This document shows positions 1-64,000 of a stretch of DNA of 64,000 nt, piece by piece. Made by a program: the position numbers and the translations under genes. Numbering within the stretch: position 1 is the first letter of the stretch; each line of letters opens with the position of its first letter. Source of the stretch: Halothermothrix orenii H 168 (lineage in GTDB: Bacteria > Bacillota > Halanaerobiia > Halanaerobiales > Halothermotrichaceae); assembly GCF_000020485.1 (NCBI RefSeq), contig NC_011899.1, forward strand, positions 2,202,501 through 2,266,500, read 5' to 3'. The notes beneath the pieces are model-generated. The model did not search any database, was not told where the DNA came from, and saw nothing but the letters and a program-made list of their open reading frames with translations.

Positions 1-1341
1 GAGACTATCCTTGTAATCACTAACGGAAAGATCCCGGGTTGATTCAAAACTTCCTTCCAGATAGGCCAACCCTTCCGGTAACCTCTCCTGAAGACAGGTG
101 TTATTGACTCTGGATGTCCCTTTATTTTCAACGTAAACACTGTATGTAATAACATCACCTGGTCTGGCCTGGGTCTTATCAGCCTTAACATCTATATAAA
201 GGGATGAATTATGGCTCAGAATAATATCCTTTTTGAGATTAGATTTTTCCTCAAGGTAAAACACAGGGGTACGGTACGGCAGATAATTTTCCCGGGAAAG
301 TTCCAGGTAATAATAACCACCGGCCAGGTCATTTATTCTAAACTTGCCCTTAGAATCGGTTATTGTCTCTGTTACCTTGATACCACTTTCACTGTAAAGG
401 TCAATACTAACTCCGGGTAAAAAACCACCTTCTTCACTAAAAACCCGACCTTTAATGGAAGAATCACCGGGGGCCGTATTATTACTAATCTCGAGCGTTC
501 CTACCCCGATAACTTTAAACCAGTCAAGCAAAGGCCAGGTATCGGACAAGGAAAAAGCCTCAATAATATAATAATACTGTCCATCAGGCAAGACTTCATT
601 ATCAAAACCCTGGCCGTCCCAGGATATTTTATATATCCCCGTTTTATCAAAGTACTTAAACCACAGGTCATCAAAAATACTTACCATATTTCCATCAACA
701 TCAACTATATAACCAAAAACCGGGATATTCACAAACTCTTCTGTAATATTAAACGATATTTCAGTTGTATCCTTAATTCCATCACCATTTGGTGAAAAAG
801 GATTGGGATAAGCAAGGCTTGAAGATAAAGACCCTGCTGTTAAATTAAACCTTATTGCCGTCTCATAAATTGCTTTCGGGGAAGAAGAAGCTTTAACTCC
901 CGGATTTATAGCCAGTTTATAATCAAATGATGCAACATAACCCGGTGACTTACGGGGAAGTCCTTTACTTACAAGGGTTGGTTTTGTTTTAAGGGGCCTC
1001 CAGTTGGTTTTACCATTGTCGCTATGTAAAGCCCATGAAAGGTTACTGATCGGTATCCTGGTCCCGTCATTATTATTGACAAGATCACCGGTAGCTTCTA
1101 TATATAACTCCCATTTACGAAGGGGGGAAACTATACTGAGATTGGTAGCATATGGGATAATATATCCACTGCCATCAGGACTAATGTTAACAAACTTAAC
1201 AGTAGAACTGGAAAAATCAACATCTATATAATCATCGGTATCACTGGCAAATACCCTGGAAAATTGGCAGGCCCAGGTTATAAATAACAGGAAAATAAGT
1301 ATGAGGAAAAATTTATCCCATCCAGGTTTTTTACCCCCCAC
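1..1341 (-). CDS. Large secreted surface protein with Ig-like and DUF11-type repeats (3' end outside window)
   Basis: The frame is open from a GTG at 1341 to the window edge (447 codons, no stop), so the protein is truncated here only by the window. GTG is preceded by AGGGGGG six bases upstream, and an in-frame stop lies six codons before it. Residues 1-34 form a signal peptide with a leucine/isoleucine-rich core. Around 178-275 is a FlgD-like/gliding-type Ig module with the motif PNPFSPNGDGIKD. Around 295-360 is a carboxypeptidase-regulatory-like module (GRVFSEEGGFLPGVSIDLY). From about 385 there is a DUF11-type repeat (DVITYSVYVENKG). Such modules are typical of long extracellular surface proteins. 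It is the third gene of an operon with the two genes upstream (gap 23 bases) and is probably under the same c-di-GMP riboswitch. The exact role (adhesin, sheath or matrix protein) cannot be read from the sequence. Confidence 0.8.
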   Translation of the reverse strand, partial: MGGKKPGWDKFFLILIFLLFITWACQFSRVFASDTDDYIDVDFSSSTVKFVNISPDGSGYIIPYATNLSIVSPLRKWELYIEATGDLVNNNDGTRIPISNLSWALHSDNGKTNWRPLKTKPTLVSKGLPRKSPGYVASFDYKLAINPGVKASSSPKAIYETAIRFNLTAGSLSSSLAYPNPFSPNGDGIKDTTEISFNITEEFVNIPVFGYIVDVDGNMVSIFDDLWFKYFDKTGIYKISWDGQGFDNEVLPDGQYYYIIEAFSLSDTWPLLDWFKVIGVGTLEISNNTAPGDSSIKGRVFSEEGGFLPGVSIDLYSESGIKVTETITDSKGKFRINDLAGGYYYLELSRENYLPYRTPVFYLEEKSNLKKDIILSHNSSLYIDVKADKTQARPGDVITYSVYVENKGTSRVNNTCLQERLPEGLAYLEGSFESTRDLSVSDYKDSL

Positions 1342-1364
1342 TAAAATCCCCCCTAATTAACTTC

Positions 1365-2816
1365 CTACGGTTGAATCATAAAACTGGTATTTTTGCGTAA
1401 CGATTTATCACCGTAAATAACGGTAATAATTCCTTCATACAATCCGGCCGGTATACCCCCCTGCCATGTATATACCTTTTCAAGGCTCTGGCCAGGTTCA
1501 ACTTTTAATCCCTTAAGGGGTAAGAAACCAACCCGGTTACCATCAAGATCTTTAAACTCCAGCATACCCTGTAATTCGAGTAATGTATTACCCTCATTGG
1601 TAAATACAACTGTGGCCTTGACAGGTTTTCCTTCCTTAAAATTAGGAATTGAAAATTTGCTTATAGCCAGTTTTACTACAGGTTTTTCAAGGAGTAATTC
1701 AAATTCCCTGCTCTCCATAATTTTATTGAAATTATTAACTACCTGAAAAACATACTGGCCTGTCTTTAGGTCAGAGGCATCAAGACTATCTTCTACTAAA
1801 CTACTACTACCCGGTTTTATTTCCGGAACAGAAACCCTTTTATTAATTAAAGTGTTACCGTTTTTCTTACTAACTATCCTGATTTCCCCTTTAAATGTAT
1901 CCTCAATATTACCTTCATTGCTGACAAGCAATCTATAGTTTATCCCTTCCTTGACAGAGGCTAAAGGAATCCCTACCCTGGTTAATTCAAGATTACGCCT
2001 GGTTAAGGTATAGGGCTCATGAATCCCAAATTTACCAGAAGGAATATTAAGTTTATAATTTCCCAGATACAATTCCCCTTTATATGTGTAAGAACCGGGA
2101 GGTAGATCAGATGGTTTCCATAATCCTTTAATCCAGCGCATATTCCCGGGCAATATATTCTCAGGTTTCAAGGGGATTTTGTCAATAACATCTCCCTCAC
2201 TATAAACCAGAACACTACCAACCGGTTTACGATGAATTTTACTATTATTTTCAACAAGAACCTTAAAGGTCAAGGGTTCCCCTTTGTCAGGCTGTTCAAC
2301 CTTAACTTCACTGATCTGTCCCCTGCTTTCTCCGGGATCCTTAACCGTGAGTAATGTCAGGACAGAAAACCTGAAGCTGGCACTGACATTGGTCCCATTC
2401 TCTGAAACGGGAAGGGCATCAATTACCAGTACAGGATAAATACCACCTGTTTCTATCCCCTTTAAATTAACCCGGGGATAAATTTCTTTTTGGCCACCCT
2501 TTTTCAGGGTAAAATCGGTATTTTCCAGGATCAGCATATCGGTCTTATTTTCTTCCTTTATAACAACAGTACCCTCCAGATCATGTTCAGCCGTGACTGC
2601 AAAAATCCTGACCTTGAAATCCATCGGGGAATTATTAGTTATAACTACAGGACCCAGTATCTCCCCGTCCTTAACCTCTTTTTGAATATATAACGGGGAT
2701 ACCCTGAGGCCAGCTCCTTCAACAGTAACAGCTTTAAATCCAATTAAATACAAAATTACAATTAATAATATTATAATTCTATGACTCCTGTTGTTAATAA
2801 TGGAATTAATTATCAT
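1365..2816 (-). CDS. Membrane-anchored or secreted protein with chaperone-like and Ig-like domains
   Basis: About 483 residues. The N-terminus is a strongly hydrophobic segment (IIILLIVILYLIGF), a signal peptide or membrane anchor. The next ~150 residues (LRVSPLYIQKEVKDGEILGP onward) resemble the PapD-like/DUF916 type of beta-sandwich seen in fimbrial chaperones and Firmicute surface proteins. Two or more CARDB-like Ig modules follow (KLAISKFSIPNFKEGKPVKA). Starts are ambiguous: a TTG at 2843 lies inside an intercistronic hairpin, an ATG at 2828 abuts AAGGAGG, and ATG 2816 lies 12 bases after it; I chose 2816. It sits between a small secreted subunit gene and a large surface-protein gene, so a role in assembling or anchoring surface structures is inferred. 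The family assignment is by pattern only. Confidence 0.75.
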   Translation of the reverse strand: MIINSIINNRSHRIIILLIVILYLIGFKAVTVEGAGLRVSPLYIQKEVKDGEILGPVVITNNSPMDFKVRIFAVTAEHDLEGTVVIKEENKTDMLILENTDFTLKKGGQKEIYPRVNLKGIETGGIYPVLVIDALPVSENGTNVSASFRFSVLTLLTVKDPGESRGQISEVKVEQPDKGEPLTFKVLVENNSKIHRKPVGSVLVYSEGDVIDKIPLKPENILPGNMRWIKGLWKPSDLPPGSYTYKGELYLGNYKLNIPSGKFGIHEPYTLTRRNLELTRVGIPLASVKEGINYRLLVSNEGNIEDTFKGEIRIVSKKNGNTLINKRVSVPEIKPGSSSLVEDSLDASDLKTGQYVFQVVNNFNKIMESREFELLLEKPVVKLAISKFSIPNFKEGKPVKATVVFTNEGNTLLELQGMLEFKDLDGNRVGFLPLKGLKVEPGQSLEKVYTWQGGIPAGLYEGIITVIYGDKSLRKNTSFMIQP

Positions 2817-2838
2817 GAAAAGCTTCATCCTCCTTAAA

Positions 2839-2875
2839 GACAAGGTAAGGGTGGTACTTTACGCCCACCCTTGTC
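2839..2875 (-). other. Intercistronic stem-loop
   Basis: GACAAGG pairs with CCTTGTC, and inside a small bulge a further GTGG/CCAC stem forms. It lies between the small secreted subunit gene and the next gene, just before the AAGGAGG ribosome site. It may stabilise the upstream message or lower read-through. Confidence 0.5.
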
Positions 2876-3007
2876 ATCATATCCTGCTATAAATCTTGGT
2901 TATATCAGTTTATTAGCTACTAGTTTATTTGTAAGTTAATTTTATAAGTACTTTTATACTCAAATTTAATTAAATTAACTCAAACAAATCTGGCTATTTT
3001 GGTCTGT

Positions 3008-3502
3008 TTAAAAGGTTGAAGCAATTTCAACCATTAAATCTATACTATATGAAGCTACAGGGTCCTCAACTACCACTGGCTGCTTTAAATTAAGGGTCAT
3101 ATTATTAGTTCCTATTGAGGAGACTACAGTATAAATGTTTCCTGTAACCTGCAGGTTTTCGTAATTGGTGTCATTTAAAGCAACCTGCAAGGGATTGGTA
3201 AGGCTAACAGTTTGTCCACTGGCATCAGTACCGGTCATTTTGTTGGTATTACCCACTGGAGAAACCCTGACACTCCAGTCAGTATAATTGGCTTCAACAG
3301 TAAAACTTAAATTTGTTGTATTCTCACCATTAACCTGTAACTCACCAAAATTAATACTGGTATCTGTAAAATTAATATTTACATATTTTGCAACAGAAGC
3401 AGTTACATTTACAGTGCCCGAATCATTACCTGCTGCCATAACGCCTAAAGAAAGCACCATTGTCAACACTACAGCCAGTCCAAAAATTAAACCTTTTTTC
3501 AT
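3008..3502 (-). CDS. Small secreted surface subunit (fimbrial or spore-coat-U-like)
   Basis: 164 residues with a clear signal peptide (MKKGLIFGLAVVLTMVLSLG, cleavage near VMAAG). The mature part is a threonine/asparagine-rich beta protein without cysteines, opening with GTVNVTASVAKYVNINF and ending in VEIASTF. The pattern of alternating beta strands and conserved NFGEL resembles DUF4402, spore coat U or WxL-like secreted subunits, but no WxL motif is present and I cannot name the family with certainty. ATG is preceded by GGGGGGGA at good spacing. It is the first gene after a c-di-GMP-II riboswitch and heads a three-gene surface operon. A stem-loop follows it, as expected for a structural subunit made in larger amounts than the downstream proteins. 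Inferred role: major subunit of a c-di-GMP-induced surface structure. Confidence 0.75.
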   Translation of the reverse strand: MKKGLIFGLAVVLTMVLSLGVMAAGNDSGTVNVTASVAKYVNINFTDTSINFGELQVNGENTTNLSFTVEANYTDWSVRVSPVGNTNKMTGTDASGQTVSLTNPLQVALNDTNYENLQVTGNIYTVVSSIGTNNMTLNLKQPVVVEDPVASYSIDLMVEIASTF

Positions 3503-3540
3503 TAAAAATCCCCCCCCTGAAATATTTTAAAGGTATGTAA

Positions 3541-3572
3541 AAAGCAAAAACCGCCCCCGGTCGGGGCGGTTT
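3541..3572 (-). terminator. Riboswitch expression-platform terminator
   Basis: AAACCGCCCC pairs with GGGGCGGTTT around a five-base loop and is followed by TTTTTGCTTTTT on the minus strand. The 5' arm includes the last conserved bases (AACCG) and closing strand of the upstream aptamer, so aptamer folding and terminator folding are mutually exclusive. Confidence 0.85.
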
Positions 3573-3635
3573 CACTACTAGCTCCCTCTCCTTCAAGTGA
3601 CCACGTACAAAGAAGAGTTCATAGCTTCCCATTCA
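3561..3635 (-). promoter_or_regulatory. Cyclic-di-GMP-II riboswitch aptamer
   Basis: The minus-strand leader carries the hallmark blocks of the c-di-GMP-II class: CACTTGA at 3599-3593 and TAGTAGTGAAACCG at 3580-3567, with TCAC/GTGA closing the hairpin. These match, from memory, the crystallised Clostridium acetobutylicum c-di-GMP-II RNA (GCACUUGA and UAGUAGUGCAACCG). A pseudoknot CTCTTCTT (3616-3609) with AAGGAGAG (3593-3586) forms eight pairs with a sequence different from the Clostridium one, which is covariation-type support. The aptamer starts about 55 bases after the predicted transcription start and overlaps a terminator, so ligand binding should switch the surface operon on. Confidence 0.85.
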
Positions 3636-3697
3636 ATATTATTAAATTTTACAATAAATACCTTAAACTATTGGATAATTATACAAATTTCAATTTT

Positions 3698-3726
3698 ATT
3701 ATATCCTACTTTTTTCCCATAGTCAA
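3698..3726 (-). promoter_or_regulatory. Sigma-A promoter of the riboswitch/surface operon
   Basis: Minus strand: TTGACT, 17-base spacer, TATAAT. The predicted start near 3691 places the c-di-GMP-II aptamer about 55 bases into the leader. Confidence 0.75.
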
Positions 3727-3781
3727 GAAAAATCTAAATTTTTTATCCTCTGGAAAGGTGAGTAACTATAATTACTATACA

Positions 3782-3811
3782 ATTAACATATTTTTAATAA
3801 AATATGTTAAT
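3782..3811 (-). terminator. AT-only hairpin after ABC operon 1
   Basis: A perfect 13-bp stem (ATTAACATATTTT with its complement) around a TAAT loop lies 28 bases after the stop of the MalG-like gene. It has no GC clamp and no clean T run, so it is at best a weak terminator or a 3'-end stabiliser. Confidence 0.35.
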
Positions 3812-3838
3812 ATTTCAACCGGTTGTTGTAAAATATAT

Positions 3839-4672
3839 TTAACTTTTTACTCCTCCCAGGGACAGGCCACTAACAAGGAAACGTGCCAGGAATATAAATA
3901 CAATTACAACGGGAATGGCTACCAGAATTGATGAAGCAGCAAACATACCCCACTGGGTATCAAACTCACCGGACATATGCTGGATTCCCAGGGGCAGTGT
4001 CCATAATTCTTCCTTATGCATGATTACCCTGGCTACAATAAAATCGGTCCAGGCGGCCATAAAAGAAAACAATCCACTAATAACCAGTCCTGGTCTGGCC
4101 AGGGGAAAGGCTATCTTAATAAAACATCCCCAGTGACTGAGGCCATCAATCAAACCTGCTTCTTCCAGAGAGTAGGGAATAGTATCATAAAAACCCTTCA
4201 TCTGCCAGACACAGAGGGGCAAAGCTGTTGTAGTATACATAATTATTAACCCGAGATAGGAGTTAATAAGCCCCATTCTGGCCAGCATCAAATATAATGG
4301 TAAAATCAACATGGTAACAGGAAACATCTGGGTTACCAGAAAGAACATTAATAATGGTTTCCGTCCCATAAACTTAAACCTGGAAAAAGCATAACCGGCA
4401 GTTGAAGCCACACTGATACCAATCAAAGTAGTTATTAAAGCTACCAGAGAACTGTTTAAAAACCATTTGGGGAACTCAGTATTAAAGAGGACATCATAAT
4501 AAGACTTAAAACTGGCCCCTTCAGGTATGATTCTTAAATCTGTAGTATGAAGGGCATTTATGGGACGTAATGAAATAGAAAAAACCCTCAGGGCAGGATA
4601 AACAGCAATGACTACAGCTATTATTAATATGATATGAATTACTATCCTTTTTGGCAAGCTATCCTTATTCAT
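3839..4672 (-). CDS. Sugar ABC transporter permease, MalG type (operon 1)
   Basis: 277 residues, six predicted membrane helices; the first is IILIIAVVIAVYPALRVFSI. The binding-protein-dependent transport EAA motif EEAGLIDGLSHWG with following FPLARPG contacts the ATPase and marks a MalG-family inner-membrane subunit of a CUT1 carbohydrate importer. ATG lies four bases after the stop of the MalF-like gene, so the two are translationally linked. The upstream binding protein is of the maltose/maltodextrin type, so malto-oligosaccharides are the likely substrate, but this is inference. No ATPase gene is present in this operon. Confidence 0.9.
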   Translation of the reverse strand: MNKDSLPKRIVIHIILIIAVVIAVYPALRVFSISLRPINALHTTDLRIIPEGASFKSYYDVLFNTEFPKWFLNSSLVALITTLIGISVASTAGYAFSRFKFMGRKPLLMFFLVTQMFPVTMLILPLYLMLARMGLINSYLGLIIMYTTTALPLCVWQMKGFYDTIPYSLEEAGLIDGLSHWGCFIKIAFPLARPGLVISGLFSFMAAWTDFIVARVIMHKEELWTLPLGIQHMSGEFDTQWGMFAASSILVAIPVVIVFIFLARFLVSGLSLGGVKS

Positions 4673-4675
4673 TAG

Positions 4676-5641
4676 TTACTGCACCCCCTCTGTACCACGA
4701 ATATACTTAATAAAGACTATAGAGAACACCAGCAAAATAACAAAAATTATAACTGACAGGGCAGCTGCGTAACTATATTGATAAAGTTCAAAAGCACTCC
4801 TGTAAACATAGCTGACAAGTATTTCAACCTTCCTTGTCAGGTTTCTTCCGGCAATAAGATAAATTACTGTTATTTTATTAAATGTCCAGACTGTACCCAG
4901 GACAATAGCCGGGGTCATAACCGGTTTCAGCATGGGAAGAGTAATATGCCTTATCTGTTGCCAGCCACTGGCCCCATCTATCCGGGCCGCTTCATAGTAT
5001 GTTTTGGGAATGCTCTGCAGACCTCCCAGGGCAACAATCATCATAAAGGGAATCCCTAGCCAGATATTGGTAATCATAACAGCACCCCAGCCCCAGATAT
5101 GGTGTGACAACCACGGGAGGGGAGACATATCAAATAACCTGTCAAGGACTATATTAACCGCTCCATATCTATAATTAAACATACCCCGCCAGACCAGGGC
5201 ATTAATAAATTCAGGAATAGCCCAGGGAATAATCAACAGGGTTCGATAAAGTTTTTTAAACCTTAATTGCCTGTTTAATAAAATAGCTAAAAATATACCT
5301 CCGACAACATGGCAGAAAACATTAACAAAGGTCCACATGACCGTTTTTAAAAAAACTTCCCAGAAAAAGGGTTCCTTTAATAGCTTTATATAATTACCAA
5401 AACCAAGTAATTTTAAACGATCGCTGCTAAATCCTTCCTTTATAAAGAACCTCATATTATACATCTTGACATTCATAAAAGAAAGTCGAAAGTTAAAAAC
5501 AAATGGATAAAAAACTACAAGAATCATTATTAAAATAGCTGGAAGAATTAATACATAGGCAAACCACTGCTGATGAAATTTTCGTGACAGGTTTGCTATT
5601 CCACCTTCAAAAGTTCTATTGGTTTTATTACTAAGTCTCAC
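4676..5641 (-). CDS. Sugar ABC transporter permease, MalF type (operon 1)
   Basis: 321 residues beginning at GTG 5641 behind GAAGGGGG. A first helix at about residues 28-50 (FAYVLILPAILIMILVVFYPF) is followed by a ~50-residue extracytoplasmic stretch, then five more helices. The EAA loop EAARIDGASGWQQIRHITLP is intact. It is the first of two permeases following a maltose-type binding protein and is separated from that gene by a 12-bp stem-loop. It forms the membrane channel with the MalG-type partner. Substrate inferred as malto-oligosaccharide. Confidence 0.9.
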   Translation of the reverse strand: MRLSNKTNRTFEGGIANLSRKFHQQWFAYVLILPAILIMILVVFYPFVFNFRLSFMNVKMYNMRFFIKEGFSSDRLKLLGFGNYIKLLKEPFFWEVFLKTVMWTFVNVFCHVVGGIFLAILLNRQLRFKKLYRTLLIIPWAIPEFINALVWRGMFNYRYGAVNIVLDRLFDMSPLPWLSHHIWGWGAVMITNIWLGIPFMMIVALGGLQSIPKTYYEAARIDGASGWQQIRHITLPMLKPVMTPAIVLGTVWTFNKITVIYLIAGRNLTRKVEILVSYVYRSAFELYQYSYAAALSVIIFVILLVFSIVFIKYIRGTEGVQ

Positions 5642-5683
5642 AGTAACCCCCTTCTTCCTATTCTCTCATCTTATTGAAAAGAA

Positions 5684-5711
5684 GAGTTAACCGGGTAAAC
5701 CCGGTTAACTC
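5684..5711 (-). other. Stem-loop between binding-protein and permease genes (operon 1)
   Basis: A perfect 12-bp stem GAGTTAACCGGG with its complement around a TTTA loop. It lies 25 bases after the binding-protein stop and upstream of the MalF start. Such hairpins protect or partially terminate the abundant binding-protein message. Confidence 0.75.
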
Positions 5712-5736
5712 CTCTCTAACTTAAGCCCACATTATT

Positions 5737-6957
5737 TTAATGCATTGCACCTACGCCTTCTTCAGCCAGATCCTGAGCTTCTTTGGCAGCATCTTCAGGA
5801 GTAGCACTACCATTCATAACATTCTGGATTGGTGCTCTCAGGGCATCCCAGATCGCCCTCATTTCAGGAACAATAGGCATTGGTTTTGTATGGTTAAGCT
5901 GTTCAATAGAACCCCTTAATATCGGGTCTTCAAACTCTACTTCTCTGGCAGCTTTGGTACTGGGAAGGATACTCAGTTCTTTTACCATACGAACCTGGTT
6001 TTCTTTCTCCAGTACAAAGCGGATAAATTCAAAGAGGGCCTCCTGCTTTTCTTCAGATAAACCTTCGGCCATGATGAAACCATTACCACTCATCATCGGT
6101 TTAGGCCACTCATAATCTTTGAATTTAGGTATGGCTGCTGTACCAAAATCAAGGCCTTCTACTGCTTTATAACCATTTAAGGACCAGTCACCATTGATAA
6201 GAAATACGGCTTTATTTTCTTTAAAGAGGCTATCTGCAATATCATAGTCACATTCTTCAGGGACAATTTTATGTTCAAATTTAAGATCCCTGATAAATTT
6301 AAAGGCATTAACTACACCATCAGTATTTAAGGTTGGCTGACGGTTTTCGTCCATAACCCAGCCACCGTGACCACTCATGAAAGGAATAAACCAGAAAGGT
6401 TCAGTCAGGTTATAAACCAGACCAAACTGGTCATTTACTCCGTCACCGTCCAGGTCTTTAGTATGTTTTTTGGCAATTTTAATTAACTCGTCCCAGGTTT
6501 TGGGTGGTTCTTTGACAAATTTCTTATTATAAAGTAGCATTAAGTGGTTACCCATATCAATAGGAACACCGTACATTTCTCCATCAAGGCTCATGGCAGG
6601 TAAAGCATTGTCAACCAGGGCATCTTTAATGTCCTGTGGTAAAATATCAGTAATTGGCTCTGCAATACCTAAAACGGCAAAAACACCGACATGGTCAAAG
6701 GGACTGATGGTAGCATCAGGACCTTCTCCGGCCATCATAGCGTTCTGGAAGTTTTCCCTCAAATCTTCAGTATTATAGTGGAGCATTTCAACTTCAATGT
6801 CTTCATGGGTTTTGTTAAATTCATCTACTAAACTCTGGAAATATGGATCCTGGGTAGCCTCATCATATTTTTCCCAGATAGTTAATTTGGTTACCGCCAT
6901 GGTCGGCAGTGTAAAAATAAGCATTAAAGTAACAACAAGTAAAGCAACCTTTTTCAT
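5737..6957 (-). CDS. Maltose-type extracellular sugar-binding protein (operon 1)
   Basis: About 406 residues. The ATG at 6957 is chosen because GGAGGAG lies seven bases upstream; an in-frame TTG six bases earlier has no such spacing. The signal peptide (MKKVALLVVTLMLIFTLPTMA) has no lipobox cysteine, so the mature protein would be soluble in the periplasm, which fits a diderm. The body is a typical cluster-1 solute-binding protein: KLTIWEKYDE, MMAGEGPDATISPFDHVG, YGVPIDMGNHLMLLYNKK, and PMMSGNGFIMAEG. The spacing and tryptophan/tyrosine pattern resemble MalE/MdxE, so maltodextrin is the likely ligand. It is the first gene of the operon and has three LacI-type operators upstream. Confidence 0.9.
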   Translation of the reverse strand: MKKVALLVVTLMLIFTLPTMAVTKLTIWEKYDEATQDPYFQSLVDEFNKTHEDIEVEMLHYNTEDLRENFQNAMMAGEGPDATISPFDHVGVFAVLGIAEPITDILPQDIKDALVDNALPAMSLDGEMYGVPIDMGNHLMLLYNKKFVKEPPKTWDELIKIAKKHTKDLDGDGVNDQFGLVYNLTEPFWFIPFMSGHGGWVMDENRQPTLNTDGVVNAFKFIRDLKFEHKIVPEECDYDIADSLFKENKAVFLINGDWSLNGYKAVEGLDFGTAAIPKFKDYEWPKPMMSGNGFIMAEGLSEEKQEALFEFIRFVLEKENQVRMVKELSILPSTKAAREVEFEDPILRGSIEQLNHTKPMPIVPEMRAIWDALRAPIQNVMNGSATPEDAAKEAQDLAEEGVGAMH

Positions 6958-6983
6958 TAACAAACTCCTCCTTTAATTTTTTT

Positions 6984-7052
6984 GGAAAACGTTTGAATGG
7001 TTTTAGAAAACGTTTGAATGGAGAATTAAGAAAAGAAGCAAACGTTTGAATA
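6984..7052 (-). promoter_or_regulatory. Triple LacI-family operator array upstream of ABC operon 1
   Basis: Three copies of AAACGTTTGAAT-type sequence: centres between 6990/6991, 7011/7012 and 7043/7044. The first two copies are AAAACGTTTGAATGG, the third CAAACGTTTGAATAA. Centre spacings are 21 and 32 bases, i.e. about two and three helical turns, so bound repressors would lie on one face. The AAACGTTT core is typical of LacI/CcpA-family operators. No regulator gene is adjacent. Confidence 0.7.
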
Positions 7053-7286
7053 AAGAATTTTAAGATAAATCAAACTCCTGGAAGTAGGGCCTACCCACCA
7101 CCACCTTTATTAGTATGTAAAGTTGTTTAACACTCCTCTATAATTAATATTTAACATTTATTAAAATATTCCTGCAAATAAGATAAAAAAATTAATAAAT
7201 ATTTGAATTTATTAAAAATGAAGTTGCCAAAAAACTTTTATTTTTAATAACCAGGTTACTGATATTATTCCTGAGCATAAAAATAA
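7053..7286. other. Intergenic DNA, no gene seen
   Basis: AT-rich gap between the operator array and the guaB terminator. I see no good minus-strand -35/-10 pair for operon 1, no RNA motif and no credible ORF. Confidence 0.5.
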
Positions 7287-7308
7287 CCCCATCTTTTAAA
7301 AGATGGGG
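7281..7308 (-). terminator. guaB terminator
   Basis: CCCCATCTTTT pairs with AAAAGATGGGG (7287-7308) and is followed on minus by TTATTTTTA. It sits 35 bases after the guaB stop. Confidence 0.8.
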
Positions 7309-7343
7309 CTCACTGTTAACAAACTTGTTTAACTTTAAAGTCT

Positions 7344-8810
<1,467 letters not shown>

Positions 8811-8955
8811 TCACCCCTTGGTTTAATTTTGGTGATACAGTGGTATTACATTTACAAAAAGCACCTGTTATATAACGCATGTATTAAAATTTCCCATTTC
8901 AAAATAATCGTTACTGTTTACTAGAAAAAGCATTTCCGTTTAAATTATTGAAGCT

Positions 8956-8984
8956 ATTTTAACAAAGAAGGTCCCCAATGTCAA
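8956..8984 (-). promoter_or_regulatory. guaB promoter
   Basis: Minus strand TTGACA, 17-base spacer, TAAAAT. It gives a leader of roughly 145 bases before the GTG; I see no known purine riboswitch in that leader. Confidence 0.75.
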
Positions 8985-9004
8985 GTTATTCAAGGAATGA
9001 GCAT

Positions 9005-9038
9005 AAAAAAACAGTTAACCGCAAAAAACGGTTAACTG
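9005..9038 (-). terminator. Terminator of ABC operon 2
   Basis: CAGTTAACCG pairs with CGGTTAACTG (9012-9038), followed on minus by seven Ts. It lies just after the GH2 stop codon. Confidence 0.85.
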
Positions 9039-9050
9039 CTTGCCTTTCAA

Positions 9051-11303
9051 TTATTTCCTGGGTAATGGTACTATCTTATCTTCCAGAGGTTCAGTAGATA
9101 CAACTATTGTGACCGGTGGTAATCCCTGGACCTTACCTGTCAGCTGTATTTTCCCTGGAGTTCTCCCGGCCCTTATAAAGACAGCACCTCTCCCTACTTC
9201 CAGGCTAAAGGGGTTTTCTCCAATTAGTTCCCCCACCCCTTCCAGTTCAAAGAAAACCGGATGATGGGCCAGATGGAGGACCTGTCCGTGCTCATCCTGA
9301 AGCTCAACCACAACCCGGGTACAATCAGCACCATCTGCCGTAAGTTTAGTGTAATCCGGCTTTAATACTAACCTCTCCGGCCTGCCAAAGGGATAAATAG
9401 TGTGCTCGGCAACCTGTTTCCCATCTATTTTACCGACCGCTTTCAGGCAGGAAATGGTGCTGGCCCCCCACTCCCACCAGGTACAGTCTTTAAAGGTAAA
9501 GGGCGGGTGGGGTAAACTGGGGTAATCAACCCGGTTTGGTCTAGCTGATGTTATTAATTTATCACCAACATATAGTTCAACCTCTTCACAGTTACTAAAA
9601 ACAATAACCTCATCGCCATAATCCTCATTAAAAGATGGGGTCAGGTATCGAGCAATAAATACAACCTTTTCCACATCCGGGTCTATCTGGCTTTTATAAA
9701 AATAAGCAGCAAATTTGGGTAACCTGAACATATCACAGACTCCGTGATAGCATACCCTGTCACCTGATCCAAAATCAGCATGGGTATTATAATCAAAGGC
9801 ACACCACCCTGAGGCCCCTGCCAGATAAGGTACCCCATACTGCTTATCCTGTATATGGGCGTGCCGGACAGCGTGTTTAATTAACCTTTCGACACTATCA
9901 TAGGCCTTGGTTGGATACATATGACCCATATATTCGGTTATCATATATGGTTGGTGGTTAGGTAATTTAATTTTTCCTTCGAGATTTAACTCAAAATCAT
10001 TATAAGTAAATACATCTTCCAGAAACTCACTATCCTGAAAATTCCTTATCCCACAGGTCGGCCTGGTACTGTCCAGTCTGTGGGCAATTTCATTTGTCTC
10101 AAGGTAAAAATCATGGTTATCCGGAGATTCATTAATTCTAACACCCCAGAGGAAAATACAGGGATGGTTCCGGTCTCTGACTATCATCTCTTCAACATTT
10201 CTTTTAGATAACTCCTGCCAGTCCCTGTTCCCGATATGCTGCCATCCGGGGATCTCTTCCAGGACTAATAAACCTATTTCATCACACTTATCTAAAAACG
10301 AAGAATCAGCCGGGTAATGGGAAGAACGGACAAAATTTAACCCCAGTTCATACTTCAAAATCTCAGCATCCTTCCTCTGGCCCCGGTCAGGCATAGCATT
10401 ACCTAGATACGGAAACATTTGATGCCTGTTAAGTCCCCTGAGTTTAAGGGGCTTATCGTTGATATAAAACTTTCCATCCTCTTTAAATTCCACTTTCCTG
10501 AGTCCGATTCTGGTTTTATAATCATCAACCAGCTTTCCTTCAACTTTAACTTCAGTATAAACATGATAGAGATAGGGATGGTCAGGATGCCATAACTCAG
10601 GTTCTTTTATCTTGACCTCAGGCTGCTCCAGAGAGGTTACACCGGGCTCAAGCAGGTGTCTGGATTCTACCATTGCCACAACCTTACCTTCTTTATTAAT
10701 AACCTGACTATTTAAGACTATTTTTTGCCGGTTACCTGTTGTGTTTACGAGCTCAAACCTGGGTTTTATAACACCTGCTTCCAGGTTTACATCTTTAAGT
10801 TCAATAAAAGACCAGTTAATATAAACAGGGTCTACTATCACCATTTTAACATCCCGGTATATACCTCCAAACAAAAGGTAATCGACCAGGTTGCCTTCCG
10901 GGGGAATATCCTTTCTCTGGCTGGAATCCACCCTGACTGCCAGCAGATTATTTTCTCCAGATAGCAGATAATCTGTTATATCAAAACTAAAAGAAGTATA
11001 GCCCCCTTTATGCTCACCCACAAACTGCCCATTAACATATATTTCAGCAACCGTCATTACTCCATCAAACTCTACTATCACCCTTTTCCCTTTATACTCT
11101 TCTTCCAGGTAAAAAGGGCGCCTGTACCAGGAAACAAACTGATAATCAGATTCTTCAAAATAATGGTGTGGTAAAATCCTGTTGGGATGAGGTAGATTTA
11201 CTTTCTCCATCCCTGATTGACTAAAATCTATTCCTTTTGCTCCTTCTATATCCTTATCAAGAAAAAACCAGTCCGTATTAAAGTTTAATATTTTCCGTTT
11301 CAT
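9051..11303 (-). CDS. Glycoside hydrolase family 2 enzyme (beta-galactosidase/beta-glucuronidase type)
   Basis: 750 residues, cytoplasmic (no signal peptide). Order: sugar-binding jelly roll (about 1-170, with VEFDGVMTVAEIYVNGQFVG), Ig-like domain (170-275), and TIM barrel beginning LRGLNRHQMFPYLGNAMPD. The acid/base glutamate lies in WGVRINES (around 388) and the nucleophile in MITEYMGH (around 456). C-terminal Ig-like domains carry a DUF4982/invasin-type tail (LVLKPDYTKLTADGADC). The sequence RHQMFPYLGNA suggests beta-galactosidase, but GH2 specificities overlap and I do not assign one. Last gene of ABC operon 2 and probably hydrolyses the oligosaccharide that transporter imports. Confidence 0.9.
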   Translation of the reverse strand: MKRKILNFNTDWFFLDKDIEGAKGIDFSQSGMEKVNLPHPNRILPHHYFEESDYQFVSWYRRPFYLEEEYKGKRVIVEFDGVMTVAEIYVNGQFVGEHKGGYTSFSFDITDYLLSGENNLLAVRVDSSQRKDIPPEGNLVDYLLFGGIYRDVKMVIVDPVYINWSFIELKDVNLEAGVIKPRFELVNTTGNRQKIVLNSQVINKEGKVVAMVESRHLLEPGVTSLEQPEVKIKEPELWHPDHPYLYHVYTEVKVEGKLVDDYKTRIGLRKVEFKEDGKFYINDKPLKLRGLNRHQMFPYLGNAMPDRGQRKDAEILKYELGLNFVRSSHYPADSSFLDKCDEIGLLVLEEIPGWQHIGNRDWQELSKRNVEEMIVRDRNHPCIFLWGVRINESPDNHDFYLETNEIAHRLDSTRPTCGIRNFQDSEFLEDVFTYNDFELNLEGKIKLPNHQPYMITEYMGHMYPTKAYDSVERLIKHAVRHAHIQDKQYGVPYLAGASGWCAFDYNTHADFGSGDRVCYHGVCDMFRLPKFAAYFYKSQIDPDVEKVVFIARYLTPSFNEDYGDEVIVFSNCEEVELYVGDKLITSARPNRVDYPSLPHPPFTFKDCTWWEWGASTISCLKAVGKIDGKQVAEHTIYPFGRPERLVLKPDYTKLTADGADCTRVVVELQDEHGQVLHLAHHPVFFELEGVGELIGENPFSLEVGRGAVFIRAGRTPGKIQLTGKVQGLPPVTIVVSTEPLEDKIVPLPRK

Positions 11304-11363
11304 TAAAAATAACCTCCCCTGTTATCCACAAAAATCACTGTTTGCAATACCTAAACTAGTTTT

Positions 11364-12239
11364 TTATTTGCCGGATCCCATTGTTAAACCTTCAATAAAG
11401 TACCTCTGCAGAAATATAAACACAATCAGTGTTGGAATTGAAGCCAGTAATGAACCGGCCACAAGCACATTCCATGAAGCTATAAAATGACCCTTCAATG
11501 TTGCCAGCCCGGCCGTAACCGGTTTAAAACTATCATTCCTGATAAGGACAAGAGCCCAGAGATAATCATTAAAAATCCAGGTAAACTCTAAGGTGCCAAC
11601 CGCTGCCAGGGCAGGTTTTGATAAGGGGAGATAAATCTTCCAGAATATCATAAACTCTGAGCAACCATCTATTCTGGCTGCTTCTGATAGCTCATAGGGG
11701 ATAGTCTTCATAAAGTTTCTCAAGAAAAAGGTACAAAATCCCATCTGAAAAACCATATGGATCATAACCAGCCCCCAGTAAGTATTATAAATACCGAGGG
11801 TATTAGAAAGTTTAAAGACAGGAATCATTAAAATCTGAAAGGGAATCAACATCCCACCTACAAAAGTCAAATAAATTATAATATTACCCTTAAACTTATA
11901 ATGAGCAAGGGCATACCCTGTCAGGGAAGATAAAAACAGGGTTCCTATCAGGGCCGGTATAGTTACCACAAAACTGTTATACAGATACCTGCCCACCATA
12001 CCTTCAGACCAGGCTTTTGCAAAATTAACCAGGCTTAAACTCCGGGGCCTGCTCCAGAAACCATTTGTGAGCAGATCATCCATTGACCTCAATGAAGTTA
12101 CTATTGCTCCGAAGATGGGTAATAACCAGACCAGAACAAAACTCAGGATAATAGCAAAAATAATCCACTGTTTAAAACCTGACTTTTTTGGGGCTACCTT
12201 TCTCTTCTTTACTCCTGTTGTTGTGGGAACAATAGGCAA
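11364..12239 (-). CDS. Sugar ABC transporter permease, MalG type (operon 2)
   Basis: 291 residues starting at TTG 12239 with GAGGTGA upstream, one base after the MalF-type stop. A basic N-terminal tail (VKKRKVAPKKSG) precedes six helices. The EAA motif SEAARIDGCSEFMIFWKIYLP is intact. CUT1-family inner-membrane component paired with the MalF-type protein upstream. It is followed by a GH2 glycosidase gene, so a beta-linked oligosaccharide is a reasonable substrate guess. Confidence 0.9.
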   Translation of the reverse strand: MPIVPTTTGVKKRKVAPKKSGFKQWIIFAIILSFVLVWLLPIFGAIVTSLRSMDDLLTNGFWSRPRSLSLVNFAKAWSEGMVGRYLYNSFVVTIPALIGTLFLSSLTGYALAHYKFKGNIIIYLTFVGGMLIPFQILMIPVFKLSNTLGIYNTYWGLVMIHMVFQMGFCTFFLRNFMKTIPYELSEAARIDGCSEFMIFWKIYLPLSKPALAAVGTLEFTWIFNDYLWALVLIRNDSFKPVTAGLATLKGHFIASWNVLVAGSLLASIPTLIVFIFLQRYFIEGLTMGSGK

Positions 12240-12240
12240 T

Positions 12241-13113
12241 TTAATTCACCTCATCTTTCATGACCTGCTTCAAATAAATGATAATAAAGCCAAACATAAT
12301 CAGGAATAAGATCACGGCAATGCTGGCCCCATAGCCCATTCTATAATTCCTGAAAGCTTCAAGATACATAAAATTAGCCAGGACATTTGAGGAGTTAAAG
12401 GGCCCACCTTCAGTCATGGTATTAACCATGTCAAAGGCCCTGAATGACTGAATTATGGTAACAACAAAAACAATTACCGTAGATGGTTTTAATAAGGGTA
12501 ATATAATATGCCAGAATCTCTTCCAGCCATCAGCTCCATCAACCTGAGCCGCCTCAAGTACCGAGACTGGAATGGTCTTTAATCCAGCCAGAAATAAAAT
12601 CATTACATACCCGACATGTCTCCAGACAGCAGCCGCAATTATACAATATAAAACAAGCCCGGGATCACTTAACCAGCCTCGCGTCAGGTGCTTTAAACCG
12701 AGTGCTGTCAGGGTATAGTTTAATAATCCCCCTGAGGGATCATATATCCAGGACCAGATTAAACCTATAACTACAGGAGAAAGGATCATGGGCATATAAA
12801 TCGAGGCTTTAAACCCGTTACTCCACCTTATTTGATTATTTAATATTAATGCCAGAATAAGGCCAAGGACGACAGGAATGACCATAAAAATAACCAGCCA
12901 TTTTATATTATTAACCAGTGACACTATAAAGACAGGATCATCAAAGAGCATTATATAATTCTTAATACCTCTGAACCTGGGTGCTCCCAGGCCATCATAC
13001 CTGGTCAAACTTAGGAAAAACGTATACAGGGTAGGGCCAATAACCCAGATTACATATAAAATTAAAGGAATACTTAAAAAAAACCAGGCTATTTTTTGAC
13101 GATGTTTGTTCAT
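12241..13113 (-). CDS. Sugar ABC transporter permease, MalF type (operon 2)
   Basis: 290 residues from the ATG at 13113 (MNKHRQKIAWFFLSIPLILY), preceded by GGTGG. The frame is open for 27 more codons upstream to 13194, but that stretch overlaps the intercistronic hairpin and lacks permease homology, so the shorter start is preferred. Six helices; the EAA loop EAAQVDGADGWKRFWHIILP is present. It forms the channel with the MalG-type protein. Substrate not determined. Confidence 0.88.
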   Translation of the reverse strand: MNKHRQKIAWFFLSIPLILYVIWVIGPTLYTFFLSLTRYDGLGAPRFRGIKNYIMLFDDPVFIVSLVNNIKWLVIFMVIPVVLGLILALILNNQIRWSNGFKASIYMPMILSPVVIGLIWSWIYDPSGGLLNYTLTALGLKHLTRGWLSDPGLVLYCIIAAAVWRHVGYVMILFLAGLKTIPVSVLEAAQVDGADGWKRFWHIILPLLKPSTVIVFVVTIIQSFRAFDMVNTMTEGGPFNSSNVLANFMYLEAFRNYRMGYGASIAVILFLIMFGFIIIYLKQVMKDEVN

Positions 13114-13162
13114 ATTTCCACCAGCCTTTATTAGGATTTGCTGCTTCTTATAAGTATAAATT

Positions 13163-13187
13163 GGGAAGAGGGAAGGTCCCTCTTCCC
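13163..13187 (-). other. Stem-loop between binding-protein and permease genes (operon 2)
   Basis: GGGAAGAGGG pairs with CCCTCTTCCC around a five-base loop. It begins 10 bases after the binding-protein stop. No long T run follows, which fits an mRNA stabiliser or partial terminator. Confidence 0.75.
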
Positions 13188-13197
13188 GTTTCAATTG

Positions 13198-14451
13198 TTA
13201 TTCCTGTTCTGAAAAAATCATCTGTCTCTGCCTTTCAAGGTTATCAAGAATTTTATCTATCTGATCAGGGTATGCCCAGAAATTCATTAATCCGTTCATA
13301 CCTTTATCAGCCATAGTTGGAGGTGTATCCCTGTCATAGAACTGGGCCAGGGCATCGGTTCCCTGAATCATCTTAACACCCTTCTGGGTTAGAGGCGGGT
13401 AGGAATCCATTGGAATTTCATTATTAACCCCGATACGGCCTGTTTTTTCTATAAAGATCATCTGCCCTTCTCTGGAAGCCAGGAACTTGAGGAATTCTTT
13501 AGCAAGTTCCGGGTTTTTAGCTTTCTTAGGAATCATAAACCCATCAGTAGGAGTATCTTCCCCAATAGGTACATCTTCATTAATTATAGGGAAGCGGAAA
13601 AAGTCAAGGTCTTTAGCTACCTCCTCAGGAACAGCATCCAGAATAAACTGACCCATCAAGTACATTGCAGCTTCTCCCTTAACCATAAACCTTACACCTT
13701 CCTGCCAGGAATAGGCAGCCGCATTGTCAACAAAATATCCCCTATCCAGTAACTGACGCCAGTACTCAAATACCTTCTTAACCCGGGGATCATTATATTT
13801 CTCTTTACCTTCCATCAACCTGATATGAAATTCGGGCCCATTAACCCTCATGTTGAGATAATCAAACCACCCAGTAGCAGTCCAGCGGTATTTGGTCCCG
13901 ATTGTTATCGGAGTAATACCGTTTTGTTTGAGGGTTTCACAGACATCTAAAAATTCATCCCAGGTCCGGGGTTCTTCAAGCCCATACTTATCAAAGATGG
14001 ACTTACGGTAAAACATTCCCCACCAGTACCAGTTATAAGGAAGGAAATAAGCTTTTCCATTAACAAAACTTATACTCCTGAAAGCCCGGGGGAATTTATT
14101 GTAAAGATCCGCTTCTTCCCAGACATCAGTTATAGCCATAATTAAACCCTTGTTAATAAAATATTTTGCCCTGTTACCGGCAAACCAGGTGATGACATCT
14201 GGTGGATTATCAGAACTTAACCAGATCCTCAGGGCCTTTTTAAAATCTTCATGAGCAGTAGTACTTACCCGGACATCAATATCAGGGTGTGCTTCTTCAA
14301 AGGCCTTAATAACATCTTCAAAAGCTTCTTTGGGGACAGGGTCACTGATATAACTGTTAATAGTTAAGACTTTTTTAGCCATAGAAACAGTGGACAGAGA
14401 AACCAACAATACCAGGACCAGGCTCAAAACCATTAATACCCTTTTACTCAT
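13198..14451 (-). CDS. Extracellular sugar-binding protein (operon 2)
   Basis: 417 residues with signal peptide MSKRVLMVLSLVLVLLVSLS (cleavage near SMA-KK) and no lipobox cysteine. Cluster-1 solute-binding fold: KVLTINSYISDPVPKEAFED, WLSSDNPPDVITWFAG, FVNGKAYFLPYNWYWWGMFYRK, and YLMGQFILDA. The tryptophan-rich YNWYWWG patch may form the sugar stack. It heads the ABC operon with two permeases and a GH2 enzyme. A palindrome matching that in front of the neighbouring LacI gene lies 47 bases upstream, so induction by that LacI protein is likely. The ligand is unknown. Confidence 0.9.
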   Translation of the reverse strand: MSKRVLMVLSLVLVLLVSLSTVSMAKKVLTINSYISDPVPKEAFEDVIKAFEEAHPDIDVRVSTTAHEDFKKALRIWLSSDNPPDVITWFAGNRAKYFINKGLIMAITDVWEEADLYNKFPRAFRSISFVNGKAYFLPYNWYWWGMFYRKSIFDKYGLEEPRTWDEFLDVCETLKQNGITPITIGTKYRWTATGWFDYLNMRVNGPEFHIRLMEGKEKYNDPRVKKVFEYWRQLLDRGYFVDNAAAYSWQEGVRFMVKGEAAMYLMGQFILDAVPEEVAKDLDFFRFPIINEDVPIGEDTPTDGFMIPKKAKNPELAKEFLKFLASREGQMIFIEKTGRIGVNNEIPMDSYPPLTQKGVKMIQGTDALAQFYDRDTPPTMADKGMNGLMNFWAYPDQIDKILDNLERQRQMIFSEQE

Positions 14452-14497
14452 TAAAAAATCCCCTTTCTTAGAAATTATGTTTTGAAAATCTAAAAAA

Positions 14498-14511
14498 TTA
14501 AAACGTTTTAA
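14498..14511 (-). promoter_or_regulatory. LacI-type operator before ABC operon 2
   Basis: Perfect 14-bp palindrome TTAAAACGTTTTAA. The same core occurs inside the larger palindrome in front of the LacI gene at 14595-15620. Confidence 0.7.
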
Positions 14512-14594
14512 AATATAAAAAGAAAAAAACCCGTTTTATAACCACCTCCTATATTATATAAAAATAAAAATAGAACTGGTGGAATTTAATCAAC

Positions 14595-15620
14595 TTATAA
14601 TAATATATTTGTTTTCCGGGGTGATGTAGCTGAACGTCTGATAATTAAGTCGGTGTTGTATATTATAAATTGTTCATTTTTATCAACATGCTCCTCAAAT
14701 ATTAGTTTAAGGAGCAGTTCTGCCGCCTTTTTCCCCATCTCTTTTTTGGGAACATTTACTGTAGTCAGGGGAGGGTTATAAAAGTTTGATATTTTAATAT
14801 TATCAATCCCACAGATAGAAATATCCTCTGGAACCCTGATTCCTTCCCTGGTTAAAGCCTGTAAAACTCCGATAGCCATCTCGTCATTTAAACAAACCAG
14901 AGCTGTGGGAAGTCGGTCATAGTTAAGCAGTTTTGTGCCTACTTCAATGCCACCCTCAATGGTAAGATAGTTATAAAACAGGAACTTATCTTTTACCGGT
15001 AAATTGTATTCAGCCATAGCCTTTTTATAGCCTTCCATCCTTTCAAGGCTCTGACCGACAAACCCTATATCCTCATGCCCCAGTTCAATTAAGTATTTGG
15101 TCAGTTTATAAGAACCTTCTTTTAAATCAGATTTAATAACGGGTATAAGTTCATTATCTGAACTTTCCCTGTCAATATAAACAACAGGGACATGGTTTCT
15201 GGCAAGGTCCAGGATTAGCTCATTATTTCCTTTCATCATCTCACCAAGACAGGCAAAAATGGCACCATCAACCATACCGCTTTTAAAAAGGTTAATATAC
15301 CTGATTTCTTCTTCGGTTTTATAATCTGTACTACACAGAATTACATTATATTTCTTTTTATGCAAAGTATCCTTTATTGCCTGAGATAACTCAGCAAAAA
15401 ATGGGTTTTCAACTTCAGGTATTACCAGTCCCACGGCTCTTGTTTTTCTTTTAACCAGAGCACGGGCTCTGGCATTTGGTATGTAATTTAACTCCCGGGC
15501 TACCCGGTGAACTTTTAGATAAGTTTCTTCTTTAACTTTATCACTTTCATTTAAAGCCAGAGAGGTTGTCGCCAGTGAAACCCCGGCCTTTTTCGCCACA
15601 TCTTTTAAAGTAACTGCCAT
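14595..15620 (-). CDS. LacI-family transcriptional regulator (operon 2)
   Basis: 341 residues. N-terminal HTH VTLKDVAKKAGVSLATTSLALN (about 2-24) and hinge helix NARARALVKRKTRAVGLVIPE are typical. The periplasmic-binding-protein-like sensor follows to about 330, with EDISICGIDNI. It is convergent in function with the adjacent ABC/GH2 operon: matching palindromes lie before both this gene and the binding-protein gene, the former just downstream of a consensus promoter, so autorepression is likely. The effector is probably a sugar imported by operon 2. Confidence 0.93.
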   Translation of the reverse strand: MAVTLKDVAKKAGVSLATTSLALNESDKVKEETYLKVHRVARELNYIPNARARALVKRKTRAVGLVIPEVENPFFAELSQAIKDTLHKKKYNVILCSTDYKTEEEIRYINLFKSGMVDGAIFACLGEMMKGNNELILDLARNHVPVVYIDRESSDNELIPVIKSDLKEGSYKLTKYLIELGHEDIGFVGQSLERMEGYKKAMAEYNLPVKDKFLFYNYLTIEGGIEVGTKLLNYDRLPTALVCLNDEMAIGVLQALTREGIRVPEDISICGIDNIKISNFYNPPLTTVNVPKKEMGKKAAELLLKLIFEEHVDKNEQFIIYNTDLIIRRSATSPRKTNILL

Positions 15621-15640
15621 AAGACCAGTCCTTTTTAATT

Positions 15641-15656
15641 TTTAAAACGTTTTAAA
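15641..15656 (-). promoter_or_regulatory. LacI autoregulatory operator
   Basis: Perfect 16-bp palindrome TTTAAAACGTTTTAAA. It lies about 10-25 bases downstream of the predicted transcription start and 21 bases before the ATG, a roadblock position. Confidence 0.75.
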
Positions 15657-15671
15657 TTTTGTTACAAATAT

Positions 15672-15700
15672 ATTATATATAAATATTTTCATAAAGTCAA
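15672..15700 (-). promoter_or_regulatory. Promoter of the LacI gene at 14595-15620
   Basis: Minus strand TTGACT, 17-base spacer, TATAAT. Confidence 0.75.
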
Positions 15701-15765
15701 ATTTTTTGAAAATTATTTTTTTAAATATTTTACTACCAGAATGAGCCCTGTTCGCAGCTTTCCTA

Positions 15766-18429
15766 TCAAAGGTTTTCTTCTGGTCCGGGAGCGGCAATCA
15801 GTTCTAATTGTAAAGCTTTTTTTATAGCCTGAGCACGTTTATTAACACCTAATTTACCATAAATATTGCTTATATGCCATTTAGTAGTACCTACTGTAAT
15901 ATAAAGCTTTTTAGCAATCTCTTTATTAGATAAACCATTAACAATTAACCCCAGAATTTCAAGTTCTCGCTCACTTAGAGGTTCAATCAAATTTTGATTA
16001 TTAAATGTGCTTTTTTTAAAGTCAAAGGCCTCAAGAATACCAGTAATGAAAGCCGGTGAAACATCTTTAACTTCAGATAAAAGTTTATAAATTACTTCAC
16101 CCTCATCTAGAAATGCTCTGGTATACCCCTCTGGTCTAGCTAATTTAACTGCTTCAACCAGACATTTTAAAGCCTTATTTTTTTTACCCTCCAGATAACT
16201 GATTTTAGTTTGTAAAAGTCTAACAGTAATAAGATTACGCCCCTTAACCCCCAGATTATTAATCCTGGACAAAATAGAGTCAACTTCTTCTATTTTGCGT
16301 TGACTCAGTAAAACCCGGGTATAGGTAAACCCCATAAATATCCCTGAAATAGTTATCATCTGGTCAGGGAATTTTTTTATTTCTTCTGCCCAGAGAAAAG
16401 CTTTTTCTTTATTGTCTGCTTTTACATATAAATCAGCCTCCAGACAATTCATAAAAAAGATAAGACCCTTTAAACCCAGCTGCTTACCCAGGTTAATTAT
16501 TTCTTCAACAAATTCTATCGCTTCTTCTTTCTTTCCAAGGGCAAAGAGGGTCTGTCCCATATACCATTCCCCAAGGCCCATAATCCTGACAAAGGACCAC
16601 TCCTGGCAAAAAGTTATCCCCTTTTGAAGATAACTATAAGCTGATTTAAGTTGGTTATTTTCATATTTGAGGATTCCCAGAGGAATATATATTAAATTGG
16701 CCAGGGGATAAATTTTTCCCCTGGAATCGGTATATTCATAAAGGGAATTCTCACAGATTAAAACTGCCTCTTTTCTCTGACCCAGCCAGTTTAAATTTAC
16801 GGCAAGATTGATTAAAGCAGTAATGGTGCCAAAATGAAAGTCTGTCTTCTTCCCAATATTCATTGCCTCTTTAAAGGTAATAACCGCCTCGCTATATTTC
16901 CCCATGGAGGCCTGAACCTGCCCCAGGGATAATAAAGCAGCTATTCGAAAGAAGTGTTCTTTATTATCAATCATGTCTACCGCTTTTTCAGCCATCTCCA
17001 GGTTTTTTTCTTGATGATCAAAAAGGACTATTAAGGCTAAAAACAAACCATAATAAGAGTCATTTTTATTAATATCTTCCCTGTCTTTGATAAGCTGGAG
17101 ATAACCAGCTATTTCCCTCCCCTTTCCAGTCAAAAACAGGCACCAGGTTTTAAAAATTAAGAGTTTACTATTTTTTTTAAGCCTTTTTTCTGGTAAATAT
17201 TCGAGATATTCTAAAAGGGTTTCAACTTCCCCTTTATTAAATAAATCAATAGTCAGCTTAGTAATTAGCCTCTCTAAAAGGTCTAAATCATCTGCTTCCC
17301 TGGAATGATATATGGCCTCATGCAGATAGCCCCTTTCGTCATACCAGCTTGCAGCTTTTTTGTGTAATCCTTTTTTTTCTTCTAAAGAGAGTTCAGAGGT
17401 TAAGAAATCCCGGAATAAGTGGTGATAACGATACCAGCTTTTATTTACATCCAGGGGTATGATAAAATGATTGCCTTTATCCAGCTCTGTTATAACACTT
17501 TTACTATTACTGTCTTCTGTTAATCTATTACAGATTGAATCATTAAATTTATTCAAAACTGAGGTTTTACAAAGAAAATCCTTGACTTCAGGCTTTTGCC
17601 TGACCAGAACCTCTTCAAAGAGGTAATCAATAACAAAACGATTACTTCCCGAAAAATTATCAATAAATACCTTTCTTTCTCCCTCTGCAGACTCTTTTAA
17701 CGATAACCCGGCAAGCTGTAAGCCAGATACCCAGCCTTCAGTACGAGAATTAAGAAGAGAAACCTCCTCTTCATTAAGAGCTATCTGCAGGTTCTCTTCG
17801 AAAAAAGAACTAGCCTCCTGCTTATTAAATTTTAAATCCTTCATTCTTATTTCAGTAAGCTGATTATTTGCCCTCAAACGGCCCAGGGGAATGGGGGGAT
17901 CCTGCCTGCTAATAATAACCAACTTAAAATCTAAAGGTAGGTGCTCCAGGAGATAAGAAATCCCCTGGTTTATTTGCCTGTTTGAAATAAAATGATAGTC
18001 ATCCAGAACAATGGTAAGTGGTGCGGGTAAAGCCTCCAATTCCTGGATTAACAAAGAAATGAGGACATTGATAGGTGGCAGCTGGGGGGAAGCCAGTATA
18101 CTCCTGATTGTTTTCCCAAAACCTTCACTAATTTCCTGGAGGGAGGATAACAGATATTCAAAAAAGGGAACTAATTTGTTATCCTCATCTTCAATAGAGA
18201 GCCAGGCATGTTTAATCTTATCCCTTACAAGCCAGTCAGTAATCAGGGTAGATTTACCATACCCTGCCGGAGCAGAAACTAATATTAATTTAGTTCCGTT
18301 TTTTCTACCCTCAGCAAGTTTATTTAATAATCTTTCACGGTGAATGATACCAGAAGGTAAAGGTGCTGGATGTAATTTTGTTTTCAAGTAGGCTGTTAAA
18401 TTAAAGTCTTTTTTAAGATTATAACTCAT
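15766..18429 (-). CDS. MalT/LAL-type ATP-dependent LuxR-family regulator
   Basis: 887 residues, the usual size of MalT-like STAND regulators. The N-terminal NTPase has Walker A APAGYGKST (about 53-61) and a Walker B region ending IVLDDYHFI. A long helical TPR-like sensor occupies roughly residues 340-800. The C-terminal LuxR HTH (about 815-880) contains LSERELEILGLIVNGLSNKEIAKK. Such proteins oligomerise with ATP and an inducer (maltotriose in E. coli MalT) to activate transcription. It stands alone between a LacI gene and an outer-membrane-like gene, so its target is not shown by context; one of the sugar operons here is plausible. Confidence 0.9.
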   Translation of the reverse strand: MSYNLKKDFNLTAYLKTKLHPAPLPSGIIHRERLLNKLAEGRKNGTKLILVSAPAGYGKSTLITDWLVRDKIKHAWLSIEDEDNKLVPFFEYLLSSLQEISEGFGKTIRSILASPQLPPINVLISLLIQELEALPAPLTIVLDDYHFISNRQINQGISYLLEHLPLDFKLVIISRQDPPIPLGRLRANNQLTEIRMKDLKFNKQEASSFFEENLQIALNEEEVSLLNSRTEGWVSGLQLAGLSLKESAEGERKVFIDNFSGSNRFVIDYLFEEVLVRQKPEVKDFLCKTSVLNKFNDSICNRLTEDSNSKSVITELDKGNHFIIPLDVNKSWYRYHHLFRDFLTSELSLEEKKGLHKKAASWYDERGYLHEAIYHSREADDLDLLERLITKLTIDLFNKGEVETLLEYLEYLPEKRLKKNSKLLIFKTWCLFLTGKGREIAGYLQLIKDREDINKNDSYYGLFLALIVLFDHQEKNLEMAEKAVDMIDNKEHFFRIAALLSLGQVQASMGKYSEAVITFKEAMNIGKKTDFHFGTITALINLAVNLNWLGQRKEAVLICENSLYEYTDSRGKIYPLANLIYIPLGILKYENNQLKSAYSYLQKGITFCQEWSFVRIMGLGEWYMGQTLFALGKKEEAIEFVEEIINLGKQLGLKGLIFFMNCLEADLYVKADNKEKAFLWAEEIKKFPDQMITISGIFMGFTYTRVLLSQRKIEEVDSILSRINNLGVKGRNLITVRLLQTKISYLEGKKNKALKCLVEAVKLARPEGYTRAFLDEGEVIYKLLSEVKDVSPAFITGILEAFDFKKSTFNNQNLIEPLSERELEILGLIVNGLSNKEIAKKLYITVGTTKWHISNIYGKLGVNKRAQAIKKALQLELIAAPGPEENL

Positions 18430-18544
18430 ATATTCAATCTCCTCTTTGACGGTAATTATAACTAAACTATTCTTTTAAAGGTCTTAAACTCCTTTTTTCG
18501 ACAAAAAAATTTGGTTAGTAAAAAAAGCTATATATTTAAAAAAA

Positions 18545-18579
18545 CCTGAATGGCTTACCGGACTGGTTAACCATTCAGG
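18545..18579 (-). terminator. Terminator after the beta-barrel-like gene
   Basis: CCTGAATGG pairs with CCATTCAGG, with an inner TTACC/GGTAA stem, followed on minus by TTTTTTT. Confidence 0.8.
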
Positions 18580-18597
18580 GCCCTTATTTTTATTCCC

Positions 18598-19155
18598 TTA
18601 AAATTTATAAGTTAAAGCAAGATTTATACCCAAACCACTAAAATCAAATTCTAATCCTTCTGTTTTGATTTTATTATTTCTATACATAACCTTGCCCTGC
18701 AAGTCCAGACTTTCTGTAATCTTTAAGTTCTTTTCTACCCCCAATTTATAACCAAAGTTCGGCCCCTCCCCGGCAAAATTAAAGCCATGTAACTCTAAAT
18801 AATACAAACCCACTGCCCCAAAAATATAGATATCTGGCATCAATTCATAGTTAAATGTTGCCAGGTAGCCTGTTGTTCCTGTTTCATAACTACTATCCTG
18901 CCAGGCAACTTCCATAGATTCTATCTCACTTCCAAGGGCAAATTCAGGGGAAATCCACTTCCTGTACCCGATGAAAAAGAAAACACCAGCATCAACCTTT
19001 TCTCCCTGAAGATAATTATTTACTTCTTCTAAACTATAGGTGCTAAATCCAGCACCACCATAACCTTCCCAACTTCCGATTTCGGCAGCACAGGCAAATT
19101 CTGAAACCACAAAAATAATCAGCATGAAACTAATAATCAAACAGATATTTTTCAT
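18598..19155 (-). CDS. Small outer-membrane beta-barrel-like protein
   Basis: 185 residues: signal peptide (MKNICLIISFMLIIFVVSEFACA), then a run of alternating amphipathic beta strands rich in glycine and aromatic residues (GYGGAGFSTYSLEE, YIFGAVGLYYLELHG, GLGINLALTYKF). It ends in phenylalanine with the alternating hydrophobic pattern of the beta-signal recognised by the BAM machinery. Length fits an eight-stranded OmpA/OmpW-like barrel. It is probably monocistronic, with its own terminator. The presence of such a protein supports a diderm cell envelope. Specific function unknown. Confidence 0.75.
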   Translation of the reverse strand: MKNICLIISFMLIIFVVSEFACAAEIGSWEGYGGAGFSTYSLEEVNNYLQGEKVDAGVFFFIGYRKWISPEFALGSEIESMEVAWQDSSYETGTTGYLATFNYELMPDIYIFGAVGLYYLELHGFNFAGEGPNFGYKLGVEKNLKITESLDLQGKVMYRNNKIKTEGLEFDFSGLGINLALTYKF

Positions 19156-19234
19156 TCATTATTTCTCTCCTTTGTTTTTAAATTAAATAATCCACTAAAA
19201 TTTATCATAATCTTATTTCCTGTCCAAAAGTTTT

Positions 19235-20122
19235 TTAAGCATGAGCAGTTATTGGAAATGCATAATTATCTAGACTAAAGTTACCTTTAACAAACAGGTA
19301 GTCATCCTCTTCAACCTGGTCATAAGTTCTGCTCTCTAATTCAAGTCCATTACTATCCGGAGTAAAATGAAAGATTGTTTCTATTGTTTTTGAATTTTGA
19401 AAGCTGGCCAGTATTCTTTTATAATCAATCTTAAGCCGGGAGATAACATCATAGATATGCAGCATGCCTCCTTTAACTGAAGCAATGACAATTAGGCCTT
19501 CATCTTCACAGTAATAGATGTTATTATTAAATATCTCCAGGCAATACCAGTAAAGAATATCTTCATTATTTGCTATAAAGAAATCATTTGCAGTAGGTAC
19601 CCTTGATTTGGTAATCTCCTTTAATATTTTGATGTCCTCTAGATTTCCCATATCCAGTCTTCTAAAATTATAACCTGCTTCCCCGGGGTAAACATCCCTG
19701 GTAAAAAACTGAACCTGCTCTCTCCTTTCAAAACCAAAAGAGGGATAAAAGTCAAGGACATTTTTGTTAGCAAAGAGAAAAATGGCATCATAATCTTTTT
19801 CGTATTCTTTCAGAACATGTTTCATTAAATCTTTTGCCAACCCCTTGCCCCGATAGGTACTATCCGTCATAACCGTCCCTAACTGAATTAATCTTCTTTC
19901 TGTTTCTCCCATCAGTAATCTCATTTTTGTTATAGAAACATTAGAGACAATCTTGTCCTCATTAAGGAAAGAATAACAGATATAATTATCTCCCCAGAGA
20001 CCTTGCTGGTACCAATTTTCAAAACTAATCCCAAATACCCTTTTGGCCAGATCATTGAAACTTTTTCTTAAAATATCATTATTTTTATAATCAGAGATCA
20101 ATTTTAAATCCTTTAAATTCAT
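19235..20122 (-). CDS. GNAT-family N-acetyltransferase
   Basis: About 295 residues. ATG 20122 is favoured because AGGTGG lies five bases upstream and the alternative GTG (20131) overlaps that site. The acetyl-CoA binding signature STYRGKGLAKDLMKHVL (motif A, R/Q-x-x-G-x-G/A) lies around residues 95-112, followed by DAIFLFANKNVLDFYPSFGFERREQ. The C-terminal ~130 residues lack an obvious second GNAT domain but are similar in size to Eis-like proteins. It follows the alpha/beta hydrolase gene by 14 bases, so the two are probably one operon. Substrate unknown. Confidence 0.85.
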   Translation of the reverse strand: MNLKDLKLISDYKNNDILRKSFNDLAKRVFGISFENWYQQGLWGDNYICYSFLNEDKIVSNVSITKMRLLMGETERRLIQLGTVMTDSTYRGKGLAKDLMKHVLKEYEKDYDAIFLFANKNVLDFYPSFGFERREQVQFFTRDVYPGEAGYNFRRLDMGNLEDIKILKEITKSRVPTANDFFIANNEDILYWYCLEIFNNNIYYCEDEGLIVIASVKGGMLHIYDVISRLKIDYKRILASFQNSKTIETIFHFTPDSNGLELESRTYDQVEEDDYLFVKGNFSLDNYAFPITAHA

Positions 20123-20136
20123 AAAATCCACCTTCT

Positions 20137-21228
20137 TTAATTGAAATAGGTTTCTGGTAATACTTTATTTACCATAATGTCATGAAATTTGTCTGGTTCG
20201 GTCCATATTTCCCCATGGGCTGAATGCTCAAACCAGATTAATTCTTTACTGGGAGCCTGCAGGTTTTGATAATACTCTTCGATAAATTTGGCAGTATAAT
20301 CATGCTTTCCTATCAGATAGTAGACTGGAATTTCAAGTCTATTTGCCTGTGTAACAAAATTTATATCCTGTAACTGGGAATACACTAGAGGATATGTCTT
20401 GAGTAAACCCTGAAAATACCTTATCCTGTCCAGCCAGGAATATTCCTTGAGCATTATCATACTACTCAGGGTATACCACTCCCTATTCTTTTCATTAAAG
20501 GGATTTTCAGCCCTATAATAACCGGCATAACTGGTCAGAAAAAGTCTATATTTATTTAGCATCCCCTCTCCATAATAAGGGGGTTCACCTGATGCCATTA
20601 ATTTACTAACTAATTTATCATCACCGGCCTTCCGGGCTGCATTTAGAACATAGCGGTACATATATTGGTCTGTTTTTGCGATATTTACCATCTGGGCAGC
20701 ACCAATATAAGCATAGAATTGGTCAGGGAATTTCTGAACAGCCATTGTACCAATGATTGTTCCCCAGGAATGACCTAATAAATATATTTTCTCTTTATTA
20801 AACCTCTTTTTAAGATACCCGGTCAATTCATTAATATCTGCAACATATTGTTCAACAGTCATAGACTCTTTATCTTTTATTGCAGGATAGGATTTTCCAC
20901 ACCCTCTTTGCTCCCAGTTGACCACTATAAAGTCATCTTCTAAATCCTTATTATACTTTAAAAACCTTCCCATTTCACTGGCTCCTGGCCCACCGGAAAG
21001 AAGTAATAAAATTGGATTATTAACACTTTTACCCCTAATAACTACCCACTGTTCCACTCCACCCAGCTCAATTTTCTCCATTGTTGCAATACTTCCAGGA
21101 ATAACCTCTCCATTGGCATCCAGAATTGGTTCAGTACCTGCTGGCATAATAAACATCAATCCTATTAAAGCAATAACGATAACAGTCATAGACATAACTA
21201 CCTTTCTTTTATTAATTGATTTTTTCAT
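20137..21228 (-). CDS. Membrane-anchored alpha/beta hydrolase (S33 aminopeptidase-like)
   Basis: 363 residues with an N-terminal membrane anchor (VVMSMTVIVIALIGLMFIMP). The hydrolase core has the oxyanion-side LLLLSGGPGASEMGRF, the nucleophile elbow GHSWGT, a late acid in KHDYTAKF and the histidine in HSAHGEIW. GGPG plus GHSWGG/T is typical of proline iminopeptidase-like S33 enzymes. The catalytic domain would lie outside the cytoplasmic membrane. It precedes a GNAT gene in the same direction. Substrate unknown; a peptidase or esterase are both possible. Confidence 0.85.
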   Translation of the reverse strand: MKKSINKRKVVMSMTVIVIALIGLMFIMPAGTEPILDANGEVIPGSIATMEKIELGGVEQWVVIRGKSVNNPILLLLSGGPGASEMGRFLKYNKDLEDDFIVVNWEQRGCGKSYPAIKDKESMTVEQYVADINELTGYLKKRFNKEKIYLLGHSWGTIIGTMAVQKFPDQFYAYIGAAQMVNIAKTDQYMYRYVLNAARKAGDDKLVSKLMASGEPPYYGEGMLNKYRLFLTSYAGYYRAENPFNEKNREWYTLSSMIMLKEYSWLDRIRYFQGLLKTYPLVYSQLQDINFVTQANRLEIPVYYLIGKHDYTAKFIEEYYQNLQAPSKELIWFEHSAHGEIWTEPDKFHDIMVNKVLPETYFN

Positions 21229-21342
21229 GTTAACCCCCGATATTAATTATAATTTTAGTAGTATTAAAAAAGCTATCCATAATTTTATTAGAATAAACGC
21301 CACTACCCGTTTCCAGATACTCCTTCTCTTAAATGGCAGCCA

Positions 21343-21546
21343 CTACAATTTATCCCCTTTTTTTACTGATAACAAAGTTAATCCCAGATCCCTTACATGG
21401 TCTATTACTGCATGTAGAGTTGGCTGGTCAATTCTCCCTGTAATCTTTGTTTTCCCATCAGATTGCAGGGATACTTCCAGTTCCTCAAACATGATAAACC
21501 TTTTCTTTTTCAGGTGGCCTTTGACAGTAATCTCATAATAATCCAT
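21343..21546 (-). CDS. Conserved small protein of unknown function
   Basis: 67 residues, ATG preceded by GGGGAGA. YYEITVKGHL at the start and the C-terminal pattern GRIDQPTLHAVIDHVRDLGLTLLSVKK match a small protein family I recall across Firmicutes and Actinobacteria (consensus YEIxVKGHL...DQAALHGLLxRIRDLxLxLLSV). No enzymatic motif or membrane segment is visible; it is probably a compact alpha/beta domain. In other genomes relatives often lie beside stress or detoxification genes, but here the neighbours give no clear clue. Confidence 0.75.
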   Translation of the reverse strand: MDYYEITVKGHLKKKRFIMFEELEVSLQSDGKTKITGRIDQPTLHAVIDHVRDLGLTLLSVKKGDKL

Positions 21547-21674
21547 ATTTTGTCTCCCCGCTTTCTTTGTTACCTGCTGTTCTGATTGGCATTTTTTTAG
21601 AGCTTAATCAAAATTAACTTGTAAATACATAATAACGCATAATCTATAAAAGGTAACCTATCAAAAGTTAGGTA

Positions 21675-21705
21675 TTAAAAAAACCCTTACCTTTTTCGGT
21701 AAGGG
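21675..21705 (-). terminator. Terminator of ABC operon 3
   Basis: CCCTTACC pairs with GGTAAGGG around a six-base loop, followed on minus by a seven-T run. About 130 bases downstream of the GH43 stop. Confidence 0.8.
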
Positions 21706-21832
21706 CAACTATTTTAATATATAATACTTCATTAACAATTTATAGTTTATTTCGTTTTTGACTTTTACAATTAAATCCTTCTATAAAGTATCTTTCTTAA
21801 ATTTTTGTATTTTAATTTATATGTTATAAAAA

Positions 21833-22780
21833 TTAATTACTCCGCGGTCCTGGTTGTGGTGACCTTGTTGGACCTTTTACTTTTAATATTCCATCTTCAA
21901 AATATAATCTGTCAATGTTAACCGTCCTATCCCCACCCGGTGAATCGGGATAGGTATGGGTGTGATATACAACAAATAATTCACTGCCGTCTGGTGATAC
22001 GGTTACGCTGTTATGGCCTGGCCCTGAAATGCCTTTGTCCATCCTTTTCGATAATATGGGGTTACCACTATATTTTATCCAGGGACCCAAGGGGGTTTCT
22101 GCCACAGCATAACCAATCGAATAATCCGGGGATGCGTAACAATTAGCTGAATACATCATATAGTACTTACCTTCATGTTTAATGACAAAGGGGCCTTCAT
22201 TCCACTGCCAGGCATCATTTATCCCCTCCCAGTCCTGACTTGGTTGAATTGCTAAAACCGGGTCACCTTTTAATTCGAGAAGGTCCTGGCTCATTTCCTG
22301 TACATAAATTTGACTTATATGAATACCATTGATAATATTTTCAGAACAATCCTTGACGTAATAAATGTACGGGGTGCCATCTTGATCTATAAATATATGG
22401 GCGTCTATGAAGGATAAGCCACGGTCAAAAAGAGGAGCTTTAATATTTTTAAAAGGGCCCAGAGGACTTTTGCTACTAGCAAGAGCTATCTTTAAATGAC
22501 CATCATTATCCCTGGCACTATATGTCATATAAAATTTATTATTATAAAAAATAACCTCAGGGGCCCAGAAATCTTCTGTTCCCCAGCCATTTTTTTCATA
22601 ATAAGAATCCAGGGCCAACCCCTTTAATTCCCAGTCAACCAGGTTTGGTGATTCCCAGACCTTAAAGCCCCGGTTAATTGCTGAAGTAGCGTAAAGATAA
22701 TACCGTGATTCATGTTTTAAGACATAGGGATCACCAATACCGGTTATCCCACCAACTGGATTTGTATAGGTATCTTTCAT
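21833..22780 (-). CDS. Glycoside hydrolase family 43 enzyme (arabinofuranosidase/xylosidase type)
   Basis: 315 residues, a single five-bladed propeller without signal peptide, so cytoplasmic. The three GH43 acids are visible: base Asp17 in GIGDPYVLK, pKa-modulator Asp126 in FIDAHIF, and acid Glu195 in WNEGPF. Conserved FWAPEVIFYNNKFYMTYSA and GPGHNSV complete the fold. No C-terminal beta-sandwich is present. GH43 enzymes of this size cleave arabinofuranosides, xylosides or arabinan. It is the last gene of the operon with GH1-like and GH2 enzymes. I recall a structurally studied GH43 arabinofuranosidase from Halothermothrix orenii, but have not verified it is this gene. Confidence 0.92.
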   Translation of the reverse strand: MKDTYTNPVGGITGIGDPYVLKHESRYYLYATSAINRGFKVWESPNLVDWELKGLALDSYYEKNGWGTEDFWAPEVIFYNNKFYMTYSARDNDGHLKIALASSKSPLGPFKNIKAPLFDRGLSFIDAHIFIDQDGTPYIYYVKDCSENIINGIHISQIYVQEMSQDLLELKGDPVLAIQPSQDWEGINDAWQWNEGPFVIKHEGKYYMMYSANCYASPDYSIGYAVAETPLGPWIKYSGNPILSKRMDKGISGPGHNSVTVSPDGSELFVVYHTHTYPDSPGGDRTVNIDRLYFEDGILKVKGPTRSPQPGPRSN

Positions 22781-22887
22781 TTATAACCTCTCCTTTTTAT
22801 ATGCTTTATATCCATAACTAAAGTACTTGCATCAGGTTTACAAAAATAATTGGTGGTTCCCTATTGCTTAAAAACTTTCAGCTTTTT

Positions 22888-25566
22888 TTATTTGTGTTCT
22901 TGAAAATAATTTATAAGTTTATTTAATAAAAGACTGGCAATAGGGTGAGTATGATAATTAGAAATTAATTTTAATGTTGTAACTAATACCTGACCCCTGC
23001 CCCAGTTCATAACAAAGGTAGTTGCCCCAAAGTCACCTAACCATCCGGCAAAATTACCACTTATTATTTCTGTACAATTTAAATCAACCAGGTTTTTGAC
23101 CTTGTAATCTGGATAGATATCTTCAAGTTCCCAACCCGAAATTTTTAAAAGGGGAATACCATCAAAAATATCTGTATTTATGAAATTAAAGGTAGCAGCC
23201 CTATCCCAGCTCTCGCCACCAGGCAATTTGGTAAAATTAATATAACCCTTATCCTGAATCCTGTTGCCATTTTCAGCCAGAAAAACTACCCGGGTCCCAT
23301 TACGCACTTCTTTTAGTACTTCTTCAGTCAAATTATCAGTAAGTACAAGGGAATTATTAGTTTTCAATTCAAATCCATTGTTCTTAAGTTTATTTTTAAA
23401 TTCATGAGATAAACCCTTTACCTGTAATGACTTCCCTGTTTTCTTTATTTCTCTTCGATTGGTTACCGTTAATTCTTCATAATTTGAAGTAACTACCTCT
23501 TTTTCCTCTTCCAGCTCAACCCTCAATTTAACCCCTCTGGATCCTGTCCAGTCACCAGGGAAGTTAAATTTAATTTCATCAAGACGCTGGTTTGAATAAG
23601 CCGGTATCTTAACAGGAAAGATCCCCTTCAATTCGCTTTCTTCCAAATACCATCTAAAAACTCCCTGAATCTTTTTATCACTATTGTTTATAACTATGGG
23701 AGTAAAGGAGCATTCTTCACCTGACCAGAAGTTATGTTTATTTATATTAATAGCAAGAATCACCTGGCCATTAAAATGGTTAATACAATTATTTCTAAAT
23801 TTAGGATTTCTAAAGTAATCCAGAAATCCGTTAGTTTCCCATTCAATATCTGTCAGTTCTGTTACTACATATCCTGCAATCTCACTTCTTTTTCTCATCT
23901 CCTCTATAATACTCTTTACCCCTCTAAATTGCCTCTCCTGGGTTAAATAACATAGCTCATCATAACTTTTGAATATTTTATTAAGATTATATTTTTTATA
24001 ATTTTCTTTCAGGGTAGCAGGTATTTTAAAGTCCTCCGAAAATAATTTTGAATTACCCCGGTACCATTCAGGCAACTCCTCATATGCCTCTTCGATTTTA
24101 CTTATTTCCGGTAAGCCCCACATACCAAACTCGGAAACAATTAAAGGTTCTCCGTTATATTTATACCCGTCAACATAATTTGCTCCAGGTTTTTTTATAA
24201 TATAATTATCCAGATCTTCCTGCCATTCTTTATGATTTTCCGGTACAGCAAAATATCGGTGGTAATCATTTATATCTGTTTTGACATGGGCCCATCCTGA
24301 ATTGTCACAGATTAACCGGGTAGGATCCAGCTCCCTGGCATATTCATAAAAACCTTCAACCCACTTTTGCATATCCTTATTTTCTTTTAGTTTCCATTCC
24401 AGTCCCCACTCTTCATTGTATATACTCCAGGCAATAATTGAAGGATGGTTATAGTCTCTTTTAACCATTCTGGTAAATTCCTTTTTAAACCTCTTCCTTG
24501 CCTGCGGGGTCCAGCTGGCATAGTTAGCCGGTTCTTCCCAAATTAACATTCCAAGATAATCGGCCCAGTAAAGATATCTGGGGTCTTCTGTCTTTATATG
24601 TTTTCTTAAAAGGTTAAAACCCATCTCTTTAGCCTTTAATATCTCCTCTTTTATCAACTCTTCACTTTCCGGTCGGTAGATGGTTTTAGGCCAGAAGGCC
24701 TGGTCCAGGGCCCCTCTTATATATAATGGTTTATGATTTAAATATACCATCCCATTTTTATATTCTATTTTCCTCATTCCAAAGTAAGTTTGATAACTGT
24801 CAATTATACTATTGCCATCCTTTAATATAACTGTCATGTCGTATAAGGCCGGTGATTCTGGACCCCATAAATATAAATCTAAAATTTCCAGTTCATATAA
24901 CTCCTGTTCATCCAGGAAATACTTATAAGTATGTGTTTTACTTCCCTCTACTTTATTACCATTTACCCTGGGGTCTATTTTAAATTCTATTCTGGGGTTG
25001 ACTAGCCTATCTCTATCTTTTATTTTAACTTGGGTTATAGCCCGTTTATTATCAATATCAGGGGTGATAAGAACATTTTCAATAAAGGTTTTGTCATATC
25101 CAACTAATAATACATCCTGCCAGATACCACTTACCCTTGTATACCAGCTTCCCTGTTTGCCATGGGGAATCTCATCATTATCATCAGGATCAAAAACCCT
25201 GACCACAATTAAATTATCCCCTTCTTTAAGGTGCTCGGTAACTTCAAAATCGAAAGGGGTATACCCTCCCTCGTGGGAACCCAGGTATTTACCATTTATC
25301 CATACATCAGACACATAATCTACCGCTTCAAACTTTAAGAAAAATCTCTTAAATTCGTGGATGGCTTCATTTATATTAAACTCCCTTGAGTACCAGGCAT
25401 AGCCTGTATAAGTAACCATCTCTTTATTGTAAGTTTGCCAGGCCCCGGGGACCTTAACGGACTCACCTTCAAAACCGTTAATATACCATTCATTCTGTTC
25501 TCCAATTTTTTCTGGGTCTGTCGTAAAGTTCCATAGTCCATTTAATTCTTTAATAATACATCCCAT
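22888..25566 (-). CDS. Large glycoside hydrolase family 2 enzyme
   Basis: About 892 residues from the ATG at 25566 (GGGGGG ten bases upstream; GTG 25572 also possible). No signal peptide. Sugar-binding domain with LKFEAVDYVSDVWINGKYLG and EGDNLIVVRVFDPDDNDEIP (about 60-165), Ig-like domain, then TIM barrel from LYIRGALDQAFWPKTIY. Acid/base glutamate in WSIYNEEWG (around 385) and nucleophile in IVSEFGMWG (around 478). A C-terminal ~250-residue tail is of unknown type. It is part of the arabinoside/hemicellulose-type operon 3. Specificity could be beta-galactosidase, glucuronidase or mannosidase-like; not decided. Confidence 0.88.
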   Translation of the reverse strand: MGCIIKELNGLWNFTTDPEKIGEQNEWYINGFEGESVKVPGAWQTYNKEMVTYTGYAWYSREFNINEAIHEFKRFFLKFEAVDYVSDVWINGKYLGSHEGGYTPFDFEVTEHLKEGDNLIVVRVFDPDDNDEIPHGKQGSWYTRVSGIWQDVLLVGYDKTFIENVLITPDIDNKRAITQVKIKDRDRLVNPRIEFKIDPRVNGNKVEGSKTHTYKYFLDEQELYELEILDLYLWGPESPALYDMTVILKDGNSIIDSYQTYFGMRKIEYKNGMVYLNHKPLYIRGALDQAFWPKTIYRPESEELIKEEILKAKEMGFNLLRKHIKTEDPRYLYWADYLGMLIWEEPANYASWTPQARKRFKKEFTRMVKRDYNHPSIIAWSIYNEEWGLEWKLKENKDMQKWVEGFYEYARELDPTRLICDNSGWAHVKTDINDYHRYFAVPENHKEWQEDLDNYIIKKPGANYVDGYKYNGEPLIVSEFGMWGLPEISKIEEAYEELPEWYRGNSKLFSEDFKIPATLKENYKKYNLNKIFKSYDELCYLTQERQFRGVKSIIEEMRKRSEIAGYVVTELTDIEWETNGFLDYFRNPKFRNNCINHFNGQVILAININKHNFWSGEECSFTPIVINNSDKKIQGVFRWYLEESELKGIFPVKIPAYSNQRLDEIKFNFPGDWTGSRGVKLRVELEEEKEVVTSNYEELTVTNRREIKKTGKSLQVKGLSHEFKNKLKNNGFELKTNNSLVLTDNLTEEVLKEVRNGTRVVFLAENGNRIQDKGYINFTKLPGGESWDRAATFNFINTDIFDGIPLLKISGWELEDIYPDYKVKNLVDLNCTEIISGNFAGWLGDFGATTFVMNWGRGQVLVTTLKLISNYHTHPIASLLLNKLINYFQEHK

Positions 25567-25597
25567 CAGCACTTTACCCCCCTGCTATTAACTTGAA

Positions 25598-26872
25598 CTA
25601 TTTTTTCAAAGCAATATCTCCAACAATCTCCTGTTTATCTCCTTTAGCAATTTGTTTAAACACTTCAACCACAGGGGTTTTTACCCTTTTTAACACCCCG
25701 TTAAATTGTATCTCAAGACTCCATAGACCCATTTCTTCAAGGTATTCTTCAACGGGTTTATGACCTTCCATATAATCCCAGTTTACCAGGTCAAAAAGTG
25801 GCCACCAGGTATAACCGATCAAGGGAATCCCTTCTTTCCTTAAATCCCTGACCAGCCCTACTGAATCTTTCAACCAGTTTATTCTATCATTGACTGTACC
25901 ATTAGTACTTGTTTCAGTTATGACTACCGGTCTTTTATACCTTTTATAATATTCCTTTAATACTTTTTCCAGCCCTTTAGCCCCACCCCAGATTAAACCG
26001 GTCTTTATATCGTCATTGTCCTTAAATACCCGGTTAACAGATAATTCAGGATAATAATTTAATCCCATTATATCAATGGTTATCCGATTTACTTGAAACC
26101 ATTTAAAATCCTCGTTAGTAAACCCGTTTTCTTTCAAATAATTATATAAATAGTGATTTTTATTAACTCTACCTGTTATTAAATCAAACATTAAAAAATG
26201 TCTTTCCTTTTCAAATTTAACCCGATCTTTCAGAGACTTATCATCTGTTAAATAATCACCGGTTGCTTCTACATGAATCATTTTGGAATCAGGATTTACT
26301 TTCTTTATCTCTCTAACTGTGTAGATAATTCCTTTACATAAATTCTTCATAACCTGAACAAAACCACTGTTACCACTTAAATACGGGGGCCAGAAACCCG
26401 TTTCCCCACAAAATTTAGCATTAATATAAGGTTCATTTAGTGGAGTATAATAAATAATATCCTTATACCGGGCAGCAAATTCCCTGGCATAACTGGCTAC
26501 TTTACTGGGGTAATTAGGATTAATAAATTCATTATCTAACCATAGTGGTGTCCCGTAATGCATTAAATCTATAATGGGGCTAATATTATTGACATTTACC
26601 AGATAGTCCAGGACCTGATCAGTCCAGCTCCAATCAAAAACACCATCAGCAGGGTTTACCCGATACCACGGTATACCATATCTCGTCATCTCAAAACCCG
26701 ATTCCTTAATTAAATCTATATCTTCTTTCCAGAAGATATAATGCTGGGTCAATTCGTATTCATCAAGTCTCCTCTTCCCCGGTTTGACCTGACCTACAAA
26801 GGTATCTTCAATACCTGTTATCCAACGAAAATCTGATGCTTTCTTGCTTTGTCTTAGAATGTCTTGGCTCAT
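25598..26872 (-). CDS. GH1-like clan A glycosidase
   Basis: 424 residues, ATG seven bases after GGAGG. A TIM-barrel glycosidase: FWKEDIDLIKESGFEMTRYGIPWYRVNP near the N-terminus, HYGTPLWL (cf. HWDLPQWL in GH1), acid/base Glu147 in TPLNEPYIN and nucleophile near residue 319 in VITETSTNG. GH1 normally has ITENG, so the residue after the nucleophile differs (T for N). The protein lacks several substrate-subsite loops of classical beta-glucosidases, so it may be a divergent GH1 relative. It follows the ABC permeases and precedes GH2 and GH43 genes in one operon. Confidence 0.8.
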   Translation of the reverse strand: MSQDILRQSKKASDFRWITGIEDTFVGQVKPGKRRLDEYELTQHYIFWKEDIDLIKESGFEMTRYGIPWYRVNPADGVFDWSWTDQVLDYLVNVNNISPIIDLMHYGTPLWLDNEFINPNYPSKVASYAREFAARYKDIIYYTPLNEPYINAKFCGETGFWPPYLSGNSGFVQVMKNLCKGIIYTVREIKKVNPDSKMIHVEATGDYLTDDKSLKDRVKFEKERHFLMFDLITGRVNKNHYLYNYLKENGFTNEDFKWFQVNRITIDIMGLNYYPELSVNRVFKDNDDIKTGLIWGGAKGLEKVLKEYYKRYKRPVVITETSTNGTVNDRINWLKDSVGLVRDLRKEGIPLIGYTWWPLFDLVNWDYMEGHKPVEEYLEEMGLWSLEIQFNGVLKRVKTPVVEVFKQIAKGDKQEIVGDIALKK

Positions 26873-26931
26873 ATAACTTCCTCCAGTTTTAATATAATAA
26901 TTGTAATATTAAATTATTCACACTGGGTTAG

Positions 26932-27753
26932 CTACCCCTTAAGTCCTGTTAAAGCTATACCTTTTATAAAAAATCGTTGGGCAAACAGATAAGCAACAAC
27001 AATAGGTAATAACGCCAGAGTAGCCCCGGCCATTAATAATCCATATTCAATTACATGTTCCCCCATGAATAATGCCAGTCCTACCGGAAGGGTCCTCATG
27101 GTAGAACTACTTGTCATAACCAGTGGCCATAAGAAATCATTCCAGTTATACATAAAATGGAAGATTGCCAGTGTTGTTAATGCCGGTTTTGACAGGGGTA
27201 ATATGATGTTCCAGTAAATCCTGAATTCGGAACACCCGTCTATCCTGGCAGCATCTTCCAGTTCCCCGGGAATAGTAATAAAGAACTGTCGAAGCAAAAA
27301 TATACCGAAGGCATTGCTGGCTCTTGGAATTATCAACGCCAGAAACGTATCCAGCCAGCCCAGGTTAAATAATATTTTAAAAACAGGTATTAAAGTTACC
27401 TGAAAAGGCACCATTAGAGTTGCCAACACCAGTATAAATAAAAACTTTTTTCCCGGAAAATTAATACGGGCAAAAGCATATGCAGCCATAGAATCAAAAA
27501 ATACAGATATTACTGTAACCCCCACTGCGAAAATTACAGTGTTGATAAAAAACCTTACAAAAGGGATGCTCTTCCAGATGTTTAAGTAAGATTTTAAAGT
27601 AAATGTCCTGGGAATCAGGGTTGGAGGATAAGACACTATATCGGATTCTATTTTAAATGAAGTTAACACCATCCATATAAAAGGGTATAAAGTAATAACT
27701 AAAAAAAACAGTAAAATGAAATATATAAGGATTTTATTAATTGTTCTGGTCAT
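26932..27753 (-). CDS. Sugar ABC transporter permease, MalG type (operon 3)
   Basis: About 273 residues. ATG 27753 is six bases after GGGGTGG; an ATG at 27759 abuts that site and is less likely. Six helices, starting KILIYFILLFFLVITLYPFIW. EAA motif EDAARIDGCSEFRIYWNIILP. Second permease of a CUT1-type importer, 12 bases after the MalF-type stop. Downstream genes encode GH1-like, GH2 and GH43 enzymes, which suggests hemicellulose-derived oligosaccharides. Confidence 0.9.
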   Translation of the reverse strand: MTRTINKILIYFILLFFLVITLYPFIWMVLTSFKIESDIVSYPPTLIPRTFTLKSYLNIWKSIPFVRFFINTVIFAVGVTVISVFFDSMAAYAFARINFPGKKFLFILVLATLMVPFQVTLIPVFKILFNLGWLDTFLALIIPRASNAFGIFLLRQFFITIPGELEDAARIDGCSEFRIYWNIILPLSKPALTTLAIFHFMYNWNDFLWPLVMTSSSTMRTLPVGLALFMGEHVIEYGLLMAGATLALLPIVVAYLFAQRFFIKGIALTGLKG

Positions 27754-27765
27754 TTTCATCCACCC

Positions 27766-28665
27766 CTAGTTGTCTAGATCCATTTTAAAGTATTTAAGCT
27801 GGAAAATAGTTACTATAATTATTATTATAAATAGAGTATAGGCAATGGTTGCTGCATACCCCATCTGAAAGTTTTCAAACCCAAGGTGATAAATGTACTG
27901 TACTAATGTTTCTGTGGAAAAGAGAGGGCCACCTTTTGTCATAACATAAACCTGGTCAAACACCTGAAAAGATGTAATAACAGACATTATAACTACAAAA
28001 GTCATTGTTGGTTTTAACAGGGGCAGCGTAATGTGAATAAATTGTTGCCATTTGTTGGCCCCATCAATTTCGGCAGCTTCATAATACATATCACTTATAC
28101 CCTGGAGGCCAGCCAGAAATATAACCATATTAAACCCCATATTCTTCCATATACCAACCAGAATAACAGCCGGCATGGCCCATTTAACACTTCTTAACCA
28201 GGCGTAGGTATTAAGTCCAAATAGCTTTAAATAATATGATATTATACCGATATCAGGATCCAGCAAAAAAGTCCATATTATTGCGATAACTGACATTGAA
28301 GCAATAGCCGGTAAAAAATATGTCATTCTGAAAAAGTTTCTTCCTTTAATTTTTGTATTGACCAGGAGGGCTAATATCAAAGATAAAGATACTCCAACAG
28401 GTACATAACCGATGGCATAATAGGCAGTATTCCTCAGAGAATTCCAGAATCTCCAATCAGAAAACATCTCATTATAATTCTGTAGCCCCAGATATGTTTT
28501 TTCCGGAGAGATTATACTCCACTCATAAAAACTTAACCTGAATGAATCCACAATAGGGAAAAATATAAAAAACAGAAATACGATCATACTGGGTATAATG
28601 AATAAAAACCCCATCAGTTTTCGCCTATATTTGTAGTTGGTTTTCATTTTGTTTAAAATATTCAA
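27766..28665 (-). CDS. Sugar ABC transporter permease, MalF type (operon 3)
   Basis: 299 residues; start is TTG 28665 with AGGAGG nine bases upstream, although ATG at codon 7 is possible. Six helices, the first GFLFIIPSMIVFLFFIFFPI. EAA loop EAAEIDGANKWQQFIHITLP intact. Paired with the MalG-type protein and the binding protein upstream, from which it is separated by a stem-loop. Confidence 0.9.
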   Translation of the reverse strand: MNILNKMKTNYKYRRKLMGFLFIIPSMIVFLFFIFFPIVDSFRLSFYEWSIISPEKTYLGLQNYNEMFSDWRFWNSLRNTAYYAIGYVPVGVSLSLILALLVNTKIKGRNFFRMTYFLPAIASMSVIAIIWTFLLDPDIGIISYYLKLFGLNTYAWLRSVKWAMPAVILVGIWKNMGFNMVIFLAGLQGISDMYYEAAEIDGANKWQQFIHITLPLLKPTMTFVVIMSVITSFQVFDQVYVMTKGGPLFSTETLVQYIYHLGFENFQMGYAATIAYTLFIIIIIVTIFQLKYFKMDLDN

Positions 28666-28702
28666 TATCTTCCGCCTCCTGTGTAATCTCGGGTATAATT
28701 AA

Positions 28703-28731
28703 TGTATGGGGCCCGGATAGAACCCCATACA
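28703..28731 (-). other. Stem-loop between binding-protein and permease genes (operon 3)
   Basis: TGTATGGGG pairs with CCCCATACA around an 11-base loop. It begins 16 bases after the binding-protein stop. Confidence 0.7.
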
Positions 28732-28746
28732 ATTGTGTTTTTACAT

Positions 28747-29991
28747 TTAATCTATAATTCTTTTAATTATAAATGCTGCTTCGTCTAGGGCTTCCTCAGC
28801 TGTAGCTTTATCATATAGGACCTTTTCAAGGGCAGGAACAATAACATCTGAATTAATTTTGTTGAAATTCTCTAATTTAGGCAAATAAAACCTTGAGTCT
28901 CTGGCAGCTCTAGAAAATTCAACTACAAACGGATTTTGAGCCAATTTTTCTTCTGTAATATCTATCCTGGTTGGGGGGAAACCAGATCCTAGAGACCAGT
29001 AAATTTGTGACTTTTTAGAATTCCAGAATTTAAAGAATTCATAGGCAGCTTCTTTCTTATCCAGGCTAGCTTTGTTTAGTACCATGGCTACACTGGTACC
29101 GAGGGTTATTCTCCTGCCATCTTCCCTGGCAGGTACCTGGGCCACACCGAAATTTATGCCAGCATTTTTAAAACCATTTACCATCCAGGGACCACAGAAA
29201 TACATAGCTGCCCTCTGGGTTTCAAATAATTTATCACATTCAGCCCCCGTCAACCCAATGGGCGAAATACCGTCTTCTTTAATAAGACTGGCCATGCTTT
29301 CTACCGCTTCCACAGCTTTCGGTTTATTTATAAAAACCTCTCCATCTTTGATTATCCGACCACCATTCCCCCAGATAACTATAGGCCACATGGGAATAGT
29401 CTGCTTTGCAGCAATTACAAAACCATACTGGTCTACTTTACCATCATTATTAGTATCTTTTGTAAGCTTCAGGGCATATTCTTTTAATTCTTTCCAGGTT
29501 CTTGGAGGATTATTGGGATCAAGCCCGGCTTCTTTGAACATATCCTTGTTGTAATAAAGAAGTAAACTTGTGTAATTCATTGGTGATCCGTAGGTTTTAC
29601 CCTTCCATTTAAGGTTATTATACATAGCCGGTATCAGGGTGTCTTTATCAATATACCCTTCATATAAGTCATCAATAGGAGCAATAACGCCTGACTCTGC
29701 ATACCGCGGAATATAAGAAGTATCAAAAGCAGCAATATCAGGTCCTTTTCCTACTGCCAGGGAAGGCAATAATTTCTGAAAAAAGCTATCCCAGGGCATG
29801 ATTTCCATTTTTATGTTTATATCAGGGTGTGTTTCATTAAATTCTTTTACCAGGCCTTCAACCTGAACCCTGTCCGGTCCCGTAAATCCATTCCAGAATG
29901 TTAATTCTACCTGCTTTGCCATAGCTACTGTACTGAGAGATAAAATCAAAACAATTACCGAAATTACTTTAACTAAATTATTTTTTGTCAT
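28747..29991 (-). CDS. Extracellular sugar-binding protein (operon 3)
   Basis: 414 residues from the ATG at 29991, six bases after AGGGGG; the frame is open to 30021 but the upstream part is not signal-peptide-like. Signal peptide MTKNNLVKVISVIVLILSLS with cleavage near VAMA-KQ, no lipobox. Cluster-1 solute-binding features: VELTFWNGFTGPDR, LAVGKGPDIAAFDTSYIP, WKGKTYGSPMNYTSLLLYYNK, MYFCGPWMVNG. First gene of the operon feeding GH1-like, GH2 and GH43 enzymes, so the ligand is probably an arabinose- or xylose-containing oligosaccharide (inference). Confidence 0.9.
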   Translation of the reverse strand: MTKNNLVKVISVIVLILSLSTVAMAKQVELTFWNGFTGPDRVQVEGLVKEFNETHPDINIKMEIMPWDSFFQKLLPSLAVGKGPDIAAFDTSYIPRYAESGVIAPIDDLYEGYIDKDTLIPAMYNNLKWKGKTYGSPMNYTSLLLYYNKDMFKEAGLDPNNPPRTWKELKEYALKLTKDTNNDGKVDQYGFVIAAKQTIPMWPIVIWGNGGRIIKDGEVFINKPKAVEAVESMASLIKEDGISPIGLTGAECDKLFETQRAAMYFCGPWMVNGFKNAGINFGVAQVPAREDGRRITLGTSVAMVLNKASLDKKEAAYEFFKFWNSKKSQIYWSLGSGFPPTRIDITEEKLAQNPFVVEFSRAARDSRFYLPKLENFNKINSDVIVPALEKVLYDKATAEEALDEAAFIIKRIID

Positions 29992-30026
29992 TACTATACC
30001 CCCTAAACATTTTTTACCCACCGGAC

Positions 30027-30042
30027 TTTAACTTTTGTTAAA
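30027..30042 (-). promoter_or_regulatory. Inverted repeat before ABC operon 3
   Basis: TTTAAC, four-base spacer, GTTAAA, centred about 45 bases upstream of the chosen ATG. Candidate operator; its regulator is not shown. Confidence 0.35.
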
Positions 30043-30077
30043 CCTTTGTATGTTTTATTAAACTAAAAAACATTATT

Positions 30078-30091
30078 CAGGGCCGGCCCTG
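30078..30091 (-). terminator. GC-rich hairpin between regulator and binding-protein genes
   Basis: CAGGGCCGGCCCTG, self-complementary, followed on minus by AATAATGTTTTTT. It lies 136 bases after the regulator stop. It may terminate the regulator message or attenuate read-through into the binding-protein gene. Confidence 0.55.
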
Positions 30092-30226
30092 GACCAGCGG
30101 GTATTAACTCTGATTTTATTGGTGTTATTATGACTTATTTTCTTATTCTATTATTAATATTCTATTTTTATTTTAAAATTCCTTCTTTTTTTTATAAAAT
30201 ATTTAAAATAATATTAAAATAATAAG

Positions 30227-31159
30227 TCATTCACTATAATCATACCGGAACCTCATAATGATATCCTGCTCGTAATTCCCGAATTTACGTCCAAAAAGGT
30301 TTAAACCACCTACATTTCTGGCATCGTCTTTGATACCAATCTTGACATCAACATAACTCTTCTCCTGAATGTTTAAATCGCTTACTGTTATATTAGAAAT
30401 CTGTTTACCATCAATATAGGATCCTTTTCCATTTACCGTCCAGATCTTTAATAATCCATACTGGGTCTGATCCGAGTTCCACCAATCCGGGTTTAATTTA
30501 CCCCTGGTTTTACCAAAATCGCCCGGAGATGTCCAGGTTCCTATTTCTTTGCCATTTACCCACACGGTAATGTCAGAAGGCCAGTCCTCATTGTAGTGAG
30601 GGGCTTCTGAACATACCTCCATACTCAACTCCAGTTTCTTCAGAATAGAATTAGCCGGGAGATTATTGGGAAACCTATACCTGACATACCCTTTTCTAAA
30701 CCACAAAAGCTGAGCATATATATGTTCCGGTTCTAAAAATGCCCTTTCATCATCTAGAATACCTACATATCCTGACTCAGTTGCCAGGCCACAGTTGGGC
30801 TCAACATAATAATCTTTGTAATTTCCTATAGGCATAGATATTTCCACTAAATTTGTATCAAAATCTATATTTGTTCCTGGAAACCTTATAAGTAAACTAT
30901 CATAAGTACGCCGGCATATCTTCTGGGAACCGTGGCTTCCTGGTTGGTAATTGGTTTCAATTAGACCCGCTTCTTCCAGTTTTTTTATATTAACAGTAAC
31001 TGAAGGAGCCGGCATATCGAGTTTTTCTGAAATTTCGTTGAGATTCATCTCCTGATTATTTAATACATCGAGTATCTGAAGCCTTGACTCTGAAGCCAGG
31101 GCTTTAACTATCTTTAAGACATCTTCATCGTTTTTAATTTCAAGTACCCTTCCCCGCAT
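30227..31159 (-). CDS. ArsR-type winged-helix regulator fused to a beta-rich sensor domain
   Basis: 310 residues. Residues 10-95 are an ArsR-like winged helix: VKALASESRLQILDVL, LNEISEKLDMPAPSVTVNIKKLEEAGLIET. The metal-binding motif of classical ArsR proteins (CVC) is absent. The remaining ~210 residues are beta-rich with many aromatics (WFRKGYVRYRFPNNLP, VWVNGKEIGTWTSPGDFG, PDWWNSDQTQYG), looking like a carbohydrate-binding jelly roll. A sugar-responsive regulator of ABC operon 3 is inferred from position directly upstream. A 10-bp inverted repeat covers its own promoter, suggesting autoregulation. Confidence 0.85.
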   Translation of the reverse strand: MRGRVLEIKNDEDVLKIVKALASESRLQILDVLNNQEMNLNEISEKLDMPAPSVTVNIKKLEEAGLIETNYQPGSHGSQKICRRTYDSLLIRFPGTNIDFDTNLVEISMPIGNYKDYYVEPNCGLATESGYVGILDDERAFLEPEHIYAQLLWFRKGYVRYRFPNNLPANSILKKLELSMEVCSEAPHYNEDWPSDITVWVNGKEIGTWTSPGDFGKTRGKLNPDWWNSDQTQYGLLKIWTVNGKGSYIDGKQISNITVSDLNIQEKSYVDVKIGIKDDARNVGGLNLFGRKFGNYEQDIIMRFRYDYSE

Positions 31160-31207
31160 ACCAATACACCTCTTCTGTTATAATTTATTATTAATTATAT
31201 ATATATA

Positions 31208-31233
31208 TTTATTTTAACAATTATTAAAATAAA
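31208..31233 (-). promoter_or_regulatory. Palindrome overlapping the ArsR-type regulator promoter
   Basis: TTTATTTTAA, six-base spacer, TTAAAATAAA: 10-bp perfect arms covering the spacer and -10 element of the promoter at 31211-31239. Candidate autoregulatory operator. TTAAAATAA half-sites recur at about 30203-30221. Confidence 0.5.
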
Positions 31234-31239
31234 ATGCAA
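31211..31239 (-). promoter_or_regulatory. Promoter of the ArsR-type regulator
   Basis: Minus strand TTGCAT, 17-base spacer, TAAAAT. Confidence 0.6.
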
Positions 31240-31422
31240 TAAAATAAATGATTTTGTTTCTATGTAATACTGATTAAGTTTATTTAGTAATAGAAAACAA
31301 TTAATTTATTAAATCAGAGGATTATTGAATCTAAAAATATTTAACGGCAAACTCAAGATAACCTTATCAACATTTTTATAAAAACTTTATATAACCATAA
31401 ACCTATTTATATAAATGAAAAA

Positions 31423-31440
31423 GAAGGGCATTTGCCCTTC
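31423..31440 (-). terminator. Terminator of the galactose operon
   Basis: GAAGGGC pairs with GCCCTTC around AAAT, followed on minus by TTTTT. It lies 11 bases after the stop of the M24-fold gene. Confidence 0.85.
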
Positions 31441-31450
31441 CTTTTATACT

Positions 31451-32536
31451 TCATTTTACCAAAATCCCCGGCCTTTTTATTTTTTGTCCCTGGTATTGGA
31501 CTTCTATCCCTGGCCAGTCAGGGTCCTCAGTAAGGATTTCAAAACCTTCCTCTGTAACTAAAATAGTATCTTCACTCTTAACACCCTTTATCGAGGGGTT
31601 CCAGGCAAAGGCCTGATTGGGACAGACAACCTCCTCTAAATCCGGTGTTGCTATATAATCCCTCGTTTCATAGCCTGTAGCCCCTCCCTGATGGTGGTAT
31701 TGCCATTCCCCAGGGTAACCTTCATTTTCATAAACAGCAATAGCTTTACTGAAAATATCAGAAATTTTACTGCCAACCCGGGTGTTGAGTATAAAGCTGG
31801 CATCTACCCTGACCACAGCCTCCAACTTTCTTTTTAATTCATCAGGGAGGTTTCCAAAGTGGACAAACCGGGTTAAATTTACAATCAAACCATCTCTCTC
31901 AGCACAGGTCACTACCATAACATACTTATCTATTTTTTTATCTTTTGGAATGGGGTGGCGGTAATTATAAATACGTTCATCAGAACCGACCAGGATTAAA
32001 AGGGGATTTATATTATGAGCCCATAGTTTAGAAGCAAGCTGGGCCCTGATTTCATTCTCGGTCTTACCCGTTTCAATATGGTGACAGGTATCTGACATAA
32101 TTTTGCCCACCTCTTTACCCAGTTGGCGATACCTCTCCATTTCTTGAGGTAATAAAGAAAACCTCAGTCTTTTAATTTCCATACCAACATCAAGGACACC
32201 TGGAATAAGAATATCACTCCCCAAATTATATTTATCTATAAGGACTTTAAGGTAATTGTCAGCCCTATACCAGTCATCTACAATATATTTATAATAATCC
32301 TGGTCCAGGCCTTCTTCTTCCCGGATTCTCCCGGCCTCAATATTATTGGTAACAACTTCAATTCTGTCTTTAAAAATAATAAGCTTCACAGCACCTTCAT
32401 CACTGGCAAAAACAATTCTATTATCGATACCTGTTAACCAGGTAATATTACTATGACTGGTCAAAACAACCCCATCAAGCCCTTTCTCCTTCATCAACTT
32501 ATCTATTTTTTCCTTCTTTACCAGGGTTTCCTCCAT
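31451..32536 (-). CDS. M24-fold (aminopeptidase P/creatinase-like) protein lacking metal ligands
   Basis: 361 residues from ATG 32536, nine bases after GGAGG; this start overlaps the galK 3' end by 38 bases. The N-terminal creatinase-type domain (MKEKGLDGVVLTSHSNITWLTG) and C-terminal pita-bread domain are both present. In metal-dependent M24 enzymes five ligands are D, D, H, E, E. Here the block VMVVTCAERDGLIVNLTR aligns with LLDFGA...SDMTR, so the two aspartates are V and N. NQAFAWNPSIKG stands where T-I-E-P-G is expected, so one glutamate is N. The histidine region (YHHQGGATG) and last glutamate (GVKSED) remain. It may act without metal, like creatinase. It is the last gene of the gal operon; its role there is unknown. 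Confidence 0.85.
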   Translation of the reverse strand: MEETLVKKEKIDKLMKEKGLDGVVLTSHSNITWLTGIDNRIVFASDEGAVKLIIFKDRIEVVTNNIEAGRIREEEGLDQDYYKYIVDDWYRADNYLKVLIDKYNLGSDILIPGVLDVGMEIKRLRFSLLPQEMERYRQLGKEVGKIMSDTCHHIETGKTENEIRAQLASKLWAHNINPLLILVGSDERIYNYRHPIPKDKKIDKYVMVVTCAERDGLIVNLTRFVHFGNLPDELKRKLEAVVRVDASFILNTRVGSKISDIFSKAIAVYENEGYPGEWQYHHQGGATGYETRDYIATPDLEEVVCPNQAFAWNPSIKGVKSEDTILVTEEGFEILTEDPDWPGIEVQYQGQKIKRPGILVK

Positions 32537-33713
32537 CTCTATCAACCTCCAATCTTCTTGCCCCTTCTGCCGGTCGACTTACATAGATTTCAGGCTCTAT
32601 CCCGGTTTCCCGTTTATAACCTTCTTTAATCCCTTTTATAAAAACTTCAACATAATTGATGTCAACAAGATTAACCGTACAACCACCAAAACCGGCCCCG
32701 GTCATCCTGGCTCCCAGAACCCCTTCCTGTTTAAGGGCCACGTCTACCAGGCAATCCAGTTCCCGGCAGCTAACCTCATAATCGTCCCTGAGGCTTTGAT
32801 GTGATTCAATCATTAGCTGTCCAAATTTCTCAAAATCATTATTTTTTAGGGCCTCGACACTGGCCAGAACCCTTTCATTCTCACTGACTACATGATGAGC
32901 CCTGCGATATACTGAATCAGAGAGTTCTCCCCTGTATTGTCCTACTTCATTGAGCTTTACATCCCTCAGGGCAGTTATGTTACGGCCCAGCTTCTCATTA
33001 AAAAAGGCAACAGCCTGGTTACACTCTGACCTTCGGGTATTATATTCAGAATCAACTAGCCCCCTCCGGGCTTTTGAGTTACAGATTACTATCCGATACC
33101 TTTTATCTTTAAAGGGAATTAGTTCATATTCATTGGTTCGGCAATCTATCAGGAGGGCATGGTCCCTGTGGCCAAGGCGGGAAATATATTGATCCATAAT
33201 CCCACAGGCCACACCGACAAAATTGTTTTCTGCAGCCTGGCAGAGCAAAGCCATCTCCACCGGGTCTATATCCAGTTCATTTAAATCAGCCATGGTCATG
33301 GCTGTAACTACTTCCAGGGCAGCTGAAGAGCTTAACCCTGAACCCTGGGGCACATTACCGGTAAATACCAGGTTCATCCCCTTTAGTTTATGACCCTTTT
33401 TCTCAATTTCATCGGCAACCCCCATCACATAATTAACCCAGGTGTGTTCCTCATCTTTTTCAAGTTTATCCAGGTTAAAGCACAACTCAGTATCGTAGTC
33501 AAGAGAATAGACTTTTATTTTCCGGTCATGCCTTAACTGACCCAGCATGGTGACATTTTTTTCAATGGCCATTGGCAGGACAAAACCATCATTATAGTCA
33601 GTATGCTCTCCGATTAAATTAACCCGCCCGGGGGCTGAATAGGACCCCTTTTTCAAGCCATTATCACCATATCTATTCTCAAAGAACTCCCATAATTCAT
33701 CTACGCTTTTCAT
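32499..33713 (-). CDS. galK: Galactokinase
   Basis: 404 residues from ATG 33713 (AGGGGTGA five to six bases upstream); the frame extends 10 codons further without family support. GHMP kinase: galactose-binding signature APGRVNLIGEHTDYNDG near residues 27-43, ATP loop GSGLSSSAALEV (about 115), and motif 3 GARMTGAGFGGCTVNLV near the C-terminus. Phosphorylates galactose to galactose 1-phosphate, the entry to the Leloir pathway, in the cytoplasm. Lies directly after galT in the operon and overlaps the M24-fold gene. Confidence 0.97.
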   Translation of the reverse strand: MKSVDELWEFFENRYGDNGLKKGSYSAPGRVNLIGEHTDYNDGFVLPMAIEKNVTMLGQLRHDRKIKVYSLDYDTELCFNLDKLEKDEEHTWVNYVMGVADEIEKKGHKLKGMNLVFTGNVPQGSGLSSSAALEVVTAMTMADLNELDIDPVEMALLCQAAENNFVGVACGIMDQYISRLGHRDHALLIDCRTNEYELIPFKDKRYRIVICNSKARRGLVDSEYNTRRSECNQAVAFFNEKLGRNITALRDVKLNEVGQYRGELSDSVYRRAHHVVSENERVLASVEALKNNDFEKFGQLMIESHQSLRDDYEVSCRELDCLVDVALKQEGVLGARMTGAGFGGCTVNLVDINYVEVFIKGIKEGYKRETGIEPEIYVSRPAEGARRLEVDRDGGNPGKEGKNR

Positions 33714-33761
33714 ACCAATCACCCCTGTCTTAAAATCTATCAACCCCGGTTATAAATGATA

Positions 33762-34751
33762 CTACATATCTTCAAAGGAAACTGGACTGGTTTCCCTCAA
33801 TACAGCTGCTTTATTTTCAGCCAGAGAACCGTTGATGAAAGTACCTGCCCCGGCTTCACTACCGGCCAGGTATTTTAACTTGTCTTTTGTCCGGTATGGT
33901 GGATAGAACTCTATATGGAAATGGGAATAGTCAAAACCACTACCATCAGTAGGTTGTTGGTGAATACACATAATATAAGGGAAAACAAACTCAAAGAGAT
34001 TATCATATTTCATAATTAATAACTTTAATATCCGGGCCAGGTCCTTTTCCTCCTCAGGTCCGAACTCAGCCATTGAGGGTAAATGTTTGTTGGCATAAAT
34101 GTGAACTTCATAGGTATATCGGGCAAAAAAGGGAATAACGGCAGTAAAAGACTTATTACTGGCTATTATCCGCCTGCCATCCTCCTTTTCTTCCCGGAGA
34201 ACCCTGCAGAAAAGGCATTCCCCTTCCTTTTCCAGATGTTCCTTACTTGAGTTTAACTCCCGCTCTATTATAGGGGGAATAAAGGGATAGGCATATATCT
34301 GGCCATGAGGATGGTGTAAAGTAACCCCGACTTCCTCCCCTTTGTTTTCAAAAATATATACATAATCTATAAAATCCTTTTTTCCCAGTTCCTGATAACG
34401 ATCCTTCCAGACCTTAACCAGTTTTTCAAATTTACTTAACGGCTGTTGGGACATAACCCCTTCATGCTCTGATGTAAATAAAACGACTTCACATATACCC
34501 TGTGCCAGATCTACAGGATACAATTCGGAACCCTCTATATCGGGCTCGGGGGCATCTGGCTGCAGGGATGGAAATCTATTTTGAAAAACAACTATATCAT
34601 AATCTTCAGCCGGGACTTCGGTGGGAAAGCCACCTTCCCTGGTTGGACAAAGGGGACAAAAATCCTTCGGTGGTTTAAAAGTCCTGTTCTGCCGGTGGGT
34701 TGCTGTAATAACCCACTCCTTTAAAATCGGGTTCCACCTTAATTCAGACAT
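33762..34751 (-). CDS. galT: Galactose-1-phosphate uridylyltransferase
   Basis: 329 residues of the HIT superfamily. N-terminal zinc cysteines in CPLCP (residues 32-36), uridylyl-accepting histidine motif HPHGQ near residue 147, second zinc region CLFCRVL, and HQQPTDG towards the C-terminus. Exchanges UDP between UDP-glucose and galactose 1-phosphate. ATG immediately follows the TAA of a 41-codon ORF (TAAATG), with GGGAGG inside that ORF acting as ribosome site, so translation is coupled. Confidence 0.97.
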   Translation of the reverse strand: MSELRWNPILKEWVITATHRQNRTFKPPKDFCPLCPTREGGFPTEVPAEDYDIVVFQNRFPSLQPDAPEPDIEGSELYPVDLAQGICEVVLFTSEHEGVMSQQPLSKFEKLVKVWKDRYQELGKKDFIDYVYIFENKGEEVGVTLHHPHGQIYAYPFIPPIIERELNSSKEHLEKEGECLFCRVLREEKEDGRRIIASNKSFTAVIPFFARYTYEVHIYANKHLPSMAEFGPEEEKDLARILKLLIMKYDNLFEFVFPYIMCIHQQPTDGSGFDYSHFHIEFYPPYRTKDKLKYLAGSEAGAGTFINGSLAENKAAVLRETSPVSFEDM

Positions 34752-34877
34752 TTATTCTTCCTCCCTTTCTTTTTCTTTTTTATCTCCATCTTTAGCCTCC
34801 GTCTTTTCCTCCTCAAAGGTATAATAAATTAAGTAACGACCATCATCCCTGGTTATCCGCTTTTTATTCATTTTCAT
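34752..34877 (-). CDS. 41-residue charged protein between galE and galT
   Basis: ATG 34877 (GGGGTGG five bases upstream) to TAA 34752-34754. Translation begins MKMNKKRITRDDGRYLIYYT, then becomes a run of K and E residues. The first half has the DGRYLIYYTFEE motif I recall in small ORFs near sugar genes of other Firmicutes; the C-terminal half is low complexity. It overlaps the galE end by 14 bases and its stop touches the galT start, so it is a genuine part of the operon at least as a coupling leader. Whether the peptide has its own function is unknown. Confidence 0.65.
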   Translation of the reverse strand: MKMNKKRITRDDGRYLIYYTFEEEKTEAKDGDKKEKEREEE

Positions 34878-35850
34878 TAAAACCACCCCTTTTATGCCAT
34901 TGCCAGGCAGTTTCAATTATAGTTTCCAGGTCAGGATACTGTGGATCCCATCCCAGCTCCTCTTTAATTTTATCTGAACTTGCCACCAGAACAGCTGGAT
35001 CCCCGGGTCGCCTGTCACCAACCCCGGCTTCAATCGGTTTGCCGATAACCCTGCTGGCAGTTTCAATTACCTCTTTTACAGAATAACCTTCACCATTACC
35101 AAGGTTATAAATACGGCTCTCCAGACCCCGTGTTAAACCTTCAATAGCCAGGACATGGGCATCAGCCAGGTCATTGACATGGATATAATCCCGGATACAA
35201 GTTCCATCCCTGGTCGGGTAATCATTCCCGAAAATATATAGCTTATCCCGTAAACCCAGTGCTTTCTGAAGTACAATGGGAATCAAATGGGTCTCAGGGT
35301 CATGGTCTTCCCCAATTTTACCTGATAGATCGGCCCCGGCTGCATTAAAGTAACGGAGGGATACATACTTAAGTCCATAAATTTCATCATACCGTTTCAT
35401 CATCTTTTCAAAAAAGAGTTTACTCTCCCCATAGGTATTTGTCGGAGCTGTTGGATGATCTTCTGTGATGGGGACTTCCCTGGGTTCCCCATAAACTGCA
35501 GCTGTAGAAGAAAAAACCAGGTATTTCACATCATTATCAACCATAGCTTCCAGTAAATTTAAGCCATTGGAAACATTATTTTTATAATACTTCCCCGGGT
35601 TTTCCATTGACTCTCCTACCAGACTGTGGGCAGCCAGATGAATGACACCATCTATTTCATAATCTTTCATTATGCTGTCTAACAGCTCTCTGTCCTTGAG
35701 ATCACCCTTAATAAACTCACCGCCCAGGACAGCTTCCCGGTGACCCTTCTCAAGATTATCCAGGGTAACAACATTATAACCAGCCTCAAACAGGCTTTTC
35801 ACTACATGACTCCCAATATAACCGGCTCCTCCTGTCACCAGTATATTCAT
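34864..35850 (-). CDS. galE: UDP-glucose 4-epimerase
   Basis: 328 residues, extended short-chain dehydrogenase fold. NAD-binding GGAGYIGSH at residues 7-15, catalytic serine/threonine in FSSTAAVYGEP (about 113-123) and Tyr/Lys in YGESK (about 139-143). C-terminal NLGNGEGYSV and RRPGDPA bind the UDP-sugar. Interconverts UDP-galactose and UDP-glucose. ATG overlaps the stop of the ROK repressor gene (ATGA), so the two are translationally coupled. Confidence 0.97.
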   Translation of the reverse strand: MNILVTGGAGYIGSHVVKSLFEAGYNVVTLDNLEKGHREAVLGGEFIKGDLKDRELLDSIMKDYEIDGVIHLAAHSLVGESMENPGKYYKNNVSNGLNLLEAMVDNDVKYLVFSSTAAVYGEPREVPITEDHPTAPTNTYGESKLFFEKMMKRYDEIYGLKYVSLRYFNAAGADLSGKIGEDHDPETHLIPIVLQKALGLRDKLYIFGNDYPTRDGTCIRDYIHVNDLADAHVLAIEGLTRGLESRIYNLGNGEGYSVKEVIETASRVIGKPIEAGVGDRRPGDPAVLVASSDKIKEELGWDPQYPDLETIIETAWQWHKRGGFNENE

Positions 35851-37040
35851 TTATCTTCCTCCTTTTTTAATTTAAAAATTTCCTGCAGGACTCTGGTACC
35901 GGCCCCGATAGCACCAACCTTCTCACCAAAAGCAGTCCCTGTTATTTCAAGGTCCCTTGACGGAACCTTAAGGGCAGTCTCTAATACCTGTTCTTTAATA
36001 ACCGGAAAAATCAAATCCCTGGCCAGTAAAAAGTCTCCTCCGATTACTACCGCTTCCGGGTTTAAAAGATTAACCACATTTCCTATTCCCTTACCTAGAT
36101 ACACGCCCGCCTTTTCAATTATAGAATAGGCCCTGGATTTTTCTTCACGGGCTAAATCTATTAAAAGATTCCACTCCCGCTTTATATCATGGAATGATAT
36201 ATGTTCCGGTAGTGAATCATTATATTCCCTGACAAGGTTATTAACAGAAACCAGGGCTTCAATACAACCGCGATTACCACAACTACAGAGGGCCCCATCT
36301 TCAACAATAGTCATATGGCCGAATTCCCCGGCTCCGAAATCTCTACCATAGAGGAGTTCTCCTTTAATAACTATAGCTGAACCTATCCCTGGCCCGGTGT
36401 TAATAAATATAAAATTATCCCTGCCTTCCCATTTTTCAGCCAGGGCCATCATCCTGACATCATTATCCAGCATAATAGGAATCTGTAATTCCTGTTTTAA
36501 TAATTTACCTATTTTAATATTCTCCCAGCCAAAATGGGGGGCATACAGGGAAACACCTTCATCTGGATCAACTAAACCATGAATCCCTATCCCGAGACCA
36601 AATACCTTATCTGGATTTTCTACATAACCAGTAACCTCTTCAAATATTGTTACTGTAGTCTTTAAAAACCACTCAGGTTTAAAACTATCTACCTGTTTTT
36701 TTATAGTTTTAATTACCTTCTTATTTAAATTAAGTAGAACAGCCTTTATTTCCCCTATTCCCCATTCAAGGCCGATTACGTAGGCTCCTTCTGGATTTAC
36801 CTCCAGTAAGATGGGTTTTCTTCCTCCCCGGGATTCTCCCTGCCGGGTTTCTCTGACCAGATCCATCTTAAGGAGATCCTTTACTATGTTGGAGACAGTA
36901 GCCGGCGTTAATCCAGTAATCTCAGCTATTTCAGCCCTGGAAATAGGCCCTTTATTATTTATTAATTCTAAAATTGTCTGCTGGTTTATTTTTTTCATTA
37001 ATTTAAAGCTTCCCCTCTTCAGTTTAATTCCCCCTTTCAC
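35847..37040 (-). CDS. ROK-family transcriptional repressor of the galactose operon
   Basis: 397 residues. Winged-helix HTH at about 15-75 (INQQTILELINNKGPISRAEIAEITGLTPATVSNIV), then a ROK kinase-like sensor. Zinc motif CSCGNRGCIEA near residue 252 and GPGIGSAIV sugar/ATP region are intact. Start is GTG 37040 with weak support; a CTG at 37022 sits nearer GGGGGA and would keep the conserved RGSFKLMKKIN. It is first in the operon ROK-galE-ORF-galT-galK-M24, with a 31-bp palindrome over the transcription start, so it likely senses galactose and represses the operon including itself. Confidence 0.93.
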   Translation of the reverse strand: MKGGIKLKRGSFKLMKKINQQTILELINNKGPISRAEIAEITGLTPATVSNIVKDLLKMDLVRETRQGESRGGRKPILLEVNPEGAYVIGLEWGIGEIKAVLLNLNKKVIKTIKKQVDSFKPEWFLKTTVTIFEEVTGYVENPDKVFGLGIGIHGLVDPDEGVSLYAPHFGWENIKIGKLLKQELQIPIMLDNDVRMMALAEKWEGRDNFIFINTGPGIGSAIVIKGELLYGRDFGAGEFGHMTIVEDGALCSCGNRGCIEALVSVNNLVREYNDSLPEHISFHDIKREWNLLIDLAREEKSRAYSIIEKAGVYLGKGIGNVVNLLNPEAVVIGGDFLLARDLIFPVIKEQVLETALKVPSRDLEITGTAFGEKVGAIGAGTRVLQEIFKLKKEEDK

Positions 37041-37052
37041 TCTGGTTTTGTT

Positions 37053-37083
37053 AACTTCGTTTATTTAATTAATTAACTAAGTT
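37053..37083 (-). promoter_or_regulatory. Putative ROK operator of the gal operon
   Basis: 31-bp imperfect palindrome with end arms AACTT and AAGTT and inner CGTTTATT/AATTAACT. It covers the predicted transcription start just downstream of the -10 box. Length and AT-rich, two-armed form are like XylR/ROK operators. Confidence 0.6.
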
Positions 37084-37084
37084 T

Positions 37085-37113
37085 ATTATAACACTTCCTC
37101 TTTTATCAGTAAA
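37085..37113 (-). promoter_or_regulatory. Promoter of the gal operon
   Basis: Minus strand TTTACT, 17-base spacer, TATAAT. Confidence 0.65.
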
Positions 37114-37449
37114 GTAATATTTTATTTTTATTGGAGGAAATAATTTAGAATTTAAAAGAATTTCATAATAAATATTTTTCATAATTAACTTATATATATA
37201 TCTGCTTTAAGTAAGCTGCTTTAAATATAGCAGGATGGACTACTGTTTCACTAACTCCTTTAATTTTTTACGAAGGGTTGAAAATCAGGTATATTTCAGC
37301 CTGACAGATATATCTTTCAATGTCAATGATTTGATAATATAATTTTAAAGAAGTGTTTACATATATATATTACGTTTGTAAGATTTCCGTATTTGTAATA
37401 TAATTAAAATAGTATATCTTAACAGTTAATAAAAAAAGGAGGTATTACT
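37114..37449. other. Divergent intergenic region
   Basis: AT-rich gap between the gal operon promoter and the DUF362 gene. Apart from the plus-strand promoter candidate at 37356-37384 and a short direct repeat CTGCTTTAA (37202 and 37216), I see no gene or RNA element. Confidence 0.5.
37356..37384 (+). promoter_or_regulatory. Candidate promoter of the DUF362 ferredoxin gene
   Basis: TTTACA, 17-base spacer, TAAGAT; moderate match, 65 bases before the TTG start. Confidence 0.4.
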
Positions 37450-38562
37450 TTGGCCAGTCAAGTTTACTTTGCCAGTACAAGAGCTAGCGGTCATAATGAA
37501 AGTCTTGTTGAAAAACTGTACAAACTCTTTTTTAAAGCCGGTTTTCATGAATTTATTGAAGAAGACGATCTTGTAGCCATAAAACTTCACTTCGGTGAAA
37601 AGGGAAATACCGGATTTATTCGCCCCCTCTATATCAGAAGGATTGTTGAAGCCATCAAATCAAGGAAAGGAAAACCCTTTTTAACAGATGCCAATACCCT
37701 TTATGTTGGAAGCAGGGCTAATTCGGTTGACCACCTGAATACAGCCATCGCCAATGGTTTTAGTTATGCCACCATCCAGGCTCCATTGATAATAGCCGAT
37801 GGACTAACAGGAAAAAACTTCACAGAAATACCGGTAAACCTTAAACACTTTGATAAAATAAAAGTTGGTTCAGAAGTTATGCATGCCGATGCTCTAATCA
37901 CTGTTTCCCACTTCAAAGGCCATGAATTAACAGGTTTTGGAGGCACCTTTAAAAATATTGGTATGGGACTGGGTAGTCGCAGTGGAAAACAGATGATGCA
38001 TTCCGATGTCCTGCCGGAAATAGATGAAGAAAAGTGTGAAAAATGCCGGAAATGTGTTAAATTCTGCCCTGAAAACGCAATTACCATTAATAAGGAGACA
38101 AGTACCATTGATCAGAATCTCTGTATCGGCTGTGGTGAATGTGTTGTTACCTGCCCCACCGATGCCATCAAGATTCAATGGGAAAGTACCAGTCAGGGAG
38201 TTCAGGAACGTATTGTAGAATTCTCCTATGGTATTATTAAGGAGAAAAAAGACAAGATAGGATATATAAACTTTGTCATGAATGTCACCCCTGATTGTGA
38301 CTGTGCATCCTGGAGTGATAAATATATTGTTGATGATATCGGTATCCTGGCCTCAAAAGATCCCCTGGCTCTGGAACAGGCGTCTTTTGACCTTGTCAAT
38401 AAACAGGATGGACGCCACAACACTGCATTAAAGAAAAATCACAAACCAGGGGAAAACAAATTTAAAGGGGTCCACCCCAGTACCGACGGTGGTGTCAGGA
38501 CCCTTGAATATGCAGCCGAACTGGGGCTTGGCTCCCGTGACTACGAATTAATTGAAATATAA
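37450..38562 (+). CDS. DUF362 protein with two 4Fe-4S clusters
   Basis: 370 residues starting at TTG 37450, seven bases after AAGGAGG. Residues 1-185 are a DUF362 domain (EEDDLVAIKLHFGEKGNTGF, HFKGHELTGFGGTFKNIGMGLGSRSGK). Around 195-250 lie two ferredoxin motifs: CEKCRKCVKFCP and CIGCGECVVTCP. The C-terminus carries CDCASW and a final DGGVRTLEYA segment. DUF362 ferredoxin proteins are widespread in anaerobes, with unknown substrate. It is on the opposite strand from its neighbours and followed by its own terminator. Confidence 0.92.
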   Translation: MASQVYFASTRASGHNESLVEKLYKLFFKAGFHEFIEEDDLVAIKLHFGEKGNTGFIRPLYIRRIVEAIKSRKGKPFLTDANTLYVGSRANSVDHLNTAIANGFSYATIQAPLIIADGLTGKNFTEIPVNLKHFDKIKVGSEVMHADALITVSHFKGHELTGFGGTFKNIGMGLGSRSGKQMMHSDVLPEIDEEKCEKCRKCVKFCPENAITINKETSTIDQNLCIGCGECVVTCPTDAIKIQWESTSQGVQERIVEFSYGIIKEKKDKIGYINFVMNVTPDCDCASWSDKYIVDDIGILASKDPLALEQASFDLVNKQDGRHNTALKKNHKPGENKFKGVHPSTDGGVRTLEYAAELGLGSRDYELIEI

Positions 38563-38677
38563 TCTTTTACAGATTATATTAACTCTGGTTATACCCTGAT
38601 TATCAACATAATCTGTTTTAATTTAACCCTTTACTCAAGTTATCAATACACTCTATTAATTGGCCAGGTATTATTAC

Positions 38678-38705
38678 ACCCCCGTTCCCGGGGGTTTCTT
38701 ATTTT
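38678..38705 (+). terminator. Terminator of the DUF362 gene
   Basis: ACCCCCG pairs with CGGGGGT around TTCC (38678-38695), followed on plus by TTCTTATTTTT. It overlaps the 3' end of the convergent porB gene. Confidence 0.75.
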
Positions 38706-39634
38706 TCTCCAGCAAGCCTTAATAACCTTTCCCATCTTTCATTAACCCGTTCCTGGAGTATTTTAATTATATCTTTATTCTCTTCTTTAAAAAGATGTTT
38801 AAATCTCCCCTGAGGTTTAAGCCACTCCTCAACAGGTTTTATCTTTTTGGGTTTATGAGTAATGTGGTACTGTCCTTCTTCTATTTCATAAAGGGGCCAG
38901 TACAGAGTTTCCACCGCTATTTTGGTTATTTCCATCCCCTTAGACTCGGCTGTCCTCCAGCCACGGGGGCAAACCGATAGAACATTGATAAAAGCTGGCC
39001 CATCAATAGCTACTGCCTTTTTAACTTTTTTCCGTAAATCCTTCCAGTGGTATGGTGAAGCCTGGGCAGCATAGGGTATATTATGGGCAGCCATTATTTC
39101 AGTTATATCCTTCCGGAACTGCTTCTTGCCTGGAATAACACTACCTACCGGACTGGTCGTAGTATTGGCCCCCTGGGGTGTAGCACTGGAACGCTGGATT
39201 CCAGTATTCATGTAGGCCTGATTATCATAACAGATATAAACCATATCATGTCCTCTCTCCATGGCTCCTGACAGTGATTGAAAGCCGATATCATAGGTTC
39301 CGCCATCACCACCAAAGGCAATAAAGGTAAACTCATCATCAATTCGCCCCTGTTTTTTCAAAGCACGATAGGCTGTTTCTACACCACTCAGAGTTGCAGC
39401 AGCATTTTCAAAGGCATTATGGATAAAAGAACAGTTCCAGGCACTCTGGGGGTATATTGAAGAAGAAACCTCCAGGCAACCGGTAGCTACACTGACCACT
39501 ACCGGGGTATCAACTGCCTTTAAAACATTGTGTACTATAATGGAAGCTCCACAGCCCTGACAGAGCCGGTGACCACTGGTAAATTCCTCCCCTATTTGAG
39601 CACGGTTTGTTTCCTGGTTCACTTCTGGTGTCAT
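38699..39634 (-). CDS. porB: Pyruvate:ferredoxin oxidoreductase beta subunit (POR)
   Basis: 311 residues from ATG 39634 (GAGGAGGG five bases upstream); the open frame to 39700 overlaps only spacer. Thiamine diphosphate-binding subunit with HRLCQGCGASI near residue 25, VSVATGCLEVSSS, and the TPP motif GGDGGTYDIGFQSLSGAMERG through YDNQAYMNTG. With alpha, gamma and delta it oxidises a 2-oxoacid plus CoA to acyl-CoA, reducing ferredoxin. Pyruvate is the likely substrate; 2-ketoisovalerate is the main alternative. Last gene of the operon. Confidence 0.92.
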   Translation of the reverse strand: MTPEVNQETNRAQIGEEFTSGHRLCQGCGASIIVHNVLKAVDTPVVVSVATGCLEVSSSIYPQSAWNCSFIHNAFENAAATLSGVETAYRALKKQGRIDDEFTFIAFGGDGGTYDIGFQSLSGAMERGHDMVYICYDNQAYMNTGIQRSSATPQGANTTTSPVGSVIPGKKQFRKDITEIMAAHNIPYAAQASPYHWKDLRKKVKKAVAIDGPAFINVLSVCPRGWRTAESKGMEITKIAVETLYWPLYEIEEGQYHITHKPKKIKPVEEWLKPQGRFKHLFKEENKDIIKILQERVNERWERLLRLAGEK

Positions 39635-39761
39635 TTTTACCCTCCTCTGTTTGACTTTACTGGCAGGGTTAATACCCATTGAATCAAATGTGTCAGGCAA
39701 CTATTATCTAATTAACTGATAGCATTATATCTAACTGTATTTAACCCTGTACCCCTGAAAA

Positions 39762-40940
39762 TTATTCTCTAACCCCATAATAGGTAACTTTCTTTTCTTT
39801 CTGGCCCTCTTTGATGGCAACCAGTTCCCGTAAAATATCTTCGATATTGCTAACATTAATATCCCTACCACCAAGGCCATAAATATAATTTACTACCTTC
39901 AGATCCCTGGAAGAGTCATATAAAGAAGCCTTAACATCAAGGAACAGTGGGCCTCCATTCAAGGAAAAGGTGTCAGCCCTATCAAAAACCCCCAGGACTT
40001 TTACTCCATTAAGGGCCCGAATCAGCTGGCCTGCCGGAAAGGGACGAAATAACCTTAAATTTATGAGTCCAGCTTTAATACCATCTGCTCTAAGATTATC
40101 GACAGCTATTCTGGCTGTCCCCATGGTAGACCCGAGTCCCAGCACAGCTATTTCAGCATCATCCATTTTATATGTTTCAAAAAAACCATATTCTCGTCCC
40201 GTCAGTTCCTTGAATTCTCTGGCCACTTCAGCAACAACATCAAAAACATGTTCCATCCCATCTATCTGCTGCCTTTTATGCTCAAAATAATAGTCCTGTA
40301 AGTCCAGGGGACCTACTGTAATTGGATTACCGGGATCAAGCAGGCTGTATTCTGGCTTATAATCACCGATAAAGTCTGTAACTTCTTGATCGGTCAGGGG
40401 TTTTAAATTTTCAACAGCGTGACTAATAATAAAGCCATCCATATTAACTATAACCGGTAGCCTGACATTTTTATGTTCGGCAATCCTGACCGCCTGAATC
40501 AAATTATCATAGGCCTGCTGGGCGTTTTCACCAAATAATTGAATCCAGCCAGAATCCCTGACCCCCATGGCATCACTGTGGTCACAGTGTATATTAATTG
40601 GAGCACTGAGGGCGCGGTTTATAAGGGGCATCACAATGGGGAGACGAAGTGAAGCCGCTATGTAAACAATTTCCCACATCAGGGCCAGTCCATTGGCTGA
40701 TGTAGCAGTCATGGCCCGGCATCCTCCGGCAGCTGCCCCTACAGTAGCACTCATGGCACTATGCTCGCTCTCTACTGTAATAAATTCAGTATCCACCTCC
40801 CCGTCGGCTACAAACTGAGAAAACATCTGAACAACTTCGGTCTGGGGAGTAATTGGATAAGCTGCAACTACATCCGGGTTTATCTGCCTCATTCCCAGGG
40901 CCAGGGCCTCATTTCCGGTTAAAGCAATCTGGGGTTTCAT
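39762..40940 (-). CDS. porA: Pyruvate:ferredoxin oxidoreductase alpha subunit (POR)
   Basis: 392 residues. Opens with LTGNEALALGMRQINPDVVAAYPITPQTEVV, the domain I signature of PFOR alpha chains, continues with EFITVESEHSAMSATVGAAA and CDHSDAMGVRDSGWIQLF. Domain II appears near residue 260 (AEIAVLGLGSTMGTARIAVDNLR). Forms the active heterotetramer with beta, gamma and delta. Located 16 bases after porD and 127 bases upstream of porB. Confidence 0.93.
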   Translation of the reverse strand: MKPQIALTGNEALALGMRQINPDVVAAYPITPQTEVVQMFSQFVADGEVDTEFITVESEHSAMSATVGAAAGGCRAMTATSANGLALMWEIVYIAASLRLPIVMPLINRALSAPINIHCDHSDAMGVRDSGWIQLFGENAQQAYDNLIQAVRIAEHKNVRLPVIVNMDGFIISHAVENLKPLTDQEVTDFIGDYKPEYSLLDPGNPITVGPLDLQDYYFEHKRQQIDGMEHVFDVVAEVAREFKELTGREYGFFETYKMDDAEIAVLGLGSTMGTARIAVDNLRADGIKAGLINLRLFRPFPAGQLIRALNGVKVLGVFDRADTFSLNGGPLFLDVKASLYDSSRDLKVVNYIYGLGGRDINVSNIEDILRELVAIKEGQKEKKVTYYGVRE

Positions 40941-40956
40941 TTCTTTTCTACCTCCT

Positions 40957-41289
40957 TTATTCTGATTTCTTCTGATGATCTACCTCTTCAGTTTCATCAT
41001 TAACATCACCCTTGTCCTCACTTATCATTTCCAGGGCCTGAACGGGGCACTGGTTGGCACAGATACCACATCCCTTACAGTGGTTATAATCAATCCCGAT
41101 AACCTTTCCCTCTTCAACATCAATAGCTATATCAGGGCAGTATACATGGCACAAAAGACACTGAATACATTTTTCCTCACTCCACAGGGGACGTTTTACC
41201 CTCCAGCTCCCGGTCCTGTATTTGCTGGCACTACCGGGGTCCTTAATTACACCACCACGGGGTAGTTCTCGCCATCCTTTTTTAGCCAT
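40957..41289 (-). CDS. porD: Pyruvate:ferredoxin oxidoreductase delta subunit, ferredoxin-like
   Basis: 110 residues with two 4Fe-4S motifs: CIQCLLCHVYCPD (about 40-52) and CKGCGICANQCPV (about 71-83). Passes electrons from the TPP site to ferredoxin. The start overlaps the porC stop by 8 bases, showing tight coupling. The 27-residue acidic/charged C-terminal tail (KGDVNDETEEVDHQKKSE) is an addition to the minimal family length. Confidence 0.93.
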   Translation of the reverse strand: MAKKGWRELPRGGVIKDPGSASKYRTGSWRVKRPLWSEEKCIQCLLCHVYCPDIAIDVEEGKVIGIDYNHCKGCGICANQCPVQALEMISEDKGDVNDETEEVDHQKKSE

Positions 41290-41860
41290 TAAGCCCTTTC
41301 ACCTCCCGGTAAGCCATGTCTATAGAGCGCATATTTCCCTCAATTACCTCTGGTTTGTGGGAAAACTTTTTTTTCAATTCTTCACGGGCCTGATTGAGAA
41401 ATGAATCCTGGTCCATTAAATTAACTACCCTGTTTATTGCCCCCAGCATAGGTGTGTTGGGAAAAATTCGTCCGATCTCTTCCTCAGAAATTGTATTGGC
41501 ATCAATTGTATAAGTATTAACATCCGCAGCCAGGCCGAGTTTATCCCTGATTTTATCGGGCTCATAATCAGAATTTATAATAAGATTACCCCCTTTTTTT
41601 AAATTCTGGGTAATATCCACCGTTCCAATCAGGGTCGGGTCCAGGACCACAACCAGGTCAGGGGTTTCAACCTGACAATGGAGATGAATGGGACCATCAC
41701 TTATTCTAGTATAAGCAAGAACCGGGGCTCCCATCCTTTCCGGACCATACTCCGGAAAAGCCTGAATATGTTTACCGGTAGCCGATGCTATTTTAGCTAA
41801 TAAAATAGAGGCGGTCTTTGACCCCTGACCACCCCTTCCGTGCCATCTTATTTCCAGCAT
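41282..41860 (-). CDS. porC: Pyruvate:ferredoxin oxidoreductase gamma subunit (POR)
   Basis: 192 residues beginning MLEIRWHGRGGQGSKTASILLA, the exact gamma-chain signature. AFPEYGPERMGAPVLAYTRIS and VVLDPTLIG follow. Domain III of the PFOR fold, binding CoA. ATG follows AGGAGG by eight bases and is close behind the DUF2508 gene. First por gene of the operon order gamma-delta-alpha-beta. Confidence 0.93.
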   Translation of the reverse strand: MLEIRWHGRGGQGSKTASILLAKIASATGKHIQAFPEYGPERMGAPVLAYTRISDGPIHLHCQVETPDLVVVLDPTLIGTVDITQNLKKGGNLIINSDYEPDKIRDKLGLAADVNTYTIDANTISEEEIGRIFPNTPMLGAINRVVNLMDQDSFLNQAREELKKKFSHKPEVIEGNMRSIDMAYREVKGLNG

Positions 41861-41865
41861 ATTTT

Positions 41866-42141
41866 TTACCTCCTGTATTTTTTAGCCCTGGATAATAAGA
41901 AATTATATTTTTCCCGGGCAGCGTGAATTTTATAAATTGCATGATCGATTAACATGGGGTCGGTTACACTATTAAAATACTCCTGGGCCTGTACCCATTC
42001 TTCATGAGCTTTTTTGATTTTCTCCTCAAGAGATGGTTCCCCTTTTTTAATTACCTTAAAATCCTCAAGGTAAGGTTTAACATTATTCCGGAACCTGTAA
42101 TACCTTTTTTTGAAAACATCCATTAATTTTTCTTTAAGCAT
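41866..42141 (-). CDS. DUF2508 (YaaL-like) protein
   Basis: 91 residues, helical and basic, with the family pattern EEWVQAQEYFNSVTDPMLIDHAIYKIHAAREKYNFLLSRAK. In Bacillus subtilis yaaL directly follows recR; here it is separated from recR by a transporter gene and heads the por genes (five-base gap to porC). Function unknown; a small cytoplasmic, possibly nucleic-acid- or envelope-related protein. ATG has GGGAGGG upstream. Confidence 0.85.
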   Translation of the reverse strand: MLKEKLMDVFKKRYYRFRNNVKPYLEDFKVIKKGEPSLEEKIKKAHEEWVQAQEYFNSVTDPMLIDHAIYKIHAAREKYNFLLSRAKKYRR

Positions 42142-42170
42142 ACCAAACCCTCCCGACGTTAACGTTGTTA

Positions 42171-42614
42171 TTAATTTAATAGCAAACGGACTCCAGCAGC
42201 TAAAAAAAGAACACCCACAAACTTTACCCAGGTAAAAGGAACCTGTTCCAGTCCAAATAAACCGAAATGATCTATACAGGCTGCTGTTAAAACCTGGGCA
42301 GTAACAATGGAAGTGGTAGCTACGGCTACTCCCAGTTCAGGAATACTAACCATCACCAGATAGGTAATGGCAATCCCCAGAACACCCCCAATATATAAAA
42401 ACCAGGGGGCACCCTTCCATGAATTAAAATTTCCATTTTCAAAGTTAAATATAAAGTATATTAAAAGAATAATAGCTGCAGTAGCATGGACAATAAAATT
42501 GGTCTCCATAAGCCCAATTTTTTTGCCAAGGACCGAATTAATCGACCCCTGTACCGCCATTGTTAAACCGGCCATGGCTGCCAGCAGCAGGTAAAGCCAT
42601 GAATATCCTAACAA
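42171..42614 (-). CDS. DMT-superfamily (DUF606/YdcZ-like) membrane transporter
   Basis: 147 residues, TTG start seven bases after GGAGG. Five predicted helices: LYLLLAAMAGLTMAVQGSIN, NFIVHATAAIILLIYFIF, WFLYIGGVLGIAITYLVMV, VAVATTSIVTAQVLTAACID, VKFVGVLFLAAGVRLLLN. The QGSINSVLGKKIG motif and size match the DUF606 branch of drug/metabolite transporters, which often work as pairs; no partner gene is next to it. Substrate unknown. It lies between recR and DUF2508. Confidence 0.85.
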   Translation of the reverse strand: MLGYSWLYLLLAAMAGLTMAVQGSINSVLGKKIGLMETNFIVHATAAIILLIYFIFNFENGNFNSWKGAPWFLYIGGVLGIAITYLVMVSIPELGVAVATTSIVTAQVLTAACIDHFGLFGLEQVPFTWVKFVGVLFLAAGVRLLLN

Positions 42615-42682
42615 GAGGACACCTCCATTCCTACCTTATTAGTCTTGACATTATAAAGCCCGTTTATTCAGTCATAAATGAA

Positions 42683-42719
42683 AAAAACGGTATTTTCCAT
42701 GACGGAAAATACCGTTTTT
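42683..42719. terminator. Perfect 16-bp bidirectional hairpin upstream of the DMT gene
   Basis: AAAAACGGTATTTTCC pairs fully with its complement around ATGAC; both flanks are A/T runs. On minus it lies 69 bases before the transporter start and 165 bases after the recR terminator, so it either backs up that terminator or acts as a leader attenuator. Confidence 0.7.
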
Positions 42720-42759
42720 GAAAGCAGGTTTGGTATATTCAATTTGTTAATAGCTGAAC

Positions 42760-42779
42760 TACGATCATTTACGATCATT
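42760..42779. repeat. Tandem 10-bp duplication
   Basis: Two exact adjacent copies of TACGATCATT between recR and the DMT gene. Confidence 0.8.
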
Positions 42780-42814
42780 ATAATTGCTATATAACATAAA
42801 AACAGTATTAAAAA

Positions 42815-42852
42815 ATATTTATATATAATGACTATATTTATATATAATGACT
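42815..42852. repeat. Tandem 19-bp duplication
   Basis: Two exact adjacent copies of ATATTTATATATAATGACT in the recR-DMT gap. Confidence 0.85.
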
Positions 42853-42879
42853 AAAATTAAGAGAATATAATTACCGCTA

Positions 42880-42910
42880 AAAAAAGATGCCTGGCAATTA
42901 CCAGACATCT
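42880..42910 (-). terminator. recR terminator
   Basis: AGATGTCTGG pairs with CCAGGCATCT (one mismatch) around TAATTG, followed on minus by TTTTT. Confidence 0.8.
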
Positions 42911-42913
42911 ATA

Positions 42914-43510
42914 TCACATTTCTCGTCTCCCTTCTAATGCTTTAGACAGGGTAACCTCATCAGCATATTCCAGGTCACCACCTACCGGGAGCCCGTGGGC
43001 AATCCTGGTGACTTTTACCCCCAGAGGTTTTATTAACCTGGCCAGATACATAGCAGTAGCATCACCCTCAGCATTGGGATCAGTAGCCACTATAACCTCT
43101 TTTACCCCCTCTTTCAAGCGGGGAAGGAGGTTTCTAATTTTTATATCCTCTGGTCCAATTCCATCTATGGGAGAAATAGATCCATGTAACACATGATATA
43201 AACCTTTGTATTCCCCTGTTCTTTCCATGGCAATAACGTCTTTAGGACTTTCAACCACACATATTAAATTATGGTCCCTTTCGGGTGAGGAACAGAAGTC
43301 ACAGGGGTCCTTTTCGGTTAAATTATTACAGACAGAACAATACTTTGTTTTCTCCCTGGCATCAATCATGGACTGGGAGAGCTCCCTTACCTCTGAAGGG
43401 TTTAATCTCAGGATATAAAAAGCCAGGCGCTGGGCAGTTTTTGGTCCAATTCCTGGCAGCCTGCTCAATTGATTAATTAATTTCCCCATAGGCTGGGGAT
43501 AATAACGCAT
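42914..43510 (-). CDS. recR: Recombination protein RecR
   Basis: 198 residues. Helix-hairpin-helix [20 protein letters not shown] (about 15-35), zinc finger [16 protein letters not shown] (about 57-72), Toprim domain with [16 protein letters not shown] and [16 protein letters not shown], and C-terminal Walker-like [28 protein letters not shown]. Loads RecA in gap repair with RecF/RecO. Its ATG overlaps the ebfC stop by one base (TAATG). Downstream end of the dnaX-ebfC-recR cluster. Confidence 0.97.
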
Positions 43511-43818
43511 TAGAACATCCCCGGGATATTCATCCCACCGGTGATTTTGCCCATTTCTTTATTGACCATATCGGTTACCTTTCTCATCCCTTCATTAACA
43601 GCAGCCAGGATTAAATCCTCCAGCATTTCCACATCCTCTGGATCAACAGCATCGGGGTCAATTTTGAGATCGACAAGCTGTTGTTTTCCATTGAGAACAA
43701 CTTTAACTACCCCACCCCCGGCAGTAGCCTCAACGGTTTTTTCTTCAAGTTCCTCCTGCATTTTAGCCATTTTAGCCTGCATTTTCTGGGCCTGCTTCAT
43801 TAATTTATTCATATTCAT
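43510..43818 (-). CDS. ebfC: YbaB/EbfC nucleoid-associated protein
   Basis: 102 residues: [22 protein letters not shown] coiled coil, then [44 protein letters not shown], the family core. Binds DNA as a dimer. Lies between dnaX (gap 15 bases) and recR, the usual bacterial order. Confidence 0.95.
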
Positions 43819-43833
43819 CTTAAAAAACCTCCT

Positions 43834-45600
43834 TTAATTTTCTATAACCTCATGATTGACCTTAATAATCTCTCCATCAAAAAGTTCCATAACCCTGTTT
43901 ACCAGGTCATCATCTTTTTTGTTTTTTTCTTTTTTTTTAACAGCAGTATTATTATACCCCTTTTCTTTTTCTCCTGCAAGCCGGAATCTGACCTGACATC
44001 TTGTCCCGGCTATCTTACTAACCACATCTTCAATCAACTTTTTCTCCTTTTCCGCTCCTTTTTTATGAAAAGCCTTATCTTCAGGAAATTCAATAACCAG
44101 AACCTCACCATCAAAGGCAGCAGGTCGGGATTCTATTAAAAAAGCCTGGGCCTTGATATTTTTTTCTTTAATCTGTTTTAAGACAACAGGCCATCCTTTT
44201 CTGAATTTATCAAGGGTTAATTCGCCTCCTGAGGCATCTTCAACTCCCTGTCCACCACCCATATCAGTTCTGATGCCGGTCTCATGTTCAGGAGTGTTAT
44301 CGCTTTTAACCCGGTTTTTGTCTGCTTTATTATCTTTAATACTACCTTTTTTATTCTTCTTTTTCACACCCTGTCCGGTCATAACTTTATCGCTTCCAGA
44401 AACAGTATTAAAAGTTGATGTTATTCTATCCCCATCATTAGCGGTTATTTTTCCTGATATTATATTTTCCAGCCTGGCAATTCTCTTTTCCAGGTCTATA
44501 ATTGAACCTCCGGCCTCAGGGTTAGCCATCTTTATAATACCGACTTCAAGGATTAGCCGGGGCTCATCAGAATATTTAATATCACGCTCCATTACTGTAA
44601 GCTGATCTATTATTTCAATCAATCTGCTGGTCTTTATGGCTCTGGCCTCACCTGATATTTTCTCTAAAACCTCATCAGGATATTCTATAATCCTGGAATC
44701 AGGGCCGCATTCTTTTACAAGAAGGAGCTGCCTCCCGTATTCAATCAAATCACCTATAAGACGCCCTACATTATTTCCCCGACTGATTATTCTATTTACC
44801 AGTTTTAAAGCCTCAACCGAATTCCCGTTGAGAACATATTTGATAAACTGGCTTAAAACCTCCCGGCTTACCTTGCCGAGCATACCCTGCACATCAATGG
44901 GGTTGAGGTTATTACCTGTGTAAGATATCGCCTGATCCAGGAGACTTATAGCATCCCTGAGGCCCCCATTGGCTGACCGGGCCAGTATATTTAGAGCCTC
45001 TTCCTCAAATTCAACCTCCTCTTTTTCACAGATATAGCGGAGCCTCTCCTGAATTTCCCTGACCGGGAGCAGGGAGAAATCAAAGCGCTGACAGCGTGAT
45101 AGAATAGTATTAATAACCTGATGGGGTTCAGTGGTAGCCAGGATAAATACCACCTTTTCCGGTGGTTCCTCCAGGGTTTTTAATAAAGCATTAAAGGCCC
45201 CTTTAGTTAACATATGAACTTCATCTATTATATATACTTTATATTCCCCCTCATTGGGGTAAAATTTAACCTTTTCCCTTAATTCCCTTATTTCATCAAT
45301 CCCACGGTTTGATGCAGCATCAATTTCAATAACATCAATGGACTGACCTTTCTGGATCTTACGGCAGTTCTCACATTGACCACATGGTTCCGTAGTAGGA
45401 CCATGAATACAATTTAAAGCCATGGCAAATACCTTGGCAGTTGATGTTTTCCCTGTCCCCCTGGGCCCGGCAAAGAGATAGGCATGGGCTATTCTACCAC
45501 TTTCCAGGGCGTTTTTTAAAGTCCGGACAACATGGTGCTGGCCGACCAGGTCATTAAAGTTTTGAGGACGGTACTTTCTATATAAAGATAAAAATCCCAT
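43834..45600 (-). CDS. dnaX: DNA polymerase III gamma/tau subunit
   Basis: 588 residues. AAA+ clamp-loader core: RPQNFNDLVGQ, Walker A GPRGTGKTST (about 45-54), zinc cysteines in CGQCENCRK, Walker B YIIDEVHML, sensor ATTEPHQV, SRC arginine finger LSRCQRFDF. A low-complexity linker (residues ~400-460) and C-terminal tau-like domain follow. Near residue 555 the message has exactly nine consecutive As (43930-43938), then A7 and A6 runs; slippage there would end translation within about ten codons. First gene of dnaX-ebfC-recR, downstream of the SRP RNA terminator. Confidence 0.96.
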   Translation of the reverse strand: MGFLSLYRKYRPQNFNDLVGQHHVVRTLKNALESGRIAHAYLFAGPRGTGKTSTAKVFAMALNCIHGPTTEPCGQCENCRKIQKGQSIDVIEIDAASNRGIDEIRELREKVKFYPNEGEYKVYIIDEVHMLTKGAFNALLKTLEEPPEKVVFILATTEPHQVINTILSRCQRFDFSLLPVREIQERLRYICEKEEVEFEEEALNILARSANGGLRDAISLLDQAISYTGNNLNPIDVQGMLGKVSREVLSQFIKYVLNGNSVEALKLVNRIISRGNNVGRLIGDLIEYGRQLLLVKECGPDSRIIEYPDEVLEKISGEARAIKTSRLIEIIDQLTVMERDIKYSDEPRLILEVGIIKMANPEAGGSIIDLEKRIARLENIISGKITANDGDRITSTFNTVSGSDKVMTGQGVKKKNKKGSIKDNKADKNRVKSDNTPEHETGIRTDMGGGQGVEDASGGELTLDKFRKGWPVVLKQIKEKNIKAQAFLIESRPAAFDGEVLVIEFPEDKAFHKKGAEKEKKLIEDVVSKIAGTRCQVRFRLAGEKEKGYNNTAVKKKEKNKKDDDLVNRVMELFDGEIIKVNHEVIEN

Positions 45601-45699
45601 ACAGGTTCACTCCCACAAGTTACTTCCGCTTTTATCATACCCTTCAAAAATTTATTCTAGAAATCTTTCTGTTTTCCTTCAAATATTTAACTATAAATA

Positions 45700-45721
45700 A
45701 AAATAAACCCCGGTACGGGGT
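45700..45721 (-). terminator. Terminator between SRP RNA and dnaX
   Basis: ACCCCG pairs with CGGGGT around TAC (45707-45721), followed on minus by TTATTTTTATTT. It ends the tRNA/tadA/SRP transcript about 125 bases after the SRP RNA. Confidence 0.75.
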
Positions 45722-45842
45722 CCTTTTGTATATATTTTAATTTATATTATATGAAGAAGTCTGCCGTAAATATAATTCTTCCTATATAAGCTAATTTCAT
45801 AATAAAAAACTATAAAAATGATTCCATTTTAAAATAAGTAAT

Positions 45843-46112
45843 GGCCGCACACCTGACTTCGAACTTTCCTCCCCGGGCGTTACCCTGGCAGTTAGCTCGG
45901 ACCAGGCACCCTTACGGCACATGGAGGCATTTACTTACCGCTGCTTCCTCCCGGACCTGACGGGGTTCGTAAAGCTCCATTGCGTAAGACCCAATCGTCA
46001 ACACCACTTACCAGGGGCAGACCCCGCAAAGGGAAGCCCTCGGCCAGGCCTCGACCCTGCTATAGCGGGTTGCAGGTTACAGGGCACCGCTACCACCCCG
46101 TCTAGTACGGCC
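45843..46112 (-). ncRNA. ffs: Signal recognition particle RNA, large Firmicute type
   Basis: About 270 bases on minus. The domain IV hairpin has the universal GTCAGGTCCGGGAGGAAGCA block (near 45970-45945), which binds Ffh. The 5' end GGCCGTAC pairs with the 3' end GTGCGGCC, and the 5' part contains the Alu domain found in Bacillus-type scRNA (GGGGTGGTAGCGG). With Ffh it directs nascent membrane and secreted proteins to FtsY. Location between tadA and dnaX is the Firmicute standard. Confidence 0.95.
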
Positions 46113-46160
46113 AAATCTATATCAAGGGATTTCCCCCTGAAGCCTTTATATAAAAAATAA

Positions 46161-46254
46161 TGGCGGAGAGGGAGGGATTTGAACCCTCGGTAGCCAACAG
46201 GGGCTACACATGATCTCCAATCATGCTCCTTAAGCCAGACTCGGACACCTCTCC
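46161..46254 (-). tRNA. tRNA-Ser (GGA)
   Basis: 94 bases including encoded CCA. Acceptor GGAGAGG/CCTCTCC, anticodon loop TTGGAGA, long variable arm TGTAGCCCCTGTTGGCTACC typical of serine tRNA, T-loop GGTTCAAATCC. Reads UCC/UCU. Confidence 0.97.
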
Positions 46255-46280
46255 ACGCTTATAAGCTCTATTTATATTCC

Positions 46281-46373
46281 TGGCGGAAGGGGAGGGATTT
46301 GAACCCTCGAGACACTTAATGTGCCTACTCGATTTCGAGTCGAGCGGTTTCAGCCAGACTCACCCACCCTTCC
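46281..46373 (-). tRNA. tRNA-Ser (CGA)
   Basis: 93 bases including encoded CCA. Acceptor GGAAGGG/CCCTTCC, anticodon loop CTCGAAA, long variable arm, T-loop GGTTCAAATCC. Reads UCG. Its first 24 bases overlap the 3' end of tadA. Confidence 0.96.
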
Positions 46374-46829
46374 CCGGGTTTGCCTCAATTCGCTGAAAAA
46401 ATCCTTAATAATTTGCCGGCATTCAGCAGCCAGCACACCACTTTTAAGCTCTACTGTATGGTTAAAACGGTTATCCTGTAACAGGTTATATAAAGAACCT
46501 GCTACACCAGCTTTAGGATCAACCGCTCCATAGACAACCCTTTGAAGGCGTGCCTGCATAATTGCCCCGGCACACATGGGGCATGGTTCTATAGTTACAT
46601 AAAGCTGACATTCATTTAAACGCCAGCTCGAAAGTTTTCTAGCTGCATCTCTGATAGCAACAATCTCAGCATGGGCAGTGGGGTCATTTTCAGTTTCCTT
46701 TAAATTATGACCACTCCCCACAATTTCTCCATTACAAACGACTACTGCCCCGATGGGTACTTCTTCAAGGGCTAATGCTTTTCTGGCTTCTTCAAGGGCA
46801 AGCTCCATAAAGTCTTCATCTGTCTTCAT
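46350..46829 (-). CDS. tadA: tRNA-specific adenosine deaminase
   Basis: 159 residues. Zinc/active site: His53 and catalytic Glu55 in HAEIVAIRDAAR, Cys83 and Cys86 in EPCPMCAGAI. Conserved VPIGAVVV and GHNLKETENDPTAHAE. Deaminates A34 of tRNA-Arg(ACG) to inosine so it can read CGU, CGC and CGA. The gene for that very tRNA lies 50 bases upstream on the same strand. The last eight codons, including the TGA stop, lie inside the tRNA-Ser(CGA) gene. No strong ribosome site is visible before ATG 46829; a small AAGGCTTTATAAAAAGCC hairpin overlaps the start region. Confidence 0.96.
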   Translation of the reverse strand: MKTDEDFMELALEEARKALALEEVPIGAVVVCNGEIVGSGHNLKETENDPTAHAEIVAIRDAARKLSSWRLNECQLYVTIEPCPMCAGAIMQARLQRVVYGAVDPKAGVAGSLYNLLQDNRFNHTVELKSGVLAAECRQIIKDFFSELRQTRGRVGESG

Positions 46830-46878
46830 CTATATAAAGGCTTTATAAAAAGCCCCTATCCTCCTTAAATCAAAGGAA

Positions 46879-46955
<77 letters not shown>

Positions 46956-46973
46956 ACCTTGTCAGCAACAATA

Positions 46974-47002
46974 ATATTAACATATAAATGTGATAAATGC
47001 AA
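46974..47002 (-). promoter_or_regulatory. Promoter of the tRNA-Arg/tadA/SRP RNA unit
   Basis: Minus strand TTGCAT, 17-base spacer, TAATAT, with the tRNA 5' end 19 bases beyond the -10 box. Confidence 0.7.
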
Positions 47003-47182
47003 GTGTTTTTTAAAACAATTTTAATACTATTAATCAAACAATAACCTGAAATCATTATCGATTCCGAGAATAAATTTTACTACTACAGAAGGGTTTTGTC
47101 AAGACCCTCCACGGAGAAAATTGTTCCATTACCGCCAAAACTGTCATACAATAAAATTTTAACCTGAAAAAGGTCAAAACAA

Positions 47183-47211
47183 TTGAAAACCAGTTATACT
47201 TATTATATAAT
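47183..47211 (+). promoter_or_regulatory. Promoter of the 80-residue membrane protein gene
   Basis: TTGAAA, 17-base spacer, TATAAT; predicted start about 75 bases before the ATG. Confidence 0.7.
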
Positions 47212-47293
47212 ATTAGTAACCATTACTAAAAAATAAAGGAGTTTTGTTATACTCACTGAAATTTTTTCAAAATAAATTTACTGGAGGTTGGTT

Positions 47294-47536
47294 ATGAAAA
47301 AAACCCGCTTTGCCATTATAAAATTTAAAACCGGGGAAAAAAGGCCTTTCAGACTGATACTCCCCGTATTTTTGATTTCTTTTATCCTGTTTTTTATACC
47401 TTCAAAAACTATCAAAAAATATGCCAACACAGATTTTGATGTAAAACAATTTTTCAGGGAAGTAAGGAAAAAAGGAAAGGGAACTAAAATAAAGATAAAA
47501 GACAGGGAAAACGTTATTACTATTGAATTAAAATAA
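47294..47536 (+). CDS. Small single-pass membrane protein, unknown
   Basis: 80 residues from ATG 47294, six bases after GGAGG. A basic N-terminus (MKKTRFAIIKFKTGEKRPFR) precedes one helix (LILPVFLISFILFFIP), then a charged tail containing FDVKQFFREVRKKGKGTKIKIKDRENVITIELK. The tail looks like a short alpha/beta module and recalls C-terminal segments of small Clostridial membrane proteins of unknown role. It has a strong promoter of its own and is on the opposite strand from its neighbours, so it is probably real. No function assigned. Confidence 0.65.
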   Translation: MKKTRFAIIKFKTGEKRPFRLILPVFLISFILFFIPSKTIKKYANTDFDVKQFFREVRKKGKGTKIKIKDRENVITIELK

Positions 47537-47650
47537 ATTTCTGGACAGACTTTTAATCTTTATTAATATAGATATTTTATTCTCTTTATTATAAAAACTT
47601 ACCAAATAAAGACTTACATAAGTAGAACAAAGAAACATATAATCAAAGAA

Positions 47651-47680
47651 AAAACCGGCAGGTTATAACCTGCCGGTTTT
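47651..47680. terminator. Bidirectional terminator between nifJ and the small membrane protein
   Basis: AAAACCGGCAGGT pairs with ACCTGCCGGTTTT around TATA, a perfect 30-base palindrome with T runs both ways. Confidence 0.9.
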
Positions 47681-47695
47681 ATTAATTCCTTACCA

Positions 47696-51320
<3,625 letters not shown>

Positions 51321-51442
51321 ATTTACAAAATTTCCGAAAATTAAGGGGAAAATCATTAACCGGAAATATCAATTATAGGCTCTGAAATTTAATTAAATAT
51401 GAAATAATTTTCTTTTACCATTTTCCCTTTAAAGTAAGTTAA

Positions 51443-51464
51443 AAAGAGCACCCTTACCGGGTGC
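51443..51464 (-). terminator. Terminator of ABC operon 4
   Basis: GCACCC pairs with GGGTGC around GGTAA, followed on minus by TCTTTTTAA. It sits five bases beyond the GH65 stop. Confidence 0.8.
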
Positions 51465-51469
51465 CCCTT

Positions 51470-53779
51470 TTAAAATGGTATAATTACTTCATCCCCTGGT
51501 CTGATTTCAGTTAAATCATCCTTATATCTAATTTTTTGTGTTTCTTTATTTTCTTCTGATGATTTAACTTTAAGCTGGCTTTTTGTAATTACTACATTAA
51601 ATCTGTTATTTTTATATTGAAGGGGGAAGTTAATTTCATCCCATTTAGAGGGTAAAACTGGATTAAAACTGAGATTATCATTATCTATTTTTAACCCGGC
51701 AAATCCAAATACCACCATCTGCCAGGCTGCTCCACAGGCTGCTGTATGAATTCCTCCAATAAAAGTGCCCCCGCTGACAGCTTTGTTTGTGTTATAAAGA
51801 TCAATAGTACAGGATTTTATAAAATAACTGTAGGCTTCCTCTACATAACCTATCTGGCTGGCTATAATGGAATAGGCTGACGGGCTCAATGAAGAACCAT
51901 GCTGGGTCCGGGGTTCATAATAGTCATAATTAGCCTTCATAACTCCTTTACTGAAAATGTTATGGAGGCAGAATAACTGGATAACATCAGCCTGCTTGGT
52001 AACCTGGGTCTCCACAGCCACCCCATTGGGCCAACCCCAGTACTCACCAGGGTCTAACAATCTCTTCTCCAGCTCATCAGGGCGGGTATCTTCTAGATCA
52101 AAATAGCCATCAAACTGTTCTATTAATAAAGTTTCTTCATCAGGTTGAGGGAGGTAAATAAGTTCAGCCATCTCTTTCCAGTCTTCAATTTCCTTTTCCG
52201 TTAACTCTATTTTTTCCATTAAGTATTCCAGCTCTTTTTTATTCTCGTCTTTCATTTTATTATAAATATCAAGAGCTCGCTCCAGGGTATATTTAGCCTG
52301 ATAATTGGTGAAGGCGTTATTATCAACATTTTCATGATATTCATCAGGCCCCAACAACCTGATAAACTCAAACCTGTTTTTGTCTTTTTTAAAATAAGCA
52401 TGGGAATATAAGAACCGGGATATTTCAAAAATCATTTCAGCTCCGTAATTAACAATAAAATTCCAGTCACCTGTAACCTGGAAATAATGCCAGATGGCAT
52501 AGGCAATATCAGGTGAAATATGGATCTGCCAGTCATTAAAATGGTTATGAATTTTCCGCCCACTAATAACATCTTTAAAGAAATATGAGGGACATAATTC
52601 TTCACCAGTTTTTCCACTGACCCAGGCATAAAAAGCACCCCTGTAACCCAGTTTTCTGGCCTTTTTTCTGGCCCCATCAAGGGTGTGGTAACGGTATTTC
52701 AAAATATTACAGGCAGTTTCAGGACTGGTGTAAAGGAACATAGGCATATTAAAGATTTCCTGATCCCAGAAGGCAGCCCCCTGATAAGCCTGACATGAAA
52801 GCCCCCGGGCCCCGATGGGTAACCTATCACTGTGGGCAGGGGTCGCAATTCTGTTATGATATAAATTGAATCGAAGAGCTGTTTGCCCCTTTAAATCTCC
52901 CTTAATTTTTATATCGGTTCTATTCCAGAAATTTATCCAGTTAGCCCTGTTTTTTTCTCTAAGCTCAGTAAAAGTAGACTGAAGGGCCTTTTCCAGATCT
53001 TTTTGGGCCTGGTCTAAAGGATTCTTGATATCATTACTCGAATATATACTTATAACTTTTTCCAGTACAACCCTGGTACCGGGACTTAGTTTGAATTTCA
53101 ATTCCCTTAATATTTTCCTGTCTTCTTTGATTATTTTTTCAAACCGGGGAGTAGCACCATCAAGTCTATATCCTTCAACTACATCAAGCTGGATCCCCCT
53201 CTCTCCGGTAACAGTTTCAATAGCCAGATATTTGTCTATTTTTTTAAGGTCATATTTTTTAAAATGTTCACCGTTTAAACTCCACACCACTCCATCAATA
53301 CCGGTAACCAGGGTTATTTCTGCTTCTTTTTCAACGGTAAAGCTATAACGGAAGGGAATTAAATGAAGATTGTGATAACTGGCAAAACGGGCTGTTTCAA
53401 TATGGACTTTATTCCCTTTATTACCCTTCCAGGTAAATTCCTCTGAGTATAACCCTTCTCTCAGGTTTAGCCCTCTTCTGTAATTACTGATCTCACCTTT
53501 GTTAATGGTTACTCTTTCCCCATCTACTTCAAGTCTGGTATAAAGTCCATTGGGAGCATTACATAATTCACGCCATTTCCCATCAGCCATATCATAAGTA
53601 TCAGTAACTATACAGGCTACATACTCATTAGCAGTCCAGTCAGCAAAGGTTCCCCTGTATCCCAGATAACCATTACCTATAAGATAGTTACTACCGGTAG
53701 TAACCATCTGCTCATCTTCATATTCTCTTTCAAATATTTCCCATCCTGTTTCTGTGTATAAGTTGTTTTTCAATTCCAT
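51470..53779 (-). CDS. Glycoside hydrolase family 65 disaccharide phosphorylase
   Basis: 769 residues, usual length, no signal peptide. N-terminal beta-sandwich begins EREYEDEQMVTTGSNYLIGNGYLGYRGTF; an (alpha/alpha)6 barrel follows with RGLSCQAYQGAAFWDQEIFNMP and LGPDEYHENVDNNAFTN, whose glutamate near residue 483 is the general acid. HGSSLSPSAYS binds phosphate. GH65 enzymes phosphorolyse alpha-glucosides (maltose, trehalose, kojibiose, nigerose), giving beta-glucose 1-phosphate and glucose. Which disaccharide cannot be decided from motifs alone. Last gene of an ABC operon, so it degrades the imported sugar while saving one ATP. Confidence 0.92.
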   Translation of the reverse strand: MELKNNLYTETGWEIFEREYEDEQMVTTGSNYLIGNGYLGYRGTFADWTANEYVACIVTDTYDMADGKWRELCNAPNGLYTRLEVDGERVTINKGEISNYRRGLNLREGLYSEEFTWKGNKGNKVHIETARFASYHNLHLIPFRYSFTVEKEAEITLVTGIDGVVWSLNGEHFKKYDLKKIDKYLAIETVTGERGIQLDVVEGYRLDGATPRFEKIIKEDRKILRELKFKLSPGTRVVLEKVISIYSSNDIKNPLDQAQKDLEKALQSTFTELREKNRANWINFWNRTDIKIKGDLKGQTALRFNLYHNRIATPAHSDRLPIGARGLSCQAYQGAAFWDQEIFNMPMFLYTSPETACNILKYRYHTLDGARKKARKLGYRGAFYAWVSGKTGEELCPSYFFKDVISGRKIHNHFNDWQIHISPDIAYAIWHYFQVTGDWNFIVNYGAEMIFEISRFLYSHAYFKKDKNRFEFIRLLGPDEYHENVDNNAFTNYQAKYTLERALDIYNKMKDENKKELEYLMEKIELTEKEIEDWKEMAELIYLPQPDEETLLIEQFDGYFDLEDTRPDELEKRLLDPGEYWGWPNGVAVETQVTKQADVIQLFCLHNIFSKGVMKANYDYYEPRTQHGSSLSPSAYSIIASQIGYVEEAYSYFIKSCTIDLYNTNKAVSGGTFIGGIHTAACGAAWQMVVFGFAGLKIDNDNLSFNPVLPSKWDEINFPLQYKNNRFNVVITKSQLKVKSSEENKETQKIRYKDDLTEIRPGDEVIIPF

Positions 53780-53800
53780 GGTATATTTAGATCCCTCCTT

Positions 53801-55822
53801 TTATTTCAATTGAAAGCTTTTTATAATATCATCAAGTTGCCTGGATAGTTCAGATAAGGATTTAGCCATGTTTATAAATTTTGTCAGTGAATTAACTTGT
53901 TCATTACTGGCTGTAGCAATTTGCTGGCTACTTGCCGAGCTCTCTTCAGCATAATTAGCTATATTATCAAGGTTTTCGGCAATATGACTACTGTTTTCAT
54001 TTACTTTATCTACCAGCCCGGTGGCTTTTTCAATACCCCGGTTAACCTCAACCAGGGCCTGATTAATTTCCATAAAGGCCCTGTCAGCCAGTTTCACAGC
54101 CTTTTCACCCTCCTGGATTCTGTTAACACCTTCAGACATTTTCTGGCTCGCCTGCATGGTTTCTGTTTTTATCTTCTCAACCAGTTTTCTTATCTTATCA
54201 GCTGAGCTCGATGATTCTTCAGCAAGGTCCCTGATTTCATCGGCGACAACAGCAAAACCTCGACCCGCTTCACCGGCCCGGGCTGCTTCCACAGCTGCAT
54301 TTAAGGCCAGCAGGTTGGTCTGCTCGGCAATGTTATTAATAATCTCCAGAATTGAATCAATCTCAACCGAGATATCTTCTAAGGCACCGATATCGGTAGC
54401 TACTTCCTGGACAAAGTTTTTAATCTCTTCCATCTGACCCTCAACTTTTTTCATCCTCTTCTGTCCCGAGCGGGTCGCCTTATTCATTTTTTGGGAGACC
54501 TCTTTGACCTGGTTATTTTCCTGTTGCAGGCCATCAATCTCCCGGGATAAGGCCTGAACCTCAAGGTTAATTTCATCAACACTTTCAGCCTGTTTTTCAA
54601 CCCCTACTGCCAGCTCCCTGATAGACTTAGTAACTTCATTTGAAATACCTTCAACCTCATCACCGGCCCGGGATAACTGCTGTATAAAAGAAGTCAACTC
54701 CCCTGTTACCTTAATGGCGTGGGTGATAATTTCCTTTAAATTTGTATACATTCTGTTAAGGGCCCTGATGAGAATACCCGTCTCTCCTGAAGATTTATAA
54801 GAAAGGGGTTCAATTGCTAAATTTCCACTGGCAATCAACTGGGCGAAATCAATAGATTTTACAATAGGCTTAGCGATTCTGCGTCCCATATAGGCAGCAA
54901 CTATAACCGCCACCAGTATTTCCAGTACGGTCAGGGTAACCAGAATCCTGGTTAAATCAAACATCTCCTTTAATATATCCCTTCTAGCCAGGGAAATACC
55001 CAGAATATATCCATTTAACAGGGGTACATGGGCCATAAACCGGGCTTCCCCGTTTTCTTTATAATCAATAAATCGGGAACTGGTCTCTGTTATCTCTTTT
55101 GTTATAGAATCCCTTTGCTCTGGTTTAATAGGTGGAGCTACAAGGTACCGGTAATTATTGTCAAGTAAAAAGGCATAACCACTCTTAAATACCTTAATTT
55201 TGCTAACCGTTTCTCTGAATATTGAAAAATCAATATCAAAACCGACTACCCCGATGATTTTACCGTCTTTGTATACAGGTTTACGATATGAAATTACATC
55301 ATCTGTTTTTTTCTTAAACCATTTCCCTTCTTTTATTTTTACTACTTCTTCATACCAGGCAACCTTTTCTTTTGACTTTTCTGAAGTCAGGTCTTCCAGA
55401 GATTGTTCAGCATCTTTAGTCCCCGTATCCCGGGAATATTCTATTACAAAATTACGCCCTATCATTTCCGGATTTACCATAAAAAATGACCTGATTATAT
55501 GCTGGTTTGTATCAGAAAATTGTTTTAAAATTGGTTCTACCTTTGATTTATAAACCATCACATATAACCTACTACTCCTCATCTGTTCTTCTTTAAAAGT
55601 AGCTGCCAGGGCAGTTGCCAGACCATCTGCTCCACTTTCTATGGCTGTAATCAAATTATTTAAAGAACCTACCTTACTTTCAGTAAGTAAAAGAAGCTTA
55701 TCCCTGGCTTCATTTTGAATAACCCTGCTGCTTTTGTAAATACTATAACCCCCAGTGCTGAGGGCCACAATTAATGATATAACTGCAATAGCAGCCATTA
55801 TTTTATAACTGATCTTCTTCAT
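53801..55822 (-). CDS. Methyl-accepting chemotaxis protein with Cache sensor
   Basis: About 673 residues from ATG 55822. TM1 near residues 8-28 ([20 protein letters not shown]), dCache-type extracytoplasmic sensor (about 30-280, with [15 protein letters not shown] and [18 protein letters not shown]), TM2 near 285-305, HAMP ([20 protein letters not shown]), then the signalling domain with hairpin tip [45 protein letters not shown]. Residues 360-420 form coiled coils. Relays ligand binding to CheA. It lies inside the sugar operon between permease and phosphorylase, so it probably senses the transported sugar or its binding protein. Confidence 0.93.
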
Positions 55823-55891
55823 CCTGCTCCCCACCTCTTAAGGTTTTTTAGCCTTTTTTAAATTCCCTATGGGGTAGCTCTGAAATATATA

Positions 55892-56758
55892 TTAACCTTT
55901 GACTGCTCCTGCAGTTAAACCCTGGACTATCTTCCTCTGGAAGATTAAAACCAGGATTACAATAGGGATAGTTACAATTACTGCTGCTGCCATCCGCTCC
56001 CCGAAGGGTTCCTGACGGGCAAAATTACCAGCAAAATACTGAATAGCAACCGGAACTGTCCTGGCCTTAACATCTATTGAAGTAAAGGTCAGGGCAAAAA
56101 GATATTCATTCCAGGCTGCAATAAAAGAAAGTAACCCGGTAGTAACTAATGCCGGAGCTGTAAGTGGTAAGAGAATCATCCTGAATGTCTGGAAGGGGGT
56201 AGCCCCATCCACCTGGGCTGATTGCATAATCTCAATAGGTAAATCCTTAAAAAAGGCAGTCATAACCCAGGTTGTAAAAGGTAAGGTAAAAAGCATGTAA
56301 CTTAAAATCATACTTAAAATCGCATCAAGATTCAGGTAATTGATAACAGCATATAACCCTGAAAGTACCGTCACCTGAGGAAACATGGTCATGGCCAGTA
56401 TTACATAAAGGGAAGGCCGTTTCCCCTTAAACCTGAGTTTACCCAGGGCAAAGGCCGCAAAGGAACCAACAAGTAAAGCAAGTAAAGTTGTAAAACCGGC
56501 TACAATGGTACTATTTAAAAGTCCCCTCATAAACTGGTCATCCTCAAAGACCGCTTCATAATTACGGAGATAAAAAGAAACCTCTCCTGTTTCAGGATCA
56601 ACAGGTAAAAAAGTTGCCGGGGTCATAGACAACTGGGCTTCTGACTTAAAAGAAGTATTAACAGCCCAGTAAAAAGGGAAAAGCAGATAGAAAATTACCA
56701 CAGTCAAAACCAGATAAAATACTACCTTCTTAAGTGATAGATTTTTTAGTTTAGTCAT
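55892..56758 (-). CDS. Sugar ABC transporter permease, MalG type (operon 4)
   Basis: About 288 residues from ATG 56758 (AGGAG nine bases upstream). The gene overlaps the MalF-type stop. Six helices and the EAA motif MQSAQVDGATPFQTFRMILLPLTAP. Unlike most relatives the motif begins MQSAQ rather than EEAA. CUT1-family importer component, partnered with the long MalF-type protein. The operon also holds a chemoreceptor and a GH65 phosphorylase, suggesting an alpha-glucoside substrate such as maltose, trehalose, kojibiose or nigerose. Confidence 0.9.
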   Translation of the reverse strand: MTKLKNLSLKKVVFYLVLTVVIFYLLFPFYWAVNTSFKSEAQLSMTPATFLPVDPETGEVSFYLRNYEAVFEDDQFMRGLLNSTIVAGFTTLLALLVGSFAAFALGKLRFKGKRPSLYVILAMTMFPQVTVLSGLYAVINYLNLDAILSMILSYMLFTLPFTTWVMTAFFKDLPIEIMQSAQVDGATPFQTFRMILLPLTAPALVTTGLLSFIAAWNEYLFALTFTSIDVKARTVPVAIQYFAGNFARQEPFGERMAAAVIVTIPIVILVLIFQRKIVQGLTAGAVKG

Positions 56759-57824
56759 CAGCATCAACTCCTAGCATCCTGATGTAGACAATAGCAAAGA
56801 TAAAGATCAGGATAAAAATTATTACCCCGATGGCAGATGCCAGTCCCATATTACGGGCATTTATTAACTGATAGTAATTAAAACTGGCCATTGAATATCT
56901 TTTCTGGGCCAGGATAACCTGAAATATATCAAATACCCTTAAAGCATCCAGAGTCCGGAAGACAAGTGCTACTGCCAGAGACGGTTTTAATAAGGGTAAC
57001 GTAATTGAGAAAAACTGCCGTAATTTACTGGCCCCATCAACATCAGCTGCTTCATATAATTCATCAGGTATCAGCTGTAACCCGGCCAGAAGAAGCAGGG
57101 CCATAAAAGGAGTGGTTTTCCAGACATCAACCATTATTAAAGAAGGTAACTGTAATTCCGGTGTTGACAGAAAAGCGATATTCCCATCACCTATACCTAG
57201 TTTATCGAAAACAGTATTAAAAAGACCGATCCGGGTGGGCTCCAGCATCCACTGCCACATCCGGGCAGACACAACTGTAATTACCGCCCACGGCACGAGC
57301 ATAACAGCTCTAACAACACCACGTCCCTTAAATTTACTGTTAACCACCAGGGCAATACCAAGTCCCAGAATTGTTTCCAGTAATACCGATAAAACTGTAA
57401 AGACCAGGGTATTCCAGATAGAGCTGATAAAATCAGGATTGCTTGCTCCAATGACAAAACGTTTTCCAAAAATCTGAAACTGGCTCAGGGGACGGTATAG
57501 CCTTGGTCGTCTCGGTAAAACCCTGATTGGTCTCTGATACTGGGGTTTACCGGTCCTGGGGTCAATTTTCTGTTCTCCTGTTTCTTCATCAATTATTGGT
57601 TTAAGTTCCTTGATGGTAATACCGAGGAGTTCTTTATAATTTTCAAGCCCGATAAAATGAGTTTCTTTGGTAGTGGCAAAGGTTTTATCAGTTAAGCTGG
57701 TATAAAAAACCTGGCCTAGAGGATAAAAAGCAATTAAAATCAAGATTATAAAAGCAGGTAACAGCAGTTTATAGGCAAGCTGCTGCTCTTTTTTAGCCAG
57801 GCTTGAACTGCCATATTTAGCCAT
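56751..57824 (-). CDS. Sugar ABC transporter permease, MalF type with long loop (operon 4)
   Basis: 357 residues, about 50 longer than the other MalF-type proteins in this window. The extra length is a proline/arginine-rich extracytoplasmic segment between helices 1 and 2 (about residues 55-125, with PRTGKPQYQRPIRVLPRRPR). E. coli MalF also has a large periplasmic loop there that contacts the binding protein, but the sequence here is unlike it. Six helices, EAA motif YEAADVDGASKLRQFFSITLP. ATG follows AGGAGG by about eight bases. Confidence 0.9.
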   Translation of the reverse strand: MAKYGSSSLAKKEQQLAYKLLLPAFIILILIAFYPLGQVFYTSLTDKTFATTKETHFIGLENYKELLGITIKELKPIIDEETGEQKIDPRTGKPQYQRPIRVLPRRPRLYRPLSQFQIFGKRFVIGASNPDFISSIWNTLVFTVLSVLLETILGLGIALVVNSKFKGRGVVRAVMLVPWAVITVVSARMWQWMLEPTRIGLFNTVFDKLGIGDGNIAFLSTPELQLPSLIMVDVWKTTPFMALLLLAGLQLIPDELYEAADVDGASKLRQFFSITLPLLKPSLAVALVFRTLDALRVFDIFQVILAQKRYSMASFNYYQLINARNMGLASAIGVIIFILIFIFAIVYIRMLGVDADD

Positions 57825-57852
57825 AGTATACCTCCTTTATATAGCAAGTAGG

Positions 57853-57874
57853 GGGGCCCCTTTTAAGAGGCCCC
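57853..57874 (-). other. Stem-loop between binding-protein and permease genes (operon 4)
   Basis: GGGGCC pairs with GGCCCC, with further weaker inner pairs. It lies between the binding-protein stop (57908) and the MalF-type ATG. Confidence 0.65.
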
Positions 57875-57907
57875 TGAATTCACTATTGTGTCTAAATGCA
57901 TCTCTTT

Positions 57908-59200
57908 TTATTTTTGAGGTTCACCAATTTCAAAACCGGTTAAATCCTGAAGATCTAATTCTAAGTATTCCACTGCAGTCCTGGCATCCATTTCACCAGA
58001 AAGGACTGAATGTACAGCCTGGAAGAATAACCTGGAGACTTCATTATAGTTAGGAGCAGTGGCAGTAGAAGGACGGGCAACAGCATTTACAAAAACATCA
58101 TAAAGCTTACCAAAGAAGGGGTTAGCTTCCAGGACTTCTTCATCTTCATAAAGGGCTTTAATGGTCGGATTAAAGGAACCTTTGGTAGCCCGGAGTTTCT
58201 GAATTTCATAACCGGTCAGGAAGAAAACAAAATCAGCGGCAACTTCAGGGTGTTCACTGTACTTGCTTACAGCCAGGTTCCAACCACCGAGGGTAGCAGC
58301 CCCGTTACCACTATCACCGGCCGGTAGGGGAGCTACATCAAACTTGCCTTTGATGGCAGACCCTTCAGCATTACCAAGTTTATAACAGTAAGGCCAGTTT
58401 CTCATAAAGGCGGCATTACCTGCTTCCCACATCTTACGGGTGCTTTCTTCAACAAGACCAGTTGTTCCTGGAGGAGAAATCCAGCCTACCCAGTCAGCGG
58501 CCATTTCGATGGCTTCTATTGCCTTTTCATTGTTAATAGTAATTTTTTTGTCAGGACTGATAATAGTTCCTCCACCATTGGAGGCAACCCATTCTAAGGC
58601 ATCACATGTTAAACCTTCATAAGCATTACCCTGCCAGATATAACCCCAGAAGTCCTGGTTTCCGGCAGCCCTTTCTCCGGTCTGAATAATCTTGGCCGCC
58701 CTTTCTAATTCTTCCCATGTTTTGGGGACTTCCAGGTCATATTTTTCAAGAAGATCCTTACGGTAGTAAAGAAGACCGGCATCAGTAAACCAGGGCATAG
58801 CTACCAGTCTGCCCTCAACAGTATTATTTTCTACAATAGGCTGGAAGTGATCATCAACATATTTTTCAGCCCCATACTCATAAAGATCAACAAAATGTTC
58901 AGCTAAATCCCCGGGCCAGATAACATCAATCTGGTAGACGTCAATTTTGGGGCTTTTTGCTTCCAAAAACTGAAGATATAACCCGAGCCTGTCATTGGCT
59001 AAATCAGGTGTGTCCAGTACATTAACCTTTACATTGGGGTGTCTTTCCATATATAATTGAGCTGCTTCTTTGGTCAGGTCGAGCTCGATACCTACACTAC
59101 CACCAGCAATTGTAATTTCAACCTGTTCTTCTGCAAAAACAACACTACTTAATACCAGCATTAATGAAATAACAAGTATTAAAGATAACCCTTTTTTCAT
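57908..59200 (-). CDS. Extracellular sugar-binding protein (operon 4)
   Basis: 430 residues; signal peptide MKKGLSLILVISLMLVLSSVVFA-EE without lipobox. Cluster-1 fold: VEITIAGGSVGIELDLTKEAAQLY, VDVYQIDVIWPGDLAEHFVDLY, VAMPWFTDAGLLYYRKDLLEKY, GWNLAVSKYSEHPEVAADFVFFLTGYE. The INVIWPGDLAEHF-type block and WFTDAGLLYYRKD resemble trehalose/maltose-binding proteins of thermophiles. It heads the operon ABC-MCP-GH65 and lies 62 bases after the LacI gene. Ligand likely trehalose or another alpha-diglucoside (inference). Confidence 0.9.
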   Translation of the reverse strand: MKKGLSLILVISLMLVLSSVVFAEEQVEITIAGGSVGIELDLTKEAAQLYMERHPNVKVNVLDTPDLANDRLGLYLQFLEAKSPKIDVYQIDVIWPGDLAEHFVDLYEYGAEKYVDDHFQPIVENNTVEGRLVAMPWFTDAGLLYYRKDLLEKYDLEVPKTWEELERAAKIIQTGERAAGNQDFWGYIWQGNAYEGLTCDALEWVASNGGGTIISPDKKITINNEKAIEAIEMAADWVGWISPPGTTGLVEESTRKMWEAGNAAFMRNWPYCYKLGNAEGSAIKGKFDVAPLPAGDSGNGAATLGGWNLAVSKYSEHPEVAADFVFFLTGYEIQKLRATKGSFNPTIKALYEDEEVLEANPFFGKLYDVFVNAVARPSTATAPNYNEVSRLFFQAVHSVLSGEMDARTAVEYLELDLQDLTGFEIGEPQK

Positions 59201-59262
59201 TAATTGTCTCCCCCTTTAGTAATTTTTAAAGTTAACTATTAATTAAAATCAATTGCCAGTCA

Positions 59263-60294
59263 TCACCTCCTCTTACCTACCACCTCCCCGAAATGCATTT
59301 CGGTGCTTTCCCTTTCCACAAGTTTATGGGGAATAAAAATCTTATTATTTGAAAGGGGTTTGCCCTGAATTAAACTATCCAGCATTTCAACAGCTTTACT
59401 CCCCAGCTCATAACCAGATTGTTCTACAGTAGTAAGTGCTGGTTTAACAAATTTAGATAAATCAATACCATCAAAACCAATTACTGAAATATCACGGGGA
59501 ATAGAAATTCCCGACTCTTGAAGATAACGGATAGCCCCTATTGCCATTTCATCATTAAACGCAAAAATAGCGGTCAAATCATTATTCCTTGATAATAATT
59601 CCTTTGCCCCTGTATAACCACTTTCAAAAGTATAATCTCCCTCTGCAATTAGCTTATCGTCTAACTCTATTCCATGATTTCTAAAGGCAAGTCTAACACC
59701 TTTAATTCTTTCAGCACTAGCCACCGCATCTGAATAAGGACCCTGGATAACACCTATTTTTTTATGGCCATTATTGACCAGATAATCAACCGCTTCATAG
59801 GCTGCAGTTACGTTATCCACGGTAACACAGGAAATATCAGGATCATTAATATAACCTGAACCAAATACCACCGGTATTTCACTTTCCTTAACCTTTTCCA
59901 GGAGGCTACTGTATATATTTGCTGAAATTATAATTATTCCGTCAATTTTCCGCTGCTTCATAATTTTTAGAAATTTTAGTTCAAGTTTAAGCTCTCCATC
60001 AGAATCACCATATATAATGTTATAATTACGCTGCCTGGCTTCATTCTCAACACCTTTAAGAACCTTGGCCAGAAATGGGTTTTCCATTCCAGCCCCGATC
60101 ATCCCGATTAATCGACTTGAGTTAGTACGGAGTATACGGGCCTGATCATTTATTTCATAATTAAGTTTTTTTACAGCTTCCATTACCCTCCGCGCCGTAT
60201 CCTCTTTAACCAGGGAACTGTTATTAAGGACACGGGATACGGTGCTCGGGGAAACTCCTGCAAGTTTTGCAACATCTTTCATTGTTACAGCCAT
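59263..60294 (-). CDS. LacI-family transcriptional regulator (operon 4)
   Basis: 343 residues. HTH TMKDVAKLAGVSPSTVSRVLNNSSLV and hinge helix NDQARILRTNSSRLIGMIGAGM. Ligand-binding core ends in RDISVIGFDGIDLSKFVKPALTTVEQ. Adjacent to ABC operon 4 on the same strand. Palindromes with the shared core GAAATNNATTTC lie upstream of this gene and inside its own 3' coding end, 85 bases before the binding-protein start, so control of both units is likely. Confidence 0.93.
   Translation of the reverse strand: MAVTMKDVAKLAGVSPSTVSRVLNNSSLVKEDTARRVMEAVKKLNYEINDQARILRTNSSRLIGMIGAGMENPFLAKVLKGVENEARQRNYNIIYGDSDGELKLELKFLKIMKQRKIDGIIIISANIYSSLLEKVKESEIPVVFGSGYINDPDISCVTVDNVTAAYEAVDYLVNNGHKKIGVIQGPYSDAVASAERIKGVRLAFRNHGIELDDKLIAEGDYTFESGYTGAKELLSRNNDLTAIFAFNDEMAIGAIRYLQESGISIPRDISVIGFDGIDLSKFVKPALTTVEQSGYELGSKAVEMLDSLIQGKPLSNNKIFIPHKLVERESTEMHFGEVVGKRR
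59288..59303 (-). promoter_or_regulatory. Intragenic LacI-type operator before ABC operon 4
   Basis: Perfect 16-bp palindrome CCGAAATGCATTTCGG within the last codons of the LacI gene (encodes part of MHFGEVV). Shares core GAAATNNATTTC with the upstream site. Confidence 0.55.
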
Positions 60295-60322
60295 ATGTAT
60301 CTAACCCCTTTTAACCCTATAT

Positions 60323-60340
60323 AATGAAATCCATTTCATT
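60323..60340 (-). promoter_or_regulatory. LacI autoregulatory operator (operon 4)
   Basis: AATGAAAT-CC-ATTTCATT, 8-bp arms with a two-base centre, 29 bases upstream of the LacI ATG. Confidence 0.65.
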
Positions 60341-60422
60341 TATATATTTCAAGACAAAATCCAAAATTCCTTCTTTTTTATTTAAATTTTTTAAAAATTT
60401 TTTGTATTATAATTTTCCTCAA

Positions 60423-60446
60423 TCTATGGCTTATTCTATGGCTTAT
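60423..60446. repeat. Tandem 12-bp duplication
   Basis: Two adjacent copies of TCTATGGCTTAT. Confidence 0.85.
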
Positions 60447-60485
60447 TTTACATGATTTTGGTTTATTAAAAATTTGTAATACTAC

Positions 60486-60514
60486 TTGATTTTTTGTAAA
60501 TTGTTTAATATAAT
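60486..60514 (+). promoter_or_regulatory. Promoter of the YheO-like regulator/tryptophanase locus
   Basis: TTGATT, 17-base spacer, TATAAT; leader of about 170 bases. Confidence 0.75.
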
Positions 60515-60607
60515 GAATTTAAAGAAAAATGTCAGTATTAATTTTTTTAGTCGTTTGAAAATTTTAAAATAAAAACCAGGTGATTACTTATTTTTCCTGT
60601 TATAACT

Positions 60608-60633
60608 TATGTAGCTTTTATATGTAGCTTTTA
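60608..60633. repeat. Tandem 13-bp duplication in the leader
   Basis: Two exact adjacent copies of TATGTAGCTTTTA, in the predicted leader of the regulator gene. Confidence 0.85.
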
Positions 60634-60690
60634 TTGGTATTTATTTTTGGTTTACTTATCACTTACTTATATTAGTTTTACAAAAAGGAG

Positions 60691-61371
60691 GTGACATATA
60701 GCTTTGTGAGCCCTGAAAATAAAGGAATTCCAGAAATATTAAGGAGTTATATTCCTGTAGTCAAGGCTTTAGGTAAAACCCTTGGAAAACATTTTGAAAT
60801 AGTTTTACATGATGTCACTAAAACAGAATCATCTATTATTGCTATTGAAAATAGCCATATAACCAATAGAACAGTGGGCTCACCTTCTACTGATTTTTTA
60901 ATAGACCTTATTAATGGTTATTACCAGAACAGAACTGATATGGAGTTAAATTATATAACAAGAACCAGAGACGGTAAACAGCTTAAATCGTCAACGGTCC
61001 TCATTAAAAATGAAAAAGGAGAAGTTATAGGAGCCCTGTGTATCAATATCGATTTAACCAGTATTAAAATGGCCCAGAATTTCCTTGGAGAAATTTCAAC
61101 CGTAGAAAAGAAAAAAGAACCCAAAGAAAAATTCCCTGAAGATGCTGAAGACTTTCTTCATGTAATGATTGAAAATAGTTTAAACAAGGCGAATAAACCT
61201 GTCCCTATGCTCACCAAAGAAGATAAACTTAAGATAGTATCTTACCTTGATAAAAACAATATATTTAATATTAAGGGCGCGGTTGATATGCTGGCAGAGG
61301 CTTTAAATGTTTCCCGGTACACCATTTATAACTATTTAGATGAGTCCAGGGTGAGTGCTAGCAGAGAGTAG
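60691..61371 (+). CDS. YheO-type PAS/HTH transcriptional regulator
   Basis: 226 residues. N-terminal YheO PAS-like domain (ILRSYIPVVKALGKTLGKHFEIVLHDVTKTESSIIAIENSHITNRTVGSP, to about residue 120). C-terminal HTH_22-type helix-turn-helix (IKGAVDMLAEALNVSRYTIYNYLDE). Relatives include E. coli YheO and DauR. Starts: GTG 60691 directly abuts AAGGAG, or GTG 60706 lies 14 bases after GGAGG; neither spacing is ideal. Directly upstream of tryptophanase on the same strand (59-base gap), so it probably controls tnaA and the symporter in response to an amino acid or related ligand. Confidence 0.88.
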   Translation: MTYSFVSPENKGIPEILRSYIPVVKALGKTLGKHFEIVLHDVTKTESSIIAIENSHITNRTVGSPSTDFLIDLINGYYQNRTDMELNYITRTRDGKQLKSSTVLIKNEKGEVIGALCINIDLTSIKMAQNFLGEISTVEKKKEPKEKFPEDAEDFLHVMIENSLNKANKPVPMLTKEDKLKIVSYLDKNNIFNIKGAVDMLAEALNVSRYTIYNYLDESRVSASRE

Positions 61372-61430
61372 ATGCAGCGGTAATAAAGGTCAGGGTCAAA
61401 AAATATTAAAAAATTTAGGAGGGAATTACT

Positions 61431-62819
61431 TTGAAAAAACAAATTAAACCTGAACCCTTTAAAATCAAGATGGTAGAACCTATTAACCTGATTCCAAAGG
61501 AAGAAAGAAAAAAAGCACTGGAAAGAGCAGGCTATAACCTCTTTGCTTTAAAATCAAATGAAGTTTATATCGATCTCCTCACCGACAGTGGTACCGGAGC
61601 AATGAGTGATAATCAGTGGGCAGGACTAATGCTGGGTGATGAATCCTATGCCGGAAGCCGTAACTATTTCCACCTGGAAGAAACTGTAAAAGATATTTTT
61701 AATTACGATTATACTATTCCTACCCACCAGGGCCGCGGGGCAGAACAGGTTCTCTTCCCCCTATTAATTAAGGAGAAAGGACAGTATGTTTTAAGTAATA
61801 TGCATTTTGATACCACAAAAGCCCACGTTGAACTGGCCGGGGGACGAGCCCGGAACTTTGTAATTGAAGAATCACGGGATACAACAATCTACCACCCCTT
61901 TAAAGGGAATTTTGATATCGAAAAGATGGAAGGTTTTATTAAAGACAAGGGTGCTGAAAACGTCGCTTTTATAATTATTACTATCACCTGTAACAGTGCC
62001 GGTGGTCAACCTGTGTCCATGAAAAATATAAAAGAAGTCAGTGAAGTTGCTAAAAAATATGGAATCAGGGTCTTTATCGATGCTGCCCGTTATGCTGAAA
62101 ATGCCTACTTTATTAAACAGAGAGAAGAAGGGTATGCCGACAAGAGCATCAAAGAAATCGTCCAGGAAATGTTCAGCTATGCAGAAGGTTTTACCATGAG
62201 TGCTAAAAAGGACGCCATTGTTAATATGGGTGGTTTAATCGGTATCAAGGATAATGAAGACTTATACACCCAGGTTCGCTCCCGGGTTGTACCTCTTGAA
62301 GGTTTCCCGACATACGGTGGTCTATCCGGAAGGGATATGGAAGCCCTGGCCCGGGGACTTAAAGAAGGTATAGAATTAAGTTATCTTGAATATAGAATTG
62401 GCCAGGTCGAATATCTGGGAGAACAGTTGAGGGAAGCTGGAATCCCCATTCAGTATCCGACCGGTGGTCATGCTGTCTTTGTAGATGCCAAAAAAATGTT
62501 GCCCCATATCCCCTATTATCAGTTCCCGGCCCAGGCCCTGGGTAATGCCCTTTATCTGGAATCAGGAGTCCGGGGAGTAGAAATTGGCTCCTTCCTCCTG
62601 GGTAGAGATCCAGAGACAGGTGAGCAATTAGAATCTCCCTTTGAACTACTTCGCCTGACTATTCCAAGGCGGGTTTACACCAATAATCATATGGACTTTG
62701 TCGCCCAGGGATTAATTAAAATCAAAGATAAAGCTGAAGAATTAAAAGGACTGGAGTTCACCTATGAACCTGAAATTTTAAGACACTTTACTGCCAGATT
62801 AAAACCTGTTGAGGGCTAG
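61431..62819 (+). CDS. tnaA: Tryptophanase
   Basis: 462 residues, TTG start seven bases after GGAGGG. PLP enzyme of fold type I: substrate region [11 protein letters not shown]-like [13 protein letters not shown], pyridine-binding Asp217 in [13 protein letters not shown], Schiff-base lysine Lys260 in [11 protein letters not shown]. Tryptophanase and tyrosine phenol-lyase are close relatives; here [18 protein letters not shown] and LRHFTARL follow tryptophanase, whereas phenol-lyase has an arginine at the former site and a phenylalanine in place of His. Cleaves tryptophan to indole, pyruvate and ammonia. Followed by an NSS symporter gene. Confidence 0.9.
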
Positions 62820-62836
62820 GTCATAGTTTATTTACT

Positions 62837-62861
62837 CCCGGGGCCTACTCCGGGCCCCGGG
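62837..62861 (+). other. GC-rich stem-loop after tryptophanase
   Basis: CCCGGGGCC pairs with GGCCCCGGG around a seven-base loop. No T run follows, so a partial terminator or mRNA stabiliser between tnaA and the symporter gene. Confidence 0.6.
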
Positions 62862-62920
62862 ACTATATTACTTCTATACTATATTGCTTCTATACTATAT
62901 TCCTGTACTATATTACTTCG
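62862..62920. repeat. Short tandem repeat, about four units
   Basis: ACTATATTACTTCTAT, a copy with one change, then two shortened copies starting ACTATATT, immediately after the stem-loop. Confidence 0.8.
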
Positions 62921-63032
62921 AGACTAAATAGACAATATGGTTATGCCCCATTAATCTATCCCCACGGTTCGGTTTTATTTTTATTAATATTTTTTAAAAT
63001 TATCAAAAAAATTAGAGTAGGGAGGAAAATTA

Positions 63033-64000
63033 ATGAATCAAAGAGAAACATGGACCGGTAGAATTGGATTTATTCTGGCCTGTGTTGGTGCTGCGATAGG
63101 ACTGGGTAATATATGGATGTTTTCATGGAGGCTTGGGGCATATGGAGGTGCTGCCTTTTTAGTTCCCTATTTTATCTTTGTATTTGGACTGGCCAGCACC
63201 GGATTAATGGAGGAATTCGCCTTCGGGAGAAGCCAGCAGAAAGGGGCCATAGGAGCCTTCGAAAATGTCTTTAAAGATAAAAACCCTTCTCTGGGGGCAA
63301 CCCTCGGAACCTTACCTGTTCTAGGTGTAAGTGGAGTTTTTATCTTCTATATTATCGTAGTTGGCTGGATATTAAAATATTTTGTCCTGGCTTTAACTAA
63401 TTCCTTTGTCGGTATGGATATTGCAAACTACTTTGGTCAGTTTGCCGGTAATAGTGCCAGTATCCTGTGGCATGCCCTGGCTGTAATTTTAACTCTGGCA
63501 ATAGTTAAACTTGGTGTTCAAAAGGGTATTGAAAAAACCAATAAATTTATGATGCCTACCCTGTTTATTCTATTAATCATCCTGATGATCAGATCCTTAA
63601 CCCTGGGTGGTGCCATGGAAGGTGTTAAATTCATGCTGGTTCCAGACTGGTCAAAGCTATTACAGCCGGTTACCTGGGTAATGGCTCTGGGACAGGCCTT
63701 TTTTACCGTATCCCTGGGTGGAGCTGCTATGCTGGTTTACGGTAGTTATCTGAGAAAAGATGAAGATATTCCATCTTCAGCCCTGCAGACAGTTGCTTTT
63801 AATACCAGTGCTTCCCTGCTGGCTGCCTTTGTCATTATCCCGGCTGTCTTTGCCTTCGGTCTTGACCCTCAGGCAGGACCACCACTTCTTTTTATAACCC
63901 TGCCTAACATTTTCAAGGCAATGCCGGGTGGATATATCTTTGGTGTCCTCTTCTTCTTAAGTATCGTATTTGCCGCTATATCATCTGCTGTAAACCTTAT
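63033..64000 (+). CDS. Neurotransmitter:sodium symporter-family amino-acid transporter (3' end outside window)
   Basis: Open from ATG 63033 (GGGAGG seven to nine bases upstream) to the window end, 322 codons. Begins MNQRETWTGRIGFILACVGA, then AIGLGNIWMFSWRLGAYGGAAFLVPYFIFV, the NSS sodium/substrate site in TM1. Further helices include VSGVFIFYIIVVGWILKYFV, FMMPTLFILLIILMIRSLTL, and VMALGQAFFTVSLGGAAMLVYGSY (TM6-like unwound site SLGG). Sodium-coupled import of an amino acid across the cytoplasmic membrane. Next to tryptophanase it probably imports tryptophan, like TnaT of Symbiobacterium (from memory). Truncated by the window edge. Confidence 0.93.
   Translation, partial: MNQRETWTGRIGFILACVGAAIGLGNIWMFSWRLGAYGGAAFLVPYFIFVFGLASTGLMEEFAFGRSQQKGAIGAFENVFKDKNPSLGATLGTLPVLGVSGVFIFYIIVVGWILKYFVLALTNSFVGMDIANYFGQFAGNSASILWHALAVILTLAIVKLGVQKGIEKTNKFMMPTLFILLIILMIRSLTLGGAMEGVKFMLVPDWSKLLQPVTWVMALGQAFFTVSLGGAAMLVYGSYLRKDEDIPSSALQTVAFNTSASLLAAFVIIPAVFAFGLDPQAGPPLLFITLPNIFKAMPGGYIFGVLFFLSIVFAAISSAVNL

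Follow-up and report, generated by a model that had tools for sequence, protein, structure and literature searches.

Within the window, by which we mean the whole 64,000-nucleotide stretch of DNA that was analysed, we have located a gene for the tRNA adenosine(34) deaminase TadA that ends inside a tRNA gene. The genome of Halothermothrix orenii consists of one contig of 2,578,146 bases, and the minus strand carries here, in this order, a promoter-like site, tRNA-Arg(ACG), tadA, tRNA-Ser(CGA), tRNA-Ser(GGA), the SRP RNA, a terminator-like hairpin and dnaX (Table 1). The tRNA-Arg(ACG) is presumably the tRNA that is edited by TadA. The protein scores 169.7 bits against the NF008113 model, above its equivalog cut-off of 150, and this match rules out a junk ORF at 46350-46829 (-). 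The earlier note, made from the sequence alone, had stated that the last 24 bases of tadA, including the TGA stop, are the first 24 bases of a complete tRNA-Ser(CGA), and ARAGORN, Rfam, the ORF and NF008113 all bear this out. The tRNA search that it had proposed for 46281-46373 gave tRNA-Ser(CGA) on the minus strand with both ARAGORN and Rfam, and the Rfam tRNA model covers 46284-46373 (-) with 54.5 bits against a gathering score of 29. The shared bases are GGA AGG GTG GGT GAG TCT GGC TGA, which are read as G R V G E S G and stop. The first base of the tRNA is the first base of a tadA codon, and the TGA occupies tRNA bases 22-24, in the D loop, so that the two genes overlap on the same strand. 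An intact tadA with its stop inside a complete same-strand tRNA is one mark of the CDS/tRNA overlaps of the selB/selC kind. Elsewhere in the window, we observed a c-di-GMP-II riboswitch aptamer at 3555-3638 (-), with 70.1 bits, and a pyruvate:ferredoxin (flavodoxin) oxidoreductase at 47696-51235 (-), with 2037.6 bits against TIGR02176.

Table 1. Features of the tadA locus in window coordinates.
Feature	Position	Strand	Evidence
Promoter-like site TTGACA-17-TAAAAT, upstream of tRNA-Arg	47074..47102	-	11/12 consensus matches
tRNA-Arg(ACG), first gene of the unit	46879..46955	-	ARAGORN; Rfam 65.6 bits
tadA, tRNA adenosine(34) deaminase, 159 aa; stop codon 46350-46352	46350..46829	-	ORF; NCBIfam NF008113
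24-nt overlap, tadA end with TGA stop = tRNA-Ser(CGA) bases 1-24	46350..46373	-	
tRNA-Ser(CGA)	46281..46373	-	ARAGORN; Rfam 54.5 bits
tRNA-Ser(GGA)	46161..46254	-	ARAGORN; Rfam 52.1 bits
Large bacterial SRP RNA	45845..46110	-	RF01854, 216.3 bits
Terminator-like hairpin, 3' of SRP RNA, before dnaX	45705..45723	-	Pattern scan
dnaX, DNA polymerase III subunit gamma/tau, downstream neighbour	43834..45600	-	NF004046, 589.8 bits vs cut-off 400

The arrangement is unique among the tRNA genes surveyed in this genome. Considering sense ORFs of at least 80 aa around 52 Rfam hits (52 rows, 51 distinct contexts), tRNA-Ser(CGA) alone has its 5' end crossed by a same-strand ORF that stops inside the tRNA. 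Two other sense ORFs overlap tRNAs: an 85-aa ORF starts within a tRNA, and a 92-aa ORF spans three of them. The published genome report counts 56 tRNAs (PMC2626281), so a few tRNAs lie outside the 51 contexts of our survey. The genome also contains a tmRNA gene (202.1 bits) and, elsewhere, a gene for tRNA-Ser(UGA) (L107).

The two genes are likely on a shared transcript, in view of the promoter-like site upstream of tRNA-Arg and the terminator-like hairpin 3' of the SRP RNA. The region contains 6 promoter-like sites, compared with 4.0 (sd 2.1) in shuffled sequences, and 2 terminator-like sites, compared with 2.0 (sd 1.4). These numbers are not above those of the shuffles, and accordingly the transcription unit is a reasonable reading and a predicted one. 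When the end of tadA and the tRNA were folded together, the minimum free energy structure paired tadA with tRNA sequence; the z score was -1.56 and 15 of 200 shuffles were as good, and therefore RNA structure was not used as evidence.

The earlier note had also suggested looking for the overlap in related genomes, and we found it to be widespread. For the order, 38 genomes were searched, 31 had a tadA match and 30 had a readable stop. The tadA gene overlaps tRNA-Ser(CGA) at 18 of these 30 loci and is free of overlap at 12. For the class as a whole (59 genomes, 51 matches, 50 readable loci), 23 loci overlap. Outside the order, all 5 readable loci of family f10 show the overlap and none does in families f8 (0/5), f9 (0/2) and f11 (0/8). 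The stop codon lies at tRNA positions 12-14 in 15 loci of the class and at 22-24, in the D loop, in 8, with TAA as the stop in L050. Further out in the phylum, 10 of 78 loci overlap, with the stop at positions 12-14 in five, 8-10 in three, 20-22 in one and 21-23 in one. These 78 loci comprise 76 phylum loci (23 + 53, from 69 families) together with G059 and G060; the phylum loci are the best-scoring part of 273 matching genomes among 299 searched, mostly one per family, and not a random sample. G001 was left out because its tadA runs off the contig, and the 5' end given by ARAGORN was shifted by one base in L008 and L045. Altogether, 33 of 128 loci overlap, from 14 families and 19 genera. As with selB/selC, the overlap is common to related genomes.

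The next tRNA within 300 nt of tadA is tRNA-Ser(CGA) at 98 of the 128 loci, which points to an ancient neighbourhood and a recurrent overlap. On the one hand, family f3 retains the overlap at 11 of 12 loci. On the other hand, the register of the overlap differs even inside one genus (g13), and a TadA tree with 128 rows requires at least 17 changes of overlap state; this tree is poorly resolved, with 61 of 125 inner branches open. In families f8 and f11, the next tRNA is tRNA-Ser(GGA), whose sole early stop is a TAA at positions 23-25. None of these 13 loci overlaps, and tadA is out of phase with this TAA at 11 of them. At 22 of 80 distant named loci, tadA is followed by a tRNA within 1 kb, in every case without overlap and with the closest tRNA at +9; one of the 80 (L111) is probably the same genome as the class member L006.

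Going upstream from tadA, the first tRNA within 500 nt is tRNA-Arg(ACG), the presumed TadA substrate, at 18 of 30 loci of the order and at 14 of the 20 other loci of the class. In the 78 other phylum loci, the nearest upstream tRNA is tRNA-Arg(CCT) in 45. The leader of tadA also deserves a separate remark. At 8 of 9 loci of families f1 and f7, namely in the window (46830-46866, minus strand) and in L004, L006, L007, L008, L012, L019 and L033, a hairpin-forming spacer of 26-32 nt with differing sequences separates the Shine-Dalgarno sequence from the start codon. It is absent in L005, and weaker and 3 nt off in L004, and the distance is an ordinary 5-10 nt in f3, f5.g9 and f6. On sequence grounds, this hairpin looks like a conserved structured spacer that would draw the Shine-Dalgarno sequence and the start codon together.

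The overlaps are short throughout the sample. Their lengths are 10 nt (3 loci), 14 nt (20), 22 nt (1), 23 nt (1) and 24 nt (8), with a maximum of 24 nt. If the phase were random, the chance of all 15 family-by-register combinations staying within 24 nt would be 3.6e-5, a value obtained with a cut-off of 24 nt set post hoc and with combinations and families that are not fully independent. At none of the 128 loci is the tRNA nested whole in the tadA frame; the main form known from selB is thus not seen here, and the overlap takes the partial form only. Stop codons located ahead of the tRNA are also informative. Where tRNA-Ser(CGA) starts 0-45 nt after the FFxxL motif, 29 of 64 loci overlap, compared with 50.9 expected for random spacer codons, an expectation that takes no account of shared ancestry or inherited stops. 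Counted per genus (47 genera), there are 14.2 overlaps compared with 36.3 expected. Four overlapping loci have a still earlier tRNA start and fall outside the 0-45 nt anchor rule; with these included, the count becomes 33 of 68 compared with 54.9. For the tRNA-Ser(GGA) pairs, 0 of 9 overlap and 5.0 were expected. Since overlaps are fewer than random codons predict, stops ahead of the tRNA are over-represented, by inheritance or by selection, and we consider that this excess may be inherited rather than selected. Together with the length limit, it fits better with an overlap tolerated up to a limit than with a demand for overlap. TadA proteins without the overlap mostly stop directly after FFxxLR. 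Accordingly, the tRNA-encoded tail is not a conserved part of the protein, and the GRVGESG tail as a functional protein element was ruled out.

One locus seems to preserve a trace of a lost overlap. In L011, a locus of family f4, the 3' end of tadA reads GGAAGGATGGATGA and continues with ATCTGGCTGA (about 1943-2094 of the locus). Of the 24 bases at this end, 21 agree with the start of the locus's own tRNA-Ser(CGA) and 22 with the commoner form of this tRNA; the next best ungapped match in the locus, the tRNA itself excepted, reaches 14 of 24. The intact tRNA-Ser(CGA) starts 138 nt downstream, behind a promoter-like TTGATG-17-TATAAT. In our reading, the 5' end of the tRNA was duplicated, by which the tRNA would have been freed and tadA left with a stop derived from the tRNA. 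A tRNA remnant left in the protein gene after separation is also characteristic of the selB/selC kind of overlap. The QKDG/QKDS tails of f5.g5 (L013, L026, L028) were considered as further remnants, and proved weak, with 8, 8 and 10 of 14 bases.

We propose, with a probability of about 0.6, that the overlap is a tolerated result of tight gene packing, in which TadA is made first and the tRNA later, and in which the nonstop remnant of the message is passed to tmRNA. The tadA and tRNA-Ser(CGA) genes would follow one another in the same orientation within a single transcription unit, and where little or no spacer is left, tadA would use a stop codon within the tRNA, here the UGA of the D loop. 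Ribosomes would complete TadA first, on the unprocessed RNA. When the 5' part of the tRNA is clear of ribosomes, the tRNA could fold and RNase P could cut between 46374 and 46373. The 5' piece would then be a tadA message that ends on the whole codon CGG and has no stop, and ribosomes left on it would be freed by tmRNA while the RNA decays. While it terminates at bases 22-24, a ribosome would occupy the 5' part of the tRNA; therefore, translation and folding exclude each other at any one moment and can still follow one another. The overlap would be tolerable because TadA could spare its last residues, would be required in small amounts, and because tRNA-Ser(UGA) probably reads the same codon, which would make tRNA-Ser(CGA) redundant. 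Both the frequent changes of the overlap state and the surplus of stops ahead of the tRNA point to tolerance rather than to a selected switch.

The earlier note had argued that processing of the tRNA 5' end by RNase P would remove the stop codon from the tadA message, and that a given transcript may therefore give either the tRNA or full TadA. The first part stands on the sequence, provided that the cut falls at 46374/46373. The second is too strong, because translation of an RNA may precede its processing, and the same RNA can then yield the tRNA later. Either/or would be the stronger claim, and it is one that the comparative data do not favour; TadA first, tRNA afterwards and clearance by tmRNA fits better.

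The overlap could also be a selected switch, in which folding of the tRNA and cleavage by RNase P stop the synthesis of TadA. The enzyme and tRNA-Ser would then be alternative products, with the supply of TadA adjusted to the maturation of the tRNA. We consider this unlikely. On a shared transcript, the overlap makes a conflict unavoidable, and its retention in f3 and f10, the tRNA-Arg(ACG) so often found upstream and the small variability of the last tadA codons in f3 would all suit a switch. On the other hand, two fifths of the loci of the order (12/30) do without the overlap, the register varies within a genus, the overlap state has changed many times on the TadA tree and stops ahead of the tRNA exceed the random expectation. 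Moreover, tRNA-Ser(CGA) is the reader of UCG; to our knowledge it has no link to TadA and is not a TadA substrate.

The codon variability just mentioned also bears on the view that two transcripts are involved. In this case, tRNA-Ser(CGA) would come mainly from a promoter inside tadA, the read-through tadA messages would be minor and separately processed, and the overlap would be of little consequence. In f3, codon variability is 0.27-0.45 over codons 61-135, 0.14 over codons 136-150 and 0.05 over codons 151-157, which are mostly tRNA. The first 15 codons of tadA vary little as well (0.10), and the low value at the 3' end is therefore not unique. The drop at the end could reflect an extra constraint, and there may be a hidden promoter or processing site. 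Over the last ~20 tadA codons of 11 f3 loci (for example L014 and L018), synonymous variability is low, including GAT TTT TTC among the loci listed. A weak promoter-like site, TGGAGA-16-CATAAT (9/12), lies within tadA at 46731-46704 (-), and the escaped tRNA of L011 has a promoter-like site of its own. However, a scan for this 12-position consensus type found no site of at least 9/12 in the 60 nt before the tRNA at any of the 33 overlapping loci, whereas such a site was present at 3 of 58 loci with a near tRNA free of overlap and at 3 of 20 where the tRNA lies farther away. The mean best score before the tRNA of the overlapping loci was 5.82, against 5.47 in control tadA windows. We regard two separate transcripts as rather improbable.

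A more far-reaching form of the switch appears very doubtful to us. Here, maturation of tRNA-Ser(CGA) would recurrently set the time during which a transcript can make TadA, and would thereby tie the supply of inosine-34 to the tRNA processing capacity, with tRNA-Arg(ACG) often cotranscribed in the class. This reading draws on the position of the TadA stop in the tRNA, by which maturation would limit TadA output. Finally, a sequencing or annotation error, the former named in the earlier note as what would undo its claim, can practically be dismissed, because the same kind of overlap recurs in the other genomes (33/128 loci, 14 families, 19 genera), TadA scores above its equivalog cut-off and the tRNA is complete.

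In summary, we have described a natural series that leads from overlap through near-overlap to a fossil-bearing escape. In this series, the same RNA would have to act both as a tRNA and as the end of a message. The series makes testable the fate of a gene whose message would lose its stop at each tRNA maturation. It also suggests that tRNA nucleotides can be reused as stop codons in several registers, never past base 24 in our sample. For annotation pipelines, it means that such genes should not be trimmed.

Bacterial mRNA-tRNA co-transcripts such as secG-leuU are cut by RNases. As at tadA, the protein gene lies upstream of the tRNA in one transcript; in contrast to tadA, the stop lies outside the tRNA and processing spares the reading frame. 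Unlike the selB pair, the pair described here joins a tRNA deaminase with tRNA-Ser(CGA), which is, as far as we know, not a substrate of the protein. According to Mukai 2021 (PMC8124441), the tRNA-Sec gene selC is nested in or partly overlaps selB in Alphaproteobacteria, Gammaproteobacteria and Nitrospirae, which is presented there as the first case of a tRNA nested within a protein ORF of bacteria. That paper proposes that SelB supply is tuned to the maturation of tRNA-Sec, and the RNase P cut with its nonstop message is a hypothesis there too. As at tadA, selB enters the same-strand tRNA behind it, with the stop inside the tRNA in Dyella and Luteibacter, and the overlap has been lost in some relatives with remnants left (PMC8124441). 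The tRNA is usually nested whole in selB, or the stop lies at tRNA positions 46-48 (PMC8124441), whereas the tadA overlaps extend over 10-24 nt. Within our sample, the tadA overlaps are spread over no fewer than 14 families, all of the same phylum. Overlaps of protein and tRNA genes, with one RNA serving as mRNA and tRNA and cut at the tRNA ends, are also described for animal mitochondria in the same paper (PMC8124441); those are compact organelle genomes, whereas tadA lies on a bacterial chromosome of 2.58 Mb. In our literature search, whose coverage lay mostly outside subscription journals, selB was the one bacterial CDS/tRNA overlap found, and none was found for tadA. The tadA/tRNA-Ser(CGA) pair joins the selB/selC kind of overlap, and what is new are the shorter overlaps and the different gene pair.
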